This document shows, piece by piece, positions 1-64,000 of a stretch of DNA of 64,000 nt; position 1 is the first letter of the stretch, and each line of letters starts with the position of its first letter. The notes under the pieces are model-generated. The model saw nothing but the letters and a program-made list of their open reading frames with translations. It did not search any database and had not been told where the DNA came from. The position numbers were made by a program, and so were the translations under genes. Source of the DNA: Saccopteryx bilineata (Eukaryota > Chordata > Mammalia > Chiroptera > Emballonuridae); NCBI RefSeq assembly GCF_036850765.1, contig NC_089494.1, forward strand, positions 53,337,809 to 53,401,808, written 5' to 3'.

Positions 1-689
1 AGATTGTTCACCATCTAGAATGGTGCCAGAGTCAGATTGAGGAGACACTTGAAGAAAGGTGTAGTTGAAGAAGGGGGAAATAGTAGATTTCAAGAAAGAG
101 AGGTTATGAAGACAAGGGAAAAAGGCTAAAGAAAGGAGAAATGAATGGCCAGTGTTTGGAGCAGAGAGGAGGGTTAGAGAAGAATGGAGGAAGTCACCAG
201 AGTCCCAGAGCAGCCCCCGACCTGTGATGAAATGGCACGCCTGCCCTGGAAGCAGGTCCGTGTGCTCAGCCTCTAAGTGGTGAGACAGATCACTTCACCA
301 TCCTGAGCTTAGTTTTCCCTCTGCAAGGGGAATTAATTGGCCTCTAGTGGATTTTGCAACTGCAGAGTTTTGTGAACACTTTCTTTGAGAATGAGCAAAG
401 GCCATAAAGTTAATGATCTTTGTTGATAACATTTGAGTGAGACCTTTATAAGAATGGAAGAGAGAAGCTGTGTTGTAATTAAAAGGGCACAGTGAATGTA
501 GATCACTTATGTAAACAGTTTAAAAGAGACTGAGTTGGTAACCAGAAGATATCACTTGTTAATTTTAAATGTATTTTAGGAAAAATATATGAATTCTCTA
601 TTTACTCGACTCGTACTTCAGATACGGTAATTACTGCCCAAGAAATTTGGAATACTTAGAGGTATGCAGCTGATGACGGGTCCAGGGCT
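1..689. other. Unassigned non-coding sequence
   Basis: No gene or recognisable repeat is visible. The first 190 bases are purine-rich (many gaag and gagg runs), which could be a decayed simple repeat or an old unrecognised element. The rest is ordinary AT-rich sequence. Confidence 0.4.
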
Positions 690-905
690 ACTAATAAGTG
701 ATAATCATAATAGTTACATTAAATGAGCACCTAAGATATGAAATGTCTTTTCATTAGTTTTTTATGTAATGCACTTCATGCTGCTGAGTATTTTTCAGAG
801 TTTTTAGAAGTGAATCTCAGAGAGGATAGCTAACTTGTATAAGATTGCACAGCTAGTGGGCTATTCTCATTGAACACTTGTGCCTAACTTCAGTGCTGGA
901 AGGTC
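690..905 (-). repeat. MIR SINE relic
   Basis: The stretch follows the reverse complement of the MIR core: a decayed 'gatgaggaaactgaggc' zone (here 'gaatctcagagagg'), then 'taagattgcacagctagtgg', the characteristic 'aaggtcacacagctagtaag' region. It is strongly diverged, as expected of this ancient mammalian tRNA-derived SINE. Edges are approximate. Confidence 0.65.
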
Positions 906-1040
906 ATCTACCTTTAGTGTATGTGCTGTCAAAGTAAGCACAAATGTCATCTACTCTTCAAAACTGCCTTCCCTACTTTTGTTTCAGTTCTTTTTCTTCT
1001 GAAACTGCTATTAAAATTAACCTCTATGCCATTGATTTTT

Positions 1041-1427
1041 TAAATTATTATTATTAAGTGAGAGGCTGAGTGGCAAGGAGGCAGAGAGACAGACTCCTGC
1101 ATGTGCCTTTACCAGGATCTACCCGGCAAGCCCCATCTGGAGCCAATGCTCTGCCCATCTGGAGCCACTGCTCCATTGCTTGGCAACTGAGCTATTTCAG
1201 CGCTTGAGGAAAGGCCATGGAGTCATCCTCAGCACCCAGGGCCAACTTGCTTGAACCATTTGAGCCATGCCTGTGAGAGGAGGGAGGAGAGAGAGAAAGA
1301 GAGAAAAGAGGGAGGGAGAAGATTGAAGAAGCAAACAATCACTTCTCCTGTGCACCCTGACCGGAATTCGAACCCAGGACTTCCACATGGTGGGCCAGCG
1401 CTCTAACGCTGAACCAACTGGCCAGGG
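1041..1427 (-). mobile_element. SINE-A, old full-length copy
   Basis: This is a tRNA-derived SINE read on the minus strand. The tRNA-like head is at the right end: 'ggccagtt' start, decayed A-box, and B-box visible as 'ggaattcgaacc' around 1373. The long body has the 'gggagaggagggag' purine tract, and an A/T-rich tail lies at the left. Imperfect 12-bp flanking repeats, ccattgattttt (1029-1040) and ccattgactttt (1428-1439), mark the target-site duplication. It is diverged from the young copies, with internal changes in the body. The 124-residue open frame across it is an accident of the SINE. Confidence 0.88.
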
Positions 1428-1434
1428 CCATTGA

Positions 1435-1500
1435 CTTTTAATAATGTATCGAAGTATAATTGACATAGTAAAAAGCATATAATAAATTGTAAAAAAAAAG
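1435..1500 (-). mobile_element. Possible L1 3'-end fragment
   Basis: The phrase 'gaagtataattgacatag' matches the reverse complement of the very end of many L1 3' UTRs. Only about 65 bp are present and the flanking sequence does not continue the match, so the call is tentative. Confidence 0.35.
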
Positions 1501-1506
1501 GGGGGG

Positions 1507-1590
1507 TGGGATTGCATAGCTAGTATGTAGCAGAGCCAGGCTTCAAACTCACATCTGCCAAGCAACAACATCTATGCAAAGTTCAAGTAT
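1507..1590 (-). repeat. MIR core fragment
   Basis: 'gcatagctagtatgtagcagagccaggcttcaaactc' is the antisense MIR core pattern (cacagctagtaagtggcagagccaggattcgaac). It is short and isolated. Confidence 0.55.
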
Positions 1591-1967
1591 ACCGTATTGT
1601 TTCAAATAGCTGGGAATAATAGTATGAGGAAAGAAGTATGGGGAGAGAATTTGGGTAGCCCTTGCTTTATATTGATAGGTAATTTTACAAATAATTATTT
1701 TTACATTAATTGATTGACTAGATCCCACAAGCTCAAACCAGTGAAAATACCAAGTGTAGGGCAGTAGGGCAGTTCTCCCTGAGCATAGGCACTGTGGACT
1801 GACATTTTCTATAGAGGATTTAAAAGCTATAATAACCAGCTTAAAGTCAGTCTGCTTTTTATTATCATCATGTACCACCTACTCTAAACAATGTCAGCAA
1901 TAAATGCTCCTCAAGTTCCTCTTTGGTCAAATTTCTAAATAATTGCTATGGTACTGTTGAGTTTTAA
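1591..1967. other. Unassigned non-coding sequence
   Basis: Nothing recognisable is present. The open frames here have no features of a known protein and contain no splice-bounded exon that I can support. Confidence 0.4.
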
Positions 1968-2062
1968 TTATCTATATATATATATTTTAATATATATATT
2001 TATATATATATTTATATATATATTTTATATATATTTATATGTTTTTATATATATACACATAC
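1968..2062. repeat. (TA)n / TATATTT microsatellite
   Basis: About 95 bp of alternating T/A with interspersed ttta units, followed by a short CA/TG-rich segment to about 2115. It is a likely length-variable simple repeat. The open frame over it encodes only Tyr/Ile/Phe repeats and is not a gene. Confidence 0.9.
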
Positions 2063-3439
2063 ACACAAATATATCATGGGGGTGTGTGTGTAGCATAGAT
2101 AGTATGTGTATGTGTCTATACTTAGATATTATATATCTATATGTACATTATTGTTCTGTAATCAACATTGTGTTTTATAGAAGAGACACTTTGGGAGATT
2201 TTCTGGTTATTCAGTAGTCTCCTAGCATATGGACTGAGGTACATACATTTGTTTCAAGTGTAAACAGTCAGCCAAGTTCTGTATTTTGGTCACTGTGCTA
2301 TCATTTATTTTAAATACACTGTTCAAATGTGTTGGAGGAAGCAAAAAGTGTACTCAAGCCAGACAAATGATTTTGAACCACTATAAACTTTGGAAAAGCC
2401 TACCAATTTATGCTGACCTTTCTGGTGAAGGTATTTTAGTGGCATTTTTTCAACTGCAGAGGCATTTGGAAGTCATTAGAATCAATTCTGTATAAAAAAA
2501 GACATGAACGGCATTCTTTTGTAAAATGGGATTTTATAAATCTGCTAAACTTATTTTTAATTTTTTTCTATATATTTTTGTATGTTTGCTGCTTCATGTA
2601 AAGAAAACATTTTGAAAATAAAATAAATAAAATGTGCCCTTTGAGTTATTCTGAGCAAAGATAGATGGATAAATCTAGTTATACTGTTTACCCAAGATAA
2701 ATGTGTGAAGATCAATTTTGATAATGTTGTTGAAAAATATGCAGAACTTAAGGTTCAAAAAAAGAAACTAATACTATTGATTACTTTAGCAGAACATCGC
2801 GTACATATATTTTTGTTACCTTTTATAAACAAAAGACATTAAGAAGTCAATTTATTGCTTTTTTACTTTTCTTTAATATTTATAATATTTATTATTTATA
2901 TTTTTATATTAGCATACCAGCACAAGTTCAGACAAAATGTTTACACTTTAAATTTACTTTCTAGCCATTTGTCATATTTCACAATTATTTCTGAGAATAA
3001 TTTTTTGTATGACTATAAAGGAAGTTCTTAAAAATGATCCACTGTGGTGTCCAACACACTAGACATGCCACAGGCTAAAACTAAGGGTTATTTTAAAAAA
3101 TCTTCTTGGATGATTGTGGGAAATAGTTTTTTATTTTTTTGTCTACACCGGAGTTCTGAGCTTAGCCGTTGATAATACATACTTCTTGAATGAAAAGACA
3201 AATGATGAATGAATAATAAACAAATGCTTAAAATAAGCCATGTTTGGTCTGCTAGCATTACTGGAAGTCTACATTTTTACTGTGAGCCTAAAAACCTAAA
3301 AATAATTTGACTGCTAATAAAAACTCCTTTAAGTTTATGCTGAAAATGAAAACTACTTAAATAAATGCAATAAACTTTAGTATGTTTAAAAATTGACCCT
3401 CTAAAAATACCCTGTAAAAAATTTTGAAATTCCAGGCCT
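2063..3439. other. Unassigned non-coding sequence
   Basis: AT-rich sequence with no identifiable gene or repeat. Short open frames at 2286-2495 and 3277-3462 lack any recognisable domain. Confidence 0.4.
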
Positions 3440-3600
3440 GATTTGACCTTTTGTTTTTTCATCTATAAAATAGGGATAATAATAGTAGTGCCATATGGGG
3501 TTGAAGGGAGAGTAAAGAGAGATAATACGTATCAAGTGCCTAGTAGAGTGCTCAAAATAGTCTAAGCATTTCATAACTGATAGTTATGATCACATAGAAA
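3440..3600 (+). repeat. MIR SINE relic
   Basis: 'tttttcatctataaaatagggataataatagtagtgcc' is the sense MIR core (tcctcatctgtaaaatggggataataatagtacc), followed by the decayed 'agtgcctagtagagtgctcaa' segment. It is an old, diverged copy. Confidence 0.8.
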
Positions 3601-3993
3601 TCTAATTGTTTTGGTAAAATTCTTTGACCTAAAAGGGTCCATACATCTTTTCATTTGAGAAGACAATATTTGTAGGCCAATATAATTGAATTTTTAAAAA
3701 TGTTGTGGCACTAGATTTAGTGACTTTTAGCTCTTGACAGAAATAAGTGAAAACTAGAAAATGATGAAAATTGGAAAGGGATAAAAATCACAGTGGGAGA
3801 AAGGAATCAAATCTCTGAGAGTTATATGTGCAGTTTCTTACAAGCTGAATTTAGGGAGGACTGCTTGACAAAATCTTACCTAGAATTTAGGCTTTTGAAA
3901 TGCAGAATTTCACTGGTCCTGGTGGCGTCGTGCAGTGGTAGGAAGCAACAGGCTCCCTTCGCTAACAGCTATGTCTTCGAGTTCTCCTTATAT
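3601..3993. other. Unassigned non-coding sequence
   Basis: No recognised repeat or gene. The sequence ends at the target duplication of the adjacent hAT element. Confidence 0.4.
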
Positions 3994-4318
3994 CAGGGGT
4001 CTCCAAACTATGGCCCTCGGCCGCATGCGGCCCCCTGAGACCATTTATCCGGCCCCTGCCGCACGGAAGGGGCACCTCTTTCATTGGTGGTCAGTGAGAG
4101 GAGCATAGTTCCTATTGAAATACTGGTCAGTTTGTTGATTTAAATTTACTTGTTCTTTATTTTAAATATTGTATTTGTTCTTGTTTTGTTTTTTACTTTA
4201 AAATAAGATATGTGCAATGTGCATAGGGATTTGTTCATAGTTTTTTTTATAGTCTGGCCCTCCAACGGTCTGAGGGACAGTGAACTGGCCCCCTGTGAAA
4301 AAAGTTTGGGGACCCCTG
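3994..4318 (+). mobile_element. Non-autonomous hAT transposon, copy 1
   Basis: A 325-bp element with terminal inverted repeats: caggggtctccaaact at the left and agtttggggacccctg at the right. A perfect 8-bp duplication, ccttatat, sits at 3986-3993 and 4319-4326. An 8-bp duplication with CAGGGG-type ends is diagnostic of hAT cut-and-paste elements. There is no transposase coding, so it moved with an enzyme supplied in trans. The interior has a GC-rich left quarter and an AT-rich middle. A second copy, inverted, lies at 28837-29157. The clean ends suggest recent activity compared with the MER5-type hAT relics. Confidence 0.93.
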
Positions 4319-4435
4319 CCTTATATAAATGGTACTGGAGAAGTAGAATTGTAACAATTTATTTACATCTTTAGTTTCCTGTTTATTTCTCATTTTATCT
4401 TAGGGAAGGCTGTACCCACTGAATTATACATGTAG

Positions 4436-4490
4436 CACATATATATATATGTTTCATATATATAGATATACATATAGATATATAATACAC
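4436..4490. repeat. (TA)n-rich simple sequence
   Basis: Run of atatat and atagatata units directly before the SINE tail. It may be a decayed microsatellite that grew from an AT-rich target. Confidence 0.6.
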
Positions 4491-4495
4491 TTATT

Positions 4496-4770
4496 TTTTC
4501 AGAGAGAGAGAGAGACAGATAGGGAGGGAGTGAGGGAGAGAGAGGAGGAGAGAGAGTGAGAAGCATCAACTCATAATTGCTTCACTTTGGTTGTTTATTG
4601 ATTGCTTCCCATATGTGCCTTGACTGGGGGATGTGGGGACTCAAGCAGAGCCAGTGTCTCTTTGCTCAAGCCAGTGACCCCATGCTCAAGCCGGCGACAT
4701 CGAGGGTTTGAATCTGGGACTTCAGTGTCCTAGTTCGACACTATATTTACTGTGCCACCACTGGTCAGAC
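4496..4770 (-). mobile_element. SINE-B, long form
   Basis: The tRNA-derived head at the right end reads, on the minus strand, 'gtctgaccagtggtggcaca', with a B-box around 4705. The body has repeated 'gctcaagccagtgacc' units, and a GA-rich tail near 4500-4560 is the complement of the ctctctctc 3' region. The flanking repeats, tacacttattttt and tacacttttt, suggest an imperfect target duplication. Confidence 0.85.
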
Positions 4771-4780
4771 TACACTTTTT

Positions 4781-7764
4781 AATATATACTTTAAACACTC
4801 TCTCTGAGTGTCATATTGATGCCATATAGTATGATGCCATAGCTGTGATGTGCGCTGACTGTGTCTAAGCATACACCATTTTTATGTGATATGATCTATG
4901 ATCTTTTGTCATTTGGATATTATTGACCCATCATTAACTCTCTTTTTATTGACTGCTTGTTTTGGGGAAAAATATTCCACTCTCACATTTTTCTTTTGGG
5001 CCATTCTAGCAATCATAAACTTACCTACCTAGTGTATTTCTATAGTCCATAAACATTTTTCTTGTATTGTTTTAAATTTAAAATTGACACAAATCCTGGA
5101 GAAAGGGCAGAATTTATTATTATTCCTACACATATTACTAATGAGATACCTATGGGTTGGAGACTGTAAGTGCAGAGTCACAGAGCACTTTCTATTATGA
5201 TACAAGTTTGCAGTGAAAATGTCTATAGTTTCAAAAGATTGAGAAGTTGCTATATACAGTTAATAAAATTTAACTAGAAATTTTTATTTTGAAAACAAGC
5301 CTGGATTACTATATTTGTTTTTTTCAGAATTTCTATTGAATAGATAATCAAATTAAGGGAGTGGTTTCATTATTATTATAATCATAATTCCAAAGGTGGT
5401 TAGTAAGTGACTCTGAAAGAATAACACTGGGGTACTAATTTTTCACCACTGTTTATTTATGTAATTTTGAGACTAGGCTAAGGGTGTGCTACCAGTAAAA
5501 CAGCAATCAGTAGAGACATATGCTTGCTAGATCTTGACAACCAGTCTTCTGTTCTTTACTTTTATAAACATTGTAAGACTAATTGATTCATTTTCTCTTG
5601 ACTTCTGTGAGTCTCTGCCACCTAACCTCAACTCACAATGCCCCTTCATTATGTGGTGAACTAAACTCCAAACTTCCCTTCTGCTTGCTACTGGTGAGAC
5701 TTAATCTGTTTTCGTAAATGGAGCTGACAGTGCTGGAAACTGTCTCTATGAAAACAAATAAAAAACGCTCTGACTTGTTGCATTAACCAATTTCATTGGT
5801 GTAAATATTTCCACATTGACTTGGAGTTGAGAAGACATGATCACAGTGAACTCTCAAAAGCTGGCAGAGGCTGGCTTCAGAATACCCCTGGGATCGCCTC
5901 CCTCTGACCCCTCCAGTCACAAAGGATGAAACTGAGGCCAAGAAAAAGTGAATACTTGCCTTTCTATCCTTCTTTTTTCTAACTGTGGGTACTACTTTTA
6001 GTTACTTCTTTTATATTACCTAAGGAATGAGGAATTTATCCAAAAGAGGAGTAGTGGTAAGTAAAGGGTAAAATGCTGCTAAGAGTGTTTTGAGAGACAA
6101 GATAAAGCTAACACATGTTCACAGCCCAAAGCCAAAACAGATCAATGACAGGAGAATGCTTTTCCTACTTACAGAAGTCACTCTGTAACCAAAACAGATT
6201 AGATGGACAATTTAGAAATCATTCTAAATTGCCTTATCATTTACATTGGACTGAGCAGATATCTGTAGCTTCAAAGAATCTGTTACAATTCAAAATTTTC
6301 TTTTCCTATGTCAGTGAATGGTGAAGACACAGAGTGATATCCTAGGGGTTCACTTAGAGGCTGGTTCAAAATTTTACCTTCCTAGAAGGAGACATAATGT
6401 ATGAAGGACTGTCTTCTAAGCATTGCTGGTAAAGAATAATCTAATTGTTCGATCTTTTTTCACCTCTTCATTTTCTCACTTTCTTTTTAAATTCTATCAT
6501 ATAATTTATATACTCTGTTAATTGCAGCAATTACATTTTTTTCTGGATTTGAACTGAACACTAGTTATCAAATTTTATGCCCTAAATTTAAACTTACTAA
6601 ATTAATTATATTAGCATTACATAATGCTAATGTCAATTTTTTTGCCTGGGGAGAACATCAAGAAATGAAAAGTACAAATAGTGTTATAATCTTATATCTA
6701 AAAACAAGAATGTGTGGTTGAGTAACCGAATGGTGTTTGCAATTGTGGTATATAATTAGATTTATGAATTTATGTTAGATATTTAATACTATTCAATTTC
6801 TGAATTATGTTCCTCTTAATTAAATATTTTCAGTGGGGAGGGACTAAAATAAAACCTATACAAAGAATTGAAAAGGCTAATAGCACAGAGCTTCGTTTTG
6901 TAGTATATTCTAACACCTGACTGTTGGCCAGCTTCAGTACAGTATGTAGATGGTGCTGATTTACTGTAGTGGAGGACTATGTTGTTAGGCTCTTATAATA
7001 TCAAGAATAATAAGCCTGAATCTCTAATTTTTCTAAAGATACAGTAGTTGCTAAATTAAGACAAATTAGAGGAGCTTTAAAAACAGAGTGGACAGACAGC
7101 AAGTATATCAGTTTTCATATGTTTCTAGCTACTAATAAATTATACATAAAAATAAAAATATTTGATTTTATAAAAGGAGACCAATTTTTTTAGGATTGTC
7201 TGCTCTTCCTATACTAGCTAAGCTGTCTGGCTATGAATTGTGTACAATATTATATTTTGTAATTCACGTAATTCACACTTTGTGTTTGCAGACCGAGTTA
7301 CAGGCTACAGAAAGTTTTTAGTTCTATCAGATTAGTCTAATGAATGATTTGCATAAGTCCAGGTACTGTATGAAGAAACCATTCTCACCCAGCATGAATA
7401 TGGCTAAAGTTAGTCTAAAACATACCTAACTCTTCAAATAGTAATACAAGATATCAAGACAGAAAGTACCACAAATTAAGAGGTGACTCTGCCAATACAT
7501 GATATTGAAGATACATTGTAAATTTATTGAGTGAGGGACCAATGACTGAATCGAAGAGTCAGGAAGACTTTGTGATGAGGTAGAAAATGATTTGCAATCT
7601 GAAGGAGGATGTAAACCACATGGTTTGAGAGAAAGGCATTTGGGCTTTTTAGTGGGAAGACTAGCATGGTGTATGCTTAAAGAATAGACAAAGTGCATCA
7701 AATATTTAAGGGATGGTGAGTTGGCTACTCTGACTGAATTTAAACATTAGTTTAATCAGACTGT
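4781..7764. other. Long unassigned non-coding stretch
   Basis: About 3 kb with no gene. I checked it for MIR, L2, L1 and SINE hallmarks and found none I can defend. 5600-5940 is somewhat GC-richer and ends in 'gatgaaactgaggccaag', which may be a MIR trace. The open frame at 6115-6324 has no recognisable domain. Confidence 0.4.
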
Positions 7765-7925
7765 ATATAGTGTTTCTCAAACTATCATGGGTATGCAGCT
7801 GACCTAGAGATACTGTTAAAATGCAGGTTCTGAATCAGTAGGTCTGGGATGGAGAGTAAGGAACGGAATTGCTAAGGACTCTTTAGTGATGTGAATGCTG
7901 CTATTACCACTTAGAGTGGAGAGTT
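7765..7925 (+). mobile_element. MER5-like ancient hAT (Charlie) element
   Basis: It starts 'gtttctcaaactatcatggg', continues with 'gttaaaatgcaggttctgaatcagtaggtctggg', and ends near 'ccacttagagtgg'. This order matches MER5A/MER5B: a CAGTGGTTCTCAAA end, a 'ttagaaatgcagattctgattcagtaggtctggg' middle, and an inverted terminal repeat. It is a non-autonomous, diverged mammalian relic. Confidence 0.72.
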
Positions 7926-8486
7926 AGATTTCATCGACATCTCTGACTCTTCATTTTGCATTTTAGCTTGGAAAATTAATTAGAATTTATGCACAGATGA
8001 GACAAAGAAATTCATTTTTTCTCACTTGCAATTACTGGCCTGAAATGTTTTTGAAGCAGTTCATAGCCTCAAAAGGTTTCTTGAAGGCAATACTGCCATG
8101 GTTACCAAGTATTCTTGGTAATTTTCGTTGACTGGCGTGTTCATGCAGTTTATGACATTTGATAGTCTTGATTTTATCATCTCATTCCCCATTTTTTCAT
8201 TACTTTTCTTTAAATTACTAGCAAGACTTGTCTTTGAGTCTTGTGAATTGTCCAACTTTCAATGCCCTAATTCTGTCTTTTTTTCCAGAGATATCTCTTA
8301 TCTTTTATTTAGTACCTCATCTTGAATTTCCTTATCTGTGCTGTCCCTCCATGTCTATGTCTCTCTCTTCCACTATGCCCATGTTTCTGGTCTTAAACTA
8401 TCAGATGAAAGGTTAGAAAAGTTGAAGTTAAGTTATGGAGAAAGTTGAAGTCCATATTAAAGAATTTGAATTTTACTTTATAAAGA
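7926..8486. other. Unassigned non-coding sequence
   Basis: No recognised feature. Three overlapping short open frames near 8061-8416 on opposite strands have no domain content. Confidence 0.4.
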
Positions 8487-8930
8487 ATACTATGCGGCCA
8501 TGAAAAAAGAAGGAAATCTTACTGTTTGTGATGGCATATATGGACCTGGAGGTTATTATGTTAAGTGAAATAAGCCAGGCAGAGAAAGACAAATATCATA
8601 TGATCTCACTTATATGTGGAATCTAAGGAACAAAGTGACTGAGGAATGAAACAGAGGCAGAGGAGGGGTCACAGGGAACAGAGGGACAGCTGTCAGTGGG
8701 GAGGGTGATGAGGGGAAAGCACCAGTGAAGTTAAAAGGATTAGTGAAATTATATATATATATACATAATACATAGATACAGTTAACAGGACAGCAAATCC
8801 CAGAGGGAAGGGGGACAGGAGTTAGGGGGAGGGGAAAAAGGGGTGTAAATAGGGACACAGGGGAGGGGGTTGAGGGTGTTATATTCAGTTGAATCTATGT
8901 TAACACAGTAAATTAAATTTAATTAAAAAA
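8487..8930 (+). mobile_element. 5'-truncated L1, 3' end
   Basis: It begins in the last codons of L1 ORF2 and the start of the 3' UTR. 'gaatactatgcggccatgaaaaaagaagg' is followed by the well-known 'gatggacctggaggttattatg ... aagtgaaataagccaggcagagaaagacaaata ... tatgatctcacttatatgtggaatctaa' order. A G-rich 3' UTR with a (TA) tract follows, and the element ends in an A-rich tail near 8930. There is no coding capacity. It is 5'-truncated, as most L1 insertions are. Confidence 0.9.
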
Positions 8931-9496
8931 GCATTAATTTTTGTTTCATATGAAATTTATTTGAGTAAGACCTCAAAAGGCTAATGATTGCTAGTCAACA
9001 ATGTTGAACAACAGCAATAAATACTGATGTGTTCCAGTTTATACTTGAATTTTTTTCTGGATATGGAGTACCAGAAAATTAACTCTAAAGTAAGTTGCTT
9101 GGAAAAGTTAAATTGCATTGTTAGGTGAGAGAAAATGTTGGTCTTCTATTTTCATTTTTGATGTAGAAGGGTCTTCTTAGGATGTAATTTGCAAACCGAA
9201 AAAGGAGTCATCTCTCTTGGAACTTGGATAATGGAATATAAAGAATTTCATACATCCCAGAGTGATTTCCTCTCTGCTCTTCTCCTGGGACACTAGGCAA
9301 ATGATACCCAAGAGAGGGAAATGGAAGAACTACCAGGTTTGGGGCTTGGATGAACTTCCACACTATCTGCAGCATGGTCCTTTTTCTTGACTTATTTCAT
9401 ATTTATTAAGGATATTTTCAAAGCACGCTTTTCTTCTTTTAAAATATGGATTAAAAACATCTTTATTCATATTGACATAAGTGAGGCTAAAATTTA

Positions 9497-9533
<37 letters not shown>

Positions 9534-10292
9534 GTCTTCTTCTGTGGAGAAAAGCCTTGGAGGGGAAACAGGTTTTGTCTTGCATTTTTATGATCCATAA
9601 GTAAGACTTACATTAAAAAAATGAATAATAAAAACCAGTGGAATAATAAAAACTCCCATCTGGTACAACTAGTCTTTAATGTTTTGTGCTGGACTGGAAG
9701 ATCTGAAATGCTCTGGCATTTTGGCAAAGCTGGTATTCTCTACTAAGCTTTGTGGGTAAAAATAAAGAAACAAAACAAAACAAATAAACATAAAAGCCTC
9801 TGTGAAAATTTTAGATCTGGTCAAGTAAGATAGTGCCCATCATTATTCACCCCAGCAAGTGGTTCTTCTCTTGCCTGCCATTTTGGCCTCAATTTCCTAA
9901 CCTTTGCTTGAACTTGTCCTGCCCTCTCTTGTATTAAACACATAAGATATCATTTAACTTTCTTCTTTTATCTTAAGAGAGTGATTCTTTTAAATAAAAA
10001 CACTGTTCTATTTAGTTCTTTGGTGGTTTAGTTGGAAAACTCCCCTGAGTGTAGCCCTTGAGAGTCATCTGAAAGGCTAATTAGGGCTACAGCATCTAAG
10101 AAGACATTGAGAAGCTCCAGTGAGCAGAGCTTTAAAGAGGTGGGAGATAGCAATTATACATGTGTGCTGAAGCTCTTTCTGTTGCCCTTAACAAAATCAT
10201 ATCATAATGGAGCATTGTTCCTAATCAACTTATCTAGAAATTATTATAAAATAAACAAAGTAAATATTTTTCACCTTATTGAAGTATATTCT
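8931..10292. other. Unassigned non-coding sequence with a poly-T run
   Basis: No gene. A pure T run of about 32 bases lies at 9501-9532. It could be the tail of a lost antisense retrotransposon, but no body follows it. The rest is AT-rich and unassigned. Confidence 0.45.
9501..9532. repeat. Poly-T homopolymer
   Basis: About 32 consecutive T. The bases to its right ('ggtcttcttctgtggag') do not match a SINE or L1 3' end that I recognise. Confidence 0.95.
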
Positions 10293-10379
10293 AAAACGTG
10301 AAAATCTATTGTCATCACGTCGGAGAGATTGCTATTTCAAAACGTGAAAATCCATTGTCATCATGTCAGAGAGGTTGCT
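10293..10379 (+). repeat. 46-bp tandem duplication, two copies
   Basis: Two 41-bp matching blocks, 10293-10333 and 10339-10379, are separated by atttc. Each starts aaaacgtgaaaat and ends in the gagattgct/gaggttgct motif. They differ at four places, all transitions, and two of these turn CpG in copy 1 (cacgtcgg) into TG/CA in copy 2 (catgtcag). This is a local duplication followed by methyl-CpG decay. Confidence 0.92.
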
Positions 10380-10628
10380 AACTTGAGACAATGCTTCAGA
10401 AAAGAAAAAGAAAATATTTAACTTAATTTGCTCATTATCTGTTATGTATCAAGAACTCTTAGCCTTTGTTTAATAATGGGAAAAAGGCAAATAGCCAATA
10501 GAAATGTGTTCAATGATACAAACAAGAGATTTAAGAAAAAAATCAATTGTCACTAATTATTATGGATTGTATTACATTATGATCAAACTATAATAGAACT
10601 TTAGGCAGCTATTTAAAAAATGAAATAG

Positions 10629-10805
10629 CCTGACCTGTGGTGGTGCAGGGGATAAAGCATCAACCTGGAACACTGAGGTTGCAGATTTGAAACCCCGGGC
10701 TTGCCTAGTCAAGGCACATATGGGAGTTGATGCTTCCTGTTACTCCTCCCTTATCTCTCTCTTTCTGTCACCCTTCTGTAAATTGAATAAATAAAAAAAA
10801 TCTAA
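10629..10805 (+). mobile_element. SINE-B, short form
   Basis: The sense tRNA-derived head reads 'cctgacctgtggtggtgcag' with a B-box-like 'ggttgcagatttgaaacc'. The 'gcacatatgggagttgatgc' body, a ctctctctttctgtc stretch and an A-rich 3' tail follow. The perfect 14-bp duplication aaaaaatgaaatag flanks it at 10615-10628 and 10806-10819. It inserted by L1-type reverse transcription. The Pol III promoter boxes carry several mismatches. Confidence 0.95.
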
Positions 10806-10819
10806 AAAAAATGAAATAG

Positions 10820-11489
10820 ATTTCTATATGAATCTGGAAATATTACAAAAATAATTGAAAAAGTAAATTGTAAAGTCTACATTAGAGTGGTTTAACTAAC
10901 AAAAGGAATGGGATACTGTAAGATTAGATATTTTTCTAAACTGACTATCAAGCAAGTTGTAGAAGGCTATGTATCATATTATTAATATTGATTAGCTTAG
11001 AGAAAGGAGATTTATGTACTAGTGTATTATAAACATAACTTTCTAGAATAAGTGTGTATTAATTATATTATTAAAATGTATAAAATGAAGAGTATATCAG
11101 CAGTTTCTAGGAATGAGAAGTGGGGTAGGGGGTTTGAGTCAAAAGGGCAACATAAGGGAATTTTTTGGCTGATAAAATTATTCTGTATTCTGATTGTGAC
11201 AGTAAATTATGACACATGAATCTATTCACATTCCAAAATTCATAGAATTTTATACCAGTAAACTCACATTCTTTGTGAGTGTGTAAGGAACTATGAAAAT
11301 CATTGACAGCAAAACTATGTATTTTTTTAAAGTACTGAGAAATGACTAATAAAAAAATAGTCTTCCCAGGTCTATTAATTATAGACTAAACTGAAAGATA
11401 AATTTTTTTTCCTAAGAGAAAACTATGCATAATGTTGTAAACTTTAGGGTTATTTTTCAATTTGAGTTCACCAGAATAAGCAATGAGTC
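10820..11489. other. Unassigned non-coding sequence
   Basis: AT-rich with no recognised gene or repeat. 11094-11240 ('gtttctaggaatgagaagtgggg ... ttctgattgtgacag') has a faint likeness to an old L1 3' end but cannot be assigned. Confidence 0.4.
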
Positions 11490-11610
11490 AATAGCATTAC
11501 TCATCCTTTTTTATAAACAGCTAAACTAAAGCTTAGAACAGTTTAGTAACTTACTCAGAATTACATAGTTAATAGAACTTCAAATTGAAATACAAATTTT
11601 GGAAGAACAG
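11490..11610 (-). repeat. MIR SINE relic
   Basis: Antisense MIR pattern: 'ttataaacagctaaactaaagcttagaacagtttagtaacttactcagaattacatagttaatag' corresponds to the 'acagatgaggaaactgaggctcagagaggttaagtaacttgcccaaggtcacacagctagt' core. It is a diverged copy. Confidence 0.7.
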
Positions 11611-11841
11611 AGGTCAAGATTTATAAAAGTTAAATATACGGAATATGCAAACTATTTGTATGAATTCACTATAATAAGGCAGTGATAAAACAAAACTAGC
11701 AAGATTTGAGATCATTACTAACATTCAACTTTACAGGTAGAGTAATAAAACAGACTTTAGACATAAGTTGTCATTTACAGATTATATCTATCTAAGCACT
11801 TCTGAAAGCTCTGTGGTTATAACGATCACAAATTATCTTTT

Positions 11842-11870
11842 TTTTAATTTTATTTATTCATTTGAGAGAG

Positions 11871-11915
<45 letters not shown>

Positions 11916-12040
11916 CAGGGGGGAAGAGCAGGAAGCATCAACTCCCATATGTGCCTTGACCAGGCAAGCCCAGGGTTTCGAACTGGCGACCTCAGCATTT
12001 CCAGGTCAATGCTTTATCCACTGTGCCACCACAGGTCAGG
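11842..12040 (-). mobile_element. SINE-B, short form
   Basis: The head at the right end reads 'gcctgacctgtggtggcaca' on the minus strand. The 'cacatatgggagttgatgc' body, a long (GA)n tract (11876-11902) and a left A/T tail follow. The perfect 15-bp duplication cacaaattatctttt is at 11827-11841 and 12041-12055. The GA tract is a microsatellite grown from the SINE's pyrimidine-rich 3' region. Overlapping Arg/Glu-repeat open frames are artefacts of it. Confidence 0.96.
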
Positions 12041-12055
12041 CACAAATTATCTTTT

Positions 12056-12467
12056 AAGTGTAGAGTTTAATCCAAGATGCTACAAATAAAGTAATATAAT
12101 ATTTTTTATAAAGAATCTTAACTCTGCAAAAGAACTTGACAGATACACTTGAAAAGGAGCCTTTAATGTAATTGTAGGGGGTGAAGATTTAATGGTAGAT
12201 GATTTAACATACATCACTTTGTTAAAAAAAAGTATAATAAATTTGAAATCTGTTTGATAGTGCTACATTTACATCATAAGACAATATTGAATTCTATTTT
12301 CATGTCAATAAGAATTAAGTGGCAGAAGAGATCAGAGTTGCAGAGTTAAGGTTGACAATTTGTATTGTAATTCATGGATATGTCCATTTTCATTAATAAC
12401 AGTGGGAGTTGATGCTAACAGTGAATATTAAATGTCTTTCTTTTAAGTGATCATAAGGCAAGACAAC
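12056..12467. other. Unassigned non-coding sequence
   Basis: AT-rich, nothing recognised. Confidence 0.4.
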
Positions 12468-12809
12468 ATTTTTTTTTCCTTTTTCTTATTTTAGATTAGA
12501 GGAGGGAAGATAGTGAAGCAGACTTCCTCATGTTCCCCAACTGGTATATACCTGGCAACCCCATCTGAAGCCAATGCTTGAGTACAGAGCTATTTTTAGT
12601 GCCTGAAGCTGTGGAGCTTTGATAGAGCTATCTTCAGAGCCTGAGGCCATACTCAAACCAATTGATCTACTGGCTGTGGGAAGGGAAAAGAGAGAGAAGG
12701 AAGGCAGAGAAGCAGATGGTTACTTCTCCTATGTGCCCTGTTGGGGAACTGAACCTAAGACATCCATATGCCAAGCTGATACTCTATATACTAAGCCATG
12801 GGTCAGGGC
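12468..12809 (-). mobile_element. SINE-A, old copy
   Basis: Minus-strand order from the right: head 'gggccctgacccatggctta', decayed B-box, 'cacataggagaagtaaccat', the purine-rich 'gggaagggaaaagagagagaagg' tract and the body. The left end is T-rich. It is heavily diverged and lacks the CTCF-like blocks of young copies. No clear target duplication is visible. Confidence 0.8.
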
Positions 12810-12810
12810 C

Positions 12811-13104
12811 CAGATTTAGATATAAACTGTTTTACTGTTTTATATGAGTTAAATATAATTTTCTCACCGACTTTATCCAACTAACGTTTTTTTTTTTATT
12901 TCTCTTTGTTTTTCTTACCTTTTCAGTGTCAAATTTATATTTTAAATTTTTCTTCATCTCTCTAAACCATGTCAATCCTTTCTGAGCTCAGCTGAAATTT
13001 CATATTTTTCTTATAAACCTTTGGAAATAATACTCTTTATTTTATGAAATCTTACTATACTTAAAATATAATATTTTTTCTATATGATTTAATTTTATTT
13101 CTCC
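12811..13104. other. Unassigned AT-rich sequence
   Basis: Nothing recognised in this T-rich gap between the SINE and the inverted L1 segment. Confidence 0.4.
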
Positions 13105-13246
13105 GAACAAATTGTAATGCCTCCAGCTTTGTTCTTTTTCTCAAGTGCAATGCCTTCAGCTTGGTGTGATGCCTTAAGCTCTGTTATTTTGTTGTTATTT
13201 TTCAAGATTGTTTTCACTGTTCAGGGTCTTTTGTAGTTCCATATAA
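13105..13246 (-). mobile_element. Inverted 5' segment of an L1
   Basis: 'tgcctccagctttgttctttttctcaag' and 'ttcagggtcttttgtagttccatat' are reverse complements of L1 ORF2 near 'atatggaaccacaaaagaccc ... aacaaagctggaggcatcac'. This part of ORF2 normally lies upstream of the sense segment that starts at 13247. The head-to-head arrangement is the signature of a twin-primed L1 insertion. A short internal repeat ('tgatgccttcagcttggtgtgatgcctt') is also present. Confidence 0.75.
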
Positions 13247-14105
13247 AGTGGCCAATAGATCTGCCACTAATCTTCATTAGATATTTGCTCAACATCATTA
13301 ATTATCTGGGAAATGCAAATCAAAATCACAATAAGATATCATTTCACCTATTAGAATGGCTAATATTAAAAAAGCAAGAGATAACAAATGTTGCAGATGT
13401 GGAGAAAAGGGAATCCTCACATCACACACTGTTGATGGGGATATAAATTGGTACAGCTATTATAGAAAATTACATGATGGTTCCTCAAAATATTAAAAAT
13501 AGAACTACCATATGATCCAGCAAGGTAACTCCTAAGTATAGTTGAAGGAAATGAAATCATTATCTCAAAGAGATAACTGCACTCTCATGTTAACTGCAGC
13601 ATTATTCACAATGACCAAGATGAGAAAACAGTCTAAATGTCCTTTTGTGGATAAAGAAAATGTGATACACACACATATGCACACACGCGCGCACACACAC
13701 ACACAAAGGGATATTACTCAGCCATAGAAAAGAAGGGAAATCTGCCATTTATGACAACATAGATGAAACTGGAGTCCATTATGCTAAGTGAAATATGCTA
13801 GACAGAAAATGAAAAACACTGTATGGTATCACTTACATGTAGAATTTAACAAGAAGCAAATTTTATGGAAAAGAACTGAATAGTGGAAGATGTAAGCATT
13901 ATAAGAAGAGTAAGTTCAGCATGGTGACTATAGTTAATAATAGGATATTATGTATTTGAAAGTTGCTGAGAATAGATCTTAAGTGTTCTCACCACACACA
14001 CACAAAAGCTGTGTGAGTTATGGATGTGTTAATTATCTAGATCTTGTTAATCCTATACAATGTATATATGTATTAAATATATGATTAAGTTTATAAATAA
14101 TTATT
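13247..14105 (+). mobile_element. L1 ORF2 C-terminal part and 3' UTR
   Basis: It starts 'gtggccaatagat ... tgctcaacatcattaattatc' and follows the L1 order: 'gggaaatgcaaatcaaaatcacaataagatatc', 'gatgtggagaaaaggg', 'agaactaccatatgatccagcaa', 'cagcattattcacaatgaccaaga'. Then comes the 'gaaatatgctagacagaaaatgaaaaacactgtatggtatcac' 3' region. Many stops and frameshifts make it dead. A (CA)n/(CG) microsatellite at about 13668-13704 lies in the part matching 'atgtggtatatatatacaatgg'. Confidence 0.9.
13668..13704. repeat. (CA)n microsatellite inside L1
   Basis: acacacacatatgcacacacgcgcgcacacacacacac. It is located where L1 often has a (TA)n/(CA)n-prone segment. Confidence 0.9.
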
Positions 14106-14639
14106 TAACAACTGTGTGTGGGGGGAACAAAATATTTGTGGAAATTGGATAGACATAGAGGAAGAAAAGAGAGTCTAGGTAGCAACAAACAGAATAATAA
14201 TAGGCAGTGTGAGATAACCTCATGAAATTTCAGAGGGGGGACCTAGGAAGGGAATTAATTGTACATGAGGCAGGAAGAGGAGTTGGGACAGGAATGAGTA
14301 TGAACAATTCTGAATTTTTATCATGTTGGTGGTAAGTAACAATTAATTAATAATTACCTTTATGGTGAGTTTCAGTAATTAAGCTATGGAAACTTCAAAT
14401 TTATCAAACATAGTCCCTCACTTTTAAGTATTTTTTTCTGAAATGTCATTTACAAAATTTGTTAATTTTAAGACTTTAATTATTAACTTATGCAAAAGGT
14501 TATATTTTGTCTTTTAGGGAATTGTCCACTCAAATCTACTATGGCTGACTATATGAGAGTCTGAGAACAAAAGAACCTAGATGTTAAATTAATAAAAATG
14601 TGTTTTTGAAATATTTTGTCCAAAAAGATATTATCCCTA
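14106..14639. other. Unassigned non-coding sequence
   Basis: AT-rich with no recognised feature. It may include further L1 3' UTR remnants near 14100-14180. Confidence 0.35.
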
Positions 14640-15060
14640 ATATTTAGCTTTAGCTTCTTTTTTTTTTTTTGTAGTAAACTAAGCTTGTGTGTCTTCTAGT
14701 TTTTGATGCAGCATTAGTATACAAGTTAATCACAAGTAGTGGCTTAAAACAGCACCCATTTTTCAGCTCAAAGTTCTATATAGGTCCAAAGTTAAAGCAT
14801 ACTAGAGTGGGTTGATGCTTAGAGTAGCACAGGAATGAGATCAAGGTGTCTGCCAGGCTGGGTTGTCATCAGGAGGCTCTGGGAAAGAATCCACTTCCAA
14901 GTTCATTCTTAGCGTTGGCAGAATTTAGTTTTTTGCAGCTGTGAGACTGAAGTTCTAAGATTCTGGTGCATCCTGAAGTGCTCTTCCTTGCACTTGAAGA
15001 AACTGGTCCTGGCCCTGCTAGGTTTATCCAGCAGTATGATCATTACTTTGCTCAATAACC
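14640..15060. repeat. Probable ancient interspersed repeat, family unassigned
   Basis: 'gtggcttaaaacagcacccatttttcagctcaaagttct ... gatcaaggtgtctgccaggctgggttgtcatcaggaggctctggg' closely follows a common mammalian repeat with the phrases 'gtggcttaaaacaacagaaatttatt ... tcaaggtgtcagcagggctg ... ggaggctct'. I recognise the pattern but cannot name the family or strand with confidence. Confidence 0.5.
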
Positions 15061-17159
15061 AAGATTCTGATTAGCTTGTAAGTTATATTCTGTAAGTTTC
15101 CATCAATGACTTATAATTATTCAAAATATAAAGAAAGAAATTTCCCAATTAAAAATTCATAAATGATTATTAAAACAGTCTTCTGTTCATTTATTAACAA
15201 GAAGATAAAAGATAAAGTTACTTAAAGGCAAATGTTATTATTTTTCCAAAATGACACTTTTTAGAAGTATCCTTGGATATTTTTTTAAAAAATATCCAAA
15301 ATAACTTTTTAATAATTTGTTTGTATTTGGTATAAAACTAGGACACATGCTATGTTCTTAAAATGAGTAAGATGTGTCATACTGACATGAATAGGTGGAG
15401 GTGATTGTCTATTCTACTTGGACAGGAGGAAAAGAAAATGTGGAAAGTGTAAAGAGGAGCTGAGTCTTCTTAGATGAATTGGTACTGAAGGGCATGAATA
15501 AAAGCAGAGACACGTACTAAAGCAAGGGGCTAGAGTGGAAAACAGAAAGGAGGGTGTGCAGGAAGAGAAAAAAGAAAAAGAAAAAAACAATCAGAGTTTG
15601 GTGGGTCTTGTCTGCAATGTCATAATGACAGTGGTTTAGAATCTTTAATTTTGCCTGTGAATAGCAGCAAAAGAAGGCACTCATTCAAGTCCCAGGAACA
15701 TCACAAATAGAATAAAGATCTTTATCCTGGCAGAATCCAAACCTACTACTTTAGACCAATGAAAATGATCCTGATGAATATCCATTTTTGGAAAGAAAAT
15801 ATATTTCATAAATAATACGTGGCTAACTTTGTCTGTGAGGTAAAGCGGTTCTGGTTAACACTTTGTGCTTAACCTTTATTTTATATTGTTACTGTACATT
15901 TCTTTCCACTTAACCTTCACAGATAGATGATTTTATTTCCTCCATTTGCAGGATTATTTAGCTCTGCAAAATCCTTGCCAGTGAGCATTGCTTTATTCCT
16001 GTTTGTGCTGTTAAAGTTCAGCCAGATGGAACTATTCCAAAGCTCTTATTCCTGTCAGGCATTTGAACAGCTGGGATTGTGTAGTTTCTGAGTTGGAAGG
16101 AAAAGATCTGTAGGGCTCATGTCAGCAAGGGCCATGAGCCCTCATGATCTCTCTCAGTAGCTTTATATTCACATAGTTCACTTGGAAAAGACTAACATCT
16201 ATATTTGTGCCAGGGTTGAAGAGATACTGAGAAGGAATTGCATCTGATATTTGGCTTTTAACACTTCCGGACACACGTAACTGCTTTATTAAAACCATTT
16301 TTGAAAAGTTGTAATTATGTCATTATTTTATCTTGCAAAGTCATTTGGCATGAAGCATAGATTTAAGTAGTTCTAGGGTGGATTCTTTTTTTTGGAAGGA
16401 GTTGAGTTTCATCATGTTCAAGTTAGATCACTAAGTGGAAGATAATTAAGACAAATTGGTGTTGATGTAGCATGTGAGATATAGCACAAAGATTAAGTAG
16501 GTTTCAAAAAGTGTTCTTTACACTATTAAAAATAATAGAGCTTGCTATTTTAAATTATGGAGGTAGTTATTATGGGATTTACAATGCCTTTTCTGTTCTC
16601 ATTTTTAATGGCTTAATATTTATAAAAACTAACTTTAAATGTTCTGTGAACATAAATTTCAACTTGTTGCATGTCTTTTGTGGGTCATGCTGAAAGTCTC
16701 AGCAAATGCTATGTTAGATTAGATTACTCAGTTTTGATGCAGTTAAAGCCATGCTAAAATAGTAATAATCTTTAAAACTTTGAAAATATTAGACAATACA
16801 AGTATTATATGGTAAAGAGTTGTAATAACAAAAAATACAAGATTTTCATAGTAATATAATTTTGATTAGAGATGAAGTGAGATTTGTAGTTTGAGAGCCC
16901 TTTGAATAATAGAATGAATGACATCTGAGACACATATGGTAGCATTTTATTTGAACAGCTTATTTGTTATGATTTGGAGTTTATTACAGAATTATATAAT
17001 GTTAAGCTTTTAAAAGTAACATGCAAATAACTCTAAGTATAACATATGAAATTCCTTCAATAATTACTTTTCTCCAAGTTATTTGAAAAATTATTACCTT
17101 GACAAAAAAAAAAATTAGAATAGGTAGGGACTCCTAGAAATCTTGGTTCCAATTTCAAT
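15061..17159. other. Long unassigned non-coding stretch
   Basis: About 2.1 kb of AT-rich sequence. I see no gene, SINE or L1. 15870-16100 is mildly GC-richer ('cttaaccttcacagatagatgattttatttcctccatttgcaggat') and may hold an antisense MIR/L2 trace. The open frame at 16511-16693 is not supported as coding. Confidence 0.4.
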
Positions 17160-18780
17160 TCTTTTTTATTAATTGAGGCATAATTTATGCATAGTAAGAC
17201 ACAGATTATAAATATTTACTTCAATCAAATTTGACAGTGTTGACACATAAAACCATAAATACAAATAAAATATTGAACATTTTATCTCTCCAAAATATCC
17301 TCATGGCCCAGTTAATAATGGTAACACTCCTCCCCACCATGACCCGAAGGTAACCTCTGTTCCAATTTATATTACCTTATTTTGGTGTTGCCTGCTCTAG
17401 AATTTCATATAAACGAAATTACCCACTCTTTTGTTTCAGGCTACTTTAGTTAAACATAATATTTTTGAGGTTCATCCCTGTTGTTTTTTTGTATTAGTAC
17501 TTGATTTAAAAAAAAATAAATTTCTAAGTAGAATTTCATTGCATAAAAATAACACAATTTGTTCATAAATTTTCCTGTTGTGAACATGTGGGTTGTTTCT
17601 ATTTGGGGAAATTATGAGTAAAGCTAATATAGACAGTCTTGTACTTTTTTCTGAACACATGTTTTTATTTCCCTCAGTAAATACCAAGGAGTGGAATTAC
17701 TGGGTCACAACGAGGTTGTATATTTAACTTTATGAAAAACTGCTAAACTCATTTCCAAAGTGGTACCACAAATTTTCACTTTCCCTGGAACACCAGAGTT
17801 CTACTTGCTTTACTTTCTTATCAACAGTTGGTTAGAGATTTTATCCTGTTCTAGTGGGTTCAAAATGATAACTCTAGTTCATTTGTATTTCCCTGATGAC
17901 TGTAATAACACTAAACATCTTTTTATATGCTTATTGACCATTTGTATATATTCTTTTTTGAAGTGCTTAATCTAGTGTTTTGCCTTTAAATTGGATTGTT
18001 TTCTGTTTATTGTGGATTTGTAGGGGGTCATTATATATCCTCTATGTCTTTTGCCAGATACATATTTGATAAATATTTTTGTCTAGTCTGTGACTTGCCT
18101 TTTCATTTCCTTCATGGTATTTTTTTGGTGTCTTTTTTTTTTTTTTTTTTTTTCATTTTTCTGAAGCTAGAAACAGGGAGAGACAGTCAGACAGACTCCC
18201 GCATGCGCCCGACCGGGATCCACCCAGCACGCCCACCATGGGGCGATGCTCTGCCCATCCTGGGCGTCGCCATGTTGCGACCAGAGCCACTCTAGCGCCT
18301 GAGGCAGAGGCCACAGAGCCATCCCCAGCGCCCGGGCCATTTTGCTCCAATGGAGCCTTGGCTGCGGGAGGGGAAGAGAGAGACAGAGAGGAAAGCGCGG
18401 CGGAGGGGTGGAGAAGCAAATGGGCGCTTCTCCTGTGTGCCCTGGCCGGGAATCGAACTTTTTTGGTGTCTTTTGAGGAACAGATGTTTAATTATAATAT
18501 TTAACTTTTATTAATTTTTTCCTGTATGGTTAGTGCCTTTTGTGTCCCAAGAAATTTTTGCTTCAACTGAGGTCACAGAGATATTTTTTGTTTTCTTCTA
18601 TAACCTTTATCATTTTATCATTTATGTGTAAGTTTTGGATTTACTTGAATTATTTTTTGTGTATGATATGAGATAGGAATAAAGTTTATGTTTTCCATGT
18701 AGATATCCAGGTGTTCCTGATTATTTTTATCATAAAGTCTGTTACATCAATCTTTGAGGGTTGTCTATTTTAATTTGATA
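17160..18780 (-). mobile_element. Ancient L1 (L1M-type), antisense, interrupted by a SINE
   Basis: The plus strand shows the classic antisense L1 order. First 'aattgaggcataatttatgcatag' (3' UTR end), 'ccctgttgtttttttgtattag', 'ataccaaggagtggaattactgggtcaca', 'ttccaaagtggtacca', 'gatttccctgatgact'. Then 'ttgccagatacatatttgataaatatttttgtctagtctgtgacttgcc', 'gtcttttgaggaacagatg' and 'gtatgatatgagataggaataaag'. This covers the 3' UTR and the 3' part of ORF2. It is heavily mutated. A SINE-A copy at 18137-18458 splits it, so the L1 is the older element. Confidence 0.92.
18137..18458 (-). mobile_element. SINE-A, young, 5'-truncated
   Basis: Minus-strand SINE-A with tail and 'catttttctgaagctagaaacagg' 3' end at the left. 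Its right end stops at 'cctggccgggaatcgaac', inside the B-box, so the A-box and most of the tRNA head are missing. The perfect 16-bp duplication ttttttggtgtctttt (18121-18136 and 18459-18474) proves it inserted already truncated. Its body is otherwise close to the full-length young copies, with one deletion of about 20 bp in the 'cccaccagggg' region. The broken Pol III promoter means it cannot be a source copy. Confidence 0.97.
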
Positions 18781-19419
18781 CATGAATAAATGTGCATACA
18801 AAACCATCACATAAGAAAGACAATATTAAGTATATGCTTAATTATTATTCATTAGCCTTTTATGTGGATTTGTGTACCTAACTAAATTTAAAGTTTTTGT
18901 ACACATTTATACTCTCTTTAATATTTCTCCACCATTCCCAAATACTTAGTAAATATTTATTGATTGAATGATTGACTAATTAAGGTGGGGGACCCATTAA
19001 CATGTATTAATTTTTGTCCTTTTCTATTTACCATATACCTGTCAAGTCTATTTAAATAGTTTCACATGATTGGTAATTCAATGCAGTCATTCAGTGAAAA
19101 TGTAATTTCTTTTTCTATGCTTTTAATATTTCCTCTTGCTTTCTTATCTTACTTCTCCCTGAAGTATTAGCTCTTACATGTATTTTTAAAACTTGGTCTT
19201 TCCTCTAATTCTTTCTTCACTACCTTCAAACAAGTTCAAGTATGGGAAAAAACCTACTCTGTTTTCAACTTTGTTACTTTCCAGGTACTACCATTTATCT
19301 TTCTTCATTCTTTGCCTTCTGTTTCTCAGATACAATTCTTTCATATATTGCTAGAGGTCTGAGGCTCTTCCTATGAGAAATTTGGGTTTTCACTTCAAGG
19401 AACATATATGAATTATTAT
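18781..19419. other. Mostly unassigned, with a possible L2 tail
   Basis: No gene. 18950-18985 reads 'tagtaaatatttattgattgaatgattgac', which resembles the L2/MIR 3' end 'agtaaatatttgttgaatgaatga' on the plus strand, preceded by decayed sequence from about 18880. Confidence 0.45.
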
Positions 19420-19482
19420 TATTTCACCCATCTGGGTGATTAAGATGTTAAAACCAAGGTCCACCAGTTTGAGAACTGCCCT
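19420..19482 (+). mobile_element. Possible MER5-like fragment
   Basis: 'catctgggtgattaagatgttaaaaccaaggtccaccagtttgagaactgcc' fits the right end of MER5-type hAT elements (ccaggtgattctgatgcac ... gtttgagaaccactg). It is short and the left half is missing or unrecognisable. Confidence 0.45.
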
Positions 19483-22209
19483 TGAAATTTGCTTTTATTT
19501 CACCATGACCAAATGATACCATAATGATTAGTTTATTCAAGTTCTCAAACAAAGAGTGTGACTTTACTAATAGATTGTGAAAGAAGTAATGGCTGTTGAT
19601 TTTTTGTCCCTTCTCTTCCCTCCTCCTTTATCAATTCATTGTCATTTGGGTTTGCCTTCTACCTTTGTATTAAAATTGTAAATTGCTCTCTTGACAGTGA
19701 TCACACCAGGCTGGGCCACACTGAGGCTTACCCCCTTGAAAAGCAGGTGGGATGGTAATTGCTCCCTATTAAATTCAAGATGCATGATCTGAGTAGCTAG
19801 CTGTTGTGATGTTTTGGTTTTTTTTCTTGTCTTGTGGATTGGTGCTCTGTGAGTGGATGAAACAGCCAAACTTCAGTGATACCTCCTTTTCACTACATGA
19901 TGTCCTAGCCCACAAGAATTGGGCTTTTGTCTTAGTCCCTTTCCATTAGTAATGAGTAGATTCCTGGCCTGATGCTATTCCCACCCTCAATCCCTGTCTT
20001 TATGAAATCCTGGCTTCTGAACTGTCATGTCCAGTGTCTCCTCTGTCCAGGAAATATGCTTCTTGTTAGATTTTGAGCATTTTCTTTTTATGGGAACACT
20101 CCCAGGTGATAACCCTTGACCTGCCTTACTCTTGATCATTCAGTACATTTCTGAATTCCTCTGTATCTTGCCCTGCTGCTCACATTAATTCTCCAGTATG
20201 ACTAGCTTATGAATTTGGATCTGAGATTGTGTTACTGCACATTCTTAGACATTGTACCTTCTACTCTTCAGAGCCAAATCATAGGGTGAACTCTGTATCT
20301 CTAATTGCCATTCTGCCTGGCCTTGGATTCCTCACTAATTCAGAAACTTGTGCCTCCTTTGTACTGGAGGAACTGCTAGGAGACCAGCATATAAAAGTGT
20401 TATTTAATTCTTTGTCATCACTATTTTAACATCATTACTATTTCATATATTTCATAGCATCTGCTGAGAGAGACTCTGTTGGGAGAATTTGCTTATACTT
20501 TTATTTGTAGCCATTGGCATCTTGTCTCTGTGAGGTCTCCTCCCAGCTCCCTCTGTTCTGTTAATAATAAACTTTTATCAGAATACGTTTTTTGCCTCAG
20601 AAGACCTGATAGCCATATTTAAAAATAACATTTCAAATAAAATATTGCTTGGAGAAATTTCTTCTGCTTTTCATCTCTTAACAAAACACAGATCAGCAGA
20701 GCCTTGATCGGAACTGATGCCTATAGGTATTAAAAGAATAATTTAATATGGAAGAAATTTATATTTAAAAAATATAAATGCATATTTTATAAGCAACATT
20801 TCTATAAACTTTTTCTGAGAAACTGTTGTTCTAATGTTTTTCAATGATTTTAGAATCAAGTGATATTAAGTTGTGATTCTACCCAGCTGCTACTTTGGAT
20901 AGCCAAAGACTTTCTGCCTAGCCTATACCTCTCTGGGGAAGTTTTTTCTTTTGTATTTCTCACATGTGTTAATTCATCCCACTTGAGTCATTCCCCCTTT
21001 CATCTGCACTTCATGGTAAGCCTTACAAGCCTTTACACATTTTTTCCTCTTTTTTTTCTTGATCTTTGTTGGAGAATTCCTAGAGACTCTTGAACAATAC
21101 TAACTTCAGTATCCTCAGTAATAATCCATTAGACAGATTCTTAATGTCTATTTAATGACTTCTTCACGATTTCAGTAGTACATTCCCATGGTGCTGTCCT
21201 TGAGGTCTTGAATTTTGAAAGCCCCTTTATGACCACAATATTCTTTCTATCTTTTCAAAATGGTTCCTTGCTGATTGTAATTCTTTCTCCCAGTTTGTCA
21301 TTCATTCTGGGCTTTCCTTATGTTTCTAACCTGTTTGGAGCTCATTTTAATTCTTCTTAACAGCAGTCTCACTTGAAACAACAGTCTTGTCACCTTCTTT
21401 GGGTTCAGTTTTGTCTACTCTCACCTCAATCCTCAGCATTCTCTACACTTGCTCCTGACCCTAGCGGTGCTCAATAAAGATCTTCTGACATTGTTGTCAG
21501 TCATCTTTAAAGAAAATATCCAGTCACAGTCAGCCCTTCTCAACTCCTATCTTCTCAATTCCTAAGCAGTCTTGTACACAGTTCATATCTGCTCACCAAC
21601 TCCTGGAAGTCTTTCCATAAAAACTCAACCTTGCACTCAACAAACCATCTACTGTCACACTTTCAAGAAACTAGAGTCCAGCAGACAAGAACCTATTAAT
21701 TTACATATGTCCATATGTCTCTATCTCAAAGTTGATACATTAATTAGCCATTCTTTCTCTTATCTCAGAGAAAAAAACTCATCTCTAGATTTTTTTTTTC
21801 ATTTGCCTTCAGACATAATTTAAATCACTGTATCTTTTTTTTTTTTTTTTTTTTTTGGTATCACAGCAATTTAGCTTTAGTTCTTACCATATTAACGGAA
21901 CTGCTCCAGGGTCTACAGGCATTAGACCAAAGGACCAAAGTTTGGTTTCAGGTCCCCTTTTCTTCTCATCTCTCTTGAACATGCTGCAAGATTCATTCCT
22001 GCTGATAATTTCTCCAACAAATGTTCTGCTTCCTTTATAACAATCCAGAGACCTGAAATTCACTTTAATTAATCTCGGTAAAGATGCAGCTACCATGAGG
22101 TATCCCTTTCTTTATTTTTTAATAAATACTTTATTAAATTGGAAAAGGATCCATTTACTTATTATTACTAGAGCTATATTTTGGGCAGTTAAGCAATTCT
22201 ATTTTAAAT
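19483..22209. other. Long unassigned stretch, moderately GC-richer
   Basis: About 2.7 kb with no supported exon. 19600-21700 is less AT-rich than the surroundings. 20380-20640 has a TATA-like 'catataaaag' (20388) and a polyadenylation-like 'aataataaactttt' (about 20563), so an old plus-strand LTR is possible but unproven. A T run at 21834-21856 may be a retrotransposon tail. No domain was recognised in open frames at 19642-19869, 20229-20429, 20860-21093, 21572-21823 or 21855-22096. Confidence 0.4.
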
Positions 22210-22219
22210 AGGCTCAACT

Positions 22220-22480
22220 ACTAAGAGACATGGACAAGAGTGTGGTGGTTACCAGGGGTGGGGGGAGGGAGGACATGGGAGGGAGGGAGGGAGAGAGTTA
22301 GGGGGAGGGGGAGGGGCACAGAGAACTAGATAGAGGGTGGCGGAGGACAATCTGACTTTGAGCGAGGGGTATGCAACATAATTTAATGACAAAATAACCT
22401 AGACATGTTTTCTTTGAATATATGTACCCTGATTTACTAATGTCATCCCATTACCATTAATAAAAATTTATAAAAAAAAA
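22220..22480 (+). mobile_element. Young 5'-truncated L1 3' end
   Basis: It starts in the G-rich 3' UTR ('gagtgtggtggttaccagggg', then ggggagggagg tracts). It continues 'gggtatgcaacataatttaatgacaaaataacc ... gtaccctgatttactaatgtc' and ends in an A tail. The perfect 10-bp duplication aggctcaact is at 22210-22219 and 22481-22490. It is only 261 bp long with no coding. The intact duplication and tail indicate a fairly recent insertion. Confidence 0.93.
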
Positions 22481-22584
22481 AGGCTCAACTTAATTTTAGT
22501 TTACATCCTCCAAATTTAAATAGATTTTAATGAAGTGAAACAATAACTAAACACATGTGATAAGAAGCTATTATGTAAGAAAGT

Positions 22585-22655
22585 GTACCACCTGAAACCT
22601 GTGTAATTTTGTTAACCATTGTCACTCCAATAAATTCAATAAAAAGAAAAAAAAA
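22585..22655 (+). mobile_element. L1 3'-end fragment
   Basis: 'gtaccacctgaaacctgtgtaattttgttaaccattgtcactccaataaattcaataaaaag' is a known L1 3' terminus with A-rich tail. The 5' edge is unclear and may extend left to about 22540. Confidence 0.8.
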
Positions 22656-23049
22656 GTATTGAGACAATTAGCTTTATAATCATGTACATTGGTTTGGGCT
22701 GTGAAAGAAGAAAATGGAGCTACTGAGTTGGCACACTGGCTAGGTGTCTATTGGGGCTGCAGACGAGGGTCGAGACAGACAGAAAGTCGAGTTAGAAAAG
22801 AATACTAAGCATCCCGACAAATGAGGTGCTCAAATGGATTAAATCTAGGATAGACAGTTGAGGAAAGAACCCATTGATAGAAAATGACTTCTGCTTGATC
22901 TGACATCCAAAATGATTTTGGGATTGTTTAAACAATTCCTTATCTGATTCTGACTCTTGACTACCAGGCTTGTAGAGGAACCAAACTATGCTACTCTTTT
23001 AGATAAAAACACAACACAGTCTTTTCCACATAGAGAAATAATGTAGTTT
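22656..23049. other. Unassigned non-coding sequence
   Basis: No recognised feature. Confidence 0.4.
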
Positions 23050-23240
23050 GAGATAATGATGTAAAGCAGCTACCATTTAATGAGTGTTTTTGAGAGGCAG
23101 GGTGGGGCTGCAAGGAAGGAATTTATTATCTTCGATTTTCAGATATAAAAAAATGAAGCTCAGAGAATTTAGGTAATAGTTCATTCCTCTCAGCTGGAAG
23201 ATAGAACTGTTCTCCAAGCTGCCGAATCTAAACTGCTGCT
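23050..23240 (-). repeat. MIR SINE relic
   Basis: The antisense MIR order 'cttcgattttcagatataaaaaaatgaagctcagagaatttaggtaatag' is present, after 'gcagctaccatttaatgagtg', which matches the antisense MIR/L2 end 'atagctaacatttattgagcg'. Confidence 0.7.
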
Positions 23241-23264
23241 TTTCCTCTTCCTCATGGTGTGTGA

Positions 23265-23395
23265 AGCTAGATTCAGCAGCAGAGACTCTGATTCCAGTCC
23301 TATACTTCTATTATTTAATCATGTAACAACAGATGAGCCATTTAATCTCTCTTAGCCTCAGTACAATCTTTTGTTAAACTAATAAATAAGTAAAT
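23265..23395 (+). repeat. MIR SINE relic
   Basis: 'gcagagactctgattccagtcctatac ... aacagatgagccatttaatctctcttagcctcagtacaatc' matches the sense MIR '...gagtcctggttc...tgtgtgaccttgggcaagtcacttaacctctctgagcctcagttt'. Confidence 0.7.
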
Positions 23396-23403
23396 AATAA
23401 TTA

Positions 23404-23528
23404 AATGATGCCTGACTTGGGGTGGCACAGTGGATATAGCATTGACCCAGAATGCTGAAGTCCTACTGGTTTGAAACCCTGAGGTCTCTGGCTCTGAGTG
23501 CAGGCTTGTCAGCATGAGTTGGGGGGAG
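23404..23528 (+). mobile_element. SINE-B, left half (interrupted)
   Basis: Sense head 'gcctgacttggggtggcaca', B-box-like 'actggtttgaaacc' and the first body units ('gaggtctctggctctgagtgcaggcttg'). The sequence stops abruptly near 23528 and resumes at 24197, so a single long-form SINE-B was split by the LTR-like insertion. Confidence 0.85.
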
Positions 23529-24196
23529 TGTCCTCACAATCCTGAAGGTCGCCAGCTGTCCTGCTAAACTATATATTTAGTCGGTTATAATTAAGTTATA
23601 GCTGGGTTCGTTAGGTAGTTCATGATGTAAAATAAAAGTATCATAATTAAGAGTCAATTGAATAAGCAAGGACACTCATAGCAAGCTAACATAGACTTTA
23701 AATTTACTCGTGGTTAAGAGGAGGGGCCAGCTAAGTCTAGGTCCTCGCTTTGGTAGGACCCAGAACAAATTTGCTTGGAGAGACTGAGTGCTTCGAGGCA
23801 GCTGCCAAACGCTCATGGTGGGTAACGTGGAGTTTGCATTGGAGTCTCAGGTAACTGACTTGATCTTCACCCCAGCTACCTATATCTGGTTTGGCCTCTT
23901 GTCAGTCACATCATAGAGTTACATTATCACATTTCAAATATAAGTTACATATGGGCTTGTTAAGGTTGACAGATAGAGTGATCAGAAAAGGGTGTAAACC
24001 TGTTACACCTTGGTAATCAGGCATAACATAGTGGGCTTTTATGTAAAATATAGTTAATCACATTACTTCACACATGGTATTGGTATGCAGTTAAAACATA
24101 CGGAGTTTCTCAAAAGGGCATAAACTGGTTACACCTAAATCACTCTTAGTTTCCTTTTTACTTCTTATATTAATTGATTTTATGTTTACTATAACA
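23529..24196 (-). mobile_element. Probable solo LTR of an endogenous retrovirus
   Basis: A 668-bp segment splits a SINE-B. Read on the minus strand it starts TGTTATAG and ends GTGAGGACA, i.e. TG...CA ends typical of a retroviral LTR. It contains two near-identical 25-bp repeats (23986-24010 and 24112-24136; 21 of 25 match), like tandem regulatory repeats in an LTR U3 region. The flanking tetramers ggag and ccag match at only two positions, so the duplication is decayed or the edges are slightly off. No internal retroviral genes are present. Orientation is a guess because no clear polyadenylation signal was found on the minus strand. Confidence 0.6.
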
Positions 24197-24430
24197 CCAG
24201 GTTGAGCCCAAAGGTCACCAGTGTGAAAAGCCTAAGGTCACTGGCTTGAGCAAGGAACATTGGCTCAGCTTGAGCCCAAGGCCTGATCACCAGTCAAAGC
24301 ACATATGAGAAGCTCAAGGCACAACTAAAGTGAAAGCAACTACAAATTGATGCTTTTCACTCTTTCCCTCTCTCTCCTTGTCTCTCTCTCTCAAAGTAAA
24401 CAAAGAAAAAAAGAAACAAATAGTTCAATT
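24197..24430 (+). mobile_element. SINE-B, right half
   Basis: It continues the SINE split at 23528: 'ggttgagcccaaaggtcaccagtg ... ggtcactggcttgagcaagg', then 'gcacatatgagaagctcaagg', 'aaattgatgcttttcactc', a ctctctctc run and an A-rich tail. Confidence 0.85.
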
Positions 24431-24908
24431 AAAAAAAAGATGTGAACTTACAAACATGATATTAAGAAGGATAAAAGGAGAAAATTATCGAAATCTGAAT
24501 GTGAGAATTTTGTAGAATAAAATACATGATTTCTTTAAAAAATGACATGAATTAAAAGAGTGGGGAGAGTGAACTGTTATAGATTAAAAGAGACTTGATA
24601 GCCATATCAATCAAATGCAATGTCTTTTTCTTTTTTGGAGGAGGAGTTTGGAGGGGGCTAGGCTATTCCTGATTTAAACTAGGTATTTGATAATATTAAG
24701 AAATTATTAGTAACATTGTAAAATGTGATAATGATATTAAGAAATGTTATAGAAAAATATGTTAAGTATAATGGTACATTTAAAGGGCAAATCAGTATAG
24801 TGATATTAAAATACTCATAAATGTAAGTGAGGTAGAGATAGGAGAAAAGATTGGAAAACTTGATAATTGTTAAAGCTTAGTGGTGAGTGCATGGGAATTC
24901 ATTACACT
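24431..24908. other. Unassigned AT-rich sequence
   Basis: Nothing recognised. Confidence 0.4.
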
Positions 24909-24923
24909 AACTGTTCTATATAT

Positions 24924-25284
24924 TTTTTTAATTAAGTGAGAGGTGGGGAGGCAGAGACAGACTCCTACATGCACCCCAACAAGGATCCACCTGGCAAGCA
25001 CCTTATCAAACAATTCTCTGCCTGTCTAGGCCACTGCTCCGTTACTTGGCAACAGAGCTATTTTAGTGCCTGAGGTAAGACCATGGAGGTATTCTCAGCA
25101 CTTGGGGCCAATTTTGCTCAAACCATTTGAGCCATGGCTGCAGGAGGGAAAGAGAGAAAAAGAGAGATGGAAGGAGGGGTGGAGAAGCACATGGTTACCT
25201 CTCCTGTGTGCCATGACCAGGAATTGAACCCAGAACTTCCACAGCCAGGTCAATGCTCTACTGCTGAGACAACTGGCCAAGGCC
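24924..25284 (-). mobile_element. SINE-A, old copy
   Basis: Full-length minus-strand SINE-A. The head at the right reads 'gggccttggccagttg', the B-box is 'ggaattgaacc', the purine tract is 'gggaaagagagaaaaagagagatgg', and the left end is a T-rich tail. Imperfect flanking repeats around ctgttctat (24911 and 25289) are compatible with a target duplication. Confidence 0.87.
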
Positions 25285-25582
25285 CTACCTGTTCTATTTT
25301 TAAATGTGTTTTAAATTTTCTGTAATACAAAGTAATAAGAAAAAAGACAAGAAATAAAAATGATGAGATATAGATTTTCAAGGTTGCTTTCACATATAAA
25401 ATGAAATCATTAGGGAATCAGATGTAACTCTGTTTAGTAAATATTATGGCATTTATGCATGACAAAGTATAATTTTAATTTTTCAATTAATTTTAAAGAT
25501 ATTAAAGAATAATTGGATTTTGAAAGTTCATGCTAAAATTTATTTGAGTTTCTTCCCAATGTTTAATACAGATTCTAAAATT

Positions 25583-25756
25583 CTTTATAACGTTTTTTTT
25601 AGATTTTATTTATTATTTTGAGAGAGAGAGAAATGAGGGGGAGCAGGAAGCATCAACTCCCATATGTGCTTTGACCAGGCAAACCCAGGGTTTTGAACTG
25701 GCAACCTTGGTGTTCCAGGTTGATGCTTTTATCTACTGCACCACCACAGGTCAAGC
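25583..25756 (-). mobile_element. SINE-B, short form
   Basis: Head 'ggcttgacctgtggtggtgca' at the right, 'gcacatatgggagttgatgc', GA tract and T-rich left end. The perfect 14-bp duplication cagattctaaaatt is at 25569-25582 and 25757-25770. Confidence 0.95.
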
Positions 25757-25770
25757 CAGATTCTAAAATT

Positions 25771-27320
25771 TCAACACATATTTAAACTAAGAATATAAGA
25801 AGATAAAAGGATTTATCTTTATTTAAGACATCATAGTGAACAAATTTATCAATTGTACAATATGACATATTATATGACCTTGTGAACAAAGGAACAAATT
25901 CTTTTATATCTGATTATCTTAATAATAAGAAATAACATAGTTAAAAGGATTAATAATGAATCAATAAAGAATAGCTTTTGCCTTAAAGAGCATCAATATT
26001 TATACTCAGCTGATGTGTATACTTTTTCTTCTTTTCTATGTATTTCCAAATCAAAGGAATCAATAAAACAAACTTGTTTATTTTTTCTAACTTGCAAATT
26101 TCATAAACCATTAGTTTTGACTGAAAGAAACAGACCATTTATTGCCATGCGTGATAATTTGATGAAAAATGATCAAGTACTTGACACTTGCTTTTGTTGT
26201 TTGTGGTGTTCTGTCAAGCTTATGGTTACCTTGTTTTAGCGATAAAACCCACGCTGATTTAACATGGATCTGTGACAGTGATGCTTTACTCTGTTTATTT
26301 ATGTACTACTTTGATTGCTCAAGGAGCTAATTCCTTCATTCCACATTAGCCACAACCGCCAAGTCTACCAGTTAAAACAATTTCACAATTGAACATTAAT
26401 GGACTCAAAAACTTAACAGAAGCAAATATAAGCAGGATATCATAGTAACCAATGCAGTCTGAGGAAATGGTATTCTATTACAAGGTAAAATAATGTTCCA
26501 ATATAAAGGTATACACAGATTGGCTTTCCATACTTAAAATGTTTCTTAATGTAAAATGAGCTTCAAATTTCCTTGTGTCCATATTTTTCAATATTATCAT
26601 AGTACTTTTTAAATTCTGTTAATACATTTTTAAATTTTAAAAACAATAGATTATTAAGTTTCTGGGATTGTAAAGATAACATTACTTTATATAAAGCTAG
26701 TTAGTTTAGGGTTTTTAAGGTTATATATTAATTTTTAAGAGAAGCAACAGGCAAATAATAGTAAATAGGTCAATATGATTTTAGATTCATCACTAATAGA
26801 AAGGTTACCTCACCCAAAAAGCACATAGAAAACATACCTTTCATTCTCTTTTTTCTCATCTTTTTACTTATATTGATCAATCACCACTCTGCAAATCAAA
26901 TAAACATTTATTATAATGGATATCAAGCTTTCATGTCTGAGGCCAATTCTTTAACACTCAAACTTTGGGAGTTACCCTTAAATGGATTTTTAAAACTCGA
27001 AATAGCACTAAACACAGAAGAAATAATTATATTTTGTAGAGGAACTTCTTGCAGTTTCTATTCCTATAAAACTAACCACCATTCTAAAGAATTCATGTCA
27101 TCACTTTCAACAGTGTGTCACTGAATAGTAGTAACTGTTTATCAGATTAACACGTTTTAGTCTTGAGAGATAAATTCATGAACATTACAGCCACTTTAGC
27201 ATTTTTCAACATTTGACTGCACGTCAATGAAGAATACGGTAAATAGCAGAGGTAGATCCACAGATGGGCACAGAGCCCTGTGATAAATTCATGCACTCTT
27301 TTTATGTATTAGTTTGAGTA
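25771..27320. other. Long unassigned AT-rich stretch
   Basis: About 1.5 kb with no recognised gene or repeat. Open frames at 26015-26239 and 26873-27124 show no domain. Confidence 0.4.
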
Positions 27321-27334
27321 CAATTACATAAAGG

Positions 27335-27377
27335 GTAAAGCTCCAGTGGCGCAATCGGTTAGCATGTGGTACTTATT
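27335..27377 (+). pseudogene. Retroposed 5' half of tRNA-Ile(UAU), tailless
   Basis: 27340-27376 matches the first 37 nt of mammalian tRNA-Ile(UAU), as I recall that sequence, at all but three positions. All three differences are C-to-T or G-to-A changes in the D-stem/anticodon-stem GCGC segment. It covers the acceptor 5' strand, the D-arm including 'agtggcgcaatcggttagc', and the anticodon-stem 5' strand, and it stops inside the anticodon loop right after the TAT anticodon. The 3' half is absent and there is no A tail. The insert is bounded by perfect 14-bp direct repeats caattacataaagg (27321-27334 and 27378-27391). This is the structure of a tailless retropseudogene. It cannot make a tRNA because the B-box is missing. 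Confidence 0.85.
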
Positions 27378-27391
27378 CAATTACATAAAGG

Positions 27392-28020
27392 ACCATACAT
27401 AATAAAGAATAGATTTATACACAAGTGAATATTTGTATCTATATTTAACCAAAAAATTCCGAGACACCTTTAATGTTGAGAGACAAAGGCAAGTCTAAGT
27501 AATCTTAATTCTGTCATTGTAGGCTCTAGGGACTGGTATCAGAAAGCAGGGAGTAGGAAGAATGAAGGATGAATAGGAAGCATAGACAGAACACAGGAAG
27601 ACTCACTGACTTACAACCAAGAATTAACTTACAGATATGAATTAACTTAGGGATATTAACTTACGGATAAAATATAAGTTTTATAATGTGTCCATTTTGT
27701 AATTGAGAGGCTGATTCAGGTTAGTTGATTCTCCTTGCTTTTTTAATACATAGTTAATGTATAGTAAACTAAGTTAAATGTATAGGTTTCAGAATCATGC
27801 CAGCAGGAAAATGAAGTTGTGTTTAATTTCATGAAAAAGCTATAGAATAAAGCATCAATTATTTTGTAAATTAGGCTGTAAAGGAGGAATCCTAATATTA
27901 AAAATGTTCTGTTTCATTTTCAAAATTGTTTTGGTTGTCATGATAAGGAATATAAACACCCCGCTCATAAGTTACAGTGATATAGATTTTTACTCAAGAT
28001 CAAGAAGAAATATCCATAAG
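27392..28020. other. Unassigned, with a small tandem repeat
   Basis: No gene. At 27621-27670 about three copies of a 16-18-bp unit (gaattaacttacagatat type) occur in tandem. The rest is AT-rich. Confidence 0.5.
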
Positions 28021-28033
28021 TTAAATTTTTATT

Positions 28034-28330
28034 TATTTTTTTAGTTGAGAAGAAGGGAGATAGTAAGACAGATTCCTGCATGCACCCTGACCGGGATCCT
28101 CCCAGCGGCTGTCTGGGCTGATGCTCAAATCAACCAAACTATGCTCAGTGCCCAGGGCCCCTCCTGAACCAATTGAGCCACTGGCTGTGGGAGGTGAAGG
28201 GGGAGAAAAGAGGAGAGGAAAGAGGAGAAAAGCTGATGGTCACTTCTCCTGTGTGTTTTGACTGGCAATAGAGCCCGAAGTGTGCCTATGCCAGGCCAGT
28301 GCTCTATCCACTGAGCCACCAGCAAGGACC
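28034..28330 (-). mobile_element. SINE-A, diverged copy
   Basis: The head at the right end is 'ggtccttgctggtggctcagtgg', which on the minus strand is a recognisable A-box region. 'acacaggagaagtgaccatc', the purine tract 'gggagaaaagaggagagg', and 'gactgtcttactatctccc' near the left T-rich end follow. Possible duplication taaattttt (about 28022 and 28333). About 80 bp of body is missing compared with young copies. Confidence 0.85.
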
Positions 28331-28339
28331 AGTAAATTT

Positions 28340-28828
28340 TTTTAATAATGAAAGTAATTGCTTTAAGTGTCAGTAAACATATTAAAAGTTCTCAATGAGA
28401 TACTAACAAAGTATTAATTAAGAGTGTTTTTTTTTCCTTTAGAGGGGTGTCCTAAACCAGTAATGGTTAGAACAGCAGATCTATTCAATAATTTAATTAT
28501 ATAAAACAGCCAATATTTGACTATTTTAGACTTATAAAAATGTCAATTTCATATGGTTCAACCTAATATAATGTCTGCTAACATTCTAGCAGTCTATTTT
28601 ATGTTTAGAGTGCTATAAATTCATATTTATATTTGAAAAGTAACCCACAACTTGTTTTACTTTAATATCTTAAAAGTTAATCAGGAAGAATGACAATTGA
28701 AATATCTTTTTATTTGATACAACCTAAGTAGAAGATTCAAGGGTGTAAGTCAGAAGGACAACATTGAAAACTGAGAGAAAAGTTGGATACATTTTGATGC
28801 CAAACTCTCATGAAATGTCAGATCTATA
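28340..28828. other. Unassigned AT-rich sequence
   Basis: Nothing recognised. Confidence 0.4.
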
Positions 28829-28836
28829 TACTAGAA

Positions 28837-29157
28837 CAGGGGTCCCCAAACTTTTTACACAGGGGGCCAGTTCACTGTCCCTCAGATTGTTGGAGGGCCG
28901 GGCTATAAAAAAAAAACCATGAACAAATCCCTGTGCACACTGCACATATCTTATTTTAAAGTAAAAAAACAAAATGGGAACAAATATAATATTTAAAATA
29001 AAGAACAAGTAAATTTAAACTGACTAGTATTTCAATGGGAACTATGCTCCTCTCACTGACCACCAATGAAAGAGGTGCCCCTTCCGGAAGTGCGGCGGGG
29101 GGGGGGGCGCGGATAAATGGCCTCCGGGGGCCGCATGTACTAGTTTGGGGACCCCTG
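28837..29157 (-). mobile_element. Non-autonomous hAT transposon, copy 2 (inverted)
   Basis: Same family as 3994-4318, in opposite orientation. Ends are caggggtccccaaact and agtttggggacccctg. The perfect 8-bp duplication tactagaa is at 28829-28836 and 29158-29165. It shares the 'cagttcactgtccctcag', 'aatatcttattttaaag' and 'ctcctctcactgaccaccaatg' blocks. A G run at about 29095-29107 is specific to this copy. The two open frames overlapping its ends are not genes. Confidence 0.95.
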
Positions 29158-29318
29158 TACTAGAACTTCCTGTAAGGGATAAGATTTCAGAGAAGAATTT
29201 AGAGTACATTTTTAAAAAACAAAGTGTTTTAATAAAGTCTGGGAATGCTATAAAATCCATGTTGAATTAACCAAGACTGATAAAAGTTAAGATTAGTAAA
29301 AGGCTTACAAAAGTAGAC

Positions 29319-29322
<4 letters not shown>

Positions 29323-29349
<27 letters not shown>

Positions 29350-29732
29350 CCATTTTTCTGAAGCTGGAAACAGGGAGAGACAGTCAGACAGACTCCCGCA
29401 TGCGCCCGACCGGGATCCACCCGGCACGCCCACCAGGGGCGACGCTCTGCCCACCAGGGGGCGATGCTCTGCCCATCCTGGGCGTCGCCATATTGCGACC
29501 AGAGCCACTCTAGCGCCTGAGGCAGAGGCCACAGAGCCATCCCCAGCGCCCGGGCCATCTTTGCTCCAATGGAGCCTTGGCTGCGGGAGGGGAAGAGAGA
29601 GACAGAGAGGAAAGCGCGGCGGAGGGGTGGAGAAGCAAATGGGCGCTTCTCCTGTGTGCCCTGGCCGGGAATCGAACCCGGGTCCTCCGCACGCTAGGCC
29701 GACGCTCTACCGCTGAGCCAACCGGCCAGGGC
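29323..29732 (-). mobile_element. SINE-A, young full-length
   Basis: Near-consensus copy. The right end gives the head 'gccctggccggttggctcag', with A-box tggctcagcgg and B-box ggttcgattcc. The body includes two ccaccagggg(g)cga blocks (29430-29442 and 29451-29464), and a T run of about 28 marks the A tail at the left. A 7-bp duplication gactatt is at 29316-29322 and 29733-29739. Both Pol III boxes look intact, so it is one of the few copies that could in principle be transcribed. Overlapping open frames of 60-109 residues are by-products of its GC-rich body. Confidence 0.97.
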
Positions 29733-29739
29733 GACTATT

Positions 29740-31085
29740 ATTTATTGATTTGTAAGATTTCATTATAACTTTGTTTTCCAAACAATAACAATTTGGGGGC
29801 CCTTTGATGTGGAAAATTACACTCAGGCAATGGCAACTTCCAAGCATATTAACCGACTCAAGGAACAGAAAGACTCTCAGAAAAAATAAGGTGCTTGAAT
29901 TACCTGGTTTATTGAACAAATGAAAAAAACACAAGAAGAAGCCAGGACAGAGTTGAGGTTAGGTGAAGATACTCGGGATAAGGTACCAGAAGGATGGAAG
30001 GACTAACCCATCTGAATCTTGTATTGCACAACATTCATAAATCCTACCTCTCTTTCTGCCTCTCTGATCCATCAGCCTTTATGTGGTTACAAGGTACTTT
30101 GAAGAAGAGGACTCCGGGAAGAACATTACCTGGACTAACATATTCTTGTTTCATTACAGGTATTTAGAGGCAGGACCTGGCCTATTGCTATCATTTGCAC
30201 ATGACCTGCCTTGTCTTTTCTCTGCACATGTGAGGCAGAACATACATGGGACCAAAATGAGCAGCTGATTTAATGTTGATGTGCCAGCTGGTGGTGGCAT
30301 GATTTCTATTTTGTGACTTCTTCTATTTGTTTTGATTTGCAAGTAATACTCCTGTTTATTCTGTTCATTTTTATGATATATTCCATTTATGCTATCTATA
30401 GGATAGATATACATACCTTACAAGTTACTAATTCATCTTTTGTCTTATGAATTTCACTTCATCTCACAAACCAATTGCTTGCGCACTGTTTATGTGTAAT
30501 ACTTCTTCTGAGTTTCATCCATTGCATTTCTTTGTCTTGTTTTCCACATAGCAGAATTGGGTAATCATAAATAATATGAAAAATATACATGGCAGACCTA
30601 CAGGAGGAAGGGAGGGGAAAAATAGGGTAAAGGCTGGGTGCCCCCATTTCAACTTCAATTTGAATAATTACAATTTATACATTTACTATTTTATATATTC
30701 TATATGAGGTCTTGGGTGACAAATGCCTTCCAGGGGTGCTAATAAAAGAATCTTAAAGCCAGTGATGCATAAGATTATTTACTATATTATTTAACATTTA
30801 GGTTTGATAAGTAATTCCATAATGATAAACAAAATTTTAAACACATGATTGCAACATTGTTGGGTGTTTCAGAAATTGCAGATATTATATGAGCCCATTA
30901 TTTCAAACCTTGTAATATAGTCATCTACCCCTGATGAAAATGCTAGTGGTGGAAATTTGCTGAAAATCAAATTTTATATTTAAAGTGAATGATAGGTAAA
31001 TAAAAATATCATCCTAAATGAAAAATCTGTGGTTTAAATAAAGTTGCCCAATATTATGTCCATTATTTTATTCATCCATTAAACT
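29740..31085. other. Unassigned non-coding stretch
   Basis: About 1.3 kb. 29800-30290 is moderately GC-balanced, but I find no exon or known repeat. Short open frames at 30083-30268 and 30154-30414 overlap on opposite strands, as chance frames do. Confidence 0.4.
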
Positions 31086-31745
31086 ATCCATTTTCTCATT
31101 TTTTAAACAAGAAATAGATGCCAGACACAGTCCTCAGATAGTGATACAAAGATGAATAAACCTCAGCTCCCATGTTCAAATGATTCTGCCTGGTAGGCAA
31201 GACAGAAGTAAAGCACCTGTTAAAATCCAGTGTGCTTCCCCTTCTGAAGGGGTCTACTTTGAAGACTCAGAGAAGGGGAGTGGGGAAGCACAGTGAAAGA
31301 AAGTTTCATAGACGCATTCAAGACTGAGCAAGAATTCATGGAGGCGAGGAAATAATTGGAATAAGAATGAAAGAGACACACTAATTGTAGACAGAAAAAA
31401 ATAACATTATTGAGAGCCTTAAAGGGAAAACAGATGGAGAGTTCACATGGAGAGTTATCAGGAAATGAAACCTAGACAAATCTGTATAAATGGCTTTTAT
31501 GCTACAAAGTGAAGCTTAATATTTAATCTGAAGTTGAAGACGAGTGCCTGAAGAATTTTAAGTAATACAATGTCATGTTCATGTGATCATGTTTGCAATC
31601 AGAAAGGTAACTTTGAAGAGGGAAGTGGAGAAGGCAAGACCAGGTTGATGAGTAGCCATGACAACAGTCTAAATAGGAAGGGCAGTGATGTAAGAAATGA
31701 GGAGATACTCAAGTTATTTACAGAACTAGTGAGGATTAGATCACA
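31086..31745 (-). mobile_element. L2 LINE fragment, antisense
   Basis: The plus strand follows the reverse complement of the L2 3' part. 'ccagacacagtcctcagatagtgatacaaagatgaataa' (antisense of the '...cacagtgcctggcac' tail) comes first, then a decayed middle. Then come 'gaattttaagtaatacaatgtcatg' and 'gtttgcaatcagaaaggtaactttgaag', antisense of the region ending in 'gatcatgtcactcccctgctt'. It is strongly diverged and non-coding. Confidence 0.65.
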
Positions 31746-31760
31746 TCTGAACTTGAAACA

Positions 31761-32089
31761 CCATATTTCCCCAGGTATAAGACATCCCCATTTATAAGAA
31801 ACACCTTAATTTGGGGTCTAAAATTTGAAAAAAATGTATTACATAAAGTTATTGAACTCAAGTTTTATTCATCATAAAATACATACCACTCTTCATCACT
31901 GTCAAAACTCCCATCCATTAGCTTGTCCTCATCTGTGTCTGATGTCTTCAGCAATGAACACAAAAACGAGTGCAAAAAAGCGGGAAGTGCAATTTAAAAA
32001 ATCTACAACCACTGTATAATTTGCACCCAGTTTTAGACCACAAATTTTTTTAGAGAAAAAAAGTGCGTATTATACATAGGGATATACGG
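31761..32089. mobile_element. TA-flanked non-autonomous DNA transposon (mariner/pogo-like)
   Basis: Inverted ends: left ccatatttccccaggtataag; the right end read in reverse is ccgtatatccctatgtataat. The flanking dinucleotides are ca (31759-31760, probably a decayed ta) and ta (32090-32091), as expected for TA-targeting elements. A minus-strand frame around 31880-31945 encodes an acidic Asp/Glu/Ser stretch, reminiscent of the acidic C-terminus of pogo-type transposases, so the element may be an internally deleted copy of an autonomous transposon. Family name not assigned. Confidence 0.7.
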
Positions 32090-32404
32090 TAATACAGTAC
32101 AATTTCTAGCTCTTCACACCACCACCAAATACTAGCCAATACTCTATAAATCTGTTCATTATCTTTGGTTTACACTTTTAATTCTGGCACCTGTGTGTTA
32201 ACTTTTTAGTTGTTTCACTTGTTACATCAGAAATGTTTCCCCCACGTTTAGCTCTCTGTTATGAATTTTAAGACACATTTGTGAAATATTTTTATTTTTC
32301 TTTAATATCAGTATAATTAATATCACTGTTGACTCTTATTAAGGTATAAAGCAAATTACTAGCAAATGTAAAATGTTATTCATGTTATATAGAACAGTTA
32401 TTTT

Positions 32405-32589
32405 TTAAGATTTTTTTTTTGTTTATTCATTATAGAGAGGAGAGAGAGAGAGAAAGAGAGAGAAGGTGGGGAGGAGCAGGAAGCATCAACTCCCATATGT
32501 GCCTTGACCAGGCAAGCCCAGGGTTTTGAACTGGCAACCTCAGCGTTTCCAGGTTGACACTTTATCCACTGCGCCACCACAGGTCAGGC
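32405..32589 (-). mobile_element. SINE-B, short form
   Basis: Right-end head gcctgacctgtggtggcgca, intact-looking A-box region, 'ggttcaaaacc' in place of the B-box, GA tract and T-rich left end. The perfect 14-bp duplication agaacagttatttt is at 32391-32404 and 32590-32603. Confidence 0.97.
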
Positions 32590-32835
32590 AGAACAGTTAT
32601 TTTACAAAGTAATTTATCTATGTTCATTTTTTAACATAAAACGTATGACTCTATTTTTCCTCGATCTATAAAACTCATGAGATGTGTGTATCATATAATT
32701 ACTACACTACACATGCTCATCAGAGTTCTAAACTTCTCAAATCTTGTATCTGTAGTATTCAGTAAACAACTTTGAGTGAGGCCACTGCCTTGTTAGTCTC
32801 CAGAGGCGTTTATTTTTATCCCTCCTGATAAAATC

Positions 32836-33345
32836 ACTCAATGGTTTCTGTTGTTCTAAATGTCATGAGTAGTCCAACTCTTTGCCTGCTCAGCATTTCA
32901 TCCTGCAGCTTGGAGAATTCGAGTTTCCTCTCTGGCTTCCTCTCTTCCTACTCTGTCCCCAACCCACACTGGATTTTCCCTCTTCCTCAAAAACATAAAG
33001 AATGCTCTCTGCTTAGACCCTTCATTTCATCTGCATTGTCCCCTCTGCCAGGAGCACACTTCTCCGGAATCATTTACATGACTCAATCTTTTACCTCCCT
33101 CAAGTTTATGTTCAAATGTCACCAGCAGTGAGGCTTTCCCTGAGCATCCTACTTAAAGTTGCTGTTCTGGATCAATTCATTTTTTTTTTTTTTAAAGAGC
33201 ATTTAGAATGTTCTAAGTGATTGTATTATTTCATTTATGTCTTATGTTTATTTTAAAATCTCTCTTCCCCTATTAAAAACATAATGTTTTTGAAGTAGGT
33301 ATTTTTATCTTGTTTTTTCCCCCTCTGTTCTATATAAGAATGCAT
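32836..33345 (+). mobile_element. L2 LINE fragment, sense
   Basis: It contains the L2 order 'ccctctgccaggagcacacttc', 'acctccctcaagtttatgttcaaatgtcacc', 'gtgaggctttccctgagcatcc'. Then comes the 3' UTR with 'catttatgtcttatgtttattttaaaatctctcttcccct' and 'gtaggtatttttatcttgttttttccccctctgttctat'. A T run (33180-33193) interrupts it. It is an ancient, non-coding relic. Confidence 0.78.
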
Positions 33346-34442
33346 GTGTATGTATCCATATGGTTATTAAATATTAACAACCACATTCTCTGTAGACAAA
33401 TTTGAAATTAAAAGGAAAGTAAAAGTATAAATTGAAAATCAAAACAAAATGAAACACCTGTGGCATCTCTTTCTGGCTTCCCTCAGACGTTCTTAATTCT
33501 AACAATGAAAATTGTCTCGGGAACCCTCTACCCCCCGTGCATACTGAGACAGAGGGCCACCTTTTATTTCTGTCTTGATGTGAAATGGCTATGGTACTGC
33601 TGACACCAGTATGTTTTCGATAATTCTTACTGAGATTGTGTATGTTTATCCCACACAAAGGCCCGAGAGCCTCTGCCTTTAACTGGTAAGTTAATAAATG
33701 TGCCATTTTTTTTTGATGTTCTGGCTTGATTTGCAGAATGAATACATGTTCCTCTCACTAATACTTCTTATGTTATTATGAGGAAATACTAGACTAAGGG
33801 AACAGATTCTGCCACTGATCTGCTCAAATCATTTCACCAAGCTGGCCTTAGTTTTTTCTTGCATAAAATGAGGAGAGAACAGATGTTAAACCACATCCTT
33901 TCCATTGCTAACATTCTAGGGCTCTATTCTATGGGATTTCTCTTCACCGACCATTGAAATTGTTCCTTTTGCTTTGGAGATGGCTTTAGCCACTGCTGCT
34001 CCCTCAGCTGGAGAAGTTGGTACTTGGGAAAAGCAGGAAAGTTCTCCAACCCCAGAAGGTTGGGAGAATTTTGGGTCCTTTATATTCTCTGTATTAGGCC
34101 TGCTTGCCCTTTCCCAGCTGAGATCTCTACATGAAGAAAAGACTATGTGGCTCTGGAACATTTTGCTTAGAAAGAGGCTGTGTTTCCTGCTTCATTAATT
34201 TCTTCTTTAAAGGACCCAACTGCTTTTTGAACAATTTAAAACTGAATTTAATAATTTATCAGAAATTTTATCATAATATATACATGTGTATGACTAAATC
34301 ACACACACACACACACACACACATGAGGCTGTGAGCTGTGCATGTCTTTGTGTGTATAGGTTAAAGAAAACATGACAATTTCTATATTTTTTTATCCACC
34401 AAATACTTAGGTTTATGCTACCTTTTCATGAGTTTGAATAAA
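33346..34442. other. Unassigned non-coding sequence
   Basis: About 1.1 kb with no assigned element apart from the CA microsatellite at 34302-34322. Open frames at 33374-33706 and 33916-34198 lie on opposite strands and show no domain. Confidence 0.4.
34302..34322. repeat. (CA)n microsatellite
   Basis: About 10 CA units followed by tgag. Likely length-variable. Confidence 0.9.
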
Positions 34443-34454
34443 ACCTAGGAGACA

Positions 34455-34760
34455 GCCTGACAAGGCAGTGGTGCAGTGAATAGAACGTCGGACTGGGTCA
34501 CAGAGAAGTTAGGTTTGAAACCCGAGGTTGCCGGCTTGAGCCCAAAGGTCGCTGGCTTAAACAAGGGGTCACTGGCTCTGCTCTGCTCTAGCCCCCCGTC
34601 AAGGCACAAAGAGAAAGCAATCAATGAACAACTAAGGTGCCACAGTGAAGAACTGATGTTTCTCATCTCTTTTCTGCCCTGTCTATCTGTCCCCATCTGT
34701 CCCTGTCTCTATCTTTCTCTCTGCCTCTGTCACAAAACAAACAAACAAAAAAAACAAAGT
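34455..34760 (+). mobile_element. SINE-B, long form
   Basis: Sense head 'gcctgacaaggcagtggtgc', repeated 'ggttgccggcttgagccc' and 'ggtcgctggctt' body units, 'gagaaagcaatcaatgaac', a pyrimidine-rich 'gtctatctgtccccatctgtcc' tract and a caaacaaacaaaa tail. The perfect 12-bp duplication acctaggagaca is at 34443-34454 and 34761-34772. Confidence 0.96.
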
Positions 34761-34949
34761 ACCTAGGAGACAAACAAGTACCTTTTAGCTATAGGCAGTT
34801 CTCATATTTGGATAAAAAAAAAATGCTTTGGTGAAAAAAATGTTAACAAAAGCAAATATTATTTTCAATTAGATACTTTACATTTAAATGATTCTTAGGT
34901 ATTTAGAAATTCCTTCCTTTGACTTCTGATCTCCACAGTAACTCTGGAA

Positions 34950-35184
34950 AAAGAACACGTGTTCAAATCAGATTGGATTCAGATATTTGCTCTTCCACTC
35001 ACTAACTGTGCAACTGAGGGGATCAGGCCGGCCCTCTGCTCCTCGGTGTAGGCAGGCATATGTATAATGGTGATTGCAATTTCTGCCTCATTCACCTCAA
35101 GTATTTTTCAAGTTGTTTTAGGACTAAATGAGGTAATGCTTGTAATGTACCCAAAAGAGTGCCAAATGCATAGACCATTATTAT
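34950..35184 (+). repeat. MIR SINE relic
   Basis: 'gattcagatatttgctcttccactcactaactgtgcaactgaggggatc', then 'ttctgcctcattcacctcaagtatttttcaagttgttttaggactaaatgaggtaatgcttgtaatg' and 'gtgccaaatgcatagaccattattatt'. These match successive parts of sense MIR, including the 3' 'attattatt' end. Confidence 0.75.
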
Positions 35185-35686
35185 TGTGTCAGGGAGGTGT
35201 AATTTCTTCTCTGCCCTCTGGGGTTCTTCTGGTTGATCTAAGAATTAAATTGACATGAGACAGATGAACAGGAGAAAATCAAATTTAATTTCATACATAT
35301 GGGGCTCCATAAGAATATGAGGTTCACAGGCAATCAGTCAATCAAGGTTTATATGCTGTTCTGAGCTGAGGAGAAGCAGGTCTGGGACTTCAAAGGGAGG
35401 AAAACAATTTACAGAAAGATGGAGAAACAAATGTTTGTTGTGTCCTTCAAAGACAGTGGGACACAGTTGTTTTGAAACAAACAGGGCTGGCTCAGTGCCC
35501 CCCCCCCCCATCTATCACACCTCGCTAATAGTCTTTGTATTATCTCTGAGGATAGTTCTCTTTCAGGACTAAGCCCTCTATCTAAATTTTTTTAGGCAGA
35601 TAAGTGGGAGGTAAAAGCTCTTTCAGAGTTTTTTTTGGCTTCAATTGTTTTCAGATTAAAATAATCTGCAGGCCAAAGGGTGGCAC
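35185..35686 (-). mobile_element. Solo LTR, ERV1-like, antisense
   Basis: On the minus strand it begins TGTGCCACCC and ends CCTGACACA (TG...CA). Near the 3' end it has 'ttttctcctgttcatctgtctcatgtcaatttaattc', a U5 phrase shared by several mammalian ERV1 LTRs as I recall them, after 'agcatataaacc' as a TATA-like site. The flanking tetramers ttat (35181-35184) and ttct (35687-35690) match at three of four bases. It is 502 bp, with no internal retroviral genes. It abuts the MIR at its left. A C run (about 35500-35511) lies inside. Confidence 0.75.
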
Positions 35687-35714
35687 ATTCTGTGGAGATT
35701 CATTCTGAACCTCT

Positions 35715-35830
35715 CCAATAATTACTCCTGTTTATATATAAGGAAATTGACAGTAGAGAAGGTAGATGGGTCCAATTGATAAAACTCGTGACGTGTGGGC
35801 CCAGGAATTTCTGAGTCATGGGCACTTGTG
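35715..35830 (-). repeat. Probable MIR relic
   Basis: 'ccaataattactcctgtttatatataaggaaattgacagtagagaagg' resembles the antisense MIR 'cattattatccccattttacagatgaggaaactgaggcacagagagg'. Followed by decayed sequence; moderate confidence. Confidence 0.5.
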
Positions 35831-37549
35831 CATTTATTGACCCCTTTTACCAAAGGGAAAAAAATTAAAATAAACCCAGGTGGAATTTATTATGACATTT
35901 GCCTCGCTATTATATTCAGTTTTTCTTTGTATTTTAAAGGAAATAAAAATTAGTCCATTTTCTTGGGTCTCTAAATTTATCCTGGGCTCTATCTAGTTCC
36001 TCTGTTCTCTGTGCCTAATGGTTACATTAACCTTAAGTTAGAAAAAAAAAAAAAAAAAACCCAAAACTGTTTCATACTGAGACAAACCATAAAACTAATG
36101 AATCCTCCTAGCCCTATGTTTGGTCTTGCCATTCGGAAAGTGTTCTAGGGAGGTCCTTAACCTGCCCCCACAATGCCTCCCAAAGTGTACTATAGTTAGC
36201 TTCCAAACCAAGTCAGATAAAACCTGGACACCTGCCAGTTCCTATTGCCTCACTCTCTCTGAGTGATGGATGGGATTGTACAAATTTAAAAGTTCATGAT
36301 AAAAAAAAAAAGTTAGTATTTTAAAACACAAAATACAATAATTCTTCCATGTCAGATAATAAGATCTAAGATTAATCACTAACAAATGTGTACTAGGAAA
36401 TGTTGTAGTTATTCATCACATCTTTTCCAGAAGTGGTATCTATGTGAAGTGTTCCCAAACAGTGTCAAAGTCAGTGTCTGGAATAAATGTAATCAGGAAA
36501 GCAAAGGAGCCCAGAGTCATGCATTTTTAAACCTGTAGGCGTCATATGATTCCTGTGAGAAAGAGGAATTCTGTAGCACTTTTGTCATGGTGTTTGGGTT
36601 CCAATTTGAAGAGTCTATAAAATATAAGAATTCAAGTCTTGAGCTGTATAAAAATTACTGGACCATCCTCAAGAAACAAAGCTAAATAAATAGGGCAATC
36701 TCAGGATAAGCCTACCCTTCTTTGCTGGGTAATTTTTGGTGTGGCATGACCATCTGAGTTTCCTCAGACAGGAAGGTTTATGATGCAGGGAATGAAAGCT
36801 CCTGGGAAAATGCCTTCTGTAACCTTTTCCATGTTACTTTTCTTGACTGCTGGGAGCTTTATTCTCAGCAGCATAAAATGTGTCTATGACATACAATCCG
36901 ATACAGATTTTAACTTCTCAATTATACTGACGTGGAGGTAAAACAAAAACAATTACCTCATTCAAATGACATCAATAACCCTTCTGATGCATAAAAGTGA
37001 TGTTTCAAACTGAGAGAAATGTATTAATGCAGATGTAAGTTTAGGCATCTGAATCAGACCCCAAAACTGATTTCAAATTGAAAAAGTCATTTACATTAAT
37101 CATTGATGTGTCAGCTCAAAACTTGTAAATTTGTCATCCCTAAAAGCAGTTTTACATTCTTAAGTTGCTCAATAAAACCCTTCAAGTATAGAATGGAGGA
37201 CTTTATTGCCCTAATTTAATAGAATGAGCTTTAACATGCTCATTTGGGGTTTGCTTTTAAAAGAGTCGATTAAATGAGGTAGTGTGCTCTGAAAGAGTGT
37301 ACTTAAAGTTTACCTCAAATGGATTCAGATTATCATCACATTTACACTAAAGGAACTAAACTGTCTATTATAATTTAACTTAGATTTATTAAACCTTATG
37401 AAAGTTTGTTTGGGAAGCTGTGCCTATTTTTCTTCAAGATCTACTCAGGTGAGTTCAAACAAGTCAATTTACTTAAGAAACATGCCCAGGTACATGTTAG
37501 GAACCATAATAAACATTGAATAGACTCCCCCCCCCCAAAAAAAAAAACC

Positions 37550-37552
<3 letters not shown>
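35831..37552. other. Long unassigned stretch
   Basis: About 1.7 kb without a gene. Homopolymer A runs lie at 36041-36059 and 36301-36311. No transposon hallmarks are visible. Confidence 0.4.

Positions 37553-37592
<40 letters not shown>
37553..37592. repeat. (GA)n microsatellite
   Basis: About 20 GA units, preceded by a C8-9 and A11 run (37527-37547). The Ser/Leu-repeat open frames on the minus strand are products of this repeat. Confidence 0.95.
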
Positions 37593-37596
<4 letters not shown>

Positions 37597-37614
37597 AAAG
37601 AAAAGGCAGTGTGG

Positions 37615-37865
37615 GGAATTGGTAACGATCAAGGGTTATGGAGTCAGATGGCCTGAGTTTGAATACTACCTCTTCGAATAACAAGAAATAAAGTTTGAGA
37701 ATATGACTTAAATTCTCTCTGCCTTGGTTTTCTCATCTTAAATATTGGGATGATAATAGCTCACCCTACAAGGATAAGAAGATCAGATTTTTATCTGTTT
37801 TAGATGCTGAGAATCATGCCTGGTACTTCCTTAGTTCTCCATAAATGTTTTCTATGCACTGAATA
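37615..37865 (+). repeat. MIR SINE, nearly full length
   Basis: 'ggttatggagtcagatggcctgagtttgaatactacctctt' (MIR 5' region), 'cttaaattctctctgccttggttttctcatcttaaatattgggatgataatagctcacc' (core), then 'tgcctggtacttccttagttctccataaatgttttct' (3' end). All MIR sections are in order, with roughly the usual length of 250 bp. Confidence 0.88.
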
Positions 37866-37869
37866 GCTC

Positions 37870-38490
37870 TGCTGCCCAGAAACTCAGTGTATCAGGGAAA
37901 GGGCAACTCCCAATGCAGATACACTACAATACATACTATAATAATGCATACTATAGTAAATACTATGATATAAATCTGAGCAAAGTGCTTGAGGAGGCAC
38001 AGAGCTGATACCAGATGGAAAAATATCATGGTGATTAGGAAATGGAGCTGATGAGGGATAGAAAACATCACTGCAGTATAAAACAGAGGGAGAGATTGAT
38101 TCTGATGAAGTAAGTCAGACCGAATTCTAAAGAGGAGGTTACCTGGAGGCACATGCAGATGAAAGAGCATGACCAAAAGATCGGGGGTATGAAAATATAA
38201 CATAGATAAGAAACGGTGATTGGTTAGGTGTTCTCAAGTAGCTGAGTTGAGGGAGATGAGTCTGCAAAGAACAGTTAGGATCAGGCTGTCTATATCTTCT
38301 CGTGAACACATGCTCACTAAAAGCCATTAAATGATTTACATGAAAAGGTGATATGATTGGATCTGTCCTTGAAATGATTACTCTGAATGGAGTCATGTAT
38401 GTAGAAAACATGGGAGATTCAAGCAATTGTGAGGTAAAGGGAAGATGGATAAGAAATGGTTGAGAGGCAACCAACAAATTTTCAGGTAAG
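37870..38490 (-). mobile_element. L2 LINE fragment, antisense
   Basis: 'aaaagccattaaatgatttacatgaaaaggtgatatgattggatctgtccttgaaatgattactctg' is the reverse complement of the L2 segment with 'cagagtgatc...cagatcatgtcactcccctgctt...ccattgg'. The flanking sequence continues in the same sense but is decayed. The 103- and 120-residue minus-strand frames here are remnants or chance frames, not an intact ORF2. Confidence 0.65.
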
Positions 38491-40961
38491 CATTGCAACA
38501 TTACTCATTACATGGAAAATGCCCACTCTCTATCCCCCTTCTATCTCCTTTGACCTAGAATTCTAGAGCTCAGACATCAGTGGGACTGAAAGTTGCCTTG
38601 GGACAAGCTGCTTAGAAATCTAATATGTACTATTTTGTGATCTAATAATAGACAATTTTTTTTTTGATGCATGTGCTTAACTCAATGGATCTGTCTTTGA
38701 AATACACAATGGAGCATTTATGTTAAAGTCAAGTCTGGAACCTAACATTATTTACATAAAACAGGGTTAGTTATAAAGCTAATTTCTTCCAGACTCCAAA
38801 ACTATGTATTTAGTAATTACAATACAAAATGAACAATGTAATAATGCATTCTTACTCTTAGGGATTATATTTTTGCTTAGACTTTTAATACAGCATTATT
38901 ATGAGGCTCTATCAAAAAGAGTAATCTATGTGGTCTGCTTAAGTATATGTTATCTCTTCAAATGCCAAGTGAAAGCTCATAGTGTAGAAACATTTTAAAG
39001 ATTCCTACAGCTTTTTATTGGACACAGTGTCTTGAGTAGTTTGTGGGTGTTTAATATGACTTTGAAAGTAATATATTTTATTTCTGTATTTTTAATTTGA
39101 ATTATTTTTATTTCAGAAAACACTGAGAGCTATTTGTATAAACATTCAAATTCCCCATAAGTATTTTCACCAGGGTTATTAATGTTAATTATTCTGCTGT
39201 GATTTGATATATATGAAGTGGTGATATTCTCATTTAAGTCATAATGATCCTAATAGCCAATGGAGAGAAAAAAACAAAAACAAAACTTTCTGTAATGCTC
39301 AAAAGCTTGTTGGCAGTATAATTTGTTACTGTTTAATATTGTAGGTTGACTTCCTAGTCTAAAGAAAGGCCAATGACTTCGTGATGATTCATGTAATGTT
39401 GTTCTTTAAGATTTTTTTTCCTAAATGCATTAAGATTGTTTAAAGCAATGAACTGATTTCAGAGATGATTCAAAATATTGATGTCATCAAAGTATTTAGA
39501 CTGTTAGTTCTGTTCTCTCTTGTTTCTGGTATTTTTTCTCATTTCTTTCTCTCTTTTTAAAATTTCCTCCTTGTTCTCTCTCTATATTCTTTGGGGTATC
39601 ATTGAGCCATCTTTTCATAAGAACCATTTATCACAAAATGATTAGATCATAAAAAGTAAATGAGAAGTTTCTATTTTAGTATTAATAAATAATAATTATT
39701 AATTAGTATTAATAAAAATCATCAAGATACTATTTTTACTTTTAAACATATGCAAGAAAGTATTTAATACAAGGGTAGGCATAAGCAGTTCTTTGTATGG
39801 AAAAGACATACATGTTATGTTTATAATGATAGCTTTATGAATGCAAAAGAATATCACAATGGTAGAATAAAAAATGCAAATATTTAACACAATGATTATT
39901 AAATAAATAACAATACAAGAATAAACTGTTTCACAGATTCACAAGAGCATGCAATCTCTTGTTTCATTTTTGCCCTATAGCCTATTTTGTTAATGAACCA
40001 TTTCTTCCTTACTGTTAAAGTCTTCTGTTTCTAGAATTTCAGCAAATTTGTAAAATATCTTTGTATTTTTGTATGGTTCAATTGTTTCTTAATACCAAAA
40101 CTCAAGAAGATATTTTAAAAGCTCTTGTTACAATCAAACTGAACTTCAGTTGTTTTCAAATTGTGCAATTCTTAGGTGTTAGATATTATCCAACTCAGAC
40201 TTTCCTATCTTGGAATATCAATAACTCTTTATAAAATTGTAGGTGAACTTAGTGTCTCTCCAAACACCTATAACTCAATGCAACTTCAAAATTTTGCAAA
40301 CAAATCACTTTAGGGGGAGAACCATTTGAAATTAGAAGCCTAAATGTGTTCTCAAATTTCTCACTTTGAATATTACATTGAAGAAACTTCACTGAAATCA
40401 CAAGTTGTCATAGAAACAGCTTTGCTGCCAAAAACTCTACCTTAATGAAAATCTCTTCTAAAAAATACTATGAAACTATTTTTTTGAGAAATAAATGCCT
40501 TGAGCAATTTGAATTTGATAACAATGATTTTAGTATTGATAGATATGTGTAAAATTCAGTGAGGATAATATATGCTTACAATAAAAGCCACGTAAAACAT
40601 GTAGACATAAAATCTAGTCATTCAGAAGTGATTGAAATATTCTTTTAAATGTTTCTAAGTTTTATAATTTTATTTTAAAAACTGATAGATTTTATTAAGA
40701 ATACGAAAAATCAGAATAAAATTTACTTTTTAAAATGGCATTTTTTTGCCAAAAATTTTATGACACTCAAAATATGTATTTAACAGTTATCGTCTTCCTT
40801 TGGTACTATGAGTACCAAGACAAATTCAGAAACTGATTCACTTTTAACTGTCTGTAGCATATGTTACTGTTTTAAAGATAGGAATGGTATTTATTTTAAT
40901 GCAATTCAGCTATTGATATAACTTGCAAGAAAATATTCACATACATACATCACATTGGCAT
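38491..40961. other. Long unassigned AT-rich stretch
   Basis: About 2.5 kb, very AT-rich, with no gene, SINE or L1 hallmark. It is one of the larger repeat-poor blocks of the window. Confidence 0.45.
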
Positions 40962-40969
40962 TAAATTAC

Positions 40970-41377
40970 TTTTTTTTTTTTTTTTTTTGTATTTTTCTGA
41001 AGCTGGAAACGGGGAGAGACAGTCAGACAGACTCCCGCATGCGCCTGACCGGGATCCACCTGGCATGCCCACCAGGGGGCGACGCTCTGCCCACAAGGGG
41101 GCGATGCTCTGCCCCTCGGGGGGGGGGGTCTCTCTGCCGCGACCAGAGCCACTCTAGTGCCTGGGGCAGAAGCCAAGGAGCCATCCCCAGCGCCCGGGCC
41201 ATCTTTGCTCCAATGGAGCCTCGGCTGCGGGAGGGGAAGAGAGAGACAGAGAGGAAGGAGAGGGGGAGGGGTGGAGAAGCAGATGGGTGCTTCTCCTGTG
41301 TGCCCTGGCTGGGAATCGAACCCGGGACTTCTGCATGCCAGGCCGACGCTCTACCACTGAGCAAATCGGCCAGGGCC
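40970..41377 (-). mobile_element. SINE-A, young full-length
   Basis: Head at right 'gccctggccgatttgctcag' (A-box with changes), B-box ggttcgattcc, two CTCF-like blocks (41069-41082 exact ccaccagggggcga; 41091-41104 ccacaagggggcga), a G11 run near 41120, and a T run at the left. The duplication taaattac is at 40962-40969 and 41378-41385. Several overlapping open frames of 67-141 residues derive entirely from it. Confidence 0.97.
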
Positions 41378-41385
41378 TAAATTAC

Positions 41386-42507
41386 ATTTTTGTGTGTGTG
41401 AGGAAGATGGCTCATATTAAATAGTCATGGGAGCTAAAACACAAGCCCTCTACTTGTCCTTTTTGTTTTTCAAATTTGTTTTGTAACTTCATTTTACCAA
41501 GTGCATTAGCATGTTAGTAACTGCATTTTTAACTTAGACTTCAGAAAAGTAAGTGAGACCATATATATTCAGATATAGAATAATAGGTAAGTGAGCCTCC
41601 ATTTGCATTCCATAAGTATATTTGATTTACATGATATGCATTTCACACCAAATAATTCTAGGTTTAGAAAATACAGCTAGGCTGCTACCATTGATAAAAG
41701 CTGACAGTTTAAATAATTAACTGATTAATTTTTTACAAAGGTGAAATAGAAGCATAACTGAACTCAGTGTACCTTCTACGGCCACTAGCAAGTGTTGGTT
41801 GTATCAGTGTAAGGTACATGTAACTTTTCCATATGTAATGGTGAGAGTAGTTGTCAAACTGCATTTTGCATTTTTGCCTATTCAGTTGTTCATATTTAAC
41901 TATCATTACTTTATAGTTATCTCATTGGGACTCTTAGACCCAATCCAAATAAAATATTGTTTTCAACTATTGAATTTTGATTAATTTATGCCTCACATAT
42001 TAGAGATACATTAGATTACATGGCTGTTTTGAAAAATGTTTTTAAAGTTTTCACTGTAGAATTAGCTAATGGTTTCCTTGAGTCAAGATGAAATGTATTT
42101 ACTACTTAACTAAATGTAGCAGCTATGTGTTGGTTATAAAATCTTACCTAAAGTAAATACTTTCTTCCATATATCAAGTCAATTCTTCCAAGCAACTTCT
42201 AAGTCCAGCTGGCAACTGAGCAGAACACATACATTATTAAAAGGAAATTAATGATTTTAGAGGGAGGATTATTACTTTAATATTCAATAGTAAGTTGAAT
42301 ATCCTTGTCTTAATGTCTAGGAAATAGTTTGTTTTCTATCTTCCTTAGTTTATTCCATTGTTTCCAATTTCCTTGGAAATGAAATATAAATTTTGACTAT
42401 TTGGATGTTTCACTTTAATTTTGTTTCAGCATTTTGTATTTGAGTCCCTGTGTCTTGGAATAGATTTAACCCTAGTTACAGCCTAATATATTAGCCTATC
42501 ACTGTTT
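41386..42507. other. Unassigned AT-rich sequence
   Basis: About 1.1 kb with nothing recognised. Frame 41799-41984 shows no domain. Confidence 0.4.
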
Positions 42508-42886
42508 TGTAGATGCTGGCAGACATGAGACTCCTGGGTCAGAAGCAAAAACCTTTATTACTCAGGGCACTACACACAGCATGAGTGTCACCATGTGCCT
42601 CTTCTATCCTTGACCGCACATCCCATGGAAGCAATACAATATGAACCCAGATGGGCACTGTCCATGCAGAGACTTTGCATCATAGTGGAGGACCCAATAT
42701 TATTATGATAAATATAGGCAAGCCTGCTCTTTGTCCCTCACAGAGACATTACCTCATCTCTCAAGGCAGCTTACTTCAAACAGCACCTGAGAAATGACCT
42801 GGGTCAAAAACAGTCTAGGTCCTGCCATCTTGGCTTACCCGGTAGGACACATAGGAGTGCTAAAGACCTATGGGGTCTCTATCACA
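42508..42886 (-). mobile_element. Solo LTR, antisense
   Basis: A 379-bp block reading on the minus strand from TGTGATAGAG to CATCTACA. Near its 3' end is 'gagtaataaaggtttttgc', with the polyadenylation signal AATAAA (complement at 42554-42559), followed by 'cttctgacccaggagtctc' as an R/U5-like segment. A TATA-like 'cctatatttatc' lies upstream (about 42705-42716). The spacing of the two signals and the TG...CA ends fit a retroviral LTR. No clear target duplication and no internal genes, so it is an old solo LTR or fragment. Confidence 0.72.
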
Positions 42887-43830
42887 TAAAACCATTATGT
42901 GTGGGTATTGTAAATATTTTGACATACGTAACCCTATCTTAGGTAAGTATGTATACATATTTCTTGTATGCTTTGGCATATGAGTAACTGAATGTATATA
43001 TGGCAAACTATGTATTTACCACTTTACTTCCTTAATCCAGATTATTTCCTAGAACATTAGCATCAAGTAAATTATTAAAATAACTGATTATGGTTCAGAT
43101 ACATTGCCTTAAAAATGAGCTTATCAGGCTCAATAAAGTTTATATGCACACAACAAGACAGGGATGACAGCGTCTTGGCTGTGATTTTATATTCATAAGT
43201 GAGAGTAGACAGCTGTGCTTGATCATAAAACATCAGTGTAAGGTGCCAACACCAACATCTGAAACACCTCAGATGAAATGATTCATTTTTAGTATACATG
43301 CATGGAAAACACAATACCTTTGCAAAGGAAAATGACCTCTTCTTTTATATGCCCCTGTCAGATAGTTTCATTTTATGCTTTCTGTAGTTTTTATACTCTG
43401 AACTGGTATTGATTTTTCCTTCACTTGATAATCAGGACCTGAAAGATAGCTTCCAACCATGGCCAATTACCCATCAACTTTCAGAGTTATTATCTAAGAA
43501 ATTGGATTTAATAATTTTAAGACATTTAAAGAAAATACAAATGTCTAGACTACCCCTAACTGTGGCCATTGTTAATGTACTGGAAATTTTAAGCACTTAT
43601 CCGCTTTTACCGATATTTTAAAAAACGGAAATTAAGATGATTACCTTGAGAAACAGCAGGTTAAATTGTAGAAGCAGTGAACTAAAAGGGCAAAATTATC
43701 TATAGTACTCAAGTGGTGTATTCATAGTTTTATGGATTCATGTCTAGAGTCTCAAATACAGAGTCTACTTATTTCAAATTCATTTTTCCCTTAAAGTATC
43801 CCAAGAACATGTTCAGAGTGCTTTTAATTA
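42887..43830. other. Unassigned non-coding sequence
   Basis: About 0.9 kb with no recognised repeat or exon. Confidence 0.4.
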
Positions 43831-43842
43831 ATATTGCAGAAA

Positions 43843-43993
43843 CAAACCTTGGCCGGATAGCTCGGTTGTTTAGAGCGCTGTTCCAATACTTCAGGCTTGT
43901 GAGTTTGGTTCCCATCAGGGCACCAGAGGGAATAGGTCGATTTTTTTGTCTTTCTCTCTCTCATTCCCTTCCTTTCTCTCTAAGATCAATAAA
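43843..43993 (+). mobile_element. tRNA-derived SINE of a third type (VES-like)
   Basis: 'ccttggccggatagctcggttgtttagagcgctgttccaatac' resembles the tRNA head of the common bat VES-type SINEs (A-box tagctcggttg; B-box ggtttggttccc is decayed), followed by 'gtctttctctctctcattccc' and an aagatcaataaa tail. It is about 150 bp and is directly followed by a SINE-B. It is the only copy of this type recognised here. Confidence 0.85.
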
Positions 43994-44193
43994 CAGACTG
44001 ACTTGTGGTGGCACAGTGGATAAAGCATTGACCTGGTATGCTGAAGGTGCCGGTTTGAAACCCCAGGTTTGCCTGATCAAGGCACATGTGAGAAGTAACT
44101 ACCATAAATTGATGCTTCTCACTCTCCTCCTCACTTTCTCTCTCTCTAAAAATCAAATCAAATCAATAAAATCAATAAATAAATTAAAAAAAT
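43994..44193 (+). mobile_element. SINE-B, tandem after a VES-like SINE
   Basis: Head 'agactgacttgtggtggcac', B-box-like 'ccggtttgaaacc', 'gatgcttctcactctcc' and an A-rich tail with aatcaataaa units. One imperfect 12-bp duplication, atattgcagaaa (43831-43842) and atattgctgaaa (44194-44205), brackets this SINE together with the preceding one. SINE-B either inserted into the tail of the first SINE or the pair moved as one unit. The 173-residue open frame across both is an artefact. Confidence 0.9.
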
Positions 44194-44205
44194 ATATTGC
44201 TGAAA

Positions 44206-44669
44206 TAAGAAAAAGCAAAATGGCCATCCTTCACTACAAGCCAACTGTGAATTTGTCATAATTTATACAAACAAAAAGAATCTATTTAAGTTACAAAGTG
44301 ATAACAACCAGAGCCATTTCTTGGGGAAGAAAAATCAGTGTCAGATTATTATAGGGCAGGTAGTAAAGGTGGGTGAGTCATCTAGTGAGGGTAATATTGC
44401 TGGTAGTGGGCAGGGGGCCAGTACTGTTCCTACAGCTGGTGACTGAGGGGCCTCTACCCTGGTCTCTGGTCTGGCCTTTCTCTGCCCATGCCCACGTCAT
44501 AAATTGAGAAGATAACCTGGAAATGTCCTTTTAGGGTCTGTAAATGCTTCTCTTCTTGCCCCACATTTGAGAAACCTAGAATGCTAGAATACCAAGTGAT
44601 TTAGAATCTTTTTCTAGATCCTGGATGAACTTTTTCCCTAGGCCTGTCTTTCTGAGGATTGGTTGGCCT
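44206..44669. other. Unassigned non-coding sequence
   Basis: Nothing recognised. 44330-44480 is GC-richer (tggtagtgggcaggggg). Confidence 0.4.
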
Positions 44670-44810
44670 GCTGGTGATAATAGCTACCATTTACTTCCTC
44701 TGTCATAATATGTTTTCCTTCTTATATAACTTACATCAATTGATTCTCTTGCAATTTCAGAACTTCTCCCTCAGAAAGAGGCAGATTGCACTTAAATGTC
44801 TTAAAACTTT
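44670..44810 (-). repeat. Probable MIR relic
   Basis: 'gataatagctaccatttacttcc ... cttatataacttacatcaattgattctcttgcaatttcagaacttctccc' resembles the antisense MIR/L2 end 'ataatagctaacatttattgagc ... catctcatttaatcctcacaac'. Confidence 0.5.
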
Positions 44811-45105
44811 GTAGCTGTAGTTAATGTAATAGGTCTAACTACACCTACCTCCAGTCATCAAGCACTGTAAATAGTTATTGTGCAAGTGGCTTCAAATGAG
44901 AATTGAACAATCTCACTTTTGGGTGTTTTTCTTGGCCGAGTCTCTGACTTGCGGAACTTCAATTTACAATTGTGGATTGTGTGTTTTCTAAGGACATGCT
45001 TGATTTCCAAGAGCTCGGGAACTTTCCTCCCACTTCTTATCTTAACTGATCTCCTTGAACTTGACTTCTTGCTTGCTTTTGCTATTATTTACCTCTTTCC
45101 TTTTT

Positions 45106-45249
45106 TTTTTTTTATTTTATTTTTTATTTTATTTATTTATTTTTTTTATTTATTCATTTTTAGAGAGGAGAGAGACAGAGAGAGAGAAGGGGGAGGAGCT
45201 GGAAGCATCAACTCCCATATGTGCCTTAACCAGGCAAGCCCAGGGTTTT
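45106..45249 (-). mobile_element. SINE-B 3' part, joined to SINE-A (chimera, part 1)
   Basis: Minus-strand SINE-B from 'caaaaccctgggcttgcctgg' through 'gcacatatgggagttgatgc' to an A/T-rich tail at the left. The head up to the B-box is missing. Its left border is the 16-bp repeat tacctctttccttttt (45090-45105). There is no SINE-B head on the far side of the adjacent SINE-A, so this is not a SINE-B interrupted by a later insertion. Confidence 0.93.
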
Positions 45250-45675
45250 GTTTTTTTTGTTGTTGTTTGTTTGTTTTGTTTTTTTTTTTTCATTTTTCTG
45301 AAGCCGGAAACAGGGAGAGACAGTCAGACAGACTCCCGCATGCGCCCGACCCCGGGATCCACCCCGCACGCCCACCAGGGGCGAAGCTCTGCCCACCAGG
45401 GGGCGATGCTCTGCCCATCCTGGGCGTCGCCATGTTGCGACCAGAGCCACTCTAGCGCCTGGGGCAGAGGCCACAGAGCCATCCCCAGCGCCCGGGCCAT
45501 CCCCGCTCCAATGGAGCCTTGGCTGCAGGAGGGGAAGAGAGAGACAGAGAGGAAAGCACGGTGGAGGGGTGGAGAAGCAAATGGGCGCTTCTCCTGTGTG
45601 CCCTGGCCGGGAATCGAACCCGGGTCCTCCGCACGCTAGGCCGACGCTCTACCACTGAGCCAACCGGCCAGGGCC
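45250..45675 (-). mobile_element. SINE-A, young full-length (chimera, part 2)
   Basis: Full SINE-A. The right-end head is gccctggccggttggctcag with good A- and B-boxes, and it has the CTCF-like block ccaccagggggcga at 45393-45406. The A-rich 3' tail is interrupted by C (45250-45289 on the plus strand is T with scattered G) and runs straight into the SINE-B sequence. The right border is tacctctttccttttt at 45676-45691, the perfect partner of the repeat at 45090-45105. SINE-A and SINE-B therefore share one pair of target duplications. Confidence 0.95.
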
Positions 45676-45931
45676 TACCTCTTTCCTTTTTAAAGTTCCT
45701 GCCTTAGTCTCTTTCTTTTCTGGTCAATCCATGGTGCTTTCTCTTTCCTTTCGCTATTTTCTAATTCTCTCTGGATATTCTTTTACAACTTCTTCTTTTA
45801 TACCTCAAGATGCTTTTGTTTCTGATTTTAGTATTTGAATATAATTATAAATGTTGGGGGGGAGGTAAAAAGATATAAGAAATTTACTACAAGCATTATC
45901 TTTAATAAGTGTAACCTTGTGGTCAATTGCC

Positions 45932-46333
45932 TTTTTTTTTTTTTTTTTTTTGTATTTTTCTGAAGCTGGAAACGAGGAGAGACAGTCAGACAGACTCCCG
46001 CATGCGCCCGACCGGGATCCACCCGGCACGCCCCCCAGGGGCGAAGCTCTGCCCACCAGGGGGTGATGCTCTGCCCCTCCGGGGCGTCGCTCTGCCGCGA
46101 CCAGAGCCACTCTAGCACCTGGGGCAGAGGCCAAGGAGCCATCCCCAGCACCCGGGCCACCTTTGCTCCAATGGAGCCTTGGCTGCAGGAGGGGAAGAGA
46201 GAGACAGAGAGGAAGGAGGGGTGGGGGTGGAGAAGCAAATGGGTGCTTCTCCTATGTGCCCTGTCAGGGAATCGAACCCGGGTCCCCCACATGCCAGGCC
46301 GACGCTCTACCGCTGAGCCAACCGGCCAGGGCC
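45932..46333 (-). mobile_element. SINE-A, young full-length
   Basis: Right-end head ggccctggccggttggctcag, B-box ggttcgattcc, the variant block ccaccagggggtga at 46053-46066, and a left T run. The perfect 13-bp duplication gtggtcaattgcc is at 45919-45931 and 46334-46346. It lies only 256 bp from the chimeric SINE pair, in the same orientation. Its body differs from the 45.3-kb copy ('cctccggggcgtcgctctgccgcg' against 'catcctgggcgtcgccatgttgcg'), so the two belong to different subfamilies. Confidence 0.97.
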
Positions 46334-46346
46334 GTGGTCAATTGCC

Positions 46347-47589
46347 ATTTTTATATGTGCCTAGTGATAGCTTCATGGGTATAACAACTTGTGTAGTTAT
46401 ACAAGGTTCTGGGGTCTAAAAGGCCTCACACCTGATTTATAACCGTTCTGTTGATATTTTAACAGTCTTACCAAATGTATCCTATTTTGTATATCAAGCT
46501 CCATGAGACAATGACACACGTGCCAAGGGCTTGAGGCCTAGGTTCATTTACGATGATCCCTAGAACCACCTTCCTGTCACTACTCTTTCATTCCCTGGGG
46601 TCCAGGTCTTACATGTCCTTCCCCTTCCCTCTCCCTGCCCTGCCCCATGACACCGCTCCCTTCTAGAAGGTGGAGGGAGACAATCTGTTGTGTCTGCTGA
46701 GTGGGGGTAGAAAGAAAGAGAGGCCAAGTTTAACTGTCTCCAACTCGGGCAGATACCTGGATACAGGCATAGGGGTGAGGAAGACTGGGAGGTGGTGCTG
46801 TGGGAGTTTTGGAGTGCAATGTGGTAACAACTGTCTCTGCAACAGGGTGGCAGCAACACAGACCATTTTTAAAGACCATTGGTGGGAGGGGTCATCTGTT
46901 TGCTGTAGGCTGGGGCAGGGTTCATGGAAAGGGGAAATGTTGTCTCAGTTTCCCACAGCCCGCCTTCATCTGGGGACTGGGGTGTTGCTCTAGCTAGCAG
47001 TTCGTGGAAGGAGAAACCGGCATTCTTCAGACTGAGTGCACACCTGACCTTGCTGTGGGGTGGCACTCCTGCTTGCATGTGAAGTCCTGAACTCAGCTGA
47101 GAATCTTGTGCTCCAGAGAGAGTTTCTTAACCAATTCTGTGCCTGGAGGGGCCTCCCTTGCTTTTTCAACCTTTCCTAGTCAGGTTTGTGTTGGATCTGG
47201 TCAGCTCAAGACACCCTCTAAAATAAAAATTATGCAATTTTTATGATTCTGCATAAGAACTGAATGCTCTTAAACTTGCATTTAAAACTGACATTGTACA
47301 TCATAGATATAGATGATAAAATTTATGCTAAAATAAATTTTAATTTTTCTTTACTTAGTATCTGATTATATAGCAAATAAAAATCATCATGACAAGTCAA
47401 GAAAGAAAAAAAATACACCTATAACTGTACTTTCTTCTGCTTATTAAAAAAGAAGGCCTGTATTTTTATTTTGTACTGTGTCCTGTAACTTATGTGGTAG
47501 GCCTTCTATGTAGCCAGTCTCTGTGAGAAGCCAGTTATGTTTACCCTTAAATAAAGATACAACATTGGCACACTAAAGCTGAAACATAA
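46347..47589. other. Unassigned stretch with a GC-rich core
   Basis: 46560-47220 is clearly richer in G and C than its surroundings and contains blocks such as 'ggtggagggagac' and 'ggctggggcagggttcatgg'. Open frames run on both strands without a recognisable domain. It might be an old L1 5' UTR, an ERV segment or unique sequence. No CpG island is present. Confidence 0.4.
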
Positions 47590-47962
47590 ATATCCTGTAT
47601 AATCCAGCAATTCAACTCCCAGGGAAATCACTAATAGAAATGCACACATATGTTCATCTAAAAACATGTACAAGAATGTTCATAGTGGGACTACTTTTCA
47701 CAGCCCTAAGCTAAAAACTATCAAAATGCCAAATAAATTGTGAAAATGCTTAACATCCCAAGCAACAATATACCGAATCTCACAAAGATCATGTTGAATA
47801 AAAGAAACCAAACACAGATGAGTACATATAATATAATTCCATATATATAAATTCAAAAACAGGCAAGACTAATCTATGGTATTGAAAATCACAAAATGGT
47901 TACATGTGTTGTGGAGATTAAATAGTGAAAGAAGGTCTAAGTGGAGCTTTTGAGGTTCTGAT
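47590..47962 (+). mobile_element. Ancient L1 3' region, part 1 (split by HAL1)
   Basis: Sense L1 order: 'ccagcaattcaactcccaggg', 'aaatgcacacatatgttcatc', 'aaaacatgtacaagaatgttcatag', 'caccaaatgtccatc'-equivalent decayed segment, 'gataccatttatatgaaatgtcc'-equivalent 'ataattccatatatataaattc', 'ggtctaagtggagcttttgaggttctgataa'. It continues at 51103 after the HAL1 insertion. Confidence 0.82.
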
Positions 47963-48373
47963 AACATTCTATTTTTTTTTATCATTTTTTGTTTTCAGTT
48001 ACAGTTGACATAAATTATTATATTAGTTTCAGGTGTACATGCCAGTAATTAGACATTATGTAAGTTACTAAGCAATTTTTCTAATAAGTCTTGCACCTAT
48101 TTGACACCATACATAGTTACTAAAATATTATTGACTACATTACCTGTGCAGTACATTAGATCCCAGTGACTCTTCTGTCACTATCAATTTGTACTTTGCA
48201 ATCCCTGCACCATTTTCACCCAATTCTCCAAGACCTCTCCCATCTGGGAGCCATCATAACATTCTCTGTGTCTATAAATTTGTTTCTGTTCTGCTTGTTT
48301 ATTTTGTTTTTTAGATTCAATTGTTGATAGAAGTGTATTTATTGCCATTTTATTGTTCTTTTTTTCCTTCTTT

Positions 48374-48800
48374 TTATAGAAGACCCTTTAACATTATAGA
48401 TAATACTGGTTTCATGGTGAGGAATTCCTTTAGCTTTTTCTTATCCGGAAAGCTCTTTATCTGTCCTTTGATTCTAAATAATAGCTTTGCTGAGTAGAGT
48501 AATCTTGGTTGTAGGACTTTGCATTTTATCACTTTGAATATTTTTTGCCACTCTCTTCTAGACTGCAAAGCTTCTGTTGAGAAACCAGCTGACAGTCTTA
48601 CGGGAGCTCCCTTGTAGGTAACTAAGTGCTTTTTTCTTGCTGCTTTAAAGAGTCTCTCTTTGTCTTTAACCTTTTGCATTTGAATTATGATGTGTCTTGG
48701 CGTAGTCTTCTTTGGGTTCATCTTGTTTGGTAGTCTCTGTATTTCCTGGACTTGTATGTCATTTCCATCACCAGGTTAGGAAAGTTTTCTGTCATCATTT
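48374..48800 (-). pseudogene. HAL1 ORF1 C-terminal part (L1 ORF1p-like), broken
   Basis: The 115-residue minus-strand frame 48374-48721 has the L1 ORF1p RNA-binding C-terminal signature in order: PRHIII, KVKDKERLFKAARKK, VTYKGAPVRLS, STEALQSRREW, LQPRLLYSAKL and a charged end. Immediately upstream, in another frame, come VQEIQR and ENFPNL, the expected preceding motifs, so a frameshift lies near 48721-48760. ORF1p is a trimeric nucleic-acid chaperone needed for L1 mobility. Here the reading frame is damaged and the upstream coiled-coil part is only faintly visible. It is not a functional gene. Confidence 0.9.
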
Positions 48801-49621
48801 TTCCAAATAGGTTTCCAATTTCTTGCTCTCTTTATTCTCCCTCCAGCAACCCCTTGATGCAAATGTTGGTATGCTTGAAGTTGTCTCAGAGGCTCCTTAC
48901 ATTATCCTCATCTTTTGGATTTTTTATTTTGCTGTTCTGATTGAGTGTCTTTTGCTTCCTTATATTCCAACTTGCTGATTTGATTCCTGTCTGAATCTAC
49001 TCTACTATTGATTCTCTATAAATTTTTCTTCATTTCAGTTGGTGTAGCCTTCATTTCTCACTGGCCCCTTTTTTATGCTGTTGAGGTTCTCACTGAGTTC
49101 TTTGAGTATCCTTATAACCACTATTTTGACTCCTTATCTAGTAGATTGTTTGTCTCCATTTTGTTTAGTTCTTTTTCTAGGGTTTGGTTCTGTTCTTTCA
49201 TTCGGGACATGTTTTTTGTCTCCTTACTTTGGCAGTCTCTCTGTGTTTGTTTCTATGTGTTAGGTAGAGCTGCTGTGTCTCCCATATCCAATCCCAATCA
49301 CTCAAACTGGACTCTTGAGATGTGCCCCACTGTGTGAGCTCTGTACAGCCTCTTCTTGTAGTTAAACCTTGATTGCTTTTGGCATTCAATGAGAGGGTTT
49401 ACCCCCAGGCTGATTAGCTGTAAGAACTGGCTGTAACCACCAACTACAGACAACTTTAGAGGATCAGCTATGCAGAGGACCATACCACAGAGCAGGATTT
49501 ACTTCAACAAGTCTCTGATGCCTACTGAGTTTTCTCCTTGACTCTGTCACTTGTGGACATAGTAAGGTAGTAGTGCTTTGACATGGTCTGAAGTTGTCCA
49601 CTGGGTTTGCTAGCTCTAGGG

Positions 49622-49948
49622 CAGTGGTTCCCAACACCTGGGCCACAGACCGGTACCTGTCCATGGGCCATTTGGTACTGGTCTGCAGAGAAAGAATAAA
49701 TAACATGAAATGTTGTCAGAATAATAAATTTAAATACAGCCTGAATAATGAGGACATGCTTGTTCCTCCTATAACTTAGCCCAATAAATATCGTAAGTTT
49801 GACAATTATATTTAAAAATACCACAGTTTTTACACAGGTCACATAATTTTATTTTGTGCATTTATCCATCCCACCCTAAAGGACGGTCCGTGAAAATATT
49901 TTCTGACATTAAACCAGTCCATGGCCCAAAAAAGGTTGGGGACCACTG
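49622..49948. mobile_element. Non-autonomous hAT transposon inside HAL1
   Basis: A 327-bp element with inverted ends cagtggttcccaac and gttggggaccactg, and the 8-bp duplication ctctaggg (49614-49621) / ctgtaggt (49949-49956), six of eight matching. It has a different family from the hAT copies at 3994 and 28837: different termini, a 'cagaccggtacctgtccatggg' left region and a 'ggacggtccgtg' right region. No transposase. It is younger than the HAL1 it sits in. Confidence 0.9.
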
Positions 49949-51102
49949 CTGTAGGTCCTCCTGGGAGGTGCAGGCCATGGTCAGCCACCACCTCTGGTCT
50001 GCTTGGGGCCATGTGGTATAATCTAAAAAAATGATCTGCAGATGGCTGCTACTTGTGCTGGGCTTGAAGGTTCCTAGTTGAAGCCAAGCTGTGAGCCAAG
50101 GTCTTCTGCTGCGAGTGATAGGCTTTGGGCCACGTAGTGATAGGTATAGGGCACAATGAGGCCAGATGTTGCTTGTTTGAGTGATTTTAGGAAAAGCTGA
50201 AGCATGAGCCAAGACAGGCCATTCATATGGAAAAGCCACTGGAAATGGCCTGGGTGGGCCTGAAATTTGGGTGTGAGAGGCTTCAGGAAGTCACTGGAAC
50301 AAGGCAAACAATGAGAAACAAGTTGATGAAGTCTCAGTTATAGTACCACCTACCTGCTCTGTGGCTCATGAAAGGAACAATAGCCTCTGCCAGCACTTCT
50401 GTCTAGGAGAAAGCTGCCTAAAGCTCTCATCCTGATTCTAGACAATTCATTTCCTTCTGGTATGTCTCTTGTGCCTTTCAAGCTGCTGTCCCAGTGCGGG
50501 ACCTCAGAGGAGAGAGGGAGTCATAGTTAGCTCATGTGGGGGCCCTTTAAGAGGAGCTGCTTGGGATGCCAGCAGCCTTTGTCTCTCTCAGCCTCAATCC
50601 CTGCTGGGTTTCACAGTCAGAAGTTATGAGGATTTCTTTTCCTGGTTTTGGGATCCTGGGCTGTTGGGGGTTGGGGGGCACTGGTATGGGGCTGGGACCC
50701 ATTGCTCCTCTGGTGGGACCTGTACAGCAGAGCTATCCTTTCCAATTTTTATCTGCCACACATGGATTCCCTCTTACTAGTCTCCATGTGACTTCTTGTT
50801 TAATTTCTTGGTTGTAGGCTGTCCATTTAGCCCAGCTCAGGTGGTTCTGAATGATGATTGTTCTGTAGTTTTGTTGTAATTTTGATGTGGTTGTGGGAGG
50901 AGGCTCTTCCTGATACAGCATGGTCAGTCTTTTCATTCCTGCCAGGATGAGATTCTTGGTAAATTCAGCCCTGAGTTCTTTCATGCTAACAAGAAGTACC
51001 TGGGGAGACCTTAGCTGTTTCCAGGCCTCCAATCTCCAGAGACAGATCAGCCTGCCATACTGTGTGTGCCTCCTTCTCCTCACTGATGCCAATATTCTAT
51101 TT

Positions 51103-51218
51103 CTTGATCTTTCTGGTGACCATGATGTGTTAATTTGTGAAAATTTATCAAACTGTAACTTAATATTTGTGCACTTTTCTACATGTATATTATACTTCAA
51201 TAAAAAGTTGAAAACTAG
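51103..51218 (+). mobile_element. Ancient L1 3' end, part 2
   Basis: It resumes the L1 split at 47962: 'cttgatctttctggtgaccatgatgtgttaatttgtgaaaatttatcaaactgtaac ... tgcacttttctacatgtatattatacttcaataaaaag'. This is a common 3' terminus of L1MA/MB-type elements. Confidence 0.85.
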
Positions 51219-51563
51219 ACTAGTATGAAAAGTCTTCTATTTTGTTCACTGCTACTGTTAAGACCTGATTGTGTTAATGTGAAGTTCAGTGGAAGAAAAA
51301 ATATAGAAAAAATTTTTTTTTTATTTTTTAATACAAGACTTGTAGACTGTATGCAGCTAAAGAATAAGAAGAAACCATTGTTTTGGCCCAAACTTTGTAA
51401 ATGTAGAAAGAGTGAGAAGCAGTTAAATCTATTACTATTACAGAAGTCCCTCTAAAAATTGGAAAATTCTTGGAAGGTGTGGATTTTAAGAGATGTCGTA
51501 TGTAGTTTAATTCAGGAATGAGAACTATCCTTGGTAAAGGTAAAGCAATGTGTTTTTGTAGTT
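51219..51563. other. Unassigned sequence
   Basis: Nothing recognised. A short T run lies at 51309-51319. Confidence 0.4.
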
Positions 51564-51578
51564 AAAATTCCATTGGTG

Positions 51579-51791
51579 CCTGACCTGTGGTGGCGCAGTG
51601 GATAAAGTGTCAACCTGGAATACTGAGGTCGCCGGTTCAAAACCCTGGGCTTGCCTGGTCAAGGCACATATGGGAGTTGAAGCTTCCACCTCCTCCCCCT
51701 GTTCTCTCTCTCTCTCTCTAATAAAAAAAATGAATAAATAAAATTAAAAATAAAGAACCCCCCCCAAAAAAACCCCACAAAGTTTAAAAAA
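51579..51791 (+). mobile_element. SINE-B, short form
   Basis: Near-consensus head cctgacctgtggtggcgcag, 'gccggttcaaaaccctgggc', 'gcacatatgggagttgaagc', TC tract and a long tail containing C9 and A runs. The perfect 15-bp duplication aaaattccattggtg is at 51564-51578 and 51792-51806. Confidence 0.97.
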
Positions 51792-51806
51792 AAAATTCCA
51801 TTGGTG

Positions 51807-52229
51807 TGTAAGAAGAATGTACTCTTGTTGATTTAGTCCAGTGATGTTTTTCTCCTGTTTTTGTATTTGTTTTTTAGTTGTCAGTATTAACTTGTAGGCA
51901 ATCAGTTGGAACAGTTTTCAAATATTCTTAAAAAGTTTCCTCATAGGAGCAGTATAACCTTTGTATAAGTTTTGAAAAATTAGAGAGAGTCAGCCAAGTG
52001 CAATTCCCTACAAAATATAATTATTATAGAATATATAAAATAACTTTTATTATCTACATTTTCATCATTTGTCAAATAAATTCAAATCCACAAAGCATGG
52101 GAAAAATAGAAAAATAAACATTCAATGATAGAATATTTAGCTAACATTATTATCTATCCCAACTATATTAGCAAATATATATTTATATGGTTTCTCTTCC
52201 AATAATTTCCTAGGACCAGTTCAGGTTTT
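51807..52229. other. Unassigned AT-rich sequence
   Basis: Nothing recognised. Confidence 0.4.
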
Positions 52230-52450
52230 TTTCTATCACAAGAGTAATTTTCTCAAAACAAAATATGATAATATTATTTTACTGTACTTAAATGCTTCAG
52301 TTGACTCCCTATTATCTATTGAGTAGATCCAGTTTATTTAATCTGGTCTATAATGTCCTTCACAATTTACTCGTAATCTGGTCTGAGCCTATTTCTCTGT
52401 CTTTCCTTAACTTTGTTACCCTGGACCTAGTGTAGTTTCAGGATTATGTC
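52230..52450 (+). mobile_element. L2 LINE fragment, sense
   Basis: 'ttaaatgcttcagttgactccctattatctattgagtagatccagtttatttaatctggtctataatgtccttcacaattt' follows the L2 segment 'ttaaaaccttcagtggctccccattgcctacaggataaagtccaaactccttagcctggcattcaaggcccttcacaatctggc'. Part of the decayed 3' end of ORF2. Confidence 0.8.
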
Positions 52451-52470
52451 ATGACTTTCTATATTCATCC

Positions 52471-52540
52471 TGTTATGAGTTGATACTTCTCGCTCTCCTC
52501 TCTCTATAAAATCAATAAATAAAATCTTAAAGAAATATAT
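52471..52540 (+). mobile_element. SINE-B 3' fragment
   Basis: 'tatgagttgatacttctcgctctcctctctctataaaatcaataaataaa' is the last part of a SINE-B with tail. It has no head and no clear duplication. Directly followed by a complete SINE-B. Confidence 0.75.
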
Positions 52541-52546
52541 CCCTCT

Positions 52547-52889
52547 GCCTGAGAAGGTCACAGCACAGTGGATAGAGCATAAGCCTGGGATGCTGAGGAT
52601 CCAGTTTCAAAACCCTGAGGTCCCCAGCTTGAGCATGGGCTTACCAGTTTGAATGCAGGGTTGCTGCCTTGAGCATGGGATCACATTCATGACCCCAGCA
52701 TTGCTGGCTTGAAGCGCAAGGTTGCTGACTTGAGCAAGAGGTCACTGGTTTGACTGGAGCCCCCGGCCAAGGCATGTATGAGAAAGCAATCAATGAACTA
52801 CTAAGGTGCTTCAGCTATGAGTTGATGCTTCTCATCTTTCTCCTTTCTTGTCTGTCTGTCTCTCTCTCACTAAAAAACAAACAAACAAA
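52547..52889 (+). mobile_element. SINE-B, long form
   Basis: Head 'gcctgagaaggtcacagcacagtgg', repeated 'ttgagcatgggc', 'gctggcttgaagcgcaagg' and 'ggtcactggtttgactgg' units, 'gagaaagcaatcaatgaac', 'gatgcttctcatctttctcc', pyrimidine tract and caaacaaacaaac tail. Only a 6-bp flanking match (ctctgc, 52543-52548 and 52890-52895) is visible. Confidence 0.93.
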
Positions 52890-52895
52890 CTCTGC

Positions 52896-54715
52896 TATGT
52901 ACGACTATCTTCCAGAACTTTTAATCTTTCCTTTGTTTGTGTGTGTGTGTGTCTATGCACGCACACATGTATGTATTTTAAATTTCAAGTTAAGCACCAT
53001 GTCTAGAAGTCTGTGACTTTGGAAAAGAATGCAGTTGGATAAATATTAATCTTCCTAATCAGAAGACTGATGGTTCACAAGAAATTTCAAGTGCCTTTCA
53101 ATGTCATAAACACCACTAAAAATGTCACCAACCTGGTCTCTGACCAAGAACAACAAAAGCAAGACAGAACATCTAAGCATAAATTCCATTCAATTTGCTG
53201 TTGTAGTTTAGATACCAAGGGCTCAATGGCCATATTACTTTATTGACCTGTACTGGTTTAATTGAAGGTCAGTATGTTGTTTTGGCAAAAAGAAATGGAA
53301 AGTGTGTCTCTTTCAGACAGATTCTATGTTTATCCTGTTTACTTACGATATTAAAAATAATTAAATTGTTCACCCTCAGAGGCTTCCCTTTTACTTGGTG
53401 AACTCCATTTTGTAATATGTATTTTGGTATATTGAAATACTGCTTTTGGCATCCATAGCAAAGAACTTTCTGACTAAATAAACTTAACAGTCAAAGGTCT
53501 GGTCTGTATACTTACTCACTTGGGTATTTTCAATTCTCCTGAGACTGAAATCACCATAGCAATGACATTTCATTCTACCTAGCTCCTTATTGGAGATGCT
53601 TATTAATGTACAATCTATCAGACCAGATTAGTTTATTTCGGTGTTATAGCAACACTTTTTACAGACATTCAAACTATCTTACCTCCTTTGCACAGTCCTT
53701 TCTGCCTTGAAATTTTTTTCCTTTTCACAGACAAAATCATTTAGCTCTAGTTGATTTAGCAGGGGAAAATATAGAACAATTTGAACTCAAAATTGAGAAT
53801 AAGTTTCAATAACTCTTCCAAACATGTAGTAGCCCAAAGCTTTGGCATAGGTTAGTTGAATTTTGAGATCCAGGCTACACCTAGGAGTGTAACTAGACAG
53901 GGAGCTAGGGTAAAGGGCTGGATGCTAAGACTAAAGAATGTTTTTTTGATGAAGGCAATGGAATGGCATGGACACAATAATGTGGACCCAAAGAGTTGGT
54001 TGGATTAATGTGATCTATACACCTCTGTAAAATGTGCAAAAGAGAAATAATGGCTGGACATGTGAGAAGAATGAGGAGAAACTTCTGAGCCACGTGAGAA
54101 CACAGGAGGAAACCTTTTCAAGGGAATTTGTGGCCTGAGCCAATTCATATGAGTAATGTATACCCTTAAATCCAGAGGCCACAGAATACAACAGTATTTT
54201 CTTCTTGTTCATTGGCCTCCTTTACCTTTCCTCTCGTCTACCTCTTTCTTCTTGATTCTGATCATTTTCCCTTCTTACTAAAAGGGTCTAACAATCTGAC
54301 CAAGTTCTTAAAGAGACCTAGAAACATACACAGAATGGAGAAATGACCTCTTTCTGTCTTTGCATACTTTCCTTGCCCATACAGGCTTCTTCAAGGTTAT
54401 TTATATAAAGTCAGTTTATAATATAACAGGTACACAATTTTTCTTAGATTTGGATAAATAGATCTGAAAGTAGATCCCAAACAAATATAAACATACTAGT
54501 TGGCATTACATCAGCATAGCAGGGGGGTAGGTTTTTTTTAATAATAGCTTCAAATTTCCAGGAGTAGGAATCAATTAAAAAGTATTATGTAATTGTGGCT
54601 GGCATGAAAGAAACTTTTTTCCAATTAATGTACTTGTGTCTTTTAAAAATGAGCATGTACCAACATAACTCTGTCTGTTTCTTATACTTTTCTCCTTATC
54701 TAGCAAAAACATTTT
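52896..54715. other. Long unassigned stretch
   Basis: About 1.8 kb. A short (TG)n lies at 52938-52952. No gene or repeat recognised. Frames at 53905-54212 (minus strand) lack domains. Confidence 0.4.
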
Positions 54716-54990
54716 TTTAATTTTCAGTTTTCATGTACCTCTTTCATTTCTAATCCTGTCTGTTAAAATTAGTACTCCTTCCTTTGTGCTTTCATTGTGT
54801 TTTATTTACATCTCTTTGTTAATGCCTTTGTATTAAAATTATTTATGTGCATCTTTCTCTTTCCCACCAGACTATGATCTCTTTAAGAATGGAAAACAAC
54901 CCTTTTTCATTCATATTACACAATATCTGACATGGCACCTGCCTTAACATAGGCACTTGATGCATTTTGGAGAAAGAGTTTCACTACATT
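54716..54990 (+). mobile_element. L2 LINE 3' end, sense
   Basis: 'tttcccaccagactatgatctctttaagaatggaaaacaaccctttttcattcatattacacaatatctgacatggcacctgccttaacataggcacttgatgcattttg' follows the L2 3' UTR 'ctagactgtaagctccatgagggcagggaccttgtctg...ttcatctttgtatccccagcacctagcacagtgcctggcacatagtaggcactcaataaatg'. Strongly diverged. Confidence 0.7.
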
Positions 54991-56136
54991 ATGTATAAAA
55001 AGCAATTTTCTAAGAACTGAGTTCATGCTACAGATAACGAGGTTTCAATCCGCAATTGTACCAGAGGCAAAGCAATTAATAAGTTATTAATAGAGGTCAT
55101 GATGGAAACATAATTTTAACAAAATGAAGTAGATATCCAAGTGCATTAATATTGAAACTGAATATATGGTATATACAGAAACAGCACAAATTAGCTACTA
55201 GATTACAGATTCTAAATGTTTTAGTATTAATTTTTGAGTTTACAACTTTTAATTAGATTAATAGTTGAAATTAGGCAAATTATTTCTTTGTAGCAGGGTA
55301 TGTGTATACTCCCTTCCCCTGTGTTATTAACATGAGGTAGGGCCAATTATTTAACAAAATGATATCTAGACCTTTCATCAATATTAAAATTTAAAAATTC
55401 TTTATCAGGATTTAAATTAAGTATTTTCTGACCAGATGACCTGTACCTTCAGGCCAGAGGAAAAAGCAATACTCAGCTCTTGCCGTCTTCTTTTTTTTTT
55501 TTTTTTCTTACATAAATGAGGACTAAACTATTTGCAGTCAGATCTGACTTTACATACCTTTACCTCAGATTTTGCTTCAAAAAATGTTCTGGAAAAACAC
55601 ATAGGGTTTTAATCAATTCTTAACTAGCTGCCAAATAAAGGAAAAGTGCTTCTATGTAGAACAAGTAAATTTTTTCAGCAGTCTTGGGTGAACACTTGAT
55701 ATTTTTCTTGGTTTCACAGTTAGAGTCACAGTTAGAAGCTCACATGCCATTTATTCTCTGAGTGATCGAGATTATCATTTGAAGTCTGAGTTGATTTTCC
55801 CATTTTGAAAACAAGGCTGTACTATGACTACTGTAAAAGTATGTCAAAACACATGCATGCATACATTTTTATATGCATAGATAATTTCTGGAAGGATATA
55901 GAAGAAACAGTTAGAATCTTTTCTGCCAGGTAGAAGGAATAGGGACTTTCTAATTGCCAAGGATGGAAAATAGACTTACTCTTTATACTATACCTGTTAC
56001 ACCTTTAGTAATTTGTACCATTATGTGTATTACCCTTTAAAAAGTAAATTACTTAATGAGAAAAACAAAACACCATAAAATATGAAATAAAATTTCCAAC
56101 AGAGATCCTGACTTGATATCCAATAAATACTGTTGT
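54991..56136. other. Unassigned AT-rich stretch
   Basis: About 1.1 kb with no recognised feature. A T run lies at 55491-55506. Confidence 0.4.
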
Positions 56137-56152
56137 CTACCTTCTCTATTTT

Positions 56153-56485
56153 TTCTTAACTGAGAGGAGAGATAGTGAGACAGACTCCTCCATGTGCCTT
56201 GACCAGGTTTCACCTGGAAATCCCATCTTAGGCCAATATATGAGTACTGAGCTATTTTTAGTACTTGAGGCTAATGCCCTGGGACCAATCACGCCATCCC
56301 CAGCTCCTCGGACCATGCTCGAATCAAATGAGCCACTGGCTGTGGGAGGTAATGAGGGTGAGAAGAGGGAGAGGGATTGAGAGAGAAACAGATGGTCACT
56401 TCTCCTGTGTGCCCTGAGCAGGAATTGAACTCAAGATGTCCAAATGCCAGGCTGACTCTCTACCCACTGAACCACTGACCAGAGC
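56153..56485 (-). mobile_element. SINE-A, old copy
   Basis: The head at the right is 'ggctctggtcagtggttcagtgg' on the minus strand. 'cacaggagaagtgaccatctg', the purine tract 'gggtgagaagagggagaggg', body and T-rich left end follow. A 16-bp duplication with one mismatch, ctaccttctctatttt (56137-56152) and ctaccttctatatttt (56486-56501), confirms the limits. Confidence 0.92.
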
Positions 56486-56501
56486 CTACCTTCTATATTT
56501 T

Positions 56502-56879
56502 ATCTTCTAAATACTCTCTATGATCTGGTATCCACAGGAAAATATATCCACTCTTTTATGAAAATTTTAATTCTATTGTAGTTTATCTCAATCCATTGTT
56601 GTGCTTTATTAGAGAAAGTTTTAAATTTTACTTTTTAAATTACCTTTGACCAGAGAGTAAGTTCAAATTGATGATTAATTTGAAAAAGTTTATTTTTGTT
56701 TTGTTTTTACTTCTTGTATATAGGGCTAATATATTTTACAAAGTTAAATCTTTTAGATTATTAACAATTAAATGGTTAAATGGAGAATTTTGACATTTTT
56801 AGAAAATCCAAGCTTTGGTGACTTAGCTTGTTATCCTTTTGTGTAAGACACATACATCTCAATAACCTAGTGATAGCTC
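56502..56879. other. Unassigned AT-rich sequence
   Basis: Nothing recognised. Confidence 0.4.
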
Positions 56880-57830
56880 ACTCATTTCTCTAAGAAATAT
56901 TTATATCGTCTGCTGTGGGTGTGCCAGACACGTTAAACAAGACAGACATATCCTTCTTCTTGTAGGGGATGCATTGCAGGAGACACATAACAAATAGTAA
57001 ACATGATGAATAAGTAAATTATTTGGAATGTTAGAAGGTGGAGTATGCCATGAAAATTAGACAAAAAAGATCACTATAAGAAGAAATGAGCGCTAGGATG
57101 GTGCTGACTTAAATATGGTGGTCAGAGTAGCCTCGTTGAGAAGACATGAAGTGGATGAGAGATTAAAACCACGCAGGTGTCTAGGGAAGAACATTCCAAA
57201 CAGAGGTAATGACCACTTCAGACTCTAACCAGAAGCATGCCTGTGTGCTCAGGAAATAACAAGGGAGTGGCTGTAGGAGGTGTGGGCAAGAGGAGGTGTG
57301 GTAGGGGAGGAGACCTCATGGAGGGTTTGGGAGACTATTCAAGAGGTCAACTTTTACTCTGGGTGAGATAGAGACGGTTTGGGGCAGAGGAATGACATGA
57401 CCTGGCTCCTTTTCTTTAAAAAGATCGTTCTGGCTGTTCTGTTCAGCACAGGTTACAGGAAGGCAAGAGCCAAAGCAAGAGAGTGAATTTATCAGTGTAA
57501 TAATTTCACAGGCGAGAAATTGTGTTCAGAGTGGTAGCATTGGGTTTGACATGGGATGTGAGTGAAAGACAAAGCCAAGGATAACTTGATGTTGTGTGGG
57601 TAGAGCATCTGGAACAATTCCATCTCCACTAACTGAGATAGGGCAGCCGAGAGCATCAAAAATGGAGAGGAAATCCTGGTAGTTCATTTTTCATCATATT
57701 GTGAGTGAGATGCCTATTGAATATCTAAGTGAATATGGCGATGTGGCAGACAGGTCCAGGTTAAAGATACAAATGTGTAACCATCAGTCTAAATAAAAAT
57801 TTTGATAGTGGTCACTTATATTCAATCGAG
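56880..57830 (-). mobile_element. L2 LINE, long antisense fragment
   Basis: The best-preserved L2 here. It starts at the 3' end, 'tcatttctctaagaaatatttatatcgtctgctgtgggtgtgccagacacg ... aacaagacagacatatcc', then 'aagaacattccaaacagaggtaatgacc'. Next come 'cttttactctgggtgagatagagacggtttggggcagaggaatgacatgacctgg', 'aaaaagatcgttctggctgttctg' and, further into ORF2, 'aaggataacttgatgttgtg ... ccactaactgagatagg ... gtgagatgcctattgaatatctaagtg'. Successive L2 3'-UTR and ORF2 blocks are in inverse order. It is dead, with no intact frame. Confidence 0.82.
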
Positions 57831-58121
57831 GAAACAAGCTCAGGGATCTAACTACTAGTACAGGATACCCTGGTTGACCTTGAGACCAGAGAATAGAGAA
57901 TGCAGACCCGGTAGAAAGCCAAGGGAAAAGGCAGAGATCATTGAGTTGAGATGTGGAGCACATATTTTTCTCTGTGGTCACTTCAGAATGAGGTGGCCAT
58001 TTCTATAATCCTGTATTTAGGACAAGCTCGATTTTTTTCTCCAAGGTTTCTGTTAGTGAAGACAAGTAACCTGCACTTTAAACCTGAACTCTGGATAAAA
58101 TATTTCCTGAGATCTTTGAAA

Positions 58122-58124
<3 letters not shown>
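57831..58124. other. Unassigned sequence
   Basis: Possibly more decayed L2 at its left. Otherwise nothing recognised. Confidence 0.35.
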
Positions 58125-58164
<40 letters not shown>

Positions 58165-58186
58165 AGTAAGAGAGAGAGAAAGAGAC
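58125..58186. repeat. (TG)n microsatellite with adjoining GA tract
   Basis: About 19 TG units (58125-58163), then 'agtaagagagagagaaagagacag'. A pure, long dinucleotide run is likely to be length-polymorphic. The Val/Cys-repeat and His/Thr-repeat frames over it are artefacts. Confidence 0.95.
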
Positions 58187-61100
58187 AGAAGACATGAGAA
58201 AAACAAGAAAAGAACCCCATCCTCACCCTCTAAGGACACTACTACTTTAAGATGCAAGCGATTTTCTGTCTTGCAAAGGTGGAAACCTTTGGTGCCAAAT
58301 ATGTCTTTGTCCAGAGAAAAACACAAAGTGATGACATCACTGTAAAGCAGAGGCCACGGCTGAGAGTGGAGGTGTTGAAGAAACTGAGGCAACAATGAAC
58401 CGAATATGCTGAGTCATTGTATTTACACTGGTGTGATTTTGAGGCTGCTTCTACTGCTATAAACCACGTTTCCTTTAAAGGATAAAGAAGCTAGTTGTAA
58501 ATTATTAATTTGTTTTATTTATTTTATTTTATTTTATATTTTTTTGGTCTTTAGTTGATTTAATATTAAAACATGAACTCAATTGTGTTGTGGAACTTAT
58601 ATGGGAAAGTTTGTTGTCCACATTTTGGCCGTTGAGGTCACTGTTTGAGAGGAGCAGGCACCCAGGTAAGTATCTGTGGCCCAGAACAACAGCAGGTGAG
58701 CAGCCATGGGTAGCCTGAAGAAAGCGGTGAAACAATGCTCATTCAGAACTTGGAAGATAACGTATTTACTGTTTGGGCGTCCAGATACACTTAAGGATGG
58801 AGAAAACACCCAAAGGAGGCTGGAGGTAACCACAGCTCCTTACATAGAGGCTGAAACTAGTAAAATTTTGGCATACATATGAATATGATTTCATTCATAT
58901 GTTCAGTGTGGTAAACTCTGGAGACAATTAAATTATATGTAATTAAGTTATAATTGCTAGAAAGATTTGCAGTCTTTGCTAAGAGTAGTAAAAGTAAGCA
59001 TGAGATGCATTTATATATACCAACCTTATTTTTTAAAGCATTGTCCTTTTTATTTTTGTAAAATATATATGAAGGCTTCTTCATATACATATTTTTGTAG
59101 CATGATTCAAGGTATAAGTAAAATTTTCCATTAAATTTTAATAATGGCATCAAAAACATTAAATGACTACTTACTATGCCTTATCTGTTATAATTCAGGG
59201 GAAGTATTAAATATAGTCTGTAAATTCTTGACAAAGATGACATTTAATATTTTAATTTCTAAAAATGAGAAATCATAAATGGTAATATACTAATTCTCTC
59301 ACTCTGATACCCAGTTTAATTATGATGATTTTCGTAAGCATATTACAAAAGCACTTTGAGAGTCTGAAGGTGTAGATCTGTGTAAAACGGGAGCCTTGTC
59401 ATTTAGACTGCAAAGATTTTTAAGAGTAATAATTTTTAAAGGTTAGGACAACATTAATGACAATTTCTCTAGCGTTTCATCTCAGAATTAGCATGTTTCA
59501 CTACAGTTTCTGTAATCATAAAATTCAAAGGATCTCTTAGTTAGGTCTGCTGCCTATAGCATTATACTGAACAAAACTCTTAGCAGAAAATTGCTGAGGG
59601 TGGTCATATTACGTACTGGGACCTCAGCCATAGTTGACCTGGGATTTTAACTTTTGTTTTTCTACCCATGTTGTTCAACTTCTTAACTATCTTTTTTATA
59701 TTAAGAAATGCTTCTGAATTAAGAGTTGTATTTTATGAGAATGTGCCCCCATTTTTGAATTCCAACCAGTCCTAAATCTTGATCATATATGTATCTTACT
59801 ATATCTATGTTGATTTTAAGAAGGTTTTAAAATTTTCTTCACGATCAGTATTAATCCGAATCACCCAGTCTTTCATGATAGAAAACAAAGTGATGAACAA
59901 GAGTTAATATCATATATTCACAGTTATGTCTCTATTCACTGCTATAATAAAGAGGAAGTTTTTAAAGCTATAGAGAACCTTTAAAGCTATAGAGAACCTA
60001 TTCTTTTTGGTAATGTTTATATTTAGTTACAGCAAAATGTTAGGTCCAGCAAATTCTCCTGTCCTGCTCTCACTTCTGTTCTCCACACTCCTTCACCAGC
60101 CGTTTGCCATTTACTCAACATACAATCCTTCACTCAAAAATAAACTATATTTAATATGCAGTGCATTTTAAAGTTCAGTCCTTGAGACTTAAGTTTCATT
60201 TGATAAAATCAAAATATACTGCAAGCCATTATTTAAAGATAAACAAAATATCATGAATGTTGTGTTTATTGGCTGCATGATAGTTCAACACCACTTTGAG
60301 TACCCAAGGAGAAAACCGAGTTGCTTTTCATCATTAGGTTGCATTTGATACAAGGCTGAGAATTAAGAGTGACAGGAATCATGATTTAAATAAATTGTTT
60401 ATGTCAGTCAAGATTTCAAGTTGACCAGGGAATATATAAGTAAGTATTAACTTTAATTCATTCCAAATAGGCAGAAGTTAGAGCTGCTTCTTTAATGTGA
60501 AATACCCGCCAAAATGCCAAGACAAAACAACCTTGAGCTGTGACTGCCTGAGTTAACTGTGTTCTGGGAGGGTGACATTGTAAATAAGCATTTTGGGCCT
60601 ATTTGTTTCTAAAACAATGTGTCAATCTCATAACTTAATTAAAATAAATAAATATAGTTGCATATACTTTTTATCTATAATTTGTCTATGAATATACAGA
60701 AATATGTACATATGATATATACTAAATAAGAGTCTAAAGAATGGGAACATCTCATTTTTCTAGAGTGCTTAACTCCTTTACCCAACACACGGGAATCTCT
60801 AGTTATAAGTGCTAAGAAGTCTATTGATCTTATAGTAATGCAAGAGTGTTTCATTCAAAGTTATGTCATATAATACAGTTCCATTTCAATGATAATTACT
60901 CATACATTTTACACAGAAAACTCAGTAGAAACTCACCTAATGTTTAAGTGATCATTTTCTTCTGAATCTTTGACAAATGTTTCTAATTTGGCTACTCAGT
61001 AAGAGAAGTAAAATGTTCTCAGTCAAATCATGAAAGCTTATTTAAACGTTATAAAATGTACATTAAATACTAAATTTCCAGCCATAAACTTGAGCAAATT

Positions 61101-61572
61101 CTGCTAATATATAGCAGACAACTAAAGTAAAAACTGTACCAAATTTGGGATTTCTTCAGAGAAAGTGTCTCATATAAATATAATAACAAACTAGATTAAG
61201 AATAACTTTCTTCTTATTTATTGTTCAGTCATTGAAGTTACCAATTTTTTTCATAAGTAAGGGCATAGGCTATATCTCGATAATGGCTAAGGTAAAACTG
61301 CACCTCGCACTTGTACATTTAAATATCTGACTAGGACAGAGTGGAGTTTCTAGAGCTGCTGAATCTCCAAGGAAGGGAACTAGAGGATAGACTGTAGAAT
61401 CCCTGTATGAGTGCACCATATGAGGGCACATATTTGATTAGAAATGGGGACATCTGCAAAGATGTTATTTAAATACTGACATATGCAAGAGAATAACTTA
61501 TATCTTCCATAGTTAGAATTTACATATAAATATATGTATATATTAGGATTATCTGAGTCCTATATACCCTAG
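58187..61572. other. Long unassigned AT-rich stretch
   Basis: About 3.4 kb, the longest block where I recognise no interspersed repeat. It holds a (TTTTA)n-like patch (58511-58540) and the small perfect tandem repeat at 59961-59998. Frames at 58529-58833 and 58857-59159 have no domain. Unique sequence or very old repeats. Confidence 0.45.
59961..59998 (+). repeat. Perfect 19-bp tandem duplication
   Basis: tttaaagctatagagaacc occurs twice head-to-tail (59961-59979, 59980-59998) without mismatch, suggesting a recent slippage or repair duplication in otherwise unique sequence. Confidence 0.97.
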
Positions 61573-61965
61573 TCCTGGTTGGTTGGCTCAGTAGTAGAGC
61601 ATTGGCCCAGCATGTGGATGTCCTGGGTCAAATTTCTGGTCAGGGCACACAGGAGGAGTGACCATCTGCTTCTTCACTCTTCCTCCTCTCCCTTCTCTTT
61701 ATCTATCTCTCTCTATCTATCTCTCTCTTCCTTCTCCCATAGCCATGGCTCTGTTGGAGCAAGTTGGACCTGGGCACTGAGGATGGCTCTATGGCCTCAC
61801 CTCAGGCATTAAAATAGCTCAGTTGCTGAGCAATGGAGCAGTGACCCCAGATGGACAGAGCATCACCCCCTAGTGGGCTTGACGGGTGGATCCTGGTTGG
61901 GTGTATGCGGGAGTCTGTCTCTCTGCCTCCCTACTTTTCACTTAAGAAAAAGGTTTTAAAAAATT
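61573..61965 (+). mobile_element. SINE-A, old full-length copy (sense)
   Basis: The only sense-oriented SINE-A in the window. Head 'ctggttggttggctcagtagtagagc' (A-box good), decayed B-box 'gggtcaaatttctgg', 'gcacacaggaggagtgacc', the pyrimidine tract with (tatc) repeats, 'agccatggctctgttggagc', the block 'tcaccccctagtggg' (61864-61878), 'ggtggatcctggttgggtg', 'gcgggagtctgtctctctgcc' and an A-rich tail. Confidence 0.93.
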
Positions 61966-62275
61966 TAAATTTTTGTTTAAATTTTAAAGATATTATTTAT
62001 TAAAATAACATAGATTTCAAGTGTACAATTCTATCATACATCATCTGCATATTGCATTGTGTATTTACCACTCAAATGAAAACCTCCTTTTGTCAACATA
62101 TAGTTGACCTCCTTTACCCTTTACTACCACCCCATAAACCTCTTCCCTCTGGTAATCTCCATCCTATTGTCTGTGTCTATGAGTTTCTGTTGTTTTTCTG
62201 TTTGTTCATTTTTTGCTTTAAGTATTATATCCCATATATGAGTACAATCATACAGCTCTTGACTTTTTTAGTTAG
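61966..62275 (-). mobile_element. L1 3' UTR fragment, antisense
   Basis: Plus strand: 'catagatttcaagtgtacaattctatcata', 'ctcctttaccctttactaccaccccataaacctcttccctctggtaatctccatcctattgtctgtgtctatgagtttctgtt', and 'attatatcccatatatgag'. This is the usual antisense L1 3' UTR order (ttcaggtgtacaacat ... cccaccccc...ctctggtaaccacc ... gtatctatgagtttg ... ttccacatataagtgag). Confidence 0.85.
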
Positions 62276-62471
62276 AAATTTAGAAAAATAGCCTCTACAT
62301 ACACACATGGTCCAGTAATGACTTTGTTAATAGGGTTCAGTAGATGAGGGATCAGAAAACTTGAGTTCTTGGATCAGATTAGCTACTTCTTGGCCTTATA
62401 ATTCTCTCCTTAATTAAATGGAGAGAATTAATTTACCCCTTCTCTCTATAGATTATAAGAATTGAGTAACA

Positions 62472-62840
62472 GCCAGACCAAGCAGTGGCACAGTAGATAG
62501 AGCATTGGCCTGGGACACTGCAGACCCAGGTTCGAAATCTTGAGGTCACCAACTTGAGCACAGGCTCACCAGCTTGAGTTCAGCCAGCTTAAGCATGTGG
62601 TCATAGACATGACCCCATGGTCACTGGCTTGAAGCGCAAGGTCACTGGCTTGAGCAAGGGGTCACTGGCTTGGCTGGAAACTCCTCACCCTGGTCAAGGC
62701 ACCTATGAAAAAGCAATCAAAGAATAACTTAGTTGATGCTTCTATGAGATGATGCTTCCCATCTCTCTTCTTTCTTGTCTGTCTGTCCTCGTCTATCCAT
62801 CTCTCTTTCTCTGTTTCTCTTGCTCCCTTAAAAAAAAATG
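62472..62840 (+). mobile_element. SINE-B, long form
   Basis: Head 'gccagaccaagcagtggcac', B-box 'aggttcgaaatc', many 'ggtcactggcttgagc' units, 'aaaaagcaatcaaagaataac', duplicated 'gatgcttctatgagatgatgcttccc', and a pyrimidine tract ending in A9. The 13-bp duplication gaattgagtaaca (62459-62471) / gaattgagaaaca (62841-62853) has one mismatch. Confidence 0.95.
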
Positions 62841-63047
62841 GAATTGAGAAACAAATGTAATGGTGTATGTATATATAAAAGGACTTTTAGGTTGTAAAGT
62901 ACTATTAAAAACTTGTTTTATTGTTAATGAATAGCAAGTGCTTACAATCTCAGCACCACATTAAGCAATGCCAGAGGATGAGAGACAAATACAAGACACA
63001 GTAACTGACCTAAAAATGTTATACTTTGGAAGATTCTAAAAGGAAAA

Positions 63048-63155
63048 CTCCCCATTTTGCAAATGAGGATTCTGAGAACTACAAAGATCTATTTGACTTT
63101 TCCATGGTTCCTCAACTCGTAAACCTTACATAACCAGCTTTATGACTCTAAGGTA
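63048..63155 (-). repeat. MIR relic
   Basis: 'actccccattttgcaaatgaggattctgagaactacaaagatctatttgacttttccatggttcctcaactcgtaa' follows the antisense MIR core 'tccccattttacagatgaggaaactgaggc...agtgacttgcccaaggtcacacagctagtaa'. Confidence 0.75.
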
Positions 63156-63164
63156 ATTTTTTAA

Positions 63165-63343
63165 AAAATATTTAAATTATTTTTATTTATTTGTTTGTTT
63201 AGAGAGGAGAGACAGAGAGTGGGGGGTAGGAGCAGGAAGTATTAACTCCCATATGTGTCTTGACCAGGCAAACCCAGGGTTTCGAACTGGTCACCTCAGC
63301 ATACCAGATTGATGCTTTATCCACTGCTCCACCACAGGTTGGG
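63165..63343 (-). mobile_element. SINE-B, short form
   Basis: Right-end head 'gcccaacctgtggtggagca', 'ggttcgaaaccctgggtttgcctgg' (on the minus strand), 'acacatatgggagttaat', GA tract and T-rich left end. Flanking repeats not resolved. Confidence 0.93.
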
Positions 63344-63345
63344 CC

Positions 63346-64000
63346 AAGACAATCTTACCTCATTGCATTGGTTAGTAAGGACAGGAAGGTACTCTATCAA
63401 TAACATCTCATTTCTTCTGTGGCATTTTAGATATTCATGTTAAAATTGAACATATGTGTTAACCTAATATATGTAAATATATAATGAAATGCTTATTTAG
63501 AATTTGAATTGAATTACATCAAATTGGAGTATGGATTCATTACATAATATATGTGTTTATATTTCAAAAAATTAATAACCTGTATGCTAGCTGCTATGGG
63601 ATGAGATTGCTCTTATTGAAAGGGAGTTATATATTGGAGACTTGTGAATTTTTTATTGTAATTGCAATCATTTAAGAATGGTATTTTAGTGTGTCACAGA
63701 GAGAAAGTTCCTTTTAAAAAATTTATTTTTAAAGATTATTTTTCCTGTATTTCTTACAAAAAAGTTTGTAGAACATAAAAATGTTTATGTCCTTTTTCTT
63801 TAAATTTTACTTTCTGCCATGTGTTTTTTCTGCTTCAAGGAAATATATAATCTTTATGTTATTCCAAAAGATTGCTAAAGTAGAAGTGAAAATTCTATAC
63901 AAATGTAACCCACTTGACATGTGAAAATATTCATCATCATGAAATTATTTTCAATACCCAGATTTTAGTTAATTTTCCCATTTTAACATTAGGACTACAG
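63346..64000. other. Unassigned AT-rich sequence to the window end
   Basis: Nothing recognised. The window ends without a feature boundary. Confidence 0.4.

Follow-up and report, generated by a model that had tools for sequence, protein, structure and literature searches.

The insert at 27335-27377 of the window (the whole 64,000-nt stretch of Saccopteryx bilineata DNA analysed here) is, with a probability that we put at roughly 0.85, an L1-made tailless retropseudogene of an unspliced, 5'-immature pre-tRNA-Ile(UAU) that carried a GTAAA leader and was primed at the start of its intron. The duplication of the target site, the missing tail, the leader and the truncation are all observed directly at the window locus, and the nature of the template is deduced from a set of sister copies of the same tRNA scattered through the genome.

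Structure of the insert in the window

The first-pass annotation had described an insert of 43 bp between perfect 14-bp direct repeats, lacking an A tail and containing 37 nt similar to the first half of tRNA-Ile(UAU). Re-reading of the window confirmed the insert, its repeats and the missing tail (Table 1), and the similarity held against a reference comprising the published tRNA-Ile(UAU) sequence (PMC12135372) and 2 genes of the own genome. The 3 mismatches, at nt 25, 26 and 28, are all CpG transitions, supporting the earlier proposal of CpG decay after insertion; such decay fits neutral ageing, and we do not expect the insert to have a function. Allowing up to 1 mismatch, the repeated sequence CAATTACATAAAGG occurs at 2 places in the whole window, namely the 2 repeats, compared to 0.04 expected by chance, and a chance origin of the repeats was therefore rejected. 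For the core of the insert, GGCGCAATCGGTTAG, a search of the window with up to 2 mismatches allowed gave a single place, compared to 0.03 expected.

Table 1. Coordinates of the tRNA-Ile(UAU)-derived insert and its flanking repeats in the window.
Feature	Position	Strand	Basis
5' copy of the 14-bp target-site duplication, CAATTACATAAAGG	27321..27334	+	perfect repeat
GTAAA, read as the 5' leader of pre-tRNA-Ile(UAU)	27335..27339	+	same 5 nt at 5 other insertions with different flanks
tRNA-Ile(UAU) exon 1, sequence nt 1-37 (to U36 in tRNA numbering)	27340..27376	+	34/37 match
T in place of the expected A37	27377..27377	+	comparison with 89 short copies
3' copy of the target-site duplication, CAATTACATAAAGG	27378..27391	+	perfect repeat; first base C

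Neither ARAGORN nor Rfam calls the 37-nt piece as a tRNA, and an snR79-like Rfam match at 27140-27216 is weak (E 0.58) and was taken as chance. Elsewhere in the window, the region 29290-29760 contains the tRNA-like head of an apparent long SINE that ends in an A tail, with a tRNA-like call at 29657-29727, and the Rfam tRNA matches at 41309-41362, 45599-45669 and 46257-46327 likewise appear to be heads of long SINEs. L1 is represented in the window by an open ORF1 fragment on the minus strand (48374-48775; Pfam PF02994 and PF17490).

Tailless retropseudogenes are complete at the 5' end and truncated at the 3' end within a single-stranded region of the RNA, lack an A tail and are flanked by duplications of 8-35 nt (Noll 2015, PMC5322556). 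The published screen (PMC5322556) allows up to 20 nt between the duplication and the tRNA start of a near-complete 5' end, and the window copy has 5 nt (GTAAA) there. At the 3' end, the same screen (PMC5322556) asks for a truncation of at least 10 nt, a length of at least 30 nt and an identity above 69%; the window copy retains 37 nt of the tRNA, 34 of them identical. Its duplication is 14 nt long, with 100% identity and a 1-nt gap to the 3' end, the published limits being 8-35 nt, at least 70% identity and at most 15 nt, and the oligo(A) tail is absent, as the definition requires (PMC5322556). By the published screening criteria, the insert is a tailless retropseudogene, a new instance of this known insertion type. 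The first-pass reading of the locus as a tailless L1-type retrocopy with a target-site duplication is supported. Targets of tailless retropseudogenes follow the consensus TT/WAAAAWW and are complementary to the RNA (PMC5322556). The window target, GTA/CAATTA, departs from the L1 consensus and would pair with an intron starting CGA over 1-3 nt at best.

Copies of tRNA-Ile(UAU) across the genome

The insert is one of about 100 such copies in this genome. Nucleotides 1-23 of tRNA-Ile(UAU), searched at up to 1 mismatch in the own genome (2.61 Gb), matched 123 places, and the reversed control pattern matched none. The 100 distinct matches examined comprise 1 gene (L031, gene A), the long copy L066, 9 units of tandem arrays and 89 short copies, including that of the window; the other 23 places are either unlisted or array units identical in context that were collapsed by the script. 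A pattern from the 3' exon (34 nt, up to 3 mismatches) matched 2 places in the own genome, both of them complete genes. Exact tRNA-Ile(UAU) patterns had no match in the viral contig and genome contig collections.

Repeats scoring at least 8 as target-site duplications flank 85 of the 100 matches, compared to 1.3% when the right flanks were swapped between copies. Among the short copies, 76 of 89 have a duplication of their own (median 14 bp) and 13 have none at this score. The target around the start of the duplication in these 76 copies resembles TT/A(A,G)AAA, close to the L1 consensus: T occupies the 2 preceding positions in 49 and 43 copies, and the first base is A in 45 and C in 23. For 12 of the 76, an uninterrupted relative in the fetched loci spans the site obtained by joining the flanks; 10 of these relatives, paralogous sites inside repeats aligned at 77-92%, are convincing, and 2 are weak, that of L021 matching in a CA repeat only and that of L078 aligning at 74%.

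A few insertions are connected with each other. L103 and L104 have near-identical flanks, and L057 and L088 are inserted at an identical position in one repeat, of which L046 contains an uninterrupted relative, so that each pair may represent one event; the position shared by L057 and L088 could reflect either a preferred target or a single event that was carried along. In L073 (G000:C8:36790700-36792100), 7 units placed 56-58 bp apart, each consisting of a tRNA-Ile(UAU) 5' piece and the flank ACAGAGTGGGAGACACACAGA, form a tandem array, an insertion that has grown into a minisatellite. A second tandem array, L116 (G000:C9:16578300-16579100), has the same build with another flank, ACAGAATGGCACGGCGCAGGA.

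Among the 80 copies that align without gaps, 23 show no difference from gene A in the 37 nt. CpG transitions make up 89 of the 149 substitutions (71 of 114 in nt 24-37, which lie outside the search pattern). Old copies are under-counted, since the pattern permits 1 mismatch in nt 1-23.

Leaders and source genes

The 2 complete genes differ in leader and intron. The leader of gene A (C3:99430533) ends in GCGGA and its intron is CAGCAGTACATGCAGAGCA; in gene B (C11, about 60 bases before 81000551), the leader ends in GGCAGGA and the intron is CGGCAGTATGTGTGCGAGTG. The trinucleotide GGA found directly 5' of the tRNA in both genes occupies the same place in 71 of the 89 short copies. Other leaders recur as well. 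L066 and L070 carry AGCAT, known from 5' RACE as a leader of one human pre-tRNA-Ile(UAU) (PMC4839721), and the exact GTAAA leader of the window copy is found at 5 further insertions in unrelated flanks (L007, L112, L145, L147 and L148), with which we group the window copy because of this leader. The anticodon is followed by ACGA in 4 of these 5 copies and by ATGA in 1, suggesting that the intron of the GTAAA source probably began with CGA. A complete tRNA-Ile(UAU) gene with a GTAAA leader was not found in the own genome assembly; the source gene may have been lost, may have changed or may be missing from the assembly.

Intron sequence in the sister copies

The sister copies carry templated intron bases. 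Following U36, A stands at position 37 in 85 of the 89 short copies; in 80 of the 89, C, the first base of the intron, comes next. In 42 of the 76 copies with duplications, this C lies outside the duplication, and in 40 the target lacks a C at the corresponding position; the 2 counts are not independent, as each repeat was extended until the match ended. Being outside the duplication, the C of the 42 copies was copied from RNA; in about 30 others of the 76 it falls within the duplication and is uninformative, and the remaining copies end differently. Inspection by eye revealed longer stretches: L070 continues past exon 1 to CAGCAG, and L066 contains, between its repeats, the leader, exon 1, the entire 20-nt intron and exon 2 up to the T arm.

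The tRNA-Ile(UAU) copies tend to end no more than about 4 nt from the end of the exon. At the junction, 2 nt or more of the duplication agree with the gene A intron in 56 of 76 copies, compared to 15 of 228 shifted controls. In a predicted fold of the gene A precursor, the anticodon UAU, A37 and the CAGC of the intron share one 8-nt loop, although it does not stand out from the folds of shuffled sequence (23 of 200 were as good), and the ensemble contains many others.

In the window copy, the anticodon is followed by T and then by CAATTAC. T at position 37 is found in this copy alone among the 89 and is a later mutation or a copying error. The C after it, which corresponds to the first intron base in most sister copies, doubles as base 1 of the duplicated target. 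With position 37 changed and the next base shared with the target, the intron in the template of the window copy is deduced from the sisters.

The other intron-bearing tRNA that we searched gave a similar picture. With the same number of mismatches, tRNA-Tyr matched 21 places, corresponding to 6 complete genes and 15 truncated copies, all 15 with a repeat score of at least 8, the swapped-flank control having covered the tRNA-Ile(UAU) copies. Intron-like bases precede the repeat in 14 of the 15 (12 detected by script as at least 6 nt with up to 1 mismatch, and L126 and L128 recognised by eye), their ends varying along the intron; the remaining copy, L120, ends at the anticodon. In a comparison that covers these 2 tRNAs, short copies and genes number 89 and 2 for tRNA-Ile(UAU) and 15 and 6 for tRNA-Tyr. 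For the intronless tRNA-Asn, nt 1-23 at up to 1 mismatch matched a single place, L140 (G000:C4:61672462), and no complete gene, indicating that the pattern or the assembly probably misses the tRNA-Asn genes; L140 reads as a tailless tRNA-Asn copy, truncated in the T loop and abutting a direct repeat.

Proposed origin and alternative templates

In the origin that we favour, nicking by the L1 endonuclease would free a DNA 3' end, which would anneal to a short run of bases at the beginning of the tRNA intron; the predicted fold places these bases and the anticodon in one loop. From that point the L1 reverse transcriptase would extend across exon 1 and up to the 5' terminus of the leader, and a second, staggered cut would produce the 14-bp duplication. 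Internal priming in single-stranded regions is known for tailless retropseudogenes (PMC5322556). The sister set displays templated intron bases, targets near TT/A(A,G)AAA and target-intron junction matches. L1 was probably the agent of insertion; the window copy was presumably primed on the intron like its sisters, on a template RNA that was probably whole and not already cut inside the intron.

Mature tRNA carries no 5' leader, which is taken off by RNase P, and a 5' tRNA half should start at G1 and end in the anticodon loop. The first-pass annotation had left the source open between such a half, as produced under stress, and an unspliced or cleaved exon 1; our results favour the unspliced precursor and do not support the half, since the GTAAA leader has been kept and both the sister copies and the tRNA-Tyr copies contain intron bases. 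The window insert does end at position 36/37, where tRNA halves and the exon 1 released by the splicing endonuclease end, the tRNA-Tyr copy L120 (1 of 15) ends at the anticodon, and half-length tRNA pieces in L1 chimeras have been ascribed to tRNA halves (PMC13174262, 2026). Most sisters, however, carry intron bases past position 37, 42 of the 76 copies with duplications show a templated first intron base, L066 includes the whole intron, 14 of 15 tRNA-Tyr copies have intron-like bases, and GTAAA is common to the window copy and 5 other insertions. Thus, a mature tRNA cut in the anticodon loop, or the exon 1 released by the splicing endonuclease, is very unlikely to have been the template, and the copy set as a whole already contradicts it; in the case of the window copy only, an exon 1 with its leader still attached is conceivable. 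The insert is probably not the trace of a stress-cut tRNA half.

A less improbable but still unlikely alternative is that the unspliced precursor had already been broken or cleaved inside the intron and was copied from its new 3' end. Cleavage just inside the intron could yield the same ends as those of the tRNA-Ile(UAU) set, which fall within about 4 nt of the exon end. Against it speak the excess of target-intron junction matches (56 of 76 versus 15 of 228), the spread of the tRNA-Tyr ends along the intron and L066, which runs past the intron and ends in the T arm; in addition, 5S and U2 RNAs truncated at such breakpoints are reported to be absent (Noll 2015, PMC5322556). We consider it extremely improbable that the copies are a tRNA-derived SINE family or duplications at the DNA level. 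The copies are many, 2 tandem arrays of insert plus flank exist (L073 and L116), L103 and L104 have near-identical flanks, and L057 and L088 share one repeat site; yet the copies inspected have no shared body or A tail, their flanks differ, each with its own duplications, and several different leaders are represented. A tRNA-derived SINE would show the full promoter part, a common body and a tail, and the window insert stops in the anticodon loop and passes directly into the repeat. Collectively, the evidence favours the intact unspliced precursor, primed at its intron, as the template.

Implications and comparison with known insertions

The intron evidence, together with leaders for which no source gene was found, is what the present set adds to a known type of insertion. 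With it, tRNA halves and unspliced precursors, which as templates resemble each other at any single locus, become distinguishable: in intron-bearing tRNAs the base after A37 decides, and the set examined here points to the precursor. The test relies on sequence only, is applicable to any mammal and is relevant to the question of where in germ cells L1 particles encounter unspliced pre-tRNAs. Furthermore, the leaders and introns in old copies may record tRNA genes that have since changed or been lost. As a tentative extension, to which we give rather less than even odds, the approximately 100 insertions could be datable fossils of tRNA precursors that had not yet been spliced, among them those of tRNA-Ile(UAU) genes not found in the assembly (with GTAAA or AGCAT leaders and introns starting CGA or CAGCAGTATATG), and half-length tRNA inserts in other mammals, now read as halves, might often be intron-primed precursors. 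A literature search, judged by titles, recognised no report of intron-primed tRNA copies. Unprocessed tRNAs were already among the sources in Schmitz 2004, as cited in PMC5322556, and we therefore make no claim of priority.

A similar piece is located in human at chr7:44465584-44465621 (GRCh37; PMC4694795), a 38-nt 5' piece of tRNA-Ile(UAU) that ends at A37 and shares 2 of the 3 mismatches of the window copy, either by CpG coincidence or through shared history. We did not adopt orthology of the two, since the window insert is probably younger, as suggested by its perfect 14-bp repeats and by non-CpG bases that are intact. The tRNA/LINE-1 chimeric insertions similarly contain half-length 5' tRNA pieces (nt 1-37) with duplications; these are joined, mostly in antisense, to L1 and have been ascribed to halves (PMC13174262), whereas the insert described here has no L1 attached and its template appears to be the precursor. 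The tailless retropseudogenes (PMC5322556) share with our copies a target complementary to the RNA end and have unprocessed tRNAs among their named sources; in the main text of that study, introns are mentioned once, for snoRNA hosts and not for tRNAs. Unlike the cases described there (PMC5322556), the present set comprises many copies from one intron-bearing tRNA, ending mostly at intron positions +1 to +4, and the intron itself is seen in the template of sister copies.
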